Shown in pieces: positions 1 through 64,000 of a stretch of 64,000 nucleotides of DNA (position 1 is its first letter; each line of letters starts with the position of its first letter). Under the pieces are notes generated by a model. It made no database searches. It worked only from the letters and a program-made list of their open reading frames with translations, and had not been told where the DNA came from. This stretch comes from Perkinsus chesapeaki (Eukaryota > Perkinsozoa > Perkinsida > Perkinsidae). The stretch covers positions 62,001 through 126,000 of the forward strand of contig JAAPAO010000010.1 in the NCBI GenBank assembly GCA_013115145.1, in the 5' to 3' direction. The position numbers were made by a program, and so were the translations under genes.

Positions 1-59
1 TACAGCTAGCGATGTAAACAGGCGGGGTTAAATACGGCGACTAAGTTACCATTTGTTCA

Positions 60-3000
60 ATGGTGGGGCGCAAGACCTCCTCGACTTCTCAAGGCCGAGG
101 GGTGAAACGACCGCGTGTATCTGTCTCTCGCAGTGGCTCAGGCGTGTCTAGGACACCACGATTCACGAAGCCACTGCGGCCGAGTGTCGGGAAAGGTGGA
201 GCATATGGAGTTTCGATTTTGATGTTTTTTCGTGTAGAACCTAGCTCAGCCGCCAGCCAGGAGTCAGTCGTTGACATTTGCAGTAGCAGCGAAGACGAAG
301 CCAAAACTGGCAAGCGCCCCGCTGGAGGTTTCTGGTCGGAACAATTCTTCCGAGATCTCACTTTGGCCCCGCGTATCGGTAACAAGGCAAGCCCTCCAGT
401 CACTCGGGCCCTAGCGTAAGAACTCATGTGGATTATTGCGCTTCCTATGTTTAATTTCATTCCCATCGTCCATCAAATGGACTCCAATTTACACGCTTAT
501 TTCGTACCTTAAAACCCGAAGGTTTTTGACATCTACAACAGCACCATTCTTCGTTCTCAGCATGAAAGCGCTTCAGGGTTCTGTTAACGTAGATGATATC
601 AAGCTGTGACTGCTTTCAATCCACGTCGTGTCAGGTCTGCCAAGCCCAAGGACGGAGCTGCGCGCAGAAGCCCGCCTGCAGTCTCGTCAACCCCTGTACT
701 CGTCGTTGCGAAGGAAAGGAAGTCCGAATTGGCCGTCGCACTACAAAGCCAAAATGCCGTCGTTCTCCTGTACGGTCCACCTGGATGCGGCAAGAGTTTC
801 CTCCTACATGCGGTATGCGAGGAATTGGGACTATCTGTAACAGAATACAGAAGTAGAGGATGGGTGAGAGGTAAGGATTGACAGGATGAGGTCTAAGGAT
901 AAGCCGTAACATGTTTATTCAACTCTCTAAGTCTATTCGAAGTCTCACTCGTTAGTATCTTTGAATTAGCACTTGGTGTCGCTGGCATAGGATTTGGACG
1001 GAGTGCTGCTGATTTCGACGAAAGGGTTCCCGGTATAATAGAGCGTTCACCTATAATACCGTTAGTGTAGGTTACTGCTAGTCGGTTAGTATTCCATTTA
1101 AGGCTAATATCCATTGGGTACACATTATCATTGTGCACATCTCTTCATTTGGTGGTTCAAAACCCAAGTGATATAACGAAATAAGGCTACTGGAAGTTTT
1201 ACTGTACACTGTTTAGGTTATGAGGACCGTAACTCTACATTGCGATTCATACGGACTCCACTTCGACAGGGAGTTAAGCTAATTCGAGATTCCGCAATTG
1301 ACCTCATATCTACAAGGCAAAGTTATGACGCCGGTGGGTCTCGAGTATTCCCGAAGGCCTGAATCACTTTGTCAAGTTGTTGCTTTCGAGAAGGACACAA
1401 TCGAGGCTCTCAGCTTGGTAACTGGCCGTGTCGTTATCAGTACAACAAATTACAGACTTCTCGATAAGTTAAGTGAGTTCGTGTCACTTATGCGGAAGTT
1501 CGCTCTAGCATTCATTTTGCAGGGCAATCCCTTTCAACACAACAGTTAAAAGTGGTCACCTTCCGCCCGCTTCCCGTAGCCGGTATTCGTAAGATACTCA
1601 GATCCAAGCTGTATGCGATGGGTTGCCCATTTGTGTCAACCAGTAATATCTTTCGGCTCCAACTTGGCTTGAAATTATTCCTATGTAGCGCTCACCGACA
1701 GCTTGGCGGCTGAAAGCCGAGGCGATGCAAGATTCGCCTTGAACCAACTGGAAGCTGCTACAGCGGGTAGTGTGAGCTCTGCAGGATACGGCGGATGTTT
1801 GAAGGATAATTCATTTGACTACTTTCATGCTCTAGGGAAGGTAATCCTCAAGCCGTATGTGACTTGATAGTAGCGGTATTAGGTACTGTACTGTAAACGC
1901 ATTGACCCAGACGCACCGGACAAACCTCCTTCACAGTTGCCACCAGTGAAATTAGTTTCGAAGATGGATCGTTTACCACCTTACTTTGACGTAGAGGAGC
2001 TATGCTGTATGCCTGAATGGGAGAATAACGACACGGTGTCCCTTTTGCCGCAGCATAACAGGCGAGCAACTCGATTACTCAGGTCGTTAATCTTCTCCAT
2101 GAAAACTACATTGACTTTTATGGAGACATTGGCGATCTTGCGGAATGCAGTTCCCGACTGTCGACGTTGGACGCCTATCGCAGTGGATCGTATAGGACAT
2201 GGTGAGCATATAAGCTTCGCGTTACGGCTATTTCACGACAAGACCTTCGCCAGGAGGTCGACAAGCTCAACTGACAGCAACGTCGGCATCAACTTCGTAT
2301 CATCCTGGGCATGTCGAGCAGTCATGGACAGCAACTGCCATCCGGTGTCTCCATCGAAGAATAGGTTGCATCAATTCCGACCCGAAAGGCGGACTGAAGA
2401 CCGTGCCAGGACATCGGTGAGCTTCGTAAATACTAATGGTTCGGTAGCGAGGTATTGGCGATAGTTTCTCATCCATTTGAGCTACCTAATAAGCCCGAGC
2501 TGCCGATCACCTATGTCGAGTGCTTCTATGATTTTGCCATTCACAGACTTATGTTTGCGGGCTACCTTTGGCAAATGGCCGCCATTACCTGGAAGAACCC
2601 TGGAAATGGTAAGAGCCTCTGAGATGTTTCGAGAGGACTGCGGCGCAGTCACTGTGCCATTTTGCTGGAGGCTAAATATGGCAGATTCGATGAACAGCTG
2701 TGAGCCCATCAACATCTGGACTGAAATGTTGTGCCCTTACCAGTTGACGATAGCTAGAGCAAATTTTAGGCTTAGCACTACCACAATGGCACGTATCAGA
2801 TACATAGTCTGGCTAATCAAAGCGCATGCACGCATCCATGGCGTTCTTATGAAGACGAGAAAATCGAGTCTCCCTCGGCTCCGGAGGACCTCCTCTTAGA
2901 TCCTATCAACGAGGTACCTGCTCTCGTTCGGCCATGTAGGAGAATGCGTTGCCAGAACTTCGATGATGATCCTGTTAACCCCCCCGGGGACTTCCTAGAC

Positions 3001-3084
3001 GAAAATGAATGGAATGATCTCACCGAAGAAGACCTGCAAGCAATTGAGGCTGCGGCAGTGGCAAGCAACCTGGCCACCGAATAA
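60..3084 (+). CDS. RAD17: RAD17-like checkpoint clamp loader (multi-exon)
   Basis: RAD17 loads the 9-1-1 checkpoint clamp onto DNA at damage sites in the nucleus. The first coding exon opens with a basic, Ser-rich tail, then an acidic SSSEDE stretch and FWSEQFF...DLTLAP, which resembles the RAD17 lead-in to the AAA+ domain. The exon near 606-880 carries a perfect Walker A, LLYGPPGCGKS, followed by EELGLSVTEYR. Near 1700-1860 comes ESRGDARFALNQLE, then SFDYFHALGKVI, the characteristic RAD17 'LD-FHALGK' segment. Near 2095-2200 comes HENYIDFYGDIGDLAE, another family hallmark, followed by a GTGAGC donor. The last exon is acidic and ends LATE-stop at 3084. Several introns are needed and their limits are approximate. 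I did not identify Walker B securely. The domain order supports RAD17 over other RFC-type loaders. Confidence 0.82.
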
Positions 3085-3879
3085 CTTGAGTTTCCTCCAG
3101 TTTTCTCTCGCGTTGTTCTTCAAGAAGTAGTACCTCTAATCGGGTTGCTACGCTAAATGAGCGCTGCTTATTTATAGGTCATAATTATGACCATTATACA
3201 TAATGTATAATGGGTTTCAGCCAGGAATTTTGACCCATACGCCTCGCGCCTTCCCGCTTTTGTCCCCGCGCGCCTGAAGTTCAGGCCCTGAACAAATTTC
3301 ATTGGACAAACTTTGTCCGATAAAGTTTTCCTAATAAAAAGTCCGTTTGGGTTGTCCATCTCGAATATCGATTGAAACGCTGTTATAGAAAAAAATACGT
3401 CCTGAGGACGCCCGTTCAGGAAACAGGTTACCTGGAAAATCAACGGTATTTAAGCATATCGGATACTAACACAATATTAGTAACACCTAACATTTGATGG
3501 ACAACAAATCAACAATCTGCTGATCAAGCTCTACCAGAGACTCTAGTTTAGAGCCATTCTCCCATAATCAATTATCAGTGATGTACGCCGGGAGCTATTG
3601 TACCACGTAACGGTAGGGCGCCGGCTACAGAAAAACATGCGTGTCACGAATGCTGGATGAATATTTACTGGTTAGTAGTTACTAAGCACGAATCACCACA
3701 GCGGTCTTCTAAAACGCAGTCTGTGCTGCACTGGGCACCCTGCACATGCATCCGACAACCGAGGTGCAATGGTGCACAGCTTGAAGCTGTTCGTGCTTTT
3801 GCAAAGCGAACTTCAATCATAACTCAAATAGAACTGGTTTGGGAGAACGGTTTCCGCTACGATAAATGCCGGTATCAAC

Positions 3880-3936
3880 GGTAAACCACTATAACAACAA
3901 CTATCAAACAGATAGTTGTTGTTATAGTGGTTTACC
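3880..3936. repeat. Perfect 26-bp-arm hairpin
   Basis: The arms at 3880-3905 and 3911-3936 are exact reverse complements over 26 bp and are separated by a 5-nt loop, AAACA. It is the longest of the hairpins in the 3.9-4.2 kb array. A perfect stem of this length in an otherwise non-coding stretch points to recent origin, selection, or a mobile inverted-repeat module. Confidence 0.95.
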
Positions 3937-3938
3937 TG

Positions 3939-4171
3939 ACTGATAGTATCAGTACAGCTACCGCCCTGAGGGCGGTAGCTGAGAGCTACTAGTAGCTACT
4001 AGTAGTAGCTCTGTGAGGGCGGCGCCCTCACAGAGCTATACCTAATGAGATTAGGCTTGAACCCTAATGAGGAAATACAACGCGCCTGAGGCGCGCGCCT
4101 ATACGCCTAGGCCATGATTCTTCTGACGCGCCTAGCTTTTCTCATCCATCAAAAGACGCGCCTGGAGGCGC
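3939..4171. repeat. Tandem array of short perfect hairpins
   Basis: Consecutive stem-loops with different arm sequences are packed almost end to end. They lie at 3939-3953 (6-bp arms), 3955-3981 (12-bp arms, loop TGA), 3982-4012 (10-bp arms), 4007-4037 (14-bp arms, loop GGC, overlapping the previous one), 4041-4055 (6-bp arms, loop GAG), 4081-4095 (7-bp arms, 1-nt loop) and 4158-4171 (6-bp arms). The arms are unrelated to each other, so this is not a tandem repeat of one unit. Confidence 0.9.
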
Positions 4172-4779
4172 ACCAGATACGCCTAGCTGAAACCCATAAA
4201 TGTATAATACATTTATGAGTACGTGTTATTCAACAAATATCATTCAATAGGTATGTTTTGAACGCTCGGCGCTCTGAGAAACTATGTAGCATAAAGTTTA
4301 TGATATAAATGTGCTGTGATACGCTGAGATCCGAATGGAGGCGCTGGATAGTCGGTCATCGAGTCATCTTTCTCCGTCGGCCCAAGGGTCGGGGATTGAT
4401 AGAATAATGGCCAGCTGTGGGTGGAAGCCAGTCGGTCCAGTAGAGTGGCTCGGCCGTTCAGCCTGACGGTCAGGCCCTGAGCGGGTTAAGTTGCCAGTGC
4501 TCAGCAGTGCAGAGTGCTGCGCTGGCACTGGCGAAGCAGTTGGAGTCGAACTGTTCAGGATTTCCGATCAGCGAGTCAGTGTCACTGGCTCAGTTACAAT
4601 ATTGGGAACTCTCAACGCAGATAGTTCAGCCAACAACAACAATCAGTCTGCTCAGTCTCTGAGCTCGTGAACGCGCTCTGCACAGCAGGGCCTCTTGCTC
4701 CCTTAGGAAGCAATCATTCAAGAACCTGTCTCAGCTTCGTTCCCAGATCCCGTTCTCGGGACAGACCTCTTTAGTGAAC

Positions 4780-5586
4780 CTAAGATACGTTGAACAAGTA
4801 TAAATAGATTACTGCGCATGAAGAACCTACTGTACCTTCGCCTAGCTCCAGGTCCAGTAATGTTGACGATCTCGCGATAGACAGTAGTTTCACCATCAAA
4901 CATACTTGGACCGCCGCAAGCAAAACCCCCACTATGCCTACCACAAGGATAGCTATGAACCATCCTGTGTGGTAGGCTATAGGTGAGCTTGCATCGTCAC
5001 TGGGGCTCGAAGCCACCGGAACGATGCGCTATGCGGTTTGGTGGTCGTTGAGGATCTGAATAAACGATAAACACACGAAGAATGAATGTAGCGACACTTA
5101 CTCCTGTCCCGTCGGATAAGACGGATTCCGGACCATCGCTGAGGTTGTCGCTAGCCCGTGACTGTCGCTGCTAGCGTACACTCCAGACACTACTGTGGTG
5201 GTCGTCGGCTGCATCGTAGTGATGACAGGCTCATCAAATGGATCCAGCTCGATGCCACTAAAGTTGAACCATCCGACAGCCGTGGTTGTTCCCACTGGAA
5301 CACCACCGGTGCTAGCATCGAACAGTGGATCCAATTGGATGCCACTGAAGTCGAAGTCTGGGCTAGCCGTTTCGGTGGTGGCCAGTGGTGCCACAGCTGC
5401 CGTCAGGTCAAATGGTGGATCGAGAGTGATTCCACTGAAGAACCCTCCGACTGCCTCCACAGTAGTGTCCTTCGATGGCGCATCAGTCATTGGGCCGCCG
5501 AACGGGTCTAGCTGGATGCTGCTGAAATCCAGCTCGCCCAATACCCCAGCCGATAGGAAGAATATAATGCTGCCGAGGAAGTGCAT
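4780..5586 (-). CDS. Secreted or surface protein with four FSGIxLDP repeats
   Basis: The first exon (5586 down to about 5100) starts MHFLGSIIFFLSAGVLG, a clear signal peptide. It is followed by four imperfect copies of a FSGI(Q/T/E)LDPxFD motif (DFSSIQLDPFG, FFSGITLDPPFD, FDFSGIQLDPLFD, FNFSGIELDPFD), spaced by Thr/Val/Ala-rich linkers. A GTAAGT donor follows TGQE. Downstream on the same strand (about 5016-4900) an open segment contains a strongly hydrophobic helix, WFIAILVVGIVGVLLA, which would suit a membrane anchor. The splice phase joining the two parts was not resolved, so the second exon is provisional. Function unknown; the repeats suggest an extracellular or parasitophorous surface role, which is inference. 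Confidence 0.6.
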
Positions 5587-5589
5587 TTA

Positions 5590-7081
5590 ATTGTTTAAAA
5601 TACTGCTTCAAAGTAAAATTACCATACATTATTGCTTGAGTGCTCTACACGGTAGAGTCAATCTGCACCTAGCTCTTGGTAGACCCAAATAAGATGGTAA
5701 TCAGCTAATTATCAGATCGGTTATGGACCAGGACTTCTGGTAAATGATCAAATTGTAAGAATTTGGTATGATGAACTATTGATTGTCAAATTATTACTTA
5801 TACTATAAGTAATACGTACTACTAGTGACTGTATAATCTATTTTGCCTGGGAGATAGGATCGAATGAACACCTTGGCTACAAGGGTTTCTACATGCTAGT
5901 TATTAGGTATTACTAACGAGTTATTAGTAGAAGCACGGTGCTAGGTTATCAGCCGTACACCTAGGACTGTGCTTCTACCACTACAGGTAGAGCTTTTTGG
6001 GTCAAAGTTTGGTGTTAACAAGGGACCCATGCTACATTCAAACTTTGGCCGACAACGAATGGCGGAATTCCAGAACGCAGTAGGCAAGTCTCAGAAGGAC
6101 GGATGCAAATTCTCATGCATATTTCACGCAAATGGAATCTTGCGCTGTACTCGATTTTGGAGACTCTGACTCACAAGATCTGATTTGTTCGGTTGTAATG
6201 GCGGCTTTGAATTTAATTACGATGGAAATAGTTTCGTATATAAAATTCTATGATCGCATTTTTCAAAGGGTCTCTTTGTGGTGTCGATTTTGGATGTAGA
6301 CGTATGGTCTATATCATAACTCTTATTAAAGCAGGGCTCTCACTGCATCGTGAGAAGGTTGCATCGAGTTACAATGCACCAGCATCCGAGTACTTATTGA
6401 AGTTCCCATTTGTCGGTTATATTGGGAGGGTTGTCAGAGTCTCGTGGGTGCATGTAAGAGTCTCAATTGGGGGCTCCCCAACACGCATTAAGGTCAAACC
6501 ATATATCCTATTATTCCTGCGTGATACTGTCTTTATCGATCTTCCTATAATTATAATGTCACACTGGATATTGTGTTCATAGTTTCTACAAAGGCTGGTA
6601 CTACTGCTCTTGATACAACGTTGAATTAGGGCAAATCATATTTTCTAAAGAAATCGCCACTAAATAGATTTCCGCGTAAAGTTCTTTTCTCCGTGAAGGT
6701 ACGTCCTCTACCGCTGTTTGCCTCTACCAGACTGGGACTTAAGGTTTTAGGTTGACCTGTATAACAGCTCAGCTTTTTGAACTAACGGAGATAATGGATG
6801 TCTCAATAACTTCGACTCCGTCACTCACCAGAGACGAGCCAACCAGCCCAGACACAGGGACTAGTCGAAGGAGGAGGAGCATTTGGAAAACAGATTATGC
6901 ACTATATGAACATAGGAATACTTTTATGAAGGTATTATAAGGGTTACAACGGTTATATGGGACACGAGTTACATTGGGCTGGTTTACGCCGTTATTCTAC
7001 ATACTCAAGTTGGCTATAATATAACCTGCGCAGTCTAGCTAACTGAGTGAACGCGTAACCTGTCCAGGTTGCCCGGCGTAG
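5590..7081. other. No clear gene; palindrome-rich 5.79-5.98 kb
   Basis: No reading frame here looks like a conserved protein. The stretch holds an AT-rich palindrome around 5791-5813 and an imperfect 20-bp-arm hairpin at 5928-5978. The 5' end of the following JMJD6-like gene, including its start codon, should lie in the last part (before 7082) but I could not identify it. Confidence 0.5.
5928..5978. repeat. Imperfect hairpin, 20-bp arms
   Basis: The left arm (5928-5947) and right arm (5959-5978) pair over 20 bp with two mismatches around an 11-nt loop. It lies in a non-coding interval upstream of the FSGIxLDP gene start, and resembles in style the hairpins of the 3.9-kb array. Confidence 0.8.
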
Positions 7082-9406
7082 GTTCAAAGGGCTCGAAAGC
7101 TGCATCGAAGTGATATACGGCCGGAGGATTGGGACCGAGAAGGATACGCGCTGACTAATATCTGTGAGCGATTGTCGGTGCCAAATAATTATTTATACAG
7201 GCTGACTTGGATAACAGCTATATCATTCTTAGGCGAGTGCTGAATCCAGGAAGCTCACGGATAGACATTGTAATAATGAACTTAGGGGATGCTTTGCGGC
7301 GCCTAGAACCTTGCGATTTCCGGTCCTGGTTACGTCTGTAAATTAGCGAAACTCTTGCTGCTAGCTTGCTCACAGAATCCTGAAGGAGACTATGAATGCA
7401 CTAGGTTGATGCCAAGACGTGCTCTCCTGAGGAGTTTCGCAGCAGCTACGTAGCGGCAGAGAAGCCTTGTATTATACGGGGAGCGATATGCCATTGGCCG
7501 GCTATTAGAGATAAGCGGTGGGGGATGGATGAACTGTGCAAACGGTTTAAGCACGTACTAGATGGGAACGTCGCTCGTTGTTGGCGCGAGCAAGCTTACA
7601 TATGGAATCTGGAAGTGATAGCGCAGGTTCCCTTCAAGGTGGGGTCCGATGACTACGGACGGAAGATACGAATGGACTTCAAGTACTTTGCCGATTATTG
7701 CCTAAATAACCATGATGATTCTCCATTGTAAGTCCCTGAACCACCGTTCTCTCTAGTGCGTATTGAAAGGTATCTTTTCGAATCTGGCATGATGTATCGA
7801 GGGGAGATGGCATCCCTATTGGAGGATTACGAAGTACTTTTGGTTGCCTAATTATGATACCTAGTAGTTGGCGAGCTCAGGTTCCACGTGCATGGTTCCC
7901 AGAAGATATCTTTGGCCTAGCAGGAAGGGACAATCGTCCACCTTACAGATGGTACCACTTTACTGGCTTGAATGCCGTAGGGGATAGGGGCTGCCTTTCG
8001 ATTAGCAAATCCAATCCTTGTTGAATATTATTGATCGATAACGTCCCCAGTGGCGATCATCAGCGGACAGGGCCCTGGGTGGCCTAGCCGCTATTATCCG
8101 GGAATTTGCAGGATTCCGTAATCACCTCAATACACGCTTAACCGGGGCGTTCCACAGTTTATTCTTGAGAGCGCCGGAAGGCCTATTATCCGTTATGAAC
8201 CCTGACGGATAACTCTGCACGCTTGCTAGTACTATTATCCACTGGCCTTCATGTCCGGGTACAAGTCGCTATATAGATTCTTCTGCCCCCGCTTAAGATA
8301 GATGCGAGGGTTCTGGTCGTGAGCTTTCCATTGGCCTAGATACTGTTTACTATGTGCTGGGGTCGTCGCAAGGATATTTCCAGGTTCAGTGTTGGACCAG
8401 CCCGAAGTGGCACTAGTGTACATAAGGATCCTCTCGGCACGCATGCATGGAACGCCTTAGTGAGCGGAACTAAGCGATGGGTGCAATCTGCTGCTGCTGC
8501 CGATGTGTGGTGTGATTGGAGGGCTCAGACTTCAGGTGTTGTTACCGCCAAGGCCCCCAGATGGTGTAGCAAAGGGGAGATATGTTAGGGATGAGGGTCG
8601 AGATGATGAGCCTGTGCAGTACTTTGATTATATCATACCAAGGATCATGTAGTGACAGGGGGAGGCGGGGGAGGGACTCGGACCCACTAATTGTCTCCAT
8701 CGAGTTGCTATGGCGAAACTTGGACTTCGAAAACTTGTTAAAGTTTTCAAATTTTTAAGTGTCCGATTTCCGACGGGGGATCCAGCAAACTCTCTGAGTA
8801 GTGAGGCTTATTTCGAGAGGCCTTCGATAAATCGGCTAGTGGCTCATCCTTTTGCAAACATTCCTGTCCCATCGAAAACTCCAACTTTGGGGTTTTGCTC
8901 CTTCCTACTCAGTGAGACTACACCAGTGTTAGCCGCTCTTAGAGGTGAATGTGTATGAGGCTGTCGTCCTCATCGTTACTTGTGGGCTGTTTTTGTAGTG
9001 CTGGCAACATGGATCACTGTGGGGAAGTATACGAGGCCATCCAAGAGTCCGGTGACGTAATAGTCGTCCCCGGCAACTGGTGGCACGGTGTGCTCAATTT
9101 GAACATGACTGTAGCGGTGACGCAGAACTTCGTATGTTCGGAGAATTTCGATGAAGTGTGGATGAGAACTCAGAAAGAGCGACCGAAGTTATCTCAACGT
9201 TGGAGAGAGAATATATTTCGATGGGTGAGATCCTCTGTTACAGGGGGACTACGGGAGACTCGGCGTGTTGATAGGCACCGGAGTTAGGGCGGAGGGTTGC
9301 CTATATAGATGACAACTTGGATCGTTTATGGAAGGAGTCGTTACGGAAATACACGCCAGAAGGAGATGAAAGTGACAGTAAGTGTGATGTTTGTCACGCG
9401 CCGTGA
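7082..9406 (+). CDS. JMJD6: JMJD6-type JmjC Fe(II)/2-oxoglutarate hydroxylase (5' end missing)
   Basis: JMJD6 proteins are nuclear Fe(II)/2-oxoglutarate dioxygenases that hydroxylate lysines of splicing factors; arginine demethylation is also claimed. The exons read in order: [67 protein letters not shown] then [58 protein letters not shown], which holds the iron-binding His and Asp; [30 protein letters not shown] with the distal iron-binding His; [24 protein letters not shown]. The match to animal JMJD6 is nearly continuous. Introns range from about 47 nt (after NIFRW) to about 440 nt (after PPYRW). The last exon ends CDVCHAP-stop. The first exon and start codon were not found. Confidence 0.92.
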
Positions 9407-9732
9407 AATTCGTACTCGGTGTATTATACTAATACACCTTGACATTATTTGTCCTCATCACATCCGTGTATTACATTCGTTTAGTGGTATGCTGCTGTAA
9501 TGATAAATAGATGTAGTAAATGGAGTAATAATAGCTAATGTCACTGTATAATACTACCCTACTTCGCACCCATTGCTGCTATGTTGTTATTCTGACTTCG
9601 GGATAGCCCTTACTAGAAGGCTCGGTATGGCTCTTTCGATAGTAGATCTCGAACGTTACGTCACAATCGTGTGCTCCAGTATAACACGGAAGGGCTAGAA
9701 GAGAGAAATGGATGATATGTTGCCCTCCCCTT

Positions 9733-12700
9733 ATGTCAGGCACTTCATCATCATCATCCTTTAGCTCGAGTGATACAAAAGGAGATATCGAATGGGATGG
9801 ATTGGAGGTACTGTATGGTTCACCTAGAAGAGCATCTAGGCTCTTCAGCGCCTACGGGGGCAGCGGCGGCCTGCTGACACAAAGAGCGGTGTCTCCCCGA
9901 GCACGATTGAGGATGTCTGCATGGAGCATACTGGCCATACTCCTAGCAAGCTGTTGGCCTCGTTGGCGATTTGACGATGTTTCTTGAAGTGATGGAGAGT
10001 TGAGTTAGTCTCAGCAGTATGCCGTTGATCAGCATAATATAGTTAATGCGGCCTGGGTCACCGACACTCGCCACGGACACTTCAGCATCATCAGGAAGAC
10101 ATCAACGAGAAGCCAGTGAGGGCCAGAAGGCAAGCGACTGGGAAGAATACATTTAATAAGGCAGCGGTGACAGGTTCGATCGAACGCCTTTGCAAGCATG
10201 AGTAAGGAGGTTAACCAAGCTAGGCTGGGGATGCTAGGGGAACTTATGGAGAATAGGAAACGAGCTGAAGTAAAGGGCACTATGGGAGTTTGTGAGGAAA
10301 GTTTGGTATGACGGTGGTTTAGGAATCGGAGCAGTTCTTCTTGACGAGGATGCAGCAGGAGGCAACGAGCTTCCAGCAACTTGTACAAATGTTCGAGGAT
10401 TCCCTCGGGAAGGTAGGGAAGGTGTTTGTATTTCTGTCTTACCCGCTTCCACGTCTTATCTTCATCGAGAGGTGTTAGAATACCTGCGAGCCTTTCTCCG
10501 TTTAGTTGTATAATTTTCTCGCGGGATCACCTCTGAAAATGTATCTCTTAATACTGCGAGGTACCAGAATTGACCTCAGTTCCCCCTACAGTTATACTTC
10601 CTTCTGGACAACAGATGGAGTCGGCTGCCTTCACATATTTCAAATCATTTGCGGGCACTGCTTGAACTGGGGTGCCTCGCGCACGAACGCAACTGAGAAT
10701 TCGGGAATGTGTACAGGAGGTCGACAAAATTTTACGAAATCTTTCCCGGTCTACAGATTGGCATTTATCTCATCGATAGGTGACTGCAGACCTAGATAGT
10801 AGACTTGCTGGCTTCATTCGTGCCGAGGATGCGGAGCGTTTGGTTACGGAAAACAACAAATCTCTTGAGGAGAAGTACGATGATGTCGCAGCTTCATGTG
10901 ACACTTCCCGGCCTACCCAGGATATCCAGTCTGGAAAAGAAGTTGGATATGAAAGCTCACGAAACAAGTGCACGGATAGCTTGTGTCGAAGCATCCCTTT
11001 CAGAAGTCGAGAAGCGGGTAGGTTGGTTAGGAAGCGATTTGGAAATCATTCTATTAGTAATATAGTACATAGGATTTAATGCTTGCATTTACTAGTATAA
11101 TATAGATAACTTATACTGTATTATTATAATATAGATAACCTTTGGTATGTTATACAGAACATTAGGATTCACATACATGTATAATTTCATAACAGTGAAC
11201 TGATTACATATACTACTCCCCATCTTACATTAGGTGTCTCAGTTGAAGGAGGAGAAAGAAGAGCAATTGGTCACATTGAATTCCAAGATTACTGTAAGTG
11301 GCTCGGCATCGGGGGGGACATGGCAGGCTTTTATCTCAGGACATCTCGACATCTTACAAGGCAGAAATTGCGACCTCTCAATCTGCCGTGAACTCCCGCA
11401 TCTCTGCGATGGAGGAGAAAATGCAAAGTAGTTTGTGTAACATAGAAGATGAAATGAAGCAAGGTAAACTGGGCGTTGCGCACTGTGAAGATTTCCCGCG
11501 GCGGTGATGGCCCTGTCAGGATTCTCTACCGTGAACAGCGAGAGGCTGGATGCTATGGAGGGAGGCTTGTCCGGTTTAAGCTCGAGACTAGACGCATTCG
11601 ACTCGAAAATCGATGCTGTTGATAACTGCATTATCAGCATACAAGCGAAGCACGAGAAGGATCGGGAAACAGGTTAGTCGGGTGGACGGCATAAGTTGCA
11701 GGGAGAGGAAGTGGTTCAGAATCGGGGCAACGTGAGCAGATGGAGAAGGCACGAAAGACGCTGGAGGACAATATCAAGGGCAAGCTGGAGGGCATTGAAC
11801 AGAAAATATCTGAGCTTGAAGCAAGTAAGATACGCTGACCTCGACGTGGACAGTCTTGAGGTGCCGTGCACTCGACGATTTCAAATTGATATCTAGTTGG
11901 CAGAATTCTTGTTCAGATGTTGCAATGAAGACCGATTCTGAAACAGTAGTGCAGAAGTGCGAGGAAATGGTCGCGGGAAGGCTATCAACTTGTGAGGGGA
12001 CTTCGATCGGGTCCGTTGTAGAGGGAGGCTCCGTTCAGTGTCATCCGAGCTGGATTCTCGATTTGAAACTATCGGCAAACAGATGTTGGATTTCCAGAAG
12101 ACCTGTGACGATCAAACTGAGGAGTTCGCTGCGGAACAGGAGCATCTCAAGGAGGAATTAGGTGGGCGACAAGCATCTTATGGCAAGCAGCTGTGAGTTT
12201 TTGTATTTGCAGGCAAAGTGCACGAAGTAGCGAAGGCTGCGTCAGTTGATGGAAGTGAGAAGAGCGCTAAATTAGAGTTGAAATTACAGCGGGATATTAA
12301 AGGTAAGGATCTTATAGATCACCAATTCGAAACTACGGACTTGATTCCCTTTGGGATTCAACGTGCGTTTTTGCTCGTAACGTCTGGAGCGCTAGTTTGG
12401 GTTCGCTGTGGAGGACTGTTTCAGATATCACCAAACAGATTGAAGTTGTGCAACCACGGATTGATGACATTCAGCGAGATATTCAAACTAAACTCGGGCT
12501 GTGAGCATTCGAGCATCGCCAAAGGCCGTTTGGGTGCATGCTGTATTTCAGGATTTCTCGGAAGCTGCGGCATCTTTCTCATTCCGGTTTGAACCACACT
12601 TGGAAGCTGACTGACGCTGTAGGATGGTTAATTCTCCAGTCTCCGACAGAATCTTCAGCTCAACAAAATTGGCGCATTGGGTGTCTCCGCTGGCCGCTTC

Positions 12701-13416
12701 CTTGATTCACCGCCATTTGCGCTCGGAGCTTACAAGAACATGCAGTTGAGGCTCTTCCCTAAGGGCTGCGGGCATGGTCCGCCGGGAGTAGTGCTCTTGC
12801 ACGGTCGGCATATTGGATGTTTTGCTCTGTCGTCAGGCAGCCTCTAATTTGGTTATGCAGAAGTCAGCGGCATGCAGTCTGTGGCTGGTCTGGAATCCTC
12901 AAGGATCGAATAGAGACAGTCGATTGCCGCCTATACGAGTAGAGTTGGCTGTTGGGAAGTAGCTGCACTGAACTCTCTTCTCAACAACCTTACCTTGTCT
13001 CTTAGATCACGGAAAGGCCCGCTTGAAATGGGTCATCACGAGTCCCTCTATGGTTGCTATGTATGGCAAGGCAACGATATCTGTGTAAGGATCGCTCTTG
13101 TTTCATTTAGTGCGTCGTTGTTAGTGAGTTGCCATTCGCGTTTGTTAGGTACTTGAGCATGAGCTCCTTGCCGATGGATCTCTGGAGGTCTCCGTGTCCA
13201 TACCGTAACTTCCGCAACGAAGTTTATAGTACATATAGACCACCAATCAGGTATCGTCAGTGGTATGATGCTTTGGAGCTCACACCGGACGAAGCCGACT
13301 TTGAGAAGGGACAGTTGAGCTCAGAAATTGCACAAAATGTGTTCCATCCAAAACCCGAAGGTGCCTCGTCGCATACGGTTCATCCACTCTACAGTCTTTT
13401 CCTCAGCGTCAGATGA
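9733..13416 (+). CDS. Multi-exon coiled-coil protein with C-terminal beta-rich domain
   Basis: A long series of short exons encodes heptad-rich sequence: MSKEVNQARLGMLGELMENR (10198), TRMQQEATSFQQLVQMFED, LDSRLAGFIRAEDAERLV, SLEKKLDMKAHETSARI, VSQLKEEKEEQLVTLNSK, RISAMEEKMQSSL, RLDAFDSKIDAVDN and ELDSRFETIGKQMLDFQ. Each is bounded by GTAAG/AG-type sites. Near 12640-12800 the reading changes to GRFLDSPPFALGAYKNMQLRLFPKG, which looks like one strand set of a TRAF/MATH-like beta-sandwich; that resemblance is tentative. A possible N-terminal exon begins at 9733 (MSGTSSSSSF). The true 5' and 3' limits are uncertain. Function unknown; a scaffold is a reasonable guess. Confidence 0.55.
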
Positions 13417-13696
13417 GCGGGAAGCATTGGGCAGTTCGAGGATGTCGATTGCTAGCAGCGCCTTTACCTTTGCACCAGACATGCCTGGCATCATGAGCAA
13501 CTCCGTTTCAGCACCTGTAGGGGTGGTATGCATGGAGGCTAGTAGGAAGTCTGTAACTAGTCGCATTTTAGTCGCCTCCAATGCCTCGGATCCCCGAATC
13601 ATCGAATCCTTTCGACCGAACGCTCCCATCACTCACCGAGCTGCAGCCAAGAGCTCTCATCAGGCCGAGCTCCGCCGCTCAAGTAGACTAATTATG

Positions 13697-13786
13697 GATC
13701 GAGGCGTGCTGTTGATACTTCCCTCAGTTGCGTTCTTTTTCGCCAACGCCAGCATTCAGCGACGGGGAAGCAACAGTCTCCAACAG
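13697..13786 (+). CDS. Possible signal-peptide first exon
   Basis: A short open stretch reads MDRGVLLILPSVAFFFANA, a plausible signal peptide, and runs to a GTAAGC donor at 13787. Acceptors and in-frame continuation downstream (about 13840-13930) could not be fixed, so this may not be a gene. The opposite strand around 13320-13630 is also open but is not convincing. Confidence 0.22.
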
Positions 13787-14019
13787 GTAAGCACTGTTTA
13801 TGTTCCATAAGTGAAACAATACTTCAGTGGTGATAGAATCCGCCCACAAACGATGAATCTTAGCACTGCAACAAGGAACCCTTTTAGCACTAGCGGCAGT
13901 GACATAGATGTTCCTACCGCACCAAACAGGTAGAAAAGACGCTTTCCTGAACATCGCGTATCGGTTGCTAGTCCATCTGCTACTGCAAGACAAACACAAC
14001 CGATGCATCGGCAACGTAA

Positions 14020-15328
14020 TTCAGTTCCCGCGAGTAAGTGTCGCTTCGCGTTGAGATTTGATCGCAGCTCTTCTGTAGGCTTTTCCCACCCCGCAGGGGC
14101 TCGCGGATCGGAAACGGTCTCTCCGAGACGATCAAATTGGACTCAATTCGCCGGTACGCCGTGAACAGTATTTATTAAATTTCCAACTCCACAGGTTGAG
14201 TAATTTAACTGCCACAATGATACTCGTTACATTTGCTAATGCCCATAGTTCGTAGCTCGAAGGGCTCGTCCGACGTGTAAAAATTGAGACAAACTATTCA
14301 AAGACACAGTTTTCTACTAAGCGATGCATTGAGTTAGTGGTGTAGCCAAGATGATGTGCGTTAGAAGCAACCTCCTACATGGAGTGGGGTGGTGATTATC
14401 AGTGCGACGGTGGATCGATCCAGTTGGTTAAAGCCACCAGAACACAGCGTAATTACTAGGCTCTAGTAGATACGCAAGTTCCGCGTGTCCTAGAAACACT
14501 TCAAACCGAACCTTGCTGAACAAGGTCTGAGAGCGTGTAGTTAATGAAAAGGCGAAAATTACTTTACCTGGTACAGTTAAGGAATTTAGATATCCTAATG
14601 CTGGCAGTAGGGAGTTTCTGGGTGACTAGAATTGGTAACCAGAGAGGAGCTCATTGACTTCTTTATTAAGGGTTCTAGGGATGCTTTGTGGTGGTATGGG
14701 ATTAGGTATAAGTGAGGATGGTTTAATGGAGGAGGCTCTTACAGAGATCTTAGAGCCGCGAAATGGCCCCAAATATTCGTCCAAAGGAAGATGGAAACTT
14801 CGAATGAAAAACGAATTCGAAGAAGCGTAAAATGAATAAGACGATTGCAGTAGTATGAGAAGTGGTTGGAGGACTCCACCGACCCAGTGGCAGGGGTAGG
14901 GTAGCTCACCGAGGGGGCGCGGGGCGAGGGGTGCGCATACCAAACGAATGGACCTTCAAATGAGCGATGTCGCTGAGACGGAAGAGTGTGCTCAACGATC
15001 CGCCCACCAGGTTTCCCTCCGAATGGCAACGCAAACCTTCCACTTGGTAGAAACGTTATTAGTACTAATAGTACAGCAAGGCGGCGCTGGCGTTAGACGC
15101 GGAGCATATTCACGCGAAGCACACTTTATGTCCCATGGTTCACAGAGGCCACCAAAAGGTCTCTGACACTACTCACTAATTGATCCTCCAATAATAAGGA
15201 GGGACGCAAGCCGTGAGAATACTACTCCGAGTAGTGTAGAAAGCACTACTCAAGAATAACATGATAACGAAGACGAGGAAGATAAGGAACAACAGTATAT
15301 AACGATTAGGATTCAGTGTGATAGAACA
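14020..15328. other. No supported gene
   Basis: Nothing in this stretch gave a convincing protein, RNA gene or repeat. It includes the 3' flank of the first ENT gene, with several short palindromic runs around 15170-15260. Confidence 0.5.
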
Positions 15329-16621
15329 TCACATATAGGCAGTCTGCTGGATAATAGTAGCAATTACGGAACCAATCAGGATACCACAAATGAGACCAAA
15401 GGCCATCACGTAACCGGCAATCTCCAACTCATCCTGCTCGTTCTGGTCCACTTGAGTTGGACCATGAATCATACACCACGAGGCCACAATACCATTGGAA
15501 CCGGCGAATAAGGCCATGATAACGAATCGGAACCAATCTTGGCTGAACGGCGATATCGTCAATTCCGCACATAAGAAGAACAATGCAATGAAAATCAAAC
15601 GACCAAATGAGGCAAAGCGAGTTCCTCGTTTAGACAAGCGTAAATGATAACTAGGGGAGGAACGGCCAATGGTATCAAAGACTTGATAGCAATAGGTCAT
15701 GAGCTGACCGAAGAGGCCGACAGATAGATCAGATGGCTTCATCTGGAAGACGAGCCAAGGGAAGACAGTGAAAGTAATAGTGAAACTAAGCCACACGTTA
15801 AAGGCTTGTGGCATAGTATCCCACACGACGTGACCGAGAGGGCGCTTCATCTGTCTTTTCAGCTCGAACTTATGTCGACCTTCCTCAAGCTCAAGAACAC
15901 CAGACATTAAGGGATGACGCTGCATACCATACTTGTACATAGGAATGGTAAGGAAGTTAGCAATCATTCCCAGACCAAAGAATAACACCATACGAGGGTA
16001 AGCGTAGTCGGTGACACCGCAGCCTTGAAGTATGGCTTGGCAGAGCCTGTCAAGGGGCCAAGCAATGAGGCCGGATACACCCTCACCTATAAGAATGAAC
16101 TCGGTGCATACAGGGTCCACGAGTGCAGCCAAACCAAACATAGATGATTCCATGAGCGAGTTGGCAAAGCCGAAAATACCAATGAGAGCACAACCAGCTC
16201 CGAAGCCAGCCGCGTGGTCGTTCCTGGCGAATGTGATGGCACAAACAGCAATAAGAATCATGCTTATACCCATAACGATACAGCCAGTGTAGAAACGAGG
16301 ACCGAATTTGAATCGGTTACCGATCCATACAAGCATCAACTGACCAGCATTGATGCAAAGTGAGTAGCACAGAGAGCACCAAGTTCCATAGGCATCACCG
16401 AAGGCATCAATTAGTGTGCCCAGCTCGCCAAGAATGAAGTTCCAACCAAGAAGGGCTACACAGCCAATAACACAGAACATAGCCTTCAGTTTCCAGTCAA
16501 CATGTTTTCTCTCGTCTTTTGCTGGTTGGACAGGAACAGCCTCCTCCATAGACTCAACGGTAGTCGTATCATCTTCGTTAGGAGTATTCTTCTTTGGAGC
16601 GAAGCAAGTGAAGACGGTCAT
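15329..16621 (-). CDS. Equilibrative nucleoside transporter family protein, copy 1
   Basis: ENT (SLC29) proteins move nucleosides or nucleobases across membranes, usually with eleven helices. This intronless gene gives about 430 residues when started at MTVFTCF, the start that matches copies 2 and 4; the frame stays open for 65 more codons upstream. Family marks are LLGWNFILGE in helix 1 (the ENT 'PWN' region), FTITFTVFPW, RLIFIALFFLC (ENT helix 8 type) and SNGIVASWCMIHGPTQVD, followed by AGYVMAFGLICGILIGS, which aligns with the ENT C-terminal 'SNG..AS.CM..GP' block. The short N-terminal tail is hydrophilic and contains CF, possibly acylated (inference). It is the most downstream of four tandem same-strand copies. 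Confidence 0.9.
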   Translation of the reverse strand: MTVFTCFAPKKNTPNEDDTTTVESMEEAVPVQPAKDERKHVDWKLKAMFCVIGCVALLGWNFILGELGTLIDAFGDAYGTWCSLCYSLCINAGQLMLVWIGNRFKFGPRFYTGCIVMGISMILIAVCAITFARNDHAAGFGAGCALIGIFGFANSLMESSMFGLAALVDPVCTEFILIGEGVSGLIAWPLDRLCQAILQGCGVTDYAYPRMVLFFGLGMIANFLTIPMYKYGMQRHPLMSGVLELEEGRHKFELKRQMKRPLGHVVWDTMPQAFNVWLSFTITFTVFPWLVFQMKPSDLSVGLFGQLMTYCYQVFDTIGRSSPSYHLRLSKRGTRFASFGRLIFIALFFLCAELTISPFSQDWFRFVIMALFAGSNGIVASWCMIHGPTQVDQNEQDELEIAGYVMAFGLICGILIGSVIATIIQQTAYM

Positions 16622-16879
16622 AGGAAGGTAGAGGGGGCTGGTAAAGGAACTGAAAAACACGATTAAAGGTGCTGGCGCGGAAAATGAAAAAAGCACAAAT
16701 CGAAGGGTAAGAAACAATGTTGATAACCAACTTGCATATAGCCTACAGTAGGAGCGAGTAATCGAACTGTACAGGTGGCTCAATAGCCACCTCGCTGTTG
16801 AACTGGTGAACCTCAAAAATAATAATATTGGACCAGTAATCTCTGTACAAACTAGAAACTTGATTGTTAGCCGTTATAG

Positions 16880-18133
16880 TTACATATACGCAACTTGTTG
16901 AATGATGGTTGCTATGACGGAACCGATAAGTATACCGAATATTAGAGCGAATGCCATAACATAGCCTGCGACTTCCATCTCCTCCTTCTCAGACTGATCA
17001 ACTTGGGAGGGCCCATGAATCATACACCATGTTGCTACCACACCATTAGAGCCCGCAAACAAAGCCATAATTACAAAGCGGAACCAGTCCTGATTGAAAG
17101 GGGAGAAAGTGAGATGTACACACAAGAAGAAGAGAGGAATGAAAATAATCCTCGCCAAACACGCATAACGCGTGACCTTCTTGCCGAGGCGAATACGGAG
17201 GTTCGGGGCAAAACGACCTAAAGTATCAAAAACTTGATAACAATAGGTCATTAGCTGACCGAAGGTTGTAGTAGCCATAGAGGATGGTACCATGTGGAAG
17301 ATAAGCCAAGGGAAGACAGTGAAGGTAATAGTGAAGTTCGCCCATACATTGAAGGCCATAGGCATAGTATCCCAGATAACCTTATTAATGGGACGCTTCA
17401 TGCTCTTGTTCAATTCGAACTTATCCCTGTTAGCTTCGATCTCGAATACACGGACCATATATGGATGAGTCTCTGTAGCATACTTGTACATTGGGATGAC
17501 TGCAAGATTAGCCAACAGAGCCAGCCCATAAAAGAATACCATCCTAGGGTACTGATAGTCAGTTACACCACATGCTTGAAGAATAGCCTGGCATAACATA
17601 TCAACCGGCCAGGCCAATAGACCAGCAACGCCCTCACCAATCATAATCCACTCGGTGCACTCGGAAGTAACAAGAGCGGCTAGACCGAACATAGACGATT
17701 CCATAAGGGCGTTGGCGAAACCGAAAGTACCGATGAAGACACAACCACATGCGAATCCTGCCCACTGATGCTCGCGGGCGAATGTTATGGCACAGATGGC
17801 AATGAGCATTTGCGAGATACCCATACCGAGGCAACCTATGTAGAACCTGGGACCGAACTTGAAACGGTTACCCATATAGACCAGCAGAAGCTGTCCAGCG
17901 TTAATGCACAGAGAATAGCACAGAGACACCCAGGTTCCATAGGATTCACCGAATGCATCAATCAGGGTACCCAACTCGCCGAGGATGAAGTTCCAACCGA
18001 GAAGGGCAACGCAACCGATGACGCAGAACTGAGCCTGAAGCTTCCAATCGCATCGAGGTTCAGTAACTTTCTTGACGTTGCTCGCACCGTCACTGTCCGT
18101 CTTGGGAGTTGCAAAGCACGAAAAAATATTCAT
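16880..18133 (-). CDS. Equilibrative nucleoside transporter family protein, copy 2
   Basis: An intronless gene of about 417 residues starting MNIFSCF, paralogous to copies 1, 3 and 4. It carries the same marks: LLGWNFILGELGTLIDAFG, FTITFTVFPW, RIIFIPLFFLC and SNGVVATWCMIHGPSQVD. Between helices it has the family-specific TECTEWIMIGEGVAGLLAWP, shared closely with copy 4, while copies 1 and 3 share the FILIGEGVSGLIAWP version. The array therefore seems to contain two subtypes. Substrate unknown; nucleoside or nucleobase uptake is expected from the family. Confidence 0.9.
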   Translation of the reverse strand: MNIFSCFATPKTDSDGASNVKKVTEPRCDWKLQAQFCVIGCVALLGWNFILGELGTLIDAFGESYGTWVSLCYSLCINAGQLLLVYMGNRFKFGPRFYIGCLGMGISQMLIAICAITFAREHQWAGFACGCVFIGTFGFANALMESSMFGLAALVTSECTEWIMIGEGVAGLLAWPVDMLCQAILQACGVTDYQYPRMVFFYGLALLANLAVIPMYKYATETHPYMVRVFEIEANRDKFELNKSMKRPINKVIWDTMPMAFNVWANFTITFTVFPWLIFHMVPSSMATTTFGQLMTYCYQVFDTLGRFAPNLRIRLGKKVTRYACLARIIFIPLFFLCVHLTFSPFNQDWFRFVIMALFAGSNGVVATWCMIHGPSQVDQSEKEEMEVAGYVMAFALIFGILIGSVIATIIQQVAYM

Positions 18134-19281
18134 TAGAGGAACAAAGCTGCACAAAGGTCGTGAGAGTCATGACCACCCCCCTCCCTATGAGTTCTCCCTA
18201 GTAATCTAGGTATCTAAGCTAATCATAACTCTAGTATATACTACTTGAGAGGATAGCTCTCCAAGCATCTAAGTTCCCCATCAAGCAGCACCAACAGCTG
18301 TATTCAATCCCCCTGGGCTGTCTCCTCAACACAGTTCTTAGCGTGAGTTCCCCTTTGTGTGCTACTCTGTCCCCCTACCGCAAGAAAAGAGGATGGGCTC
18401 GCCCTATTCACTAAAAAGGCGGGAAACTGAGCGCAAAGGTTGATAGAACGCATCCGCCTAGTTGTAATTTGCGCCACGAAGTATGCGCGGGGGAGTGAAC
18501 CTACCAATTGCACGCACGCGCATAGCGCGAGGAACATGGCCAAATCAAAGCGAGCGCTCTGTGGACGAGGAATACTCGGTGAAGGAAAACGAGAGCATCC
18601 CTTATGATAAGTTCACAATGAGGTTACTTTGATGAATGCGGAATGAGGACACACAAACGCCAGGCGCACTTAGGAAGCCAAAAAATTAATAAGGAACATC
18701 CAGACTGAGACCCGACACGTGCTAAATACCCGGACAAACTCCTACCGATAACACCGTTTGATTATTAATTGACTGCAAGCGGACAAGTATGAGGACATAC
18801 TGTGCATTGTGATTGTAGTGTGCACTGGGAACTTCTGGATGATGATGGTGACCCACCGCACAGCGACTCAGCAGGGCCTCTGCCTTACATACTCCACCAT
18901 GGGGTTCTATAACCCGCTTTTCTAACAGCTTCGGTTTATACCCACAGCTTACAACTGAAGCTTTGCACGAATATGGAGACAGTTTCACTTCTCGTAACAC
19001 AAGTTTTGCTGAACAACGCGATGTACAACTACTCACCCATTAGAGGGTACCATTCGACCGAGGAGCGCAGCCACCCAAGTACCACGCTTTTCAGACAAAG
19101 GTCAACTCAACAAACAATATTTTCTTTTTCAAGCGTGATGTCTGTGGATTGGTATCCTCTTTGGAGATAAGTGTGAGTTTAAAACAGCTCATTAGCACTA
19201 GTAAGTTGAAGGTAAGGAGGGTACACGGCAGTGGTTCGAAGAAAATGCTAATCAAGCCTGGTTGAGACAAATAACTCACAA
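18134..19281. other. ENT intergenic region, no supported gene
   Basis: About 1.1 kb between ENT copies 2 and 3. Open frames here are short, and none resembles a known protein. It should contain the promoter of copy 2 and the 3' end of copy 3. Confidence 0.5.
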
Positions 19282-20649
19282 TTACATGTACGCAGTTTGC
19301 TTAATAATAGTAGCAAGAACGGAGCCTGTTAGGATACCGCAGATCAAACCGAATGACATAACATAACCGGCGATCTCCAGTTCTTCCTTCTCGTTTCGAT
19401 CGACCTGCGTAGGGCCATGAATCATACAAGAAGCTGCGAGGATTCCGTTGGTTATCCCCAAGAAAGCCATAATAACGAAGCGGAACCAATCCTCAGAAAA
19501 TGGTGCAAACGAGAGATGTATACACAGAAAGAACAAAGGAATAAAAACCAGACGGCATAAAGCAGCATACGGGGTTGCCTTTTTACCCAGACGAACGTGA
19601 TAGGATGGCGACGCACGTCCTACTGTATCACATACTTGATAACAATACGTCATCAGTTTGCCGAACTCTGTGGGGGATAAGGAAGATGGACTCATCTCGA
19701 AGATGGTCCATGGGAAAACAGTATAAGAGATAGTAAAGCTGAACCAGACGGTTAGAGCCTGTGGCGCTACATCGCGAAGGATACAAACCAACGGACGCTT
19801 TGTCTCTTTCTTTAAACAGAACTCCTGGCGGCCCTCTTCAATCTCAAGGGCCTTTATAATAACAGGATGATGCTGCATAGCATACTTATACATAGGAATA
19901 GTAGCAAAGTTGACGAGCATACCGATACCAAAGAATAGTACCATACGGGGATAAGCGTAGTCGGTGACACCAAAGGCTTCAATGATAACTTGGCAGAGCA
20001 TATCCAACGGCCAGGCTATGAGACCGGATACTCCTTCGCCGATCAGAATGAACTGCATTGATACTGGACCAACTAAAGCAGCCAAACCAAACATGGTGGA
20101 CTCCATAACCGCATTAGCAAAGCCATAGACACCCACGAACACACAGCCTGCAGCGAGCCCAGCCATCTGGTTGGTCCTGGCGAATGTGATGGCGCAAATA
20201 GCAATAAGAATCATGCTTACACCCATGACGAAACAACCAACGTAGAAACGAGGACCAAACTTGAATCGGTTACCGAACCAAATAAGGGTTAGCTGACCAG
20301 CATTAATACACAGAGAGAAGCACAGCGAGCACCAGGTGCCATAGACCCCGCCAAAGGCATCAATTAGTGTACCCAGCTCGCCAAGGATAAAGTTCCAACC
20401 AAGAAGGGCTACACAGCCAATAACACCGAACATAGCCTTCAGTTTCCAATCGATGTACATGTTCTTTGGTGTCTTCGCGCTTATACCCTCTATAGAGGAC
20501 GTATCAACTTCAATGGAAGGATACCGGCTCTCTGCGGACGCGAAAACCTTGGCCCTCGGCGAAGACTCGGCCAGTCGTGTCATTAGCGAAGGAGCAGCAC
20601 TGTCGAAACTAAACGAGAAATCCTTACTAAGAATCTCTCGGGAACTCAT
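19282..20649 (-). CDS. Equilibrative nucleoside transporter family protein, copy 3
   Basis: An intronless gene of 455 residues. It has the same transmembrane core as its neighbours (LLGWNFILGELGTLIDAFG, FTISYTVFPW, RLVFIPLFFLC, GYVMSFGLICGILTGS). It differs in a longer N-terminal tail, MSSREILSKDFSFSF, that lacks the CF motif and is rich in Ser, Thr and acidic residues. This cytosolic tail could be a regulatory or sorting region (inference). The GIT replacement of the usual GSN before NGI is a small local divergence. Confidence 0.9.
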   Translation of the reverse strand: MSSREILSKDFSFSFDSAAPSLMTRLAESSPRAKVFASAESRYPSIEVDTSSIEGISAKTPKNMYIDWKLKAMFGVIGCVALLGWNFILGELGTLIDAFGGVYGTWCSLCFSLCINAGQLTLIWFGNRFKFGPRFYVGCFVMGVSMILIAICAITFARTNQMAGLAAGCVFVGVYGFANAVMESTMFGLAALVGPVSMQFILIGEGVSGLIAWPLDMLCQVIIEAFGVTDYAYPRMVLFFGIGMLVNFATIPMYKYAMQHHPVIIKALEIEEGRQEFCLKKETKRPLVCILRDVAPQALTVWFSFTISYTVFPWTIFEMSPSSLSPTEFGKLMTYCYQVCDTVGRASPSYHVRLGKKATPYAALCRLVFIPLFFLCIHLSFAPFSEDWFRFVIMAFLGITNGILAASCMIHGPTQVDRNEKEELEIAGYVMSFGLICGILTGSVLATIIKQTAYM

Positions 20650-21132
20650 AAGTTAGAAATATGCCGAGCCCCGACGCTTCAATCCCTTCCGCTAATTCAA
20701 TAACCCGCTTGATCCAGCACGGCTTAATGAAACATATCGCTGTATTTAATGCAATTCCGCCGAAGTGTGCAGCACAGACCCACCCATTCTTGATTTAAAA
20801 TCTCACTTAGCGCCACATGAATGGTATGGTTGGTAGGAAACAAATGATCATCGATAGATGCTGCTGTTGTTGTTTTATTATTATTAAAGATATAGACAGT
20901 GGTAGAACAAACTGTTAATAGTAGATACATTTTGTGGTCTAGGGCCAATATGGCCAAAATGCATCCATACCGCCCCAACTAAAGTGCTACGAGTTCAACA
21001 GGTTTTCACCGTCCCCTAGAACGAGGCCGGTTCCCTGGTGAGTATAAAGCGAAACGCCGGAGACACCGGTCGACAGGCGGCAATAGCGGGTACCCGCGGT
21101 GGCTGATAAACTAGGATCATACAAGAACTATT
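20650..21132. other. ENT intergenic region
   Basis: Roughly 480 bp between ENT copies 3 and 4 with no convincing gene. It must hold the promoter of copy 3 and the 3' untranslated region of copy 4. Confidence 0.5.
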
Positions 21133-22413
21133 TTACATATAAGCACACTGCTGTATAATGGTAGCGATAATAGAACCAAGGAAGATACCGAGAATAAGGG
21201 CAAATGCCATAACGTAACCAGCAATCTCTAATTCTTCCTTCTCATTTTGGTCTACTTGCTCGGGGCCGTAAATCATACACCAAGTGGCAACAGAACCATT
21301 GGTAAAGGCAAATAGGGCCATAATTACAAACCGCCACCAATCAGAGTGGAATGGAGGAACATCAACGCTGAAGTTGAGGAAGAATAATGCGATAAATATT
21401 ACTCGACCGAGAGCAACCCATCGAATTATCTTCTTACCAAGACGGAAGTGCAGATTGGGAGAGAATCTACCGATGGTATCAAAAACTTGGAAACAGTAAG
21501 TCATCAGTTGACCAAACTGATCTGTTGAGAGTGCCGAGGGGACCATTTGGAAGATAGTCCACGGGAAGACAACGAAACTGATCGTAAAGCTAGCACACAC
21601 ATTGAAGGCCATGGGGATAGTATCCTTAACAACCTTGCTGGTAGGTCGCTTCATAGTCTTCTTAAGTTGGAACTTCGCTCTATCTTCCTCAATTTTATAT
21701 ACAGGTTGCATGAAAGGATGCTTTTGCATACCAAACATATACATAGGAATAATAGCAAAGTTAGCAAGCATAGCCAAGCCATAGAAGAAAATCATACGAG
21801 GGTACATATAATCAGTCACACCACAGCCAACAAGGATAGCCTGACAGAGTCTATCCACAGGCCAGGCCAATAAACCAGCAATACCCTCACCGATCATAAT
21901 CCACTCTGTGCACTCAGCAGTGACAAGAGCGGCTAGACCGAACATAGACGATTCCATCAGAGCATTGGCGAAACCGAAGATACCCACAAAAACGCAACCA
22001 AACACGAATCCAAGAGTTCGGTTTTGTTGAGCCCAAGTAGCAGCGCAAATGGCTAACAATATCTGGGACAGACCCATACCAATGCAACCAATATAAAAAC
22101 GAGGGCCGAACTTGAACCTGTTACCCATATACACCAGCAGCAGTTGGCCGCAGTTAATAAAGAATGAGTAACATAGAGACACCCAGGTTCCGTACGCCTC
22201 ACCGAAGGCATCGATAAGAGCGCCCAGTTCACCAAGGATGAAGTTCCAACCAAGAAGGGCAACACAACCAATGATACAGAACATAGTCTTTAGTTTCCAA
22301 TCGCAGGTTGGCTCCTTGGTCACCTGGGTCGTTGCTTTAGAGGAGCCCGGAGAACCCGCCTCGGTCACCTCATCATCGTGTTTCTCCTTCTTCCCAAAGC
22401 ACGAAAATGCCAT
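21133..22413 (-). CDS. Equilibrative nucleoside transporter family protein, copy 4
   Basis: An intronless gene of about 426 residues started at MAFSCFGKK, by analogy with copies 1 and 2; the frame extends 29 codons further upstream. Family marks are LLGWNFILGELGALIDAFG, FTISFVVFPW, RVIFIALFFLN and SNG-like NGSVATWCMIYGPEQVD, followed by AGYVMAFALILGIFLGS. The TECTEW-type loop (here AECTEWIMIGEGIAG) groups it with copy 2. It is the most upstream member of the tandem array. All four copies lack introns although most neighbours have many. Confidence 0.9.
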   Translation of the reverse strand: MAFSCFGKKEKHDDEVTEAGSPGSSKATTQVTKEPTCDWKLKTMFCIIGCVALLGWNFILGELGALIDAFGEAYGTWVSLCYSFFINCGQLLLVYMGNRFKFGPRFYIGCIGMGLSQILLAICAATWAQQNRTLGFVFGCVFVGIFGFANALMESSMFGLAALVTAECTEWIMIGEGIAGLLAWPVDRLCQAILVGCGVTDYMYPRMIFFYGLAMLANFAIIPMYMFGMQKHPFMQPVYKIEEDRAKFQLKKTMKRPTSKVVKDTIPMAFNVCASFTISFVVFPWTIFQMVPSALSTDQFGQLMTYCFQVFDTIGRFSPNLHFRLGKKIIRWVALGRVIFIALFFLNFSVDVPPFHSDWWRFVIMALFAFTNGSVATWCMIYGPEQVDQNEKEELEIAGYVMAFALILGIFLGSIIATIIQQCAYM

Positions 22414-22867
22414 AGTCAAAAAGTTTAAACTGAAAATAAACCTCGAATGATTCAAACCCACGTGCAATACTACAGGTGTGAAAAAGTACACCCTCGCCAA
22501 TTACACCCCTACCGGAAGGCACACTCAACCGACCTACAACACTAGCTACTGCTGGACACAGCATCGCTAGCGCAGCTCATATCATAGCGGCTTGGACACA
22601 AAAGGGGGACAATCAGAGATACCACCGTGGTCACTGAACACTGGTCAGCACGCATGCCCACCGCACGGTTGGTTCCCCTCGACAGCGGGGCAATCTCGGG
22701 GAGACTATTAAAAACTCAACAGGACATAGCAGGGCAACGGGGTAGGTGACACTGATGTGGAGGAGCATGCTTGAGTGGTACCAAGCCTACGGTCAGGAGA
22801 ATCTTCGAGCTCGCTAGCAGTTTGCTTGCTCATGCCTTTTCGAGTAAGGAGCGCCTCGGCTGGGCTC

Positions 22868-23849
22868 CTAGTCGGGACCTGAGGTTTTGGGAATATCACT
22901 ATGCTGCCGAGCTCGGTCCATATCCTCAGACCTCACTCTAGGGAGATTGACACACGTCATAATGCCGCCCGGGTTGCTTGGTGGCACAAAGCTTGGTATT
23001 TCACAATGCCAGTTGTCTCCTTGCTCTTCCTCTTCCACCGTTAAACCCGGGGCTAGCTGACGATTCGCTAACCTTGCTGATAGCACCGACAGGCTCACGA
23101 CTAGACAATTAGTAGCGCGGTCTATCGCACCGCCGTCAAGGAGAGGATAGAGGCCCTCCTTGTTGATGCGTAGGATAGGCAGATCATCACCATCCTTCAG
23201 CACTTGCACAAAGTGCTTCTTCTCGAGTGAGGCACTCAAAATCTTCTGCGGAGCCGTCCCAACTTTTATACCGACCTTCAATGAGATTACTCCTTTACAG
23301 CTCAGCTTTACCTAAACAGGATATTGATAGACCAGAAGTATCAGCGGCCAGCGTACGTTCAGCACCGGCTGCGACCACTCCTTTCCCTCAACTGCCGCAA
23401 GTTCTATTTCCAAGGTTTCTATGCCTGCAATGCTGAACGCTTGGGACTTCACCGCTGGCTGACCAGGTAGCAGAGCCTCTGATGAAGCCTAGAAGTGGTA
23501 TGACCCTCAACAGGAGCCTACCTCGAGCGTTGTGGATAGCCCACCGGGCCTTCCTCACCATTTTGTTACGAACCACTTCCAGGCAGCTCATAATCTTCTG
23601 GCCTTCTGCTGGTGAAATAGAAGTAGGCGTCACTTCTCTGACGCCTCCCGTTGTCCCGTCAACCTCGGCCCCTGGAACGCCTTTTAGTGTCCAGGGTGCT
23701 CGAAAAGACTCCAGCTCAAGCCTTACAGTGATTGAGTCCGTCCTTTGGTCGTATCTGCCAATCCACCTGGGAAAGAGAGTACTCCCAGTCCTACGCTTCT
23801 TTAAGAGAGCAGACTCCTCGGAGCTGGACGGGTGTTTCAGTACTCCCAC
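22868..23849 (-). CDS. Unrecognised coding exons, perhaps 3' part of the coiled-coil gene
   Basis: Two open blocks on the minus strand look coding. One (23849-23390) includes ALLKKRRTGSTLFPRWIGRY and KIMSCLEVVRNKMVRKARWA and ends near a GTAGG donor. The other (23281-22870) includes VGIKVGTAPQKILSASLEKK and DLPILRINKEGLYPLL. The opposite strand is also open over 23482-24021 but is Ser/Pro-rich and less protein-like. These exons sit directly downstream of the coiled-coil exons on the same strand and may belong to that gene. No domain was recognised. Confidence 0.4.
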
Positions 23850-24061
23850 CTTCTGGTGTGAAGTTGTGGCTGTCTACCCGCACACAATGCCTCTTCCCCA
23901 CAGTTACATACCCCGAGAAGTTGTGAACCTCTGGTGGGCCTTCGATGTCGACCTATCAGCTTCACCACATGTACTATACGACGACCAACTCTATACGTCT
24001 TACACCTATCATACCCGGTAGAGGATGTGACTTCCGGCTATCTCTTCTCATACTCCCGCCC

Positions 24062-25329
24062 TCAACAATAAGGATAAGCTTCCAACCAATGATGCCCGCA
24101 AGCACGCAGGTTTGTGATTGAAATACACCTGCACCAGTCATACGTAAGATCTTCCCATAGTGCCGTACTGCCTGCCGAGGCCAGCCTAGCGGCTAGATTG
24201 TCCACTTGAAAAGTTATTTCCCTTGACGTGCAGTTGGCGACTAGCTCCACAGCGTCTCCTAATGCTTTGCTCTGCTGGTCGAATCGTTCAGTCCTCGATT
24301 CAGCGTCGGCTTGCATTTCATCGAAGCGATTGGAGAAGTCATTCAGTTGATGTGTGGCGGTTGCCTGTTGGAAAGACTAATGAACGCGAGCACAACCGCG
24401 TGCGGATACCTCTTGTAGACGGACGTAGAGGTTAATAGATGTCATAGCCCGGCAATAACATAAAGAATTAGTAAGACAGCGTGTCCGAGTGGTTAAGGAG
24501 GTGGACTAGAAATCCACTGGGCTCTGCCCGCGCAGGTTCGAATCCTGCCGCTGTCGATTTTCGAATACGCTCATTTGTTCTTGCTCCCCTACAGCGATCG
24601 GGCGTAACCTCTACCGTTTTGTTTTTCGAATAAGGAACAACACTACGTCATCATGTCGGGACTCACCGACACTTTTCTTATCAACCCATCGGCCTCTTCC
24701 ATTCGCATATCGAAGCGCTTTTCTGTCGACTCCAGCGCGCCACTTAATTCCTCGTGTACATAGGAAATCCTGTTGTTGACTTCCATTATTTTCATTTCTA
24801 ACGTTGCACTGATCTTCTCCATCGCTCGACTCAGTCTCGCAACTTCATTCCGCAGATCTGATGCTCTCTCTGATTGAGACTCTTCTTTCCAAGCACAGAA
24901 CGCCTCGTCCAGGCCACATCCCTCTATACCTGCGCAGCGGGTGGCGAGCTACTCATCCCTAAGCCACGTACCTCCGGCTTCATCCCTTACCCTGCGGAGA
25001 AGTGATATGGCCAAACGATGCCTGGTTTGTCGGAGCTGCTCCTTAACGCCAGTGAGCCGCTCGAGTTCTGCCTTACTCCGCGCGTTTTCGTTCTCCGCCT
25101 TTTTATATTTCAATTCCAACTCCCCTACCCGCGACTCCAACGACTTCTTCATCACATTGAAGCCGTCGAGAAATTCACGGAATGATTTTTGAGTCTGAAG
25201 CCCGAAGGCCGCCATGGATAGGCAATTTCGCACTGACACCATCAACGCGTCGTTCACCGTGTATGCTCTATGGGATGACCACCTCAAAGGCCTGTCCGGG
25301 ATGCCCAAACGGTAGTGGCTCGGAACCAT
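24062..25329 (-). CDS. Coiled-coil protein with tRNA gene in an intron
   Basis: Exon 1 (from 25329) includes SFREFLDGFNVMKKSLESRV and long heptads such as ENARSKAELERLTGVKEQLR. A 42-nt intron follows RRVRDEAG, and exon 2 continues GIEGCGLDEAFCAWKEE, then LRNEVARLSRAMEKISATLE and RFDMRMEEADGLIRKV. A GTGAGT donor there opens a roughly 280-nt intron that contains a tRNA-Ser gene on the opposite strand. The next exon reads ATATHQLNDFSNRFDEMQAD, then FQVDNLAARLASAG. Function unknown; it is similar in design to the coiled-coil gene at 9.7-13.4 kb, but homology was not shown. Confidence 0.6.
24475..24556 (+). tRNA. tRNA-Ser(AGA), intronic copy
   Basis: An 82-nt type II tRNA. The acceptor GACAGCG pairs with CGCTGTC, the anticodon stem GTGGA/TCCAC encloses CTAGAAA (anticodon AGA), there is a long variable arm as expected for serine, and the T arm has GGTTCGAATCC. 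A TTTT run at 24558-24561 supplies a Pol III terminator. It lies antisense within an intron of the coiled-coil gene. Confidence 0.97.
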
Positions 25330-25497
25330 TGGCTCTTCATGGCTTCAGCAACCACATTCAGTGACTTCGCTAAACCCAAACAGTGATAATAATCAGAAAC
25401 CGAAATCACAATGAAAATGGCAATTGTTACGAGTTCGCACATGCTGCGTTGATGTGAGCCATAATAGTAGACCGATTGGATTATTCAATAAGCAAGT

Positions 25498-28262
25498 TTA
25501 AGCAGCAGCTTCGTTACGTTCCTCCTCCGACTTGGTATACTCCACAACTTCACAGGTTTTACCGCCTGAATCACAAGGGAGTAAATAAGGCCCACCAGAG
25601 AGCAACGTAAATTGAAGCTCACTTGGCTCAATACTTTCGCGAAGTTTGTTGGCCTCTTCATCCGATAGTGCAATGTACTCATCATCGCTGGTCACCGCCA
25701 GACACCTGAGCGAAATGCCATATCAACCGACCCACTATGATAAGTCTATCTTACCTTTGTTTACCTCCTTCAATATCGACAACTCGGTGATTACCAAATA
25801 CACTCGGTGGGACTAATGTCGGTACCTTCGAAGATCCGGCCAAAGTTTGGTATGAGCAATAGCACACGCACTCCTACCACCATAGTCTTGCCATCGTCTC
25901 TACCAAGGCACCCGGACGACTTCTTCCCCCAGCTGTAAACCAGACCGCTCTCCGTCAATATGAACGAATACTAACAAGAATCTTATCAGCCTTGTTGAAG
26001 CACGCTCCAACCTTCGTTCCTGCGGCCAACTTCTTGATGCCCTTAATGCCGTTCTCGTAACTGAATACGTGACCATTCCAAACGACAGTATTTCCAAGCA
26101 TACTACTCAGAGGGAACCGTCACCGAATGAGGCTCCAGCCAAGTCCGATCTCCCCAGTAGTATCTGATTGATGGGAATTTCATTGCGCCCATTATCGCCA
26201 ACACCTTCTTACACTGCACCCTTGTCGGTGACGGCGATTATGTGATGATCCCCACATACAGCGTCGGCTATCTTAGTGCCTTCCAACTGAAACCAACGTC
26301 CGTATTCATCAACATCAAAGTAAGCTCCACCGAGTGGGTAAAGGAAAATCCATGGAGAGCCAGAGTAGAGACGATCAAACAAGTAGATAGACGAGAAGGC
26401 AACATTCACAAATAACCCAAGGGCAGCAAGAAACGGAATACTCACCTTCAAGCAGGGAATCTCTCTCGGGTATCTTTCAGCAGAGTACCTGCAAGCTCAA
26501 CCTGTGCGCACTGTGAAGAATTTACTCAACATACATATCCCCCATAGATTCCTCTCCCAATCCTAACTGACCATAATCATTACGACCAAATACGAACAGT
26601 CGACCATTGTTGTCCAGAATCAAAGAGAAGTTGGAGCCGCAAGATACCTGAGGTGGCCGGATTACACAAATACATGGACCATGTCGGGGAGATGATGGCC
26701 CTCCTTATAGCACATACAGCATCAAGTGTGTGGTACTCGACCGATGACTAACTATAGGAGAGTTCCTCGAGAGCTACCAAGTCGATGAAATCCCAATTGA
26801 TTATGGACTTGCTAGGTAATACATTATTATGATAAATATAGAGTTATATATTAAATATGAATTAATACTGATGTATATAATAAAATGTATAAATAAATGA
26901 CATGCCAATGCACGATACAAGATACAAATAACCAAAAACACTTAAACTGGTATGTAAATGCTGGTATGTTCTCTGCAGCAGTATGATCTACCAGCACTAT
27001 CACAACCAGGTAGCGTTGCAGAGAGTTCACAGCCTTACCTTTTTAATATGAGCATCTCCAAGGATATCCTGGAAGTACTCCAACGGCTGTGGTTCAGCTT
27101 GATCCGATGAATCCCCCAAACCCAGGCTGACAAGAGGTTATCGATAACAATGGTGATACGAAGATACCGCAAGATATTTTCATCAGGTTACCCATCGACG
27201 AGCACGCCCTTCCAAACTAGATACCATTACCAGCCCTTTCCCCTCATTACATGCCAAACTCTCCCTTTCCGCAAGTATATACATGATCCGACTTGGTACG
27301 GAACATGGAGTGCTGGACTCCAGAGGATACTTCTTCAACTCGTTCACCCAACTCCAACAGCCTCTGGACAGCTTCAAATCTAACGTCAACAACACTTCCA
27401 CTAAAAAACCTTCACAGTGCGCAAGATACCTATCTCTGTTGTTCTTATCCCCCAGACCTAGCGCTCCTTGTCCAGAGAACCAACTGCCGCCCCAACCAGC
27501 TGAATGCACCTAATTGCCAACTACCACACCGACCACCAAACTACCTTACCGCCCCATCCTTTGTTCGAACCATAGTATGATATGATCCACATGAGACATC
27601 GGCAGCGAGCTCTGAAAAGCAGCAGCAGCAACGACGACGACGACGCTCAAACGGTTGATATGAAGGATTTAGAGATACATAGCTGGAATGGCGTGTATAA
27701 AGACATTATAATAGGCGATGGTTGACAGGTGTAACTGTGTGAAACATGCATCATACTGAGTATGTAAAGAGAGAGCACGCTGTTGGTTTACTTGCTATAT
27801 TAGGCATCTTTATATAGATTATTATCTTCACATAATCGATTACTTACTGCTGGCCTCAGATCCCGTTAAAGGCTCTATCTCAGCCACTGCTGGTACATCA
27901 TCAACATCACCCTTCTTCTACAATACACCAAATCATTTCCGACAGCACTGTCATTGTATTACTCCAGAAGAACTGTCTCTTGCCAGTTGACCATATTTAT
28001 TATTACCAAAGGTAAATACCTTACCCTCAGACACTACCGCGGAATGCTCACCACCACATGCCAAGCTCTCAACAGATGGCACTCCACTAAGCTGGGAGAT
28101 CTAACAGGAGACCAATATCACTTTAACTAGATATAATTCACACCTTCGTTGGTAGTTTGCTAACTTCACCCACAGTAGGGCCCCCAGTCACTCCCGAACT
28201 GGCAGGAGCTCCCCAGCGCCACACTGTGTAGGATGAACCTGAACACGAGGTATAGAACAGAA
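25498..28262 (-). CDS. RCC1-repeat protein (multi-exon)
   Basis: RCC1-type beta-propellers include the Ran exchange factor and other regulators. At least five repeat-like segments occur in order on this strand: YTVWRWGAPASSG (about 28230); VFTFGNNKYGQLARDSS (about 28020-27960); GWGGSWFSGQGALGLGDKNN (about 27500); VSLGLGDSSDQ (about 27120); LILDNNGRLFVFGRNDYGQL (about 26620); VCGDHHIIAVTDKG (about 26230); and ESGLVYSWGKKSSGCLGRDDG (about 25940). Each has the GxG-QLGxG or 'HxxAVT..G' signatures. Many introns separate them. The last exon ends EERNEAAA-stop at 25498. The first exon was not located; the protein may begin upstream of 28262. Whether it acts on Ran cannot be judged from sequence alone. 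Confidence 0.82.
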
Positions 28263-28983
28263 CGCACGATGCTCAGTGCGAAGTCAAGCGAACGTAACCA
28301 GCAACAATACCGCTAGCCTATGGCGCATGATACCGACTTCGTTATATATAAAAATACACGAGATACACTTTAACTGTATGACACCCAAGTTATTGAGGCA
28401 GGTGAAGGGAGAGAAGGATATAGGAATTACTGGTGTGCGACATGGAGATTCATCGATGCGAAGGAATGATGGGGATTATGGTGATCTACCACCACCAGCA
28501 GCAACAACAAGGCACATAGTACTAATCCTATACATTTTAATACGCAGTATAATAACTACCATTGCGACCAGGGACAATAGTCGTCCGTCCTGACAAAAGC
28601 GACGATTACGCAACCTATATATATCACTAATAATGGAATCCAGCAGCGAGGTATCGTGAGAGTGTAAAGACTCCACCATAGAGCCCTCTCCTACACAGTA
28701 CCACAACAACGTTTAGATATTACTGAAGCATCTTAAATGTTGTTGTAGTATAACCGTCGTCGAGGTGCTGAATACCGCTCTTGTGTGCATCATCACAGCA
28801 GGAGGCAAGGCAGCACTGGTAGCAGATGATATCATATTATAGGAGAAAAACGATAGTGAGATGGCTGATGATAATGTGACCATTGTAACACAAAAAGGGA
28901 CAGCTTATTAGAAAAAAGAGAACTATCTATTCCAGACTAGTACATACCCATACACTACCCCCTATCCCTATTATCATCATGCA

Positions 28984-29495
28984 TTAACCTATATTTAGGC
29001 GGAACATATCATTAAGACAATATATACCTCCTGATGGGTTCGGGGCAAGATGAAATACCTGCTAACACGGCTTCACGGATCGTAACGACACACGACTCAC
29101 TTGACCAAATTTAAGAGGATTCTGATTATCATCCACCAACAGATTGCCAGTCACAAACACCACGACACCGTTATTCGAAGGATTAGGCTGGCAGTCTGCC
29201 TTAATCACCTAACGCCGACAATATCACAGCTAGAGGTGTCAGAATAATATTACCTGATGCTGTACCTTTTGAAAGGGCAGGCTGACCAGTTTTTGTACGA
29301 TATTACCCGCTCCTTGGAACTGCTCTCCTTCGAATGTCAGCATTGAGGTATCTACCCGTTACCTAGTAGTCGCAATATTATTGCTTTACCTCCATAAAGT
29401 GAAGTAAGATTAGATCTGTTACTGTCGAATGTCCCATAGTAGTGCTGGACAAACTGCTCTCCAATAGACTGGAACTGTGGGTTTATTTGAGCCAT
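28984..29495 (-). CDS. NTF2: Nuclear transport factor 2
   Basis: NTF2 carries Ran-GDP into the nucleus through FG-nucleoporins. Exon 1 reads [20 protein letters not shown] then [14 protein letters not shown], matching the NTF2 N-terminus. Exon 2 reads [20 protein letters not shown] then [10 protein letters not shown]. Exon 3 reads [21 protein letters not shown] then [15 protein letters not shown]. The final exon reads [21 protein letters not shown] and NIG-stop, the expected NTF2 C-terminus. Short introns separate them. Length is about 125 residues, typical of the family. It sits upstream of, and on the same strand as, the RCC1-repeat gene. Confidence 0.92.
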
Positions 29496-29813
29496 CAGGA
29501 GGAGGAAAACTGTGAGAACTGTAAAGATACAAAATAGCTCAGATCGCGCGTCTCCAGCACACAGGGGGTGGTTCAGTCCAATAATTTAATACTCAACACA
29601 ACCGCGTGATAAAGCAGGATAGTGACGGAGTACAGACGAAGTGTTGTCAGCAAAAATTGTTGTGTATGAAAGACGCAACTGAAAAGAGAAGCAGCCTCAT
29701 TAATGATGATTTAACCTGATCTCCCATAAAATCCCTACGTGTAATCATCTGGTGTTGGTCACTAGTGTTAAAAGGCAAGCTGCTGCTGACCATTATTGCT
29801 GACCACGATATCT

Positions 29814-30807
29814 TCAACAGCACTTCTTCTTTTCCGATCCTCCACCAGTTGACGACGAACCTCCGTTGCCAGCTGCTGCCCCACCAGTGCCTCGACGTTC
29901 TGTTAGTTTAACTGCGTTCGAATTGGCCGTTGAATTCGCGTTATTGGTTCGTGGAGGTATACCATTCAATAGACTAAATAGATAGGCGCTTTATTTATAT
30001 TATAAAGCTAATCTTTATTACTCATAACTGTCGCATACTCTTTCCGCAATTGCTCTAAAAGCCTGTTCCACATTCAAACCACTCTTAGCCGAAGTTTCGA
30101 AGAAGGGCATATCATATTTATCAGCTAGAGCTTGTCCTTCCTCCGTTGATACTTTCTAACATATTTTTCTTTACATTCAAATACCACTAGTCGGTACTAC
30201 CCGTTTGGCCTCCATATCGGCTTTATTACCTACCAATAGCTTCTGGACGGTCTTATCGGCATGCTCATCCAAGTTGCGAACCCAGTAGTCTACATCTGAT
30301 CAATGAATGGAATCTTTAGGTTGACCTTGCAAGATACACAATAGGTCAAGTTGTGGTACTACTTTTGAAACTCTTAGGGTCGGTCATGTCATAAATGAGT
30401 AAAACGCCCATAGCATTGCGATAATAAGCTGGAGTAATTGTTCGGAATCTTTCTTGGCCAGCTGTATCCTATAATAACATCCTACTAGACTGTTTAATAT
30501 ATGGTGTATTACCCATATTTGTAGGCGAACTTGCCTATCCTGCACATTAATAGTTTTCACCCTAAAGTCCACTCCAATGGTAATAACAAAATTAGAATCG
30601 AAGCGGTTTTCACAGAAACGCATCAACAGTGACGATTTACCAACAGCTGAAGAGAACAATCGATTTAAGGCGCCCTTGAAGAAGGGTGATAGTACCGCTA
30701 TCGCCCAAAACCAGAATTCGTGCAGTGGCATCATAGGTTTCATCAGACGCCCCTCCTCCTCCCCCAGCAGCGGCTCCTCCTGATGATGCCGAATCATAAT
30801 GTGGCAT
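29814..30807 (-). CDS. Rab8/Rab1-like small GTPase
   Basis: Rab GTPases direct vesicle traffic. The protein starts [11 protein letters not shown] with a Gly-rich tail. It then shows the P-loop [11 protein letters not shown] (split by a 51-nt intron), switch [14 protein letters not shown], switch [20 protein letters not shown], guanine motif LVGNKAD, and ETSAK. It ends GSEKKKCC-stop, a double-cysteine prenylation signal. At least four introns of about 45-80 nt are present, all GT-AG. The effector region resembles Rab8/Rab1 types; the exact subclass needs a tree. The long glycine-rich N-terminal tail is unusual. Confidence 0.94.
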
Positions 30808-30839
30808 TACTTATGGTTTATTATAACAACAGATATATA

Positions 30840-31308
30840 ATAAATAGATAAACAACAACAACAACGACGACGATCATTACAAACACGACATCAAAAATGG
30901 TATAAGGTTGCATCGCTCCGCTAAGCGCAGTTATCTTAGCGTACGCCATTTAATCACCCACTCACCATTTCCGATTTGAGCTCGACCATATGTTAATTGA
31001 ATCTTGGTTAGATAGCTGCGTGAGGCTTCATTGTTCTAGCCGTTTTCTCGTAGCCTACTCGTTATAATGGACTCCTTGTGAGAGCAGTGATGATTGGTCT
31101 TTCGTTCGTAATGCCCCCCACCGTTAATATTCAACGGGAGAATCAGGCTTTTCGAATTCAAGTCAATTAGAGAAAGGTTTTCCAAACTATCTTCGTTGAG
31201 TATTGAAAGTTGGCTCAGGACCACAGACGACTGTCTACTACTTTACCTTTGTTCCCCTTTGCGATGTGTTAATATAACGTAGTGTCCATCATATACTTCT
31301 GCTCGATA
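30840..31308. other. Intergenic, possibly a short minus-strand exon
   Basis: Between the divergent Rab and secreted-protein genes. A minus-strand open segment (31224-31036) reads VLSQLSILNEDSLENLSLID, somewhat Leu-rich, but no start, domain or splice partner was found. Divergent promoters are expected here. Confidence 0.3.
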
Positions 31309-32600
31309 ATGGCTCAACGCTTTCGTATCACTTCAATAATATTATCCATACTTCATTTACTACTTACTACAGTTTCCGGATCTAGAGCTCCTCTATCACC
31401 AAATGGAGGTCAACCGGCTGGCGGACAGGTGCGAATAGTAGAACACTTAGCATTTACTAAGACCAAAAATGTATCATCAACGTTTTTATTAGGTTAGATG
31501 CAGCAAGGCCGTTAAAGCGGACTATGATAACGGCGGACACGTAACATTATCGAGTTAGTCAGATGAACATGTCCGCAACAATATTCAGGAAATATTCCGT
31601 GTCGGTGCTGCTTGGCATGATACTGATCCCAATGATCGCCGATCTGTTGATGGTTATGCGATAGAATATGCTTATACCACTTCTTGGAAGTGAGTGGATA
31701 ATCTATTTCCTCGCACTGTATGTGCTCATTCAGGATTTATATAACGAACACCACCAGCTTGTTCCTTAACGTCGACCCTCTTAAAATGTGCTCTGAAACC
31801 CCTTCGGTAGTAAATCATGAGAGAGTCTCATGCGAAGACTATATCACGGCATGCGGCAAAGAACATTTCGAGCCACCACCACCACCTTTGCGGCTAATGG
31901 GAGCGAGATATGAGCCAAACCCGATGGAAGCTCTACGCTATATATACAAGGAACTCGAAAGTCGAGCTGATACAGAGTATATAACAAAATACAAAACTGA
32001 CTTTGAATGGATTACTGGCATCCACATGTATGGAACAAAGGTAAACAATATCTACTTCCTTCATGGTCCCCGGAAGACAAGTTGGTCTTGTTATAAACTA
32101 TTCTTGAGATGTTAATCTTATCGTGTGCTTCTCAGCAACTCAAGCAACCAGGGCCTTTACGATATGTTAAGCTTCGATGGGATTATGATAAGATGAAATG
32201 TGTTCCCTTCCAGTTGAGCGCAGGCGCCACCAGCGAAGCGTAAGAATAAAACGCGCAGTGTCTTATTAATTTATCCGCGGGGGCTTGTAATCGACTTAGT
32301 TATGTGGGATAAATGATTACTTTATGGTTTTGCAGACTTCCACTCTTGGAAAAAGACAAGCAATGGGAATACATTGATGAGCTTAAGAAATTAGTTGATG
32401 CCACCGAGGCCGTGGACTCAGCATTACCATTGGAAGAGAGATGCCGTTTACAACTTATCCGCTATGGGGATGAAATATATAAACAATATACCGAGAAGGC
32501 TAGAACGAAACGTGTCCGATGGGAAGGGCTCGATAACGATGAGGATAAGGCCGAGGCCGCTGCTGCTCTACTCCAGCTTTTAGCCTATGGTTGGCAATAA
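31309..32600 (+). CDS. Unknown secreted protein
   Basis: Starts MAQRFRITSIILSILHLLLT, a clear signal peptide, then APLSPNGGQPAGGQVRIVEH. After introns it continues FRVGAAWHDTDPNDRRSVDG and EYAYTTSWK (GTGAGT donor), CSETPSVVNHERVSCEDYIT, RLMGARYEPNPMEALRYIYK, ITKYKTDFEWITGIHMYGTK (GTAAAC donor), PLRYVKLRWDYDKMKC and a last exon LPLLEKDKQWEYIDELKKLV with a C-terminal AAAALLQLLAYGWQ-stop. Cysteines suggest disulphides. No family recognised. The hydrophobic start and absence of later helices suggest an exported protein. Confidence 0.6.
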
Positions 32601-33749
32601 ATCTATTGTCATCTTTATTGCGGGAAATGGATATAAGCACTTGGTCAAGACGTCATTTATCTTTTCACTTGAATGACCATAAAGCAGAAAAACGATGTTG
32701 TATAACATGTCTATCTCTGGTGTTGTTGTAAGCAATGAAAAGGTATTTTGTTATTCAGTTTGATTCCTTGATAGCTTAAGCAAAAAACATCTACTAGAGT
32801 GGTCCAATTCGGAACATCCGTTGTGTCTTCTGATTACCAACTGTCATACCGTTCTTGCAGAGCGCGTGTGACATTGCTACAAACTCGTTTCGTAGGTTAA
32901 AGTAAATACTTGGACTTTCGCCTAAGGGCGTGCATGTCCCGCGACATACAGTCATACGATAACACTCGGACAAAGCTTATATGCAAAGTCATAGGAGCAA
33001 ACGAGCATACATTTGAGGAACTTAGGCCTAGTGAATCTTGCAACGATGAGGATAATAATAGAGTGGAGGCAAAATGCGATAATTTGTAAAGCACGTGAAC
33101 GGCTATAAAGTACGATGGTGTAATCCTATTTAGATCAAACACGCTACGGTCTGTGGAAACTACTAAACCCTCCCCATCGTATGGCGGCCGTTGGCCAGCA
33201 AGGCAGCTCGTTTCTGGGACAATGCCAAGCTTTCAAACTATAGCAGCGATGCGAAAACTGGACGGTCAATATCATTCAAGAACTCAGCACGCCGTGAAGT
33301 TTTATGAGCAACAAGACGGACAAAGCAAACAAAGTCCAGCAGCAAGTGATATAATTCAACAAAGGGACCACGAGGTGACTTGAGGCAAAATACCGTCCAT
33401 ACTGTAAATGTAGGAAGGACCCCCAATACCGGCCGCGCCGGAGGAATCGACGCCAACCGCAAAGCTCCTGCAGGATATGGATACTTGGATGAGCATTAAA
33501 AACAGGATCTTATACAGTCACAAAAGAGAAGCAACCAACCAGTTGCCTGCGGGCAGAGCGATGCAGAAAGTATCCGATACGAGTCCGGAGCACCTCGTGG
33601 ATCGGACTGGTAGGTCGATTTGTTAGCCATGCCGCCGAGCTTTACGAAAAGCCTGTGCCAAGATGATCCCGTTTCCTCGAAGTCATTCTCACACCTTGTC
33701 TACGCGATTGGCGAACAGATATCGCTAGACTCTTGGCAACTATATAGAT

Positions 33750-34975
33750 TTTTTTGGGTGAGTGGAAGCGTGTCAGGCGTAGCACTTCGTGAAAGCGGTG
33801 GAAACGATGGCGAAGTCATTAGAGTCGGCGAGCAACATTATGGCGATCTCAAAGAGAAGAAGGAGGGATGGGCTTCAACATTACTGAACAGGTGGTGGCC
33901 AAGTTCCCATGGAGAGGTTCGGTAGCTGCGGGTCCTTGAAGTATTATCGTGCCGCTATAGGATACGATAAAGCCAGACGTATCATCAGTACATGATAAAG
34001 GACATGCTAACGAGACAGTTGGCTCTACAACTGATAACCAGGGCTTCTGGGAGTACTTCAACTCAGCAAAGGATATCATGTAAACAACCGGTTCGAGACG
34101 AGAGACAGTAGCTGACCACTTAGGACAACTGCGGCTAAGGCATTCACAGCGACCGTTGACAACACTCCATTACGGGCGGTTCTCTTAAGAGAGTTTGGTG
34201 GTGCTGTGGAGGAGCTCATCATAGCCGTTCATATAAAGAAGTAAACTGGTGTTACCGAGAAAGTCAAGCATCACTCAGGTGTACGAATGTCCCAAGCATG
34301 GACCTGATAGGTCATGCCGACTGTTACGTTACAGTGCAGGTTGATACGACTGGTATTGCCCGAGACGGCGACTCTTCCGGTCCAAGATCGAAGACCATGT
34401 ACCGTACACGCACCCGGCAGGTGAGAATATGTTGTCACAGTTACAACGATAGCGATCCGGTCTTCAATGACTGCGTCGAAACTAAACCCCTCCGGGCAGT
34501 GGAGCTACTCTCCCCCAATGCAATGCTGAGATTGACAGTCTTGGACTGGGATATTATCAGATCTGACGATCTCGTCGGTGAGTGATGCATCCACCAGCAC
34601 GATCTCAAGCACTTCTTACGACCAGGCACGTGTGTTTACCCACTTTACGAGACTTTACAGTGCAGTGGAGTAGCACCATATGTCTTGTCACCTCTGAACG
34701 GCTACGAGGCGCAATCAGCGACTAGCGGTCCCAGCGCCAAACTATTCGTAATCGAAAATCATCGATCGCCCTTGGTGTCCTGAGTTGCAATACAATTGTC
34801 ATATTCGAACCAACAGGTGAGGATCATGGTTCGAGCGACGGCAGGGGCTGTATGCGTCATGTTTACACCTGTCGCAATAACGGGTCTCGTGGGTTTCGCT
34901 TTCCGTAATGCGAGGCTTGGAGTTGAAGGCAAGCTCGTTAAAGATAAGAAGAACCCCATAGAACTGACAAAGTAA
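33750..34975 (+). CDS. C2-domain membrane-associated protein (partial model)
   Basis: Exons read REFGGAVEELIIAVHIK, a 38-nt intron, then VYECPSMDLIGHADCYVTVQ, the first strands of a C2 domain. They continue to a block with NDSDPVFND and MLRLTVLDWDIIRSDDLVGE, a classic C2 core with Asp residues that could bind calcium. Next come HDLKHFLRPGTCVYPLYETL and a hydrophobic stretch RATAGAVCVMFTPVAITGLVGF that may be a membrane helix, followed by KLVKDKKNPIELTK and a GTAAGT donor. The 5' part (33750-34100, including ESGGNDGEVIRVGEQHYGDL) and 3' continuation (to about 35400) are uncertain. The subfamily is unknown. Confidence 0.55.
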
Positions 34976-35399
34976 GTCTAGTGCCGAATGCATGCATGTA
35001 TGGTCTGTGCTAACGCAATTTCGATCTTTCACTTTATTTCGATCTTCTTGTGACAATGGGCATTTCAGCTCAGAGAATGTAAGACGCCCCAGACGCCTTC
35101 TCAGCTGGAGCCAAGGTTGGAGGGTCAGAGGAGCATTTTCCTCGCTCAGGTACCCTACACTTGGCGTGTCTGAAAGTAGCATCTATCCAACGGCGTCTTC
35201 TCCCGTGTCCAGCACTGGATGGGCTTTATGGGATGCAGGCCGGCAAGCGCCACCAATCCTGTGTCGGTCTGACAGGAACCTGTATTGCTCGGGATCCCTG
35301 TCGGATGCGTACCTGCGACTATTGATAGGTACTTTCATCTGGCGCTCGTAGCGTCGCCAGACAACCCGGTCCCTTTGATGCATTGCGGTATAAAACTGA

Positions 35400-35760
35400 G
35401 CGCCTTGGAAGAATCTTGTGGCATACGAGGGCGGAGGCTCTTCAACAGGTTAGTAATTGGTTAAGCTACGCGCTACCCAAAATGCGTTATCTTATCATTA
35501 ACGAGGATTATTCATAGTTACTCGGATCTGGATCTTCGCAAGACCAGACTTTACGCCTCAGCAGAGGTTCGATTGCTTGCGCCACCGCCAGTAGCAGACG
35601 CCTCTACATGAACTGTTTTATGCGGGCTGATACGAGGGGACCGTGTATTGTTTCGGCTGATACTTGAGTCATGATATCATACGATCGGAAGCGTGCAGCA
35701 TACATGTTCGTTATCGAATTCAACTCTTGTGTTACAAGAGTGGTACGCGCTCGCGTAATA
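35400..35760. other. No supported gene
   Basis: Nothing recognisable between the C2-gene tail and the tRNA-Arg gene. Confidence 0.4.
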
Positions 35761-35834
35761 TACCCGATGCAGGATTCGAACCTACGACCATCTGCTCCGT
35801 AGGCAGACATTCTATCCAGCTGAACTAATCGGGC
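35761..35834 (-). tRNA. tRNA-Arg(ACG)
   Basis: A 74-nt tRNA on the minus strand. The acceptor GCCCGAT pairs with ATCGGGT (G-U at the first pair). The anticodon stem TCTGC/GCAGA encloses CTACGGA (anticodon ACG), and the T arm carries GGTTCGAATCC. No intron. Confidence 0.95.
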
Positions 35835-36257
35835 TATAGCTAGTTATAAGCCTAAGCCTGATCACCCCTACCACTGTATAACGAGACAAGAGTAGCAATC
35901 CAACGAAAGGCATTATTTATTCATGCTCTTCGGCGACCTACCCCGTGATTGGGGCCTCTGGTGTGACGAAGATGCCTTCTGCATTCCAGGAACGAAAACT
36001 CTGCTCTCTTTAACCTGGCATGCATATAAAGCTCGAGGCAGCTGCAACAACAAGCAGCGGCACTGAAGGTTTGACCCTAACCTTAGTCAGCCTCGCCCGT
36101 CTTCCTTTGTCTTCTTCATTTGACTGCATTGCGCCGTCAATTATATCAGACATAACGCGTTGCCGGCCTGAAGACAAGGAGCGGTCACCGTAATGTCCCC
36201 ACTAGCGTGCTCTTCCGCACTGCTGAATCCACAGCCAAGAGTCAGACAAAGACGTTC
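35835..36257. other. No supported gene
   Basis: About 420 bp between tRNA-Arg and the 3' end of the next minus-strand gene. No feature was recognised. Confidence 0.4.
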
Positions 36258-37325
36258 TTAGTAGACGGAATCCAAAAGTTCCAAGTCTTTACTTTCCTCT
36301 TGGCTGTAAAGCTTGATCGGTAGCAGCGGCCGTGTTCCACGCTCGATACAGGTTATTGTCAGAGAGGAAAAGTCCACGTCACATGAAGGATCTCCGGATG
36401 TGTTGAAGAAACCGACAGCTCCAGAGCCGATGCTCGCTTGGAAAGTAATACGAACCTTGAAGCGACTATTCAGTTCTCACCAACATGCACGAGGGATTCC
36501 TCCTCCTGCATCGGAGGAAATGGGGGCCTTACGTGCCTCACCTTCCTGTTATTGAGAAATGCCACTCCCTGATTTCCCTGCACAAGAATCTCCCATTGTT
36601 CGTCGATCCCTTTTGATGATGAAGGGTAGACAGCGGTAGCTGATGGAGAAACCAAGCGAGGGAAAGCATGTAAATGATTAAGCTTGTTCAGGCCCTCACT
36701 CAGCGGCTTGCACACAAGGTCCCGTCCACCAAGCCGGTAAACTTGGCCGGAGGAGGCTTTGCCTTCCACCCATACCGATAGTCCTTGGACCCCTTGCGAC
36801 TCTTTCGACGAGTGGATCAGTATGCCAGTGTCTGAGGCAGTTGCAAGACTCTACTGTTAAGCCGCGGCCATCGTTAGCAAAGTCCTGCCGTAGTAATGGT
36901 TCCGCAAAGACGACTAACAGGGGAGGACCTTCCCGGGAGGTTCATGGTGGTTGCCGAGCTATGAAGGGGTACAAACTGCTACGCGTGATGTGTCCCACGT
37001 GAACATCTATTTGAGGAGCTCTGCTCATCGTGCGCTAGTGAATAACTGGAAAGGCCCTATTGTTTGTAGCAATGCCTTACTGATTCCTTTCTGAACCTCG
37101 TCAGTTGCGTGCACCCTAAACTTGATAAGATAATGCTTCAACTCTGGACACTTGAGCCAGTAGACTGGTGTGTCGGGCTGTAGCGTGAGGCACCATGGCC
37201 CGAGAACGCACACCTGAAGATTTGCCTTCAAGAAGCATTACCCAGCTTGTGGGTCTCAGCGTATCTACTTCGTTGCCAGCCTTTGTAGTAGGAGCTAGAT
37301 CTTCCTCATGCGATGGACGCTTCAT
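36258..37325 (-). CDS. Unrecognised multi-exon protein with a 28-nt intron
   Basis: Starts MKRPSHEEDLAPTTKAGNEV and TLRPTSW. A 28-nt GT-AG intron (37214-37241) follows, then VCVLGPWCLTLQPDTPVYWL and KCPELKHYLIKFRVHATDEV. A later exon reads GILIHSSKESQGVQGLSVWV and GKASSGQVYRLGGRDLVCKP, ending at a GTGAGA donor. The last exon reads RFKVRITFQASIGSGAVGFF and SLTITCIERGTRPLLPIKLY, ending LLDSVY-stop. Beta-rich, with no signal peptide. It is the first of three minus-strand genes between 36 and 40.4 kb. No domain was recognised. Confidence 0.5.
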
Positions 37326-37421
37326 TCGCTGTACGGATGAAAGGCTGATAAAGATACATGGACAGACCTGGATAACAACCAAATATTGAAGTGCCACAGG
37401 ATCAGGAACTCTAGCTTCAGA

Positions 37422-37503
37422 GACAGCGTGTCCGAGTGGTTAAGGAGGTGGACTAGAAATCCACTGGGCTCTGCCCGCGCAGGTTCGAATCCTGCCGCTG
37501 TCG
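37422..37503 (+). tRNA. tRNA-Ser(AGA), second copy
   Basis: Identical over all 82 nt to the tRNA-Ser at 24475-24556 (same acceptor, AGA anticodon, long variable arm, T arm). The flanks differ, and unlike the first copy there is no TTTT run immediately downstream; the first oligo-T appears only about 235 nt away. It may be a recently dispersed copy. Confidence 0.95.
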
Positions 37504-38026
37504 AATTATCTGTACGATAAAAAGCTTCTACTAGAAACCTGACGAGCCGTCAGTGACGAGTTACTACGCACCGAGAATACAATGACAACCTAGCATAGTA
37601 ACTTTAAAAAACTACGCCGCAACAGTATGATCGAAACCTCGTATAACTGATAAGCTGGAACGACCGCCATTCCTCTGACGACTTCCGAAGTAGTCATCGA
37701 AGAATCAAAACTCTTCATTCCCGACCGTAAGTTATAATTTTCCAAATCCTTATATTACTAAACTCCCGAAAGCGACTAAGGTAGTAGGACAACAGCAATT
37801 TCGGTAATCCTGTTGTGGCTGCATAAATATATTAGATATCGTTGTTCACTAACAACACAAATCCCTTCTAGTAAAAATACGACTACCAGAATAACGCCTT
37901 ATAACCGTGATTATGTAAAATGATATCAACTTTGATAAACGATAGCACGGTAAGCGCTCATAAGGACACCGATGGTAACAATAAGCAGTTTATTCATCCG
38001 CGAGATTACGTAAGAGTCCCATCTAC
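37504..38026. other. No supported gene
   Basis: AT-rich interval after tRNA-Ser. A plus-strand frame opens at 37920 but runs antisense into the SPRY-like gene and is likely a shadow. Confidence 0.45.
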
Positions 38027-39151
38027 TCAGCAGGTCACATCCTGCCAGCCGCCACCAGATGGTAGTGGTCTCGGCTGCCAGAGCGGCTTAGTGGGAGTTA
38101 TAATATCATTATCTAATAGTTCTTCTGACTCTGATGATTCGGATTCACCAAGCAACAATGCAACAGACCATTTGCCGCTTCCTTTAAAAATGAGCCTCCC
38201 TGAGCGTTTAGCCTCAAGTGTCACCGGGCAAGGTTTGCCGTTCACAATGAACTCGACAATCTTGAACATTGACCCTGAGTCATCCACACCAAGTACTAGG
38301 GAAATGACGTCACCAACATTCATATCACAGACTCCATCCTGGCACAGTCGCCCTCGATCCCACTTCTTCCCCGTTGTGCTGAAGCCCACAGAATCAGCGC
38401 ACTTCCTGCGAGTGGCTTCCTGCTGAACTCCGGGATACTTCACACGACATAGGCAATCCTCTGCGTTGCACTCAGTGAGCCCAAAACTCAGAATTCTCTC
38501 CAGCTCCGTGATGCGCAAAGTCACCCTACGGGTCTTCAAGTCCTTCTTATCGCCGTTAAGGACCATTTCAATCCCTCGCCATGGAGGTATCTCTCCGCGG
38601 TAGTAAAATGGGTTCGATGATATCCTCCAAAGCCTATCATGCCGAAGCACCTCAACTGCCGCGTCTGTTCTGTAGATTGTGAGCTCGTCTGATGTCACGC
38701 TGTCGATCTCGTTAACATCCGCCGGCTGCCTTGTAGGAGAAACTTGGGGCTCACTCGGCGACCAGACCGCCGAGGGCTTTGCATCGTACCGAGTCTCGGC
38801 TTCCTGCACAGTGTACCGCCTGGCCTTGAAACCCCGGCAGAAGTCGTCAGCAGGACCCAGCAGGGGTCCAGCGCTATAGGGAGCGTCACTAATACGAAGA
38901 TACCCTTGTTGAGTGGAAGTGCTGACTCGAAGGAAGAATGCACCAGAATCACAGAAAAGCATACCGACAGGATTAGCAAGGGAGAGGGACAGCATTGTGT
39001 GAGGAGGCAACTCCACCGCTTCCCTTGTGTGTTGTAAGGCGGGGGCTGGGTAAAGCAAAGCGAGCCTGCGGGTCTGAGAGCAACTAAATAAAATCCAAAG
39101 GAGAATAATGCCTCCAAAAAGGCAGAGTGGAGATTGCCGTGACCAGAACAC
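38027..39151 (-). CDS. Signal-anchored protein with SPRY-like domain
   Basis: A single-exon 374-residue frame. The N-terminus, CLFGGIILLWILFSCSQ, is a signal peptide or anchor. The middle has YRGEIPPWRGIEMVLNG and TLRITELERILSFGLTEC. Near the C-terminus, VGDVISLVLGVDDSGSMFKI then VEFIVNGKP and GSGKWSVALLLG follow the SPRY pattern 'GDvIg..lD...g.i.F.lNG'. Several cysteines occur between (CNAEDCLCR, RKCAD). The SPRY call is by pattern only. A SPRY domain behind a signal peptide is unusual and should be checked. Confidence 0.55.
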   Translation of the reverse strand: MFWSRQSPLCLFGGIILLWILFSCSQTRRLALLYPAPALQHTREAVELPPHTMLSLSLANPVGMLFCDSGAFFLRVSTSTQQGYLRISDAPYSAGPLLGPADDFCRGFKARRYTVQEAETRYDAKPSAVWSPSEPQVSPTRQPADVNEIDSVTSDELTIYRTDAAVEVLRHDRLWRISSNPFYYRGEIPPWRGIEMVLNGDKKDLKTRRVTLRITELERILSFGLTECNAEDCLCRVKYPGVQQEATRRKCADSVGFSTTGKKWDRGRLCQDGVCDMNVGDVISLVLGVDDSGSMFKIVEFIVNGKPCPVTLEAKRSGRLIFKGSGKWSVALLLGESESSESEELLDNDIITPTKPLWQPRPLPSGGGWQDVTC

Positions 39152-39227
39152 ACAATAGGAAGCGCTTCAAAGATCAATAATCCACTTATAAACCAAAATT
39201 GCACCAGCGAAGAACGCTCTGGTTTTC

Positions 39228-40356
39228 CTAACCAGATGTAACGCATCTTACCTTTAACGGTATAGCCGAGCAGGCATGCGATGGACTTCTAGATGTCGAG
39301 CTTCCCAGCGACATCGCCTTCAACCGGCACAGGTTCTTAGTGCCGTAGTCTGACAGCTTGAGTATCACGAAGTGCTCTTGTACGTATTCAACCCATCTTG
39401 CCCGGAGATCCTGAAAGGTAACAGCAGCTCTGATAAAGTACCGGAGGCATTGAATTGCATACATGTCAAGAGCCTCCCTCAGGACTGGTATGGCTCTCAA
39501 ACTAATGTATCAGTTAGGAGTAAAGTGAAGCTCGTGTCTCGAGGACCCTCTGTTTTTGTAGTAAAAACCGTAGCATCTACGTTGTGAACCACACCGCGTC
39601 ACATCACACTCTGTGATGTGACGCCCTCTCGAGCCTCGGGAATTCATGGAAGGCCAAAGAGTTACAGATAAAGCAAGGATGGAGAAGTGCTCCTAGCCTC
39701 GTTGAATCTAAGCCACTCACGTAGTCATCAAGGACTGTCATCATTCTCGGATCTTCTCTAACCTTGATAACCTCAGGATTTTCCAGGACCCTAGTCCAAT
39801 GTGGAGTCGCTGGATCCCCCAGGGCTACACCAAAGATAGCTTCACTGAAGAACTCTCCGACCATATCTCTGATAGATGCATTAAAGTTGCCATTTTGCCA
39901 GCCTCCTTCCCTAAGGTCCCATCCATTCTCTCTAAGGGCGCACAATGCCTCGTCGAAGCCCTTCAGAACGGCTCTTTCGCTTTGTTTCATCCAATGCTTC
40001 TCACCAGTAGTATCGAATCGTCTCAAGGTGCTATTTGTCACCAAAAGCCTCTGACCATCACCACAATGGAGAAACAGGTGGTAATGCTGGTTAGCCTCGT
40101 GCCTCGTGGCTGTTGCTTGGACGATGCCCTCGAAGCTTAGAAGCTCATCAACCCAGCGATGATTTGCGACAAACACCTTCCAATCGAAGGAGCGCCCATC
40201 GCCTAGGCTCACTTCGTTATCGAAGGGTATATCAGATGCTTTCGAACCGTTTGTTAGGATGCGCACTGCTTTACAGCACTGCTCCCAGCTGGGCACCATG
40301 TAGGGGTCCGTGATGAACTGACGATAGTTGTCCTTACTTACAACGCTCACTGGCAT
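39228..40356 (-). CDS. Unrecognised protein
   Basis: Starts MPVSVVSKDNYRQFITDPYM and reads through SWEQCCKAVRILTNGSKASD, HYHLFLHCGDGQRLLVTNST, KHWMKQSERAVLKGFDEALC and NFNASIRDMVGEFFSEAIFG to a GTGAGT donor after VLDDY. A likely later exon (about 39415-39240) reads DLRARWVEYVQEHFVILKLS and TKNLCRLKAMSLGSSTSR. No signal peptide or membrane helix. The amino acid usage is that of a globular cytosolic protein. No family recognised. Confidence 0.5.
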
Positions 40357-41062
40357 TATTTGAATAATAAAACTAACGATTAGTTGTAGTATAATTGCCT
40401 TCTTCAGCAGATTTCGATAAAGTTCCCTCAGCGATCACAAACGGTGTGCTTAAAAACAAGTCTGCCGAAAGTCAACCACAATATCTTAAAATTCCGAGGG
40501 GGACTTTACGGGAATTTCCCCAAAAAGCAAATCCAAATTATTGCACGAACTCCTTCACTTTAATGTCGGATTTACGCTTGCAATCACCATCAACATCGCC
40601 ATCTCAATATCACTTCACATTAATAATATCGTAGAGCTTTGCAGCGACATTCCTGATGCTAAATACGAAGTCCTCGTCCTTCTACGGCGGCGGCCGATGG
40701 CTTAGAACTACTCCAATGGAGACACTAGACTAATATGTTGCGATGTGTGAAACAAGCAGCCCTCGAATGGTAGTGGAGATTCCACACTGTGGAACTGTAA
40801 CAAACAACAAATGTAAAGTAAGAAAATATGAGACACGTCTAGTGATGAGAATTCATGAGCAGGCGGTCATGCTTCAAGATATCTTTTCCTCTTTCTTCTG
40901 CTTACGACTTGAAGAGGTATATAAAAGAGTGCCGGACAACACCAATGTGACACCTGTGAGCTTTCCAGGAGTTAGAGCTTCGTCGAACAAATACGCACAT
41001 AGGACCATCTGTACCTACGACAACTACTAGGCGAAAGAAGATCAAATATAGCAGTGACATAC

Positions 41063-41273
41063 CACAGGTGGCCGGAGACGGGGCTGGAATGGGATTTATT
41101 GCACTAAAATTTTTACGACGGATTTGAGTTCTCCAATGTTCTAGGATCTTAAAACTGTATAGCTTAACGTCTGGGGTGACTGCGAAGAAAAAATACAGCA
41201 CGTCTAAAATTTGCGCACTTTTTGCGCGCAAAATGGGGGTCGCAGGCACGAATCCCACCCAGGACATTTTTAA
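41063..41273 (+). repeat. Left terminal inverted repeat
   Basis: 211 bp starting CACAGGTGGCC and ending near GGACATTTTTAA. It matches the reverse complement of 43478-43688 with about half a dozen mismatches. It contains the palindromic word TTTGCGCGCAAA-like run near 41221. Confidence 0.95.
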
Positions 41274-41529
41274 AAACTCACAATCTCAGTAGCCAAAAGA
41301 CTCCATGGCTGACATATATGATATTATAGAGCCATATCAAGTACCCAGAAAAATCACCAGAGCAGGACCGAGAAAAAAACTCGACCTGTCGGCTGTAGCA
41401 TGAATCGTGTAATAAATAGGTGAGCACCGCCTATGTAATCCGTGCTAGCTCCAACTTGGGAGTGGTGCAACCTCCAAACAGTCTCTCTTTCCTCGCGCTC
41501 AACACCCTCGTTTCCTATTACATCCAATA

Positions 41530-43388
41530 ATGTTTCTGAAGATCCCGGAAAAAATTGTGAAGACGGCTGATCCTCACCATATTGACAACCTTTACCGTGT
41601 TTGCCGCTTCTGCCATAAGCGAGTGACGTCATCGAGGGGTAAACCTGTCGGCTCCCCAGGCAAGAAGACCTGCGACAGGGCTAGCCGTTTTTATAATATC
41701 GACTTTAAGCGCGAGATCACAACCACACTACTACCCAAGATCCTATGCAAGGGTTGCACCCGACGCCTTACCCGGTTTGATTCGCAACCTGATACATACG
41801 AAGCATGGAACAGGGACGAAAGATGCTTCGTTGATGCTCTGGCTTTCGATGCTGACGGAGTGGCTACTCGTAGTAAAGCATGTACACAAGGAACTCCTTG
41901 TAAGGTTTGTCAGATTGTCTCCAATCGTGAGTCGAACCAGTTGCAGGCAAAGCGCTCGGATGCTCGAAAGCCAGGCAGGCCACTGGAGCAGTCTCCACCA
42001 AAACCTATATGCAAGAAGTGTGGTCTAGATTGGTTCGACCACGATAGTGTGACCTGCAGGCGAGTTATGAAGAGACCTGCTCATGCTGCTTTGGCGGGAC
42101 GCCTATTCGGTGAACGAGTGGCGGCTAGAGGCTTTACTAAGCAGCTTGTGCAGGAGCACTTGCGTGACCAGTTCACTTCCGAAGCCGGTGGATTGAGCTG
42201 TTCTACAACGCCTCAGCGCTCTGGTGTGAAGCTCAACAGTCATGAGTATCTAGGTATCACTCCGGCTCGCTACGACAATTCCTCTCCTGGCTTGTACATT
42301 TCTACCGACTCTGCTAGAGACCTGCTAAGGCTAGGTCATCTCGGTCTCGGCAAGAACAGTGCCCGCCGGTTGTGCACTATTCTTGCCCGCGAGGGCATCT
42401 ACTTTCCAAATGGAGGTCTCGAGGCATGCAGAAGCGAGCAATGGGTGGTGTTTGGTCGTATATTCCGCACCGAGGACCTTATCCTCGAAACTGACCGGCA
42501 AGCGGCTTCTTGCAAGGCTTGCAATGCAAGCACCCCTGTCCTTTCTGCTTGTGGTCTAAGGGCACTCGGTGTACTGGGCAGCCTCCGAATGGCAGAACGT
42601 GGGCCCTCCATCAACATCACCTTGCGGACCGTAAGTACAGTGTGGTGAACGAGCCAAGTGTACAGTGGGATGGTTCTCCCATGGAGGTCCTTTCATTGGC
42701 ACCCTTGCATCTGCTTTTGGGTATCACTAATAAGGTGTTCAAGGAGGTGTGTGATCTTGAGTCGGACAGCTCGCTTGCTAAAAAGCAGAAAGCTGCCTTG
42801 CTCAAATATGGTATTAAGCGTTCGGCTTACTTCCAGGGTGATCTTCAAGGCAACGAATGTGCACGCCTTCTAGACGCCGTTGCTAATAATAAGGTCCCTT
42901 TCCTGCGTGGGAAACAGCTGAGGTTGAAGGTGAAATGCTTGCAAAGCTTGAAGGTTGTCAAGGACAAGTGCTTGGGTCTGGTGAGAGTCGATGGTTGGGA
43001 TCGGGCTATTCATGACTTCCGGGAAGCATGGGAAGCGAGCGACTTATCCTGGACACTGAAGGTTCACATACTGTGCGACCATGGCATTGAGTACCTACGG
43101 GATTTCGAGAGCGACAATGCTGCTGGCTTGGGGCTATCTTCCGAGCAGTCCGGCGAGTCATTGCATGCCAGGCTCCAGCGGATCTGGGATATGAGATTTC
43201 GAGTAAACCCCGAGAACCCCCTCTTCGGCTCTCGCCTGACCGACTGCATGGTCGCCTACAACTGGAGCCTGCAGTGGGATGAAGGTGGACGACTGCGACG
43301 CTCAGGCCAGCAAACGTCCAGCAGCGACTGCAACACTACAAGCTGCAGCGGAGTTTCGGGTATGGAGCATCTTTCCGAGCTGTCCTAG
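41530..43388 (+). CDS. Transposon protein, RAG1-N-like zinc fingers, frameshifted
   Basis: Frame 1 (41530-42648) starts MFLKIPEKIVK. It has CRFC, then RFYNIDF, then CKGC, then W and PCKVC: the same order as the zinc-binding N-terminal region of RAG1 (CxxC, FxIDV, CxxC, TPSCDIC). A fourth cluster CKKCGLDWF follows, then a helical block LLRLGHLGLGKNSARRLCTI. Frame 3 (about 42510-43388) continues with CPFCLWSKG, RTWALHQHHLAD, PLHLLLGITNKVFKEV and SEQSGESLHARLQRIW, patterns typical of transposon-encoded proteins of invertebrates. The switch of frame near 42530-42540 breaks a CxxC pair and needs a -1 or +2 shift: a disabling mutation, a sequencing error, or programmed frameshifting. Catalytic residues are not assigned. 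Confidence 0.8.
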
Positions 43389-43477
43389 CTCCTGTAATTT
43401 TTTTATAACATCTCACAGTTGCTTCGTGATATGTAGTAGCCTCTGAGTTGTCAATAGACCCGGTTTTGGAGGACTTC

Positions 43478-43688
43478 TTAAAAATGTCCTGGGTGGGATT
43501 CGTGCCTGCGACCCCCACTTTGCGCGCAAAAAGTGCGCAAATTTTAGACGTGCTGTATTTTTTCTTCGCAGTCACCCCAGACGTTAAGCTATACAGTTTT
43601 AAGATCCTAGAACATTAGAGAACTCAAATTGGTTGTAAAAATTTTAGTGCAATAAATCCCATTCCAGCCCCGTCTCCGGCCACCTGTG
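43478..43688 (-). repeat. Right terminal inverted repeat
   Basis: 211 bp, reverse complement of the left repeat with a few substitutions clustered near the AATTTGAG segment (43629-43640 on the plus strand). It ends CCACCTGTG next to the ATAC duplication. Confidence 0.95.
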
Positions 43689-43732
43689 ATACGGGACAAC
43701 TGATTGGTAGGAAAAATATACAACTTCAGTTT

Positions 43733-46200
43733 TCAATGAAAACGCCTGCAACAAAGTTTATATAGGAATGTATACAACATTGCCAGTTCGCTCGAAATGC
43801 ATCTATGCCACACCACATGGAGTAGCATTAATGAGCAGAATGAAAGGAGGCATTGCTTCGGGTTTAGGATACTTACCCCTCCTCTAAGTGCTGACACAAT
43901 GCTATAGGTAACAGTTGATGTAAATGTTACTTGTAGTACAACAGCTAAGTTGAATAGAACAGCCAGTAGAGCTGAAAGAAGGCATTGAGAGACTGACAGC
44001 AGCAGCAGTAGCAGCATTGCTAGTTACTGATTAGAAAGACTCTTATCATATATGAAATGTCAAAGGCGAGGTTTACAAGGGACGATTCGGCGTCAATGTA
44101 GATGAACGGCAGGCCCAAGAGTGTATACCTGATAACACAGAAATCAGTTGAAAGCCACTTCACACTGTACAGGTCATCAGTGTAGTAGGGTTTACAAAAT
44201 GATAGGACTGAAGAGTGATGTTAAGGTAGCTTTCGGGTTCCTTAAGTGGCTCAAACAACGTACCGAATCCCTCACCGAAGGGTCACAACTGCTAACAACG
44301 GCGAGCCGGCCTCAAAAAAGCCACCAACACTCCGTCGAAGCTGCTTTACTTACTGCCAACATCAACATTCTATGTACTCATATGCTACTGAAAGTATAAT
44401 GTGCGATAGTGTAATAACAACCACCACCAGCATCTTGTCTATATAACTAATCTCGATCTATAACGTATCTCTACGATACAGTAGCGCGGTGGAAGAAGTA
44501 CACAATGGCTCTACGATGCATTTCACAGTGCAGTAGATCATCATCCCGCAACTGAAGTGCGCGCCAACGATAACCTCGCCAAATTTCAGGCTAGCAGCTG
44601 TTGCAGCCACCGTTTAACTCACGCAGCATTAGTAATAAACACTGTATCAAGAGGACTCAGGGGCTTTATATTGTCTTTTCCATCATTTCCTTTATTGACA
44701 TCGGCTAACTTAATAACCAATGTGTGCACGGCAGTGACTAGCGAGGCCAGAAAACCCTGAAAATTGAGATAGGCCGATCTTGCAGCATAGATAGTGCCCG
44801 CCGCGGATGGAGCCCAGATGGACGTATGACTCATATAGGGGCAAAGAAAGTCGAAAAAAAGTAGTAAGAGGTTATATTTACATATCGCAACTCAAGCAAC
44901 AATGGCTACTTCCGCGCGAAGATGACAACATAAAAGCCTTCCTGAAACTCCACGGGGAAGATGCATTCAGGGAGAGCTGATAATGCTGTATGAAAGGTGA
45001 TGGCTCCCCGGAGGCTTACAAATAGCGCACCAGTCGCGGACACGCTGATCTTGTCGAACACAACAGTAGACATGAAGCCGGCTGTGACAAGTAGGCATCC
45101 TAGAATCTGATAAAGGATGCGACACGGGCTGTTGGCCACGACATGACCGACTGGCAATCCTGCAGTTGTCTGGGAATGTTTTGGTAGAAAGAGCCAGGAC
45201 AGGACCACCGACATAGGAGTGTTCAGCGCACGCGCCACAACCTGACAGAAGTGCCAGCCGAGAGACAGGCGCTGCGCCTACTTGGAAGCTACTAGCATCA
45301 ACCCGCATCAAGCATAACGAAGCGAAGACCAAGCTCATAGAGTTAACAATACAGAGGTCAAACGACTGATAGAGCAGCTGCTAAAGGCAGCCTCGAAGGG
45401 GATAGTATGGTACTTTAAACAGAGCCTTAACGAACACACTCGGCGATTGGGATACTGTGAGTCCCATTGGAATAGCTTTATCTGAGGAGGATACATTAAC
45501 TGCTGTAACTGTGGTTAGAGCGTACTAGCTGTCAACAGGCAAATAACTGCCAATACTGATTGGAGCCATAAGGACAGGAATGGTACGGCCTGAAAGCTGC
45601 GAGCTGATACACCAAAGATGCCTTCTGCTGCTGGAGCAGTAAATGTAGAGCATGCGAGGAAATACCGTGAACGCATTACCAGAATTGACGTTATAACAGT
45701 GCGTGTTCAACCAGGGAACGCATTAAATCACTGTTATTCATTGTGCGCCGCTCGTTCCCTTGTACATGCGTGCACAGCTAAATCCCCCTGCGAATGTAAG
45801 CTGAATAAGAAGAAGCCTTTGTAGACTCCCTTCTCGCCTTGTGTTCGTCTATATGAACGAGGAACAAGCAACAGCCACTAAATGTCCCCCCTGGAATCTA
45901 TCTTCGGGTTCAAGGAACGTATTATCCATAATATCCACACCGCTACTAGGTGGATCTAAGTGGATCAGGACCAGACTTACATATAGGTCAAGGGTAAGCT
46001 TATTAGCAACAACCATAAGGATGGCACAGGAGGCATAAAAGGAACTAACTCCGACCACTTTAACTTCTTCACCAAGTATACCAGCATTAGATGAACAAGC
46101 TAAACAACTTATAACCATTCTGATCAAAGGGCATTTACTTACCGACTCCCGAAGGCTTTCGGAGCTCTTCTAATGTATTATCCGGATGTGATACTGTCAT
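43733..46200 (-). CDS. SLC35/DMT-type nucleotide-sugar or triose-phosphate transporter-like
   Basis: Multi-exon and strongly hydrophobic. The likely start is MTVSHPDNTLEELRKPSG at 46200. Then EEVKVVGVSSFYASCAILMV and ANKLTLDLY, which matches the first helix of nucleotide-sugar transporters. A 25-nt intron (45956-45980) leads to IHLVAVWILWIIRSLNP. Later exons include ARSFQAVPFLSLWLQSVLAV, SLVFASLCLMRVDASSFQV, VARALNTPMSVVLSWLFL, GCLLVTAGFMSTVVFDKISV and SLRGAITFHTALSALP, a DMT-like pattern of ten helices. The C-terminal exons (about 44830-44620, 44000-43740) carry two or three more helices. Substrate unknown. The family call rests on helix pattern and the ANK motif. Confidence 0.55.
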
Positions 46201-46399
46201 TAAAATGGACTGCAGTTAAGAGTTCTACAACACTATGCGGCTTCCAAGGCCTCCTAGGATATTAAACTGTAGAAGATGTAAGAGTGTCCCATTACACATC
46301 TACTTCCCTTATCAGTTAACAACCAGCACTAACGGTGGTACTGACTGGCAGTGTTGAGGGGTATTTTACAGTGTACTGTGGAGTATACGCTAAATCTCT

Positions 46400-46870
46400 G
46401 TAACTAATTTCGCTATCTTTTTAACTATGATATCCGGCAGGAACATTAGTCTCATTTTCACCTGGTATTGATGAATGTACTTTGTTGGATACGAGCCGGC
46501 ATGTCTGCTCATATGGTATCTCATAATAAACCATCCCTTCTTATTCAACCCTTATCTTTGACATAACTAACTCAACTCCTCTAACCACTTCGAAAGCTCT
46601 GAAATATCCTGCCGTAGTAGTAGCATCATCACCTTCTTGTAGCTGGTATACCCAATGGCTCCATCATACCGGCCTTCCTTAAAGCCCAGGGGATGAAACG
46701 GACAGATACTAGAAACACTGATGCCACTCTAAAAAGAATAACAACATATACACATCTTCTACGAGCCAGTGACATCGTGGCGACCACAGAGATACACAAT
46801 CGGCAACAGCAGGAGAAGGCAAACATACATAAAAAGACGAAAGCCGATGAATGGAGACTAAGTAGGTGAG
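46400..46870 (-). CDS. Unrecognised short gene or exons
   Basis: A clearly protein-like stretch reads WVYQLQEGDDATTTAGYFRA and FEVVRGVELVMSKIRVE on the minus strand. Nearby open pieces include SGISVSSICPFHPLGF and GENETNVPAGYHS. Very short introns seem needed to join them. Start, stop and function are not resolved. It lies between the DMT-type transporter and the J-domain gene on the same strand. Confidence 0.35.
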
Positions 46871-47127
46871 TAACAAACAACAATATAATACTATATGGTT
46901 CTATATATCATACACTACTATTATCAAATGTAGAGGTTGATATTCACAATATTATATTCAATAACAAACTGCCAATTCATTTATGTAATACACGTCCTAT
47001 ATAAAATAAATAGTATAAACGTGTGAGAGAAGTCTAATAAGCACTATTATGGATAACAGGCATCCCAACATAAGTTACACCGTATTAGCTGCTGCCTACT
47101 GAACCCTACGTAGCTTTACCAACTATC

Positions 47128-49630
47128 TTACTGTATTTTGTAAATAAATTCCTTCTTGGCATAATCCTCAGGTTTGGCTACTCCACCACCACCACCTGTA
47201 CCAGCTGCTGCACCGCTTCGCTTAAGATTCCACATAGTATGAGGGACAATACGATAACAAACTGAGGGACAACAACAGACATTTCGAAAGAAGTCAACAC
47301 AAAGCGAACCACCGAGGAAACCCCTCACAATAAGCCATGCGTCTTCAGCTGCTGGTTACAATGATGATGATGCTGCAATAGGATGGCCACCCACCTCCAC
47401 CTCTACCAATGACCACTAGCAATAATACCATTTATTAATTATTCAGTAGTAGTAAAGCTATGTACAAAATATGTAACTATGATGCTGCGAACTCTTCCCC
47501 TGAAAAAGAGCATTCCAGCCGATACACTTTATCTAACCGACCAAGGCCCTCTGCCACGGGTGGCAGCATCTCCTTAGTCCGACGAGATTCCATCTTCTTC
47601 CTATTTCGAACCTCCTCCAGTTCCTCCTGTAAGTTACCTATCTTCTGCTCTATCAACATAACCTAAGTACACTATAGTGACAGCTTAGGATAAATACATT
47701 GATTAAGGCTTTAACATTATCCGGAATAACGAAGCCTCGAATAGCAAATGCTATCCAAATGCCCACCTATTCCACCCCTCAAACATATCGGTGGCCAGCG
47801 AGTAGATCCACTCCACAGCGGCACAAGATTTATGTTCAAATGACAAAGGCGACCATAAATTTACATTAGTGTAAGAGTGGACTACCAGAATAGTAGCCTC
47901 GAAGAGAATAAACAGACCGTATATATAAACTGCATTCAACACTACTCTATGCCACCTACTACTATCAACCACCACACCGCCTATATCTATTACACCACCA
48001 CGAGCAGCCCCTAGCTCCTCCTCCTCTTTACTACTACTACCTGATGCTTGAGCTCAAACAATGCTGTTATCATAGTATCCCTCTTCTTAGGGTCCCATCC
48101 AATAGATCCCTTCTCTTGTGTTTTGGTCGAATCTATGGAAACCATTCAACCCACCAGCATCAGCAGTGCTACCACTGCCACTGTTCTCCGCCTGCTGTAG
48201 GATATCCTCGTACTTCGATTTCATGTCCACAAAAGCCTCCTCGTCCCCGCCTAACCAACCAATATCTTCTAAAATACCACAACCTCCCTCTAACCTTTAT
48301 CAGGATGCAGCTCCCTTGACTTCTCCTTATATGCCTTTTTCAGCTCAGCAATGTCACAGTTCTCATCCAGCCCAAAGAAAGCAAAGGCGCTCAAGCCTAT
48401 CAAATCTCCTCTACCATCTCCTTGATAGACTCGCCATCACCTTTAGCTTCTTTGATTTCCCTTTCAACATCCTCTAAATGCCTTCCTTTCTGCCTCACAT
48501 GAGATGCTACCACTTCCAATACATTCCTTAACCCAACATCTGTAAGGTCCGTCGTCCACCTATATCCACTTATACCTTATGAATAACAAGCAGCCTCTTC
48601 TTCAAGTACCTCTCAACCTCATCCTTCCCACTGCTTAACAGCCACTTCAACGCTATACTAATAGGCACTTCCATGTTACTACTATTCTTAGGGGCATCCT
48701 TCACAGGTGATATAACTAGGCTACCGCCGCTACCCTCATCATCCTTGTCACCATCATCAGTGACATCACCGTCCATCACTACCTGACCAACGGTTATATG
48801 ACTATTGATATTTGAAACGAATGTCAACATATCACAACAAATCTACTAGGAAATACCACCACTAAGGTACCTTATATACGCTAATACATATCAAAATCCA
48901 TTTCATCGTACCCCTTACTTCATCATCATCCTCCTCATCCTCCAAAGGTTCCCCATCCACGCCCTCCTCCTCCTCTTTAATAGGATCACCACTACTTACA
49001 CCTTCACACCTCGTACCATTACTACTATAATCAGATACTCCCTCAATACGGGTAGGTGAACTGCTACTACCGTTACCCCTACTATCATCCTTAACAGGAA
49101 GAGGAGGAGGAGGAGGTGAGCAGCACCCAGCGCCAACACCCGGGACAACCTGGCCCACACTGCTCATGACCCTGACCGACGCAGACGTGTTAAGGCCACC
49201 ACCGCTCAAGCCAGCGGCGGGGGCTTCAGTCGGTCTAGGCAAGCTGTAGGCTGGCAGGCCGCTGTAGAGGGTCTTGCTATCATAATAACTCTTACTCGTA
49301 GGGGATGGTCGTGATGCCTAATAAAAATTACCTTTCATACCGACTTTCCCACAAGCACTACAAGATTGACACTAGAGGCGCTGCTGCCGAGCCCCACTGG
49401 ACGGGTCTGTACACCAGTGCTGGCTATGTAACCCAGACAATCACGGCCAGGCAATACTGGTGATACTGGAGGGAAGTTACTAAGTCATCCCATCAGCATC
49501 AACCACCAAGTGAGACCTACCTAATAGAGCTGCCCATCACAGTGAAAGCTGTACTAGCAGCCCCAGGCATTTGGGGCCAATTGGTGCCTCGTGTAGGCGA
49601 CTGGGATCTATAAGTACCCGAAGAAGCCAT
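47128..49630 (-). CDS. Membrane-associated J-domain (DnaJ/HSP40) protein
   Basis: J-domain proteins recruit and stimulate HSP70. The start, MASSGTYRSQSPTRGTNWPQ, is at 49630. A Pro/Ser/Gly-rich region and an acidic run (EDEEDDDEV) follow, then SIALKWLLSSGKDEVERYLK and HVRQKGRHLEDVEREIKEAK. The J-domain is AFAFFGLDENCDIAELKKAY then KEKSRELHPDK, with the HPD motif intact. A 26-nt intron (48269-48294) leads to EDIGWLGGDEEAFVDMKSKY. The downstream part has helices VVLNAVYIYGLFILFEATIL and a coiled coil NLQEELEEVRNRKK. The C-terminus is VRGFLGGSLCVDFFRNVCCC, ending KEFIYKIQ-stop. The J-domain lies centrally. The subfamily is unknown. Confidence 0.82.
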
Positions 49631-49639
49631 CGTATGTAA

Positions 49640-50400
49640 TACTGCTGTTGCTGCTTTTGGGGTATAAACGTTACTATACAATAGGCTATATCACTAAAGC
49701 TCTCCCTACCTACTTCGGTGCTCCACTAGAAGGGCTTGGCGAACTCTTAACAACAGTTCTAATAACTCTCCGAACGACAGGAGGAGCAGGATTCCCGACA
49801 CTGCCCGATGCTCTACAATGGACGCCGCCAACATACAGCCCTTAACCGCGGCTTACCTGCTCGCTGTGGTGTCGCTAGTGGCACGAACAGTACTAGTCCT
49901 CAATGGCGACACCGATCGACCACCAAATACTGTGGCCGCTGGGATACCAGCCTCACCGGTGAAGCTTCTGGCCTACCATGAATGATAGAAGAGTAGATGA
50001 GAGAGCGGTATGGCACTTGTTGGGTGCTCCAGCTCGTCAAGTCTTGAACCATTAACAATCAGAATAAAAAAAATCGATTACTAGGGCGGGCGCTAATTTA
50101 AAAAGTTATACACCAGTGCATTTGGTAAAGAGGATTGGTTCCTTAATGGAGAGAATGCTAGTCCTAACAGAATAGATATAGGCTGGAACAGAACAGGTAG
50201 AAAACCAAAGCCAAAGACCCAGCGAAGCCGAAAGGTCCCTGGTTCGAACCCCACACCCTCCATTTTTAAACTCCACGCTGTGTCTATTGTATATCATGTT
50301 GACGTGTGGACAGTAGTAGTAGTTGCTGATGATGATGCTGCTGCTTCACTTGACGTTAATTTTACACAGTGATGGTATGGGAATGAATAATGTTAGAGAT
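49640..50400. other. No supported gene
   Basis: Intergenic between the divergent J-domain gene and the 3' end of the USP gene. A T-arm-like word GGTTCGAACC sits near 50230 but no full tRNA folds around it. Confidence 0.5.
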
Positions 50401-50401
50401 G

Positions 50402-52260
50402 TCATGCTTTTCTTCGACGATAAAATAATAAATAGCTATTGCTGGTCACTATGCTTGATGGTGCAGAGCTCGGCAACTCCGACACGTGAGCTGATAACAA
50501 ATAGGACAACAGCAAGGAGGTGTGCAACTTACAGTCATCATATCTCCACCATCGACCATCTCCTCCGCAAACATGCGCAGTGTAGTGGCCGAAATCTATC
50601 GAACTGGACCCCGAATGCTCTATGGTAGCGTACCTGTCACACCGACATTTCCCCCAAAATACTAATGGTGCGGTACAAATCATAAACATCTTGTCCGACT
50701 ACGAAGCCCTCAATAGGAGCATCCACTCTAAAGGTAATCTTCCTTGCCATACCCGACATGGACCATGTAAACCGCATCAAGCACATCACCTACGCCGGTA
50801 ATATCTCAGCGCCGGGGGCACTTTGTTACCAAAACAGTGGGGAGCTCCTCGAGGTCCATACGCTTCTGAGCGTCCACTTTACGTTTGCATTTATCACACG
50901 TCCACTGCTCGTCCCCTAAACAGGCTTTATTCCTCCCTAGTAGCATCATAACATCACCTTTTAACAGTTCTTCCCTCTTGAATTGCTCCAGACACTCCCC
51001 CAGTGTAGGTGCCATGCCAACTGATCGGCTCAATGGCAGCGGGAGGACATAGAACAGCTCCCTAAAACCGTCGATTCCAAGCAGCCCGCCCGTACAGTAC
51101 CATATATAGCTACTTTGTTCGGCTCTCATAGTCACATGCACTACAGTGGACAGTCGAGAGATAGACTCCTCTAAATGCATTGGAAATCGCGCTCTGCACA
51201 GAAGGGGTAGAGGATGTCGCCGTAGAGGGAGGAGGAGGAGGCCTGAGATCTGCCATATTTTCCACGTCTTGAGCAGAGCCCCGAAGGTCCAATTAATCTT
51301 TGCAAATTTCACGGGTTTTCTACTGAGTTATACAAGCCATAATAAGCCCATATCCCAGTACCGACTTATCCTTTTTCAACAGCCTCAAGAGTGAGCTCTT
51401 AGATGCTGCCCTCGAGTCGCTCTTATCCACACCAGACGCCCCGCCCATCTCCGTATTGAGGGCGTCCAGTATGTCACTCAGAAGCTCCTGAGCATCCTGC
51501 TGGTTGTAGCCAGCCCACTGCTTGTTCCTCCTGAAAGAATCTTTCTCCACCACGAAAGATACTCCGAAGGTTGATAGCCGTGCCTTTTCTACCTGCCCAT
51601 AACCCTCTTAAATGCCTTTGGTTCCTGGACATCCTTGCTACTTCCTATACGTAACCATTCGCCATCAGCGCTCATTGTTCCTACTACCATAAACGTCCCT
51701 GATGAGATCTCCGAAAGCCGCGCAAACAGCTCCATTTCCGTAACCATCACTCCCAGCCGCCACAAAGCTGTCATACCTTCCGAAGTGAGTGACAGCTAGA
51801 GGTGTCAGAAAGTACCCTACAGCTCGGTAGTGTGCAATAAGCACTGCAACACCGCGTTCATGTAACAGGTATTTCCTAGGTTCCTTAAACCCACCAGGCC
51901 CCCTTCAGGAACGAACGGTGAAGACGAAGGTGAACAGTCATTGCTGCACTTAGCAGCTACTATGGCATCTGTGCCCATCATATCAATGTCCCAAATCACT
52001 ATAGTACCTTTACTTAGAGATGCATCATCATCATCATCAGCTACAACTGGTGCCTGATTAAAGCCAAGTCCATTCCACCAGCCGCCCTACTACCTTATCA
52101 GAGCTTTTAGGTGTCGGCAATGCCTGCTTCATTAGTGGACTTGGCTCTGATGGCTCTGATGGTCACCCTACTGTATATTCCCATACAGTACTACTACTAC
52201 CTGGCACCCCTGTTATCTTCTGACTAAAGTAGCTGCCATCAGCAGTAGAATAGCTTCCCG
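50402..52260 (-). CDS. Ubiquitin-specific protease (USP, C19 peptidase)
   Basis: USPs cleave ubiquitin from proteins. The Cys box [20 protein letters not shown] lies near 51870. [20 protein letters not shown] follows near 51500. The finger and linker have [15 protein letters not shown] and [19 protein letters not shown], with paired zinc-binding CxxC. Then [19 protein letters not shown], a 43-nt intron, [20 protein letters not shown] with the catalytic His, and GRWWRYDD, joining to SHVSELPSS and YLLFYRRRK-stop at 50402, the canonical USP C-terminus. All catalytic elements (Cys, His, Asp) are present. The N-terminal part (52260-52000) is Ser-rich with a stretch of Asp ([10 protein letters not shown]), and its start is not fixed. 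Confidence 0.93.
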
Positions 52261-52369
52261 CAGAGCTACTAGCCAACGAGGACAGTCTGATGGTATCTTA
52301 GCTCCCACCTTACCAATCCCACCTACCCTCGACCGTATCGTCGATCAAGACTGAAGCTGCTCCCCGACG

Positions 52370-52688
52370 ATGGCAGGCCTGCAGCGGGTCGTCTGTCCGC
52401 TCCTATGGAACAATTATAACCTTTCCAATTTCGAGCCTACCTATCATCCCCGAGGCAGCGCTTGAAGAAGTCCGCATATGCATCGGTCGAAAAGCGGCCG
52501 ATGTGCCCCTAGACTGCGGTATGGTGGAGCTCAGACCTGTTCAGTATGACAATGATGATATTGAAGTGAGATACCAGTTGGTGTGCCATAGGCTTTGCTC
52601 TGGAAGAATGATTCACTCCGAATGGGCACTGATCCCGTTCGAGCATGGCCGCCGTTCATTGCCGGATTTTCTGATAGAATTTCAGTAA
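52370..52688 (+). CDS. Small unrecognised protein
   Basis: A probable two-exon gene: MAGLQR, a GT-AG intron of about 62 nt, then AALEEVRICIGRKAADVPLD, MVELRPVQYDNDDIEVRYQL and a tail RSLPDFLIEFQ-stop. About 85 residues, mixed charge, no helix or signal. It is divergent from the USP gene, so a shared promoter region is likely. The intron joining is by eye. Confidence 0.45.
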
Positions 52689-53116
52689 AAACCAGAGCGG
52701 ACGGTTGCTAATACCTCTGGAATAACGATCTATAGATGAATTAGACGTCACTGGCATTCAAAGGAAGTGCGCAGCAAAAGGGGATTATGAAAAATGTAGA
52801 ACATGTCAGTCGCGGACGACGGAGCGATGCACAAGGATGCGCTTTATTAAACTGGCACGATTTATAGTGGTAGATTACGTCACTGGGTTGAATAAACAGA
52901 CTTAGGCAGGTCTCAATACTCCAACTACTACACGCGTGTCGGCCCTTTCCTAGGACCAACGACGACGACCTTTTCAAAGTTCAAAAAGGATTTAGCAAAC
53001 ATTGCCAGCCGACTTCATTAATCCATGGTGTGAACTAGTATCAGTCTGAACTAGTAGTCGCTTTGATTAACGTCTCATCCTCTCCTCACCTCAGTGATGT
53101 TGCCTGGCTGTATTTA

Positions 53117-54753
53117 ATGGACACCGTGACCCCCCACACTTCCTCTACAACTCAGAGCTCCACTACTGCCTACACCCCCAAGCCTGGTCATCATCATCAT
53201 CAGATCTCATCGATGATCCCTATAAGCCCGGAACGTAACTCTATCCTCAACGGCGGCAACACCAGCAGCCGTTCCAGTGGCTACACTCCTGATTCCGAAC
53301 AGCGACTAATGCCTCCCAGCAGCGAGGATCTTTCAAGAGGTCGACAACGACCACCATATACACCGCACTATGAAGATTTTGGATACCCTCCTCGACAGGG
53401 GTATCCTGCCCGGCATTACATGGATCAAGCAACAACATATGGCTATCCCCCTCCTCCCCCTCGAATCCGGTCTCCTCAATACCCTGGATACGGTGGTGTG
53501 CCGTATGACCAAGGCCGCTATGTATCACCGCCTGCCAGGCAGTATCCTACTTACGACAGGGTAGATCGGAGGCCTCCTCCTCCAACCGCCACAGGGCCCT
53601 ACCCATCCTATGGCTACCACAGAGGAGGCCATGATGGAATAGCTGAGATTCGAAGAGCGGCAGAAGACCGTATGATGGCGAGAGACGTGACCAATCGTCG
53701 GGAGTATCGTCTTCCTGGCAACGGGCCTTTGTTGAAGAAGTTCAGGGTCTACCTCGAAAAGCAAGGCCAGGATAACAAGCTCGGCGCAGTGCTTAGTGAA
53801 ATAACGCTGCCCGCTGTCAAGGTTGATGAATACGGTGCTGGGTTGAAGGTGAAAAGCGTTATGGAAGGGGAGGACACTGAGAACGTCGGACTGGTAGGTC
53901 GTCGATTGGATCTTCGAAGGCCTATCTTAACCTTTATACCGGCCTTATACTTTATAACAGCTAGTTTTGCTTAGTTGGCGCGATGGAATAGCAAGGCTCG
54001 AGGCCACGATCGAGATGTTAGAGTCGGTGACGTTATTGTGGCAGTTGTCGACGGTATGCCACCGGAGTCCATAGGACCCGACGCATCAGCACGGAAATTA
54101 ATGGACAAATTAAAAGTGAGATGTCCCAGATGATGCCAACGCCAACCTGCCCCATAGGATTGCCTCGCATGCTACCCCACCATTATAATGGACGTTATTA
54201 GGGAAGTGCCTCCACTACAGGTAAGCAGCAGCAGCAGCTCATCCTCCACCACACGGGCGTACTATCACTTATGCACTTAGCCCTCTGATTGGCCTCAAAC
54301 TCAACAGCTAATGTTAAAGTCATTGGAGGGTTTACGGAGGAATTTGGAAGGAGGAAAGGACCAAGCCGTCACTTGGTTTGTTGGCAGCTGCGCCCCGATA
54401 ATCCTATCGCCGATGAGTCAGCTCTGGTAAAGTGGTCTGGTCTTATGTTATTATAGCCAACCTCTGCCAGGTGCCCTCTTTGCGAATGTAAGCAGCAAAC
54501 CTTAGGAGACTATCTCGATCATTTCGCTTCGCCGGAGCACCACGATAACCGCGTTTCAACTGCGTCAAAGTTCGATAGCCGCTGGGCAAGGTATGGCATG
54601 TTCCCTCCTGTCGAGTTATCCCATCTCCTCAGGTTGCCAGTTGGTAACGTTGACCACTATTGGTTTGAGTACTGTTACGGTTTCACTTCCATCGTCGATC
54701 CTGCCGAGCTAGACCCCTATGCTGAGTTCTGCAGCTACTCCCCTGACCTCTAG
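53117..54753 (+). CDS. Proline/tyrosine-rich PDZ-like protein with C-terminal zinc finger
   Basis: Starts MDTVTPHTSSTTQSSTTAYT, then a long Pro/Tyr/Gly-rich region (FGYPPRQGYPARHYM, GYPPPPPRIRSPQYPGYGG). A folded part follows: FRVYLEKQGQDNKLGAVLSE, GAGLKVKSVMEGEDTENVG, then after an intron WNSKARGHDRDVRVGDVIVA and DGMPPESIG, ASARKLMDKLK, then PTIIMDVIREVPPLQ, the strand and helix order of a PDZ domain. A later exon has NVKVIGGFTEEFGRRKGPSR. The last has CPLCECKQQTLGDYLDHFAS with PEHHDNR, a C2H2-like finger, and ends CSYSPDL-stop. The GLGF loop is not typical, so PDZ-like is the safe term. Confidence 0.55.
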
Positions 54754-54926
54754 TTTTCTGTTGTGATTGTTTTCCCACGTAAGTTGATGATTCCTGCCGA
54801 CAATGAGAATTGATTTATTTTGTACATTTCGTTTCTGCGGCTTGTTATTTCCAGCCGGAAAAAGTGCTGTTTTTCGTTTGAGTTGCTGCCGGTTGAAGTA
54901 GAAAGCACACTGATAATTTCTCCACC

Positions 54927-55477
54927 ATGTCATCGTCGACCACCTCAACATCGGCACAAAACCAGCCGCCCAAACCGATGCCCAAGCTGACACTAGAGCA
55001 AGCAAGGGAGGCCATCGACCTTTGTATTTCTAAAGTCAAGGAGCCCGAAAACCGCCAGAGATTCGAAGGTGGAGATGGGCAACTCTGCGAACCCATTTTT
55101 ACGCATCAGATATCGTTACCGAGTTGGAGAAGGAACAGGACCCGATGATCAAGATGCAGAAAAGGATGACAACTCTACTGCCGGCTGTTCAGGAAGTTCT
55201 CGGCGATTCAATTAAACACTTTGGTGAGTACTGCTTTCGTTACATATCCGTCTTGAGTGTTTTGTGTAGGGTTTGATACCGATTCCCAATCAATAATGAA
55301 TGGTATTATGCAAATACAAAGCTACTCTCTTACCGACCCGATAGTAGCGAATGGCATGACCAAGGTAAGAAGCCGCCCCGGCGCTATTATGAGGTGTTGC
55401 AGATCATGAGAGCAATGGGCGGAGATTTCTCGGCTATTCTGGAAGAAGATGATGACGAGTGTGAAGAAGTGGAATAA
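54927..55477 (+). CDS. Protein C10 (C12orf57) homologue
   Basis: Starts MSSSTTSTSAQNQPPKPMPK and LTLEQAREAIDLCISKVKEP, then ENRQRFE, which matches the C10 start 'EQA..vl...i.af..PEN'. A 41-nt intron leads to DIVTELEKEQDPMIKMQKRM and TTLLPAVQEVLGDSIKHFG; a 46-nt intron then leads to FDTDSQSIMNGIMQIQSYSL and DPIVANGMTK, matching 'GF...gvl.f......DPei'. A 29-nt intron (55365-55393) joins VLQIMRAMGGDFSAILEEDD and an acidic tail ECEEVE-stop. Length is about 150, slightly longer than animal C10. Function unknown. Confidence 0.72.
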
Positions 55478-55750
55478 ATCCCCTTTAACCGATATTTAAC
55501 AAATACCTATGGCGTAGCCATTATGCTGCAAGTTCTCCAATTTGCTATTGTCTTGCGTTATCTGTTATTCAGTCGGGAAACTTACAAACACAACGCCAAT
55601 AGAAACGAAAGAAAGAGTGCTAATCTCTCCGAAAAACATTAAAAAAAATCAAATAATTGAGCTCTCACATTTTCTCCGCCAGAATAAAATATCTGAAAGC
55701 AACTTCGATGGCTTGGTCGTATTCACTCAATTGCTTCGAGCAACGTATCC

Positions 55751-57367
55751 TTACGTGGGCGTAAAAATTCCACTCTCACCGCCTGAAACAAGTCCTTCCG
55801 CTCCATGAGCCAACATCTTGGATGTGGCCAAACCTCCTTGGGGAGCTATATGGACAGTCTCGAGGAGACCCACCAATAGACTGAAGGACGAAGAATTACA
55901 TACAACACACAGGGGAGAGGAAAACAACCTACCTGTTGAATGCTCTACCCATCACTGACATTTGCATGCCTTGCAAGGACCATGGATCTGATCACAATCC
56001 CGTCAAATTTCCGCCAAGCCGGCGACTCGAGAGAAGCTGCATTTCATAGGGCGAGAAGCAGGCGTAGAAGAGACCTTACTTGCTAGTGGTTCGTACCACG
56101 GGACGTCGTTGTCGCCATTAACCGTTTTAGCTTCCTCACACATATCAAAATCTTCAATCACTTTAAATCCAACGCTCTTCAACTGCTTCACGACATCGGA
56201 TGCAGGAATGACGTTCGAGATGCCTACACTATAAGCTGAGGGAGGGGTTAGCCCACATGTTCCACCTACCGTTCCCGCGCTCGATAGCTCTCTTAATTTT
56301 TTGATGGGATGGGTCCTTAGGGTTGTATCTGTTGGGGAATAGCGCTAACTTCTCTTAGGGTTCTGAGTGAGTTTTACTTATCAGTCATAGCCCATTCGTA
56401 AGTTAAAAGTTTTCCTCCTTTCTTTAAAGCTTTAAAAGCCTCAGTAAAAGTTGGTACACGATCTTGAGTATGTACGGATGATTCACAATAATATCTGATA
56501 TAATATTCCTCTCAGTGATCCTCCAACATCTCCTATTTACACCGCGTCGAGGCTCTCAGGCTCGAATACTTTCGGTACGATATTAGTAAAATCTCCTTGA
56601 ACATAATTGCATCGATCCTTCATCCATTTAGATAAATCCCTAGTATGACGTTTAGCTCGATTAACCTGTTTAAGAAATAATAAAGTGTAAATGAGGATAC
56701 TAACCTGATATTGATTAATGGTAACACCAGTAACTGTCGCACCAGAGAATCTGATAATAATAATAATGATCATCGAGATAAATCAGATATGTTATTATTA
56801 TTCTTACCCAACAACAGTTCTAAGTGGTCCTCCAACACCCATACCCAAATCTGCTACTTTCATACCATCTTTGAGGCCCAGCTTCAGAGCTATCAAATGC
56901 CTGGCAAGTAGCATGGCATTTTACGATGAAAGTACAGCTTCAACTTACTCAAGCCTGGAAATGGACGCTTCTCTGCTTTCGCCTTTCCTCCGGGGAGCGA
57001 AATGAAAGCTCTGGCCCCAGCCGTACTCATAGAAGTCAGTCGCTATATTATAATATCTGACACACACCAGCATCGACGGAAGCACTGGCTGAAGCCTTGA
57101 CACTCACTCATCGGTGCAGACTTTATCGTCATGAGATAGAGTAGCCGACTCTGCCTTTCCTTCGAACTTAGAATCATACGATTTGAAAATCTTATCACGG
57201 TCGTTACCTATACCAACAACAATAAGCATGCGCCGAGGTAGGATGCGCGTACTTATGATGGCCATGATGCTGTCGCTACTGCGAACAACGGGACCAAGGA
57301 AAATAACGGCCGAGAGAACGAGAATCGCACCCGCGCCGAGGTGTGGTGCGTAGTCGAAAATAAACAT
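55751..57367 (-). CDS. Sterol C-24 methyltransferase-like, copy A
   Basis: These enzymes transfer methyl from S-adenosylmethionine to the sterol side chain at C-24. The N-terminus, [20 protein letters not shown], is a membrane helix. Then [12 protein letters not shown], and after an intron [20 protein letters not shown], the diagnostic sterol methyltransferase region I. The SAM site is [16 protein letters not shown]. Then [124 protein letters not shown] and [10 protein letters not shown]-stop. About ten short introns. The middle exons and introns are almost identical to copy B. Confidence 0.92.
56374..56903. repeat. 530-bp block shared with SMT copy B
   Basis: Aligns base for base without gaps to 58686-59215, with only three substitutions noticed in a full read (two in the exon near 56550, one in the intron near 56668). 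It spans at least two exons and the introns between and beside them. Outside it the two genes diverge sharply. Confidence 0.93.
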
Positions 57368-58103
57368 TTAAGCAATGGCACTGCGAAGCTAAAGATGATA
57401 ATACAGTGGGATAAGAGGCAGTAACAACTGAACAGCTACAAGAGAGCAGCAGCGTTCCAGGCGAAGCTGAAGATGGCCGAGGAGGCGCGCCCACCCCTCG
57501 AATCCTAATGAACATGAAACGAATCTTCACAGTGCGCAACCTCAGCGCGCACCGTAAAAAGAAATGAAAGTCAAAATGCTTCTATCGAGCAACGCTAAAT
57601 GGTTCAATAGGGAGAGCTTTTTAACCGAGAGAAGCTAAAGGCAGACACAGCTGGCAACTAAACACAGGGAGCCAGTAGAATAATCGGGCCAAAGCCCGTA
57701 GTGTATGAACCACGAAAAGGAATAAGCCCCTGCCAATCGAATAGAAGGCCATCATGGCTTCTCGGCGAGGATTGTGTAACTGAGATAAAAGAATATAGAC
57801 TACGACAACATATTAAAGAGTCTAAATCAACGTGAGCATCTAATCGATACTCTATTCGACCCTCACGAATACAACACCAAGCACGCGTGCACGCGTGCAA
57901 GCAAGCAAGCAGCCAAGAGCGTTGTTTCGATAAGAAGAGGCGACTTTTATCGATAGAGCCCACAAAGCGGCGAGTTATGTCGCTCGAGAAATAGACCGGA
58001 TGAAGGGCCGAAGATAACGCTCCTCCTGGGAACTTGAGAACCTTGATATCGGGCTATAGGCCATCACACGCGTTGCTAGAAGAAAACAGAAGGCAGCCGC
58101 CGT
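57368..58103. other. Spacer between the tandem sterol methyltransferase genes
   Basis: No convincing gene. Contains a short CACGCGTG/CAAG simple-repeat run near 57890-57912. It should include the promoter of copy A. Confidence 0.5.
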
Positions 58104-59684
58104 CTACGTGGTTGTGAAGATGCCTGTGCGGCCGCCAGCCACTAAAGCCTTAGCGGTATCGCCGAGCATCTTGGCAGTATCAGCTGCATTCTTAGGGGCT
58201 ATACCGATCACTTCCAACATCTTGGTGAAAGCCCTAATCAATAGACAATTAGTAACGGTCGGAAAGTAGTCAAACTCACAGGTTGAAAATCCTGCCAATT
58301 CTGGATACTTGCATGCCCTGTAAAGACCATGGACCTGACAACAGTGCTTAGTTAATGGGGAAGATGTCGATGCTGCTGCTGCTGCTGCTCACTGGAGAGG
58401 GGGTGATACCACGGTACATCGTTATCTCCGTTAATGATCTTGGCCTCTTCGATCATATCATAATTCTCGATTATTTTAAAGCCAACGCTTTCCATTTGTT
58501 TAACAATATCAGCGGCAAGTATAATATTAGCTATACCTGAATACGGTTGCTCCAGCAGCAGCAGTACTGGCGCGAGATGGCATACTTACCATTGCCGCGT
58601 TCGATACCTCTTTTGATTTCGGCATGCTCGGTGTTCGTAGGGTCGTACCTGAGACATGAAGAGACAGTGTCAATGAGATCTGTGGTTACTTATCAGTCAT
58701 AGCCCATTCGTAAGTTAAAAGTTTTCCTCCTTTCTTTAAAGCTTTAAAAGCCTCAGTAAAAGTTGGTACACGATCTTGAGTATGTACGGATGATTCACAA
58801 TAATATCTGATATAATATTCCTCTCAGTGATCCTCCAACATCTCCTATTTACACCGCGTCGAGGCTTTCAGGCTCAAATACTTTCGGTACGATATTAGTA
58901 AAATCTCCTTGAACATAATTGCATCGATCCTTCATCCATTTAGATAAATCCCTAGTATGACGTTTAGCTCGATTAACCTATTTAAGAAATAATAAAGTGT
59001 AAATGAGGATACTAACCTGATATTGATTAATGGTAACACCAGTAACTGTCGCACCAGAGAATCTGATAATAATAATAATGATCATCGAGATAAATCAGAT
59101 ATGTTATTATTATTCTTACCCAACAACAGTTCTAAGTGGTCCTCCAACACCCATACCCAAATCTGCTACTTTCATACCATCTTTGAGGCCCAGCTTCAGA
59201 GCTATCAAATGCCTGTGATCCACAACAGTTATCTCCACAAGTCACCCCAAAACCTACTCCAGTCTGGCCAGAGAAGCCTCGAAGCTCTCGCCCTTCCTGC
59301 GAGGGGCAAAATGAAAGCTTTGTCCCCAACCATACTCGTAAAAATCAGTGACAATATCGTAATATCTGAACAGAGCCATTCGTCCCGATGACCGGGTAAG
59401 ATACCCTCACTCATTAGTGCAGGTCTGATCGTGGTGATCCAGAGTTTCATGAACGGACTTGCCCTCAAACTTGGAGTCGTAAGATTCGAACGTCTTCTCA
59501 TGGTTGTTGGCTGAAAGGTAGCTAGCTGCATTCAACTGTCGCCACCGTTGCCCTTCCCTAATGTACATATCAAGGCCTTAACACTGTCACTGCGCCGAAT
59601 AATTGGGCCGATGAATAAGGCTAAGAATGCAGCCACGACAAAGGAGCTGACAGCGATGAGGGAAGTGGTATCGATTGAGAGCAT
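58104..59684 (-). CDS. Sterol C-24 methyltransferase-like, copy B
   Basis: Paralogue directly upstream of copy A. The best start is [20 protein letters not shown] (membrane helix) by analogy with copy A; 30 more codons are open upstream. Then [11 protein letters not shown], region [21 protein letters not shown], the SAM site and following exons identical to copy A within the 530-bp block, then [81 protein letters not shown] and [10 protein letters not shown]-stop. Outside the shared block the residues differ widely from copy A. A CTG run sits in an intron near 58371-58390. Confidence 0.92.
58686..59215. repeat. 530-bp block shared with SMT copy A
   Basis: The counterpart of 56374-56903; same length, about 99.4% identical by eye, including introns. 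Confidence 0.93.
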
Positions 59685-59789
59685 CTCAACAAGGTTGGGA
59701 ATATATAAAGGGGTGGAGGTAACTGCGAATAAGTCCTCCACTGCTGGCACTAAACTCGAGCACACTCGAGCCAAGCAAAAGGGATAGAA

Positions 59790-60480
59790 GATGATAAAGT
59801 TGTGGGATTCTTCTGTGTCATAATTTCAGCCCAAAAATCGTCCAGGTTAAGGACTTCTGGCGCCAAAGCTAGCTCTGTGTGGGTACTCGGTGGAGCGTAC
59901 TATACACTTAACCAATCGCCTCCCTATGGAGCAGCATTCTATATACGCTGCGCTCCTAAGCTCGCTGCCAACAGCTCAAAATCTAAACTCTGCCTTTTCG
60001 TTGGCCATTCGTTTATGATTCTTCAGCCAGAGATTGTTCTACAATTTTCAACTTTGCCCTACACGCATGCGCATGCGCCACTAGGAATGGCATTCCTATT
60101 ATGGAAAGCGCCGTCAAAGCAGGCGCTTGTGATACCAACGATCGTGTGCTTACTAACACTTGTTACGCCACGCGCCTAGACAATGTTATACAACGAATGG
60201 AAGTTCGCTCCCTCGTATTGAACAACAACACAAGCATACTCGACATACAAGATAACAGTATCACAGTCTTGGACCATTAGCGAAGCGTCGGACCTTCGGC
60301 TGGGCCAGGAACGCTTCAATGTCACGCCAGAAGGCAGCCTGAAATGATACTCGCAATTTCAGGTTATACGAGCCATCACACCTGCACTGCCGCGTCGGTA
60401 TGCCGCTGGTTCTTCTTGAGCTTCAACGTCTTCACATTCCAAGTGCCACCAACAGTTTGAGGGTCAGCAACATCATCCTC
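59790..60480. other. No supported gene
   Basis: A plus-strand frame at 59802-60179 is open but not protein-like in composition. The stretch probably holds the promoter of SMT copy B. Confidence 0.4.
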
Positions 60481-60507
60481 GTATCTGAGTCGCACGTCGT
60501 TTCGTCA

Positions 60508-60912
60508 TCACCACACAGCTGCAATCTCCCACCGAATGCTGACGCCAAGAACACTATGGAAAAGGTCCGCCTCGGACTTGAATGGCCAGTGCTTCAGTTG
60601 CCATCGCTTCCCGTCGAGTACAATGGCCACACAGGACTTCCAATCGTTTCTAACAGGCGAAATGGAGCAGCAGCCATCACCTGAGTTGCCCTACTTCCTG
60701 AATGCTGTCACACTATCCACTATTCTGAACTCCCAATTGAAACCACCGACCTTCTTATTGAACGTAACCGGGCCGTCCGGTCGGGCCATTCGCCCTAAAG
60801 CACTAGCCATCACAAGCACACTGTATGGGTCGTAGTCTACTGGGATCGGGCTCTTGGTAAACTCCATCCTCCAGAAACTTCTTAGCGTTGAGTATGTTAA
60901 TACGGGAAGCAC
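60508..60912 (-). CDS. Small unrecognised protein
   Basis: Reads RMEFTKSPIPVDYDPYSVLV, MASALGRMARPDGPVTFNKK and GGFNWEFRIVDSVTAFRK. A 44-nt GT-AG intron then restores frame to NDWKSCVAIVLDGKRWQLKH and FKSEADLFHSVLGVSIRWEI, ending AAVW-stop. The clean intron restoring a coding frame argues that it is real. No domain recognised. The start is uncertain, and there may be a further 5' exon. Confidence 0.45.
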
Positions 60913-61092
60913 TACTACTAATAGAGGGGACCACCTGAAATCAACTCCGCTGGAGCAAAGACCACGAACCCCTATAGAAAACTATATTATTTATTATATT
61001 TATTTGTCCTAATAAATCCTAGAATCCTATTTGTTCTGCCACATCTTGGCATTCCTGTCAGTATTCCCGAGGAACCCGCCGCCGGCCTCCTC

Positions 61093-61785
61093 TCAGCCTT
61101 TACAGAAATACTGCTGTCTTACAATAGTTGGTTTGAACTTTTTCTGCGCGATATCGTTGATCTCTTCAATCAGTGGACGGGCTTTAGGTGCCGAGGTGTG
61201 CGGCGCCGTCGAGATATGCGTTCGAGCGCGTTTCTTGGGCTGCGCGTCATCGTCTTGCATCGCCCCTCGGGTGCCCTTTCGAGCCAAGCCTACAGCGCAT
61301 TCAGGCACCCCTGATCGGCATCTCACCTGATGATTGTTGTTGTTGCTTTCCTTTGAGTTTCTCTGGTGAGAGCCTAGCCTTATGGCCCAGGAAAACCTCA
61401 ACCGGCGGCAGATCCTCGGTCGGCAGGCCTAGCTCTTCACGACCATAACGAACAGCCAAATCTTGCTTTACGTCCTAATAAAAGCAGTCTACAACAGGAG
61501 AGTCAAGGGACCAGATGAAGTGAGGAATTTATTTCAAATCCAAGGAGCCCTGAAGTCTGTATTCTTATAGCAAGTCGATGATCCTATAATCACTCAATAT
61601 ACATCATAGGTGGTCCGATAAGACTCTGTAACCCGTTCGCCTACAGCACCCTCTGGCAATCGCGAGCTCACCTTATTGGTGAGGATCCTCCGACCGTTGC
61701 TCTGCAACTCGGCCTCGTACTTCCGTAGGGCCGTAAGCTTCACTGGGGCTTGCATCCATTCGGGTGTGTGCGTTACCCGAGCCAT
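61093..61785 (-). CDS. Small basic protein, unrecognised
   Basis: Three exons: MARVTHTPEWMQAPVKLTAL then RKYEAELQSNGRRILTNK with a GTGAGC donor; an intron of about 200 nt; DVKQDLAVRYGREELGLPTE and DLPPVEVFLGHKARLSPEKL to QQQQSS; a 38-nt intron; GLARKGTRGAMQDDD, PKKRARTHIST (a possible nuclear signal) and LIEEINDIAQKKFKPTIVRQ, ending YFCKG-stop. About 150 residues. The phases agree at both introns, which supports the model. Family not recognised; a nuclear role is possible from the basic patch only. Confidence 0.5.
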
Positions 61786-62065
61786 ATGCAGCCACAGAGG
61801 GACGAAGGAGCTACAGGACAAGGAATGAAAACTAGAACGCAACAACTACCAGAATGATCGGTGTCAAGTATAACGGTTTTTACTGCTTCAGTGAGGCAGC
61901 GATGGTACAATAAGAGCAATGCCCACACAATTTCCAAAAACAATACACAAGGCCAGCAGCAGCAGCAGCACACGCACTGCCGATACTATGTTGTCGAATA
62001 GTACAGTAACGAAGACTGTGGTGAAGTAGCACCTCAAGTCGTTCACAAGAGCGCTCAATCAGACA

Positions 62066-62545
62066 CTAAAAACCAAGCATGAAGCGCTCCAATTCGGCCT
62101 CCCCACGAGCAGCAGCTCGCTTTTCTCTGTCAGACTTCTGCTCTCCCCGATCAACATGTCGATGATGATACCTTATTCTCTTGTCGACCCCTTTACATGG
62201 GCTAGCTGAAGTGACGAAACCGAAGCAACCAAGACTCGACGGTGAGGGGCTTTTTCGCCCTGCCACGCTGCTCGTGGATGTGCTCGACGGAGGCGGAGGC
62301 GACAGCGGAGGCGTAGACTTCGCACGGTTCTCCGATCGATCTTCTGGTCTTTGTTCGTCGAGCAGATGTTTCTCGAATTCCGCGTTCTTTGTCTGTTCAT
62401 CACCAACACTGCTACTTGGCTTCATCGAACGCACCTTAGGTTGAGGCCAGAGCCTTCGACACACTTTTAAAATGATAAGAGTGATAATGGTACTTAGTAT
62501 CGGCCGAAGCCAGTCGTTCTCTAGCAGTAGGAAGGTGAAAGGCAT
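62066..62545 (-). CDS. Small single-pass membrane protein, unrecognised
   Basis: A single exon of 159 residues. The N-terminus MPFTFLLLENDWLRPILSTI then ITLIILKVCRRLWPQ is a membrane helix with a basic flank. The rest is charged and disordered (DEQTKNAEFEKHLLDEQRPE, a Ser/Pro-rich stretch, a His/Arg run RYHHRHVDRGEQ). It ends ELERFMLGF-stop. No domain recognised. Confidence 0.5.
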   Translation of the reverse strand: MPFTFLLLENDWLRPILSTIITLIILKVCRRLWPQPKVRSMKPSSSVGDEQTKNAEFEKHLLDEQRPEDRSENRAKSTPPLSPPPPSSTSTSSVAGRKSPSPSSLGCFGFVTSASPCKGVDKRIRYHHRHVDRGEQKSDREKRAAARGEAELERFMLGF

Positions 62546-62559
62546 TTAGACAGAATATC

Positions 62560-64000
62560 CATAACCTAACCAGCACTATTTAACTACCATATCTTACAGG
62601 AACATTCTTATACCCATCATTGGTGGGTTGATGAGCCATCAAATGAGTACCAACGGACGACTTATAGCGGAGGAGCAGGTAAATCCACACCAACAGCAGC
62701 GGCGCTAGTTAATCATTCGCCTCTGAGAGGGGATGCTTATATAGGTCCTTATTACTGCATTAACCATTCAAGAGAGTATTCGTATCGATCAACTCCGACA
62801 AGACCCTCCTAACAGTGGGCACCCAGTGGGTTCGTACAACAAACGTGGATGGCAGCAATTATTGTGTTGGAGGCTGCTCTACGAAATGGATGCAGTAAAA
62901 TAACGACCACTGCCTTGCCATTCCCCTCGCAACCCAACATGTATAATAGCAATAACAACTAAAGAAGACATAATGGTCAACGACCATAACAAAGAGTGGT
63001 ACTAAACACTCGAGGGGCTATCACTCGAGAATGCTCCTGGGCCTTATAGCACATATTACTGCGATTCACCCAATCTGAACGAGAACGATTCCGCAGTTCC
63101 CAATCCTGCGTTCCCTCATTACTGGGCTTCAGCTTGCCAGAGTCGTATACACCAGCTAGATGAGCTACCCTTTGCGGGGGCTCAGCTCCATTATTCACTG
63201 GCATGCAACCATCGGACGATTTGGGCAAGGAGTGGTATGAAAAACTGCCGTACCTACAGAAACCTGCTTCCCGATATCCAAAAGAAACTATGCTATTTCA
63301 ACTATGCTATTTCAGTGTTAAATCTAATGCATGCCCAGTAACAGATCTAACAAGCGTCACAATGTAAGTTGCCGAAAGGACAACACGAGCGCCCAGTGCG
63401 GCAAAACCTTATAGTGCAGAGACGAAATGACCGTAAGAATTTATGAGGATGAGGACCCACGGCTTCCGGGCCGTCAGCTCAGTCCTGGGAGATAGTTAAC
63501 TCGAATAGGGTAGCACAGCAGACCTTCCCCTCCTTAGCTGCTGACCTGAAGTTGCTGGTAGTATATTGTTGCATTTGGTGATGATATCCTGCCGAGTCTC
63601 CAGGGCATTCTACCAAAGTAGGGCCACAAGGCTTACTGTAGACGCCTCCTCGAGCAAGCGAGCAGTGACCTAATAACTGTATGGAGTCTCCCCAACAACA
63701 CTCTTCGTTACTCGAGGGATTATGCATTTCGTGATGATGCCCAAATTGCTTCGCTCCGCTTATTGTCCTTCGCAATCGAGCTAGATGCCCAACGTCTACT
63801 GTCAAATGACGAGCATCGTTTTGAGCGTGCTGCAAAAACGTACGATAAATGCAGCGGAGCGAAGCACAGTGCTCACTCTTGTGAAGGTTAAAGTAGGCCT
63901 CTCATGCTTGACCACCTCCTTGTTAACAGTCCTTCTAGCTTTCCCTGCTCGACAGTGGATACTATAGCATTATGGTCCGAACAGCGCTACTGGATGCGCT
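62560..64000. other. No firm gene; possible minus-strand exons
   Basis: Two minus-strand open blocks could be exons: 63228-62977 (VAHLAGVYDSGKLKPSNEGT, DWELRNRSRSDWVNRSN) and 63835-63479 (HLTVDVGHLARLRRTISGAK). Neither has a recognised domain or a confirmed splice. An inverted word TGCTTCGCTCCGCT recurs about 85 nt apart near 63748 and 63850. Confidence 0.3.

Follow-up and report, generated by a model that had tools for sequence, protein, structure and literature searches.

A DNA transposon at positions 41063-43688 of the window, the 64,000 nucleotides of a Perkinsus chesapeaki contig that were analyzed, raises the question whether a single-celled eukaryote harbors a relative of RAG1 and, if so, which part of the protein is related. 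A sequence-only reading had compared the first half of the encoded protein with the zinc-binding N-terminus of RAG1 and had regarded the second half as distinct from the RAG1 core. With a probability of roughly 0.7, the element is a non-autonomous, internally deleted, Chapaev-like cut-and-paste transposon in an alveolate of the Perkinsus lineage. It would thus belong to the CMCT clade, which includes Transib and RAG1.

The ends of the element could be defined precisely. It is 2626 bp long, and its tips are CACAGGTGGCCG (left) and CGGCCACCTGTG (right). Alignment of the two arms revealed terminal inverted repeats (TIRs) of 211 bp, the left one (41063-41273) beginning with CACAGGTGG and the right one (43478-43688) finishing with CCACCTGTG, with 206 of 211 identical positions (97.6%), which is far beyond chance. 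Comparison of the flanks identified ATAC on both sides (41059-41062 and 43689-43692) as the target-site duplication (TSD); none of these four features has a strand. The inverted repeats and the duplication given in the sequence-only reading were therefore confirmed. That reading had also proposed to look for further copies, and the search of the same genome (35.4 Mb on 884 contigs), in which the numbers of matches and contigs are lower bounds, revealed at least 32 terminal-repeat matches on at least 15 contigs, including that of the window. Besides the element itself, all of them lie within its terminal regions. Coding relatives of the window family were found on at least 11 further contigs (C179, C701, C41, C68, C637, C280, C488, C545, C334, C567, and C290), and C720 is an additional, distant coding relative.

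Both ends could be read in two more elements of the family. The C701 element (L047:1615-3164, G000:C701) has 1550 bp, TIRs of 183 bp with 180 identical positions, and the TSD ATAT; its match to the transposase is confined to the C-terminal part. The C23 element (L020:1464-1582, G000:C23) is a 119-bp miniature with the TSD ACAG. Together with ATAC in the window copy, the TSD has 4 bp in all three elements with both ends (3/3). A duplication of 4 bp also fits other superfamilies, e.g., Sola and Ginger. A scan for tips in 24 sequences yielded two good tips in the window copy and in C23, while C701 was found outside that scan. L022, L045, L054, and L057 pair in order only via a tip with 3-4 mismatches, and they have no common 4-mer; on this sequence pattern their tip pairs were taken as chance. 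The remaining sequences of the scan have no second tip in order. The termini of the window family are CAC...GTG. Chapaev transposons have been characterized by TSDs of 3-4 bp and CAC...GTG termini (PMC4079192), and both hallmarks are present in the window family. On these criteria the family appears to be Chapaev-like, and from them we infer an assignment to Chapaev rather than to a neighboring CMCT lineage. CMCT elements as a whole have been described to contain the motifs C(2)C and H(3-4)H, mostly CA..TG ends, and TSDs of 2-5 bp (PMC12730594).

Another superfamily, Dada, is already known in Perkinsus marinus; its TSDs have 6-7 bp and lie in small RNA genes, and for Dada-U6 and Dada-U1 no TIRs are reported in the part of the source covered (PMC3706591). 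Dada shares with the window element that it is a DNA transposon with a DDE transposase in Perkinsus. In contrast to Dada, the window element has 211-bp TIRs and a 4-bp TSD, and it is located outside all three tRNA genes that were found in the window. Two tRNA-Ser(AGA) genes are present in the window (24475-24556 and 37422-37503; Rfam score 59.1 each) at a distance of about 13 kb, and they possibly represent a duplication. The window also contains a tandem array of four nucleoside-transporter genes on the minus strand (15329-22500), with Pfam Nucleoside_tran in 4/4.

The coding region had been described as encoding a single protein, but it consists of two overlapping open reading frames in different frames. 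ORF1 (41530-42648, plus strand, 372 aa) comprises an N-terminal zinc-finger-like domain (similar to Chapa, RAG1-N, and zf-AD) and the region up to a deletion, and ORF2 (42510-43388, plus strand, 292 aa) represents, as an open frame with homology to relatives, the C-terminal part of a DDE transposase core. Homology of ORF1 to relatives stops near residue 325, and the final ~47 codons lie outside the ancestral frame. A comparison with the C637 copy placed the deletion junction at 42502-42527 (plus strand): the distance between the match at ORF1 residue 324 and the match at ORF2 residue 7 is 366 bp in C637 versus 26 bp in the window copy, which therefore lacks about 340 bp. In the 155-aa piece of C637, similarity to the window does not begin before residue 113. 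The segment that is present in C637 and absent from the window includes LDGG and ACDLK, 70 residues apart, which are predicted to carry the first and the second catalytic Asp. ACDLK is located 19 residues before CPFC in C637, and likewise the Asp of GYDEK is located 19 residues before CTLC in human RAG1; the RAG1 residues at the sites discussed here and below are presumably D600, D708, E962, C727, C730, H937, and H942. Measured against C179, in which the matches to the window are 768 bp apart, the gap is larger, seemingly owing to additional sequence in C179 at this place. A single deletion of ~340 bp thus accounts for both the lost predicted catalytic Asp residues and the change of frame, and, judged from its sequence, the window copy is unable to produce a complete DDE enzyme. 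That the overlapping frames are instead a working two-protein or programmed-frameshift design is barely credible: both frames are long and open, but both predicted catalytic Asp are absent, and the break in homology coincides with the change of frame, 340 bp not being a multiple of three. C179, C637, and C41 are each split as well, and none of the family copies read has an unbroken frame from the N domain to the E.

Three motifs of the core are retained in ORF2, all on the plus strand: CPFC (42537-42548), which by the published motif definition (PMC12730594) corresponds to the C(2)C zinc half in cores of the CMC/Transib/RAG1 type, HILCDH (43065-43082), which was read as the H(4)H zinc half, and SSEQSGESLH (43137-43166) with the predicted catalytic Glu of the DDE triad, which takes the place opposite ASEGNESGN of RAG1 in an alignment that is itself not significant. 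The DDE triad together with C(2)C and H(3-4)H is whole in the frames of the sister families C720 and C100 and spread over open pieces of C637, C41, C179, and C701, while the window copy lacks both Asp. The connection to RAG1 leads via C720. A comparison of the second half of the window family with C720 scored 31.2 bits, the best of 1000 shuffles 5.4, and the C720 core and ORF2 have 21-28% identity (28% over 171 aa); the fold evidence is that of C720. Among solved structures, the C720 core model best matches HzTransib (top) and RAG1, at a mean pLDDT of only 63. For this sister alone, the model suggests an RNase H core with a zinc-containing insert that is nearest to Transib/RAG1 among solved structures. 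In a direct comparison with RAG1, the profile of the core alignment was not significant (P = 0.2), which sets the family apart from vertebrate RAG1, and hmmsearch with the core profile A1 yielded nothing at E ≤ 10 among PDB sequences. As deduced from its homology to C720, the second half of the window family is related to a RAG1-type core, so that the earlier statement that it is not the RAG1 core does not hold.

The two sister families differ in their ends. The C720 element (L050:2949-5331, G000:C720) has 2383 bp, TIRs of 136 bp with 134 identical positions that start with CACGGTG, and a 5-bp TSD, CGGCG. The RAG signal heptamer is CACAGTG, and the ends of C720 are one base away from it. Its core is encoded by an open frame of 462 aa in which D, D, CxxC, HxxxxH, and E are present, and an upstream zinc-finger-like frame of 253 aa overlaps this one in a different frame. 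The C100 element (L073:1168-3809, G000:C100) represents a third family with 2642 bp and TIRs of 141 bp with 139 identical positions, starting with CACGGTAGGG. Its open frames of 332 aa (N part) and 422 aa (core) overlap by 11 bp, and it is the nearest to unbroken among the sister families. The nearly identical TIR arms (97.6% in the window copy, 98-99% in C701, C720, and C100) suggest that the insertions are not very old. The locus L073 of the C100 element contains a perfect 19-bp hairpin at 3561-3599. Adjoining the C720 element, a 393-aa open frame on the minus strand (L050:288-1466) contains IIDSGASLSL, retropepsin-like by eye, and is probably a retrotransposon.

Transib elements have TSDs of 5 bp (PMC4411706, PMC8355894). 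C720 shows such a duplication and, on its TSD and ends, would be Transib-like; the flanks of C100 have the 7-mer CGGCGCG in common on both sides, so that its boundary is ambiguous, and the window family has 4 bp in 3/3. It is quite unlikely that the window element is itself of the Transib type and not Chapaev-like, as could be argued from the duplication, the CACGGTG ends, and the best fold match to HzTransib of its sister C720, because the TSDs of the window family have 4 bp and its sequence has diverged strongly from that of C720. In addition, it differs from Transib, including HzTransib, by an extra N-terminal zinc-finger-like domain, which canonical Transib does not have according to the part of the source covered (PMC4411706).

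The N-terminal domain is characterized by a stretch on the plus strand (41602-41910) with CRFC (41602-41613), YNID (41692-41703), CKGC (41746-41757), W within YEAWN (41797-41811), and PCKVC (41896-41910). It is followed by the basic motif RKPGRP (41965-41982, plus strand), which we take to be AT-hook-like and of which GRP is kept in 5/5 alignment rows reaching it. The order of the Cys motifs in the sequence-only reading is correct, but its FxID is actually YNID, and RAG1 has PSCDIC at the place of its PCxxC. An alignment of the six N-terminal pieces contains 17 invariant columns, including C25, D58, C73, and C76 of ORF1; the predicted structure of ORF1 was too poor for use. Tests against RAG1-N gave mixed results. 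An hhalign comparison of the N domain with mouse RAG1-N resulted in P = 0.0019 over 59 columns with 31% identity, at a probability of only 14%, and the two are in register at each CxxC pair as well as at the YNID/FRID stretch. With human and mouse RAG1-N rows P was 0.0031, and 3/300 Cys-preserving shuffles scored as high, which is borderline. The HMMER profile test of the N domain against RAG1-N was not significant, as 45/500 shuffles reached the score. Pfam RAG1_imp_bd did not match ORF1 at E ≤ 10, while it matched RAG1-N at 1.2e-62. A further search gave no signal for the RAG1-N region, and the control genomes gave none either. In contrast to vertebrate RAG1, ORF1 also has no match to the Pfam RING models at E ≤ 10; C545 has one weak Prok-RING_4 match (E 0.1), which ranks above its zf-AD match. 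The resemblance to RAG1-N that had been claimed is thus retained in the Cys pattern, and it is suggestive only.

These results bear on N-RAG-TP, described from Aplysia, whose protein is entirely RAG1-N-like sequence (PMC8355894). An element of this type, defined by a RAG1-N-like protein and unrelated to the RAG1 core, would agree with the common order of the Cys motifs, the YNID/FRID register, and the hhalign values, but the HMMER test and the lack of a RAG1_imp_bd match speak against it. Compared by description, the window family differs from N-RAG-TP in that it also encodes a core of the RAG1/Transib-fold family in its second half, and this reading is very unlikely.

A single weak Pfam match, zf-AD, was obtained repeatedly for N pieces of the window family (window ORF1, E 0.13; C567, 0.037; C179, 0.11; C545, 1.1). 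In every case it runs from profile position 1 to 58 or 59 and stays far short of the 28-bit cut-off, and it was found in three of the four other N pieces scanned, C334 being the exception; the N frames of C720 and C100 did not match. The sequence-only reading had named as an argument against its proposal that some unrelated family of zinc fingers might match better; such a match recurs weakly, but RAG1-N, too, weakly matches zf-AD, in the same CRFC/CKGC register. Mouse RAG1-N matches zf-AD with E 0.0047 at positions 2-57, below the cut-off of Pfam, an observation that hints at a possible distant link between the two zinc domains. Therefore, zf-AD-likeness fails to separate kinship with RAG1-N from independent acquisition; both domains look distantly zf-AD-like, and common descent is possible. 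Alternatively, the family might belong to a CMCT lineage apart from Chapaev and Transib, either another known one or a new one, that acquired a zf-AD-type N domain independently of RAG1. The recurrent zf-AD match would fit, as would the fact that the three families in one genome have little N-terminal sequence in common: 242/500 and 23/500 shuffles reach the scores of the C720 and C100 N pieces, respectively, against the window family, which is not significant, while CxxC...CxxC is visible by eye in both. Nevertheless, this is unlikely, since the ends and TSDs fit the Chapaev hallmarks and RAG1-N itself is weakly zf-AD-like.

A RAG1-N-like zinc finger, the Chapa domain, has been described for Chapaevs and reported in TransibSU as well (PMC4411706). 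A Chapaev-like element may also carry a true RAG1-N domain, so that the odds of the preferred reading and of its alternatives overlap in part. Likened by its described hallmarks, Chapaev shares with the window family the CAC...GTG ends, the 4-bp TSD, an N-terminal zinc-finger-like domain, and, across pieces of the relatives of the window copy, the DDE core with C(2)C and H(3-4)H. It differs in that the host is here a perkinsid alveolate and that two catalytic residues are missing in the window copy.

A mechanism can be proposed by analogy to CMCT and RAG1 kin. Taken together, the open pieces of the less damaged relatives would specify a single transposase, in which an N-terminal zinc-finger-like domain precedes a DDE core, i.e., an RNase-H fold with a CxxC/HxxxxH zinc insert as in RAG1 and Transib. 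This putative zinc-binding enzyme would bind the TIRs, pair both long TIRs, cut beside the CAC ends, and insert the element at target cuts staggered by 4 bp, leading to the 4-bp duplications. The window copy has kept both TIRs and would depend for its movement in trans on the enzyme of fuller copies.

The earlier assumption that the transposon resides in a protist is supported by a Perkinsus-type spliced leader. The pattern CCGTAGCCATYTKGGCTCAAG has eight exact matches in the genome, all of them CCGTAGCCATCTTGGCTCAAG, while the backward control has none. Except for the missing first A, the matched sequence equals the PmaSL1 exon of P. marinus (PMC3101222). The dinoflagellate leader has TTTT (PMC3388326), and this form has no exact match in the genome. 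Contig C829 contains an exact leader and a C720-related copy, and C23 contains the miniature copy and a leader-like site that differs from PmaSL1 by one letter and from the searched pattern by two; these joint occurrences argue against contamination. On C829 roughly 100 bp separate the leader exon (G000:C829:10991-11011) from the end of the matched C720-like copy (C829:9641-10892), and the two are on opposite strands.

While the Chapaev and Transib superfamilies are already known, the occurrence of such elements in a perkinsid host is new, as is the coexistence of families with 4-bp and 5-bp TSDs in one perkinsid genome. In the literature searched no report of Chapaev in Perkinsus was found; a Repbase entry may exist. 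The origin of RAG1 has been told mainly from animal genomes, and in the part covered, the legend of a Transib-superfamily tree names only animals (PMC4411706). N-RAG-TP and oyster RAG-like elements have been reported from molluscs (PMC8355894). It is tentatively conceivable, though rather doubtful, that Perkinsus contains at least three diverged families with RAG1 architecture, i.e., a RAG1-N-type zinc domain and a RAG1/Transib-fold core, with Transib-like, GC-rich 5-bp TSDs in C720. If this were true, the bipartite plan of RAG1 would predate animals, or it would have passed between molluscs and protist parasites. The genus Perkinsus parasitizes molluscs. Alveolate transposons with a RAG1/Transib-fold core and a zinc-finger-like N domain would thus make two questions testable, namely, whether the fusion of zinc domain and core is older than animals, and whether such elements were transferred between the parasite Perkinsus and its mollusc host.
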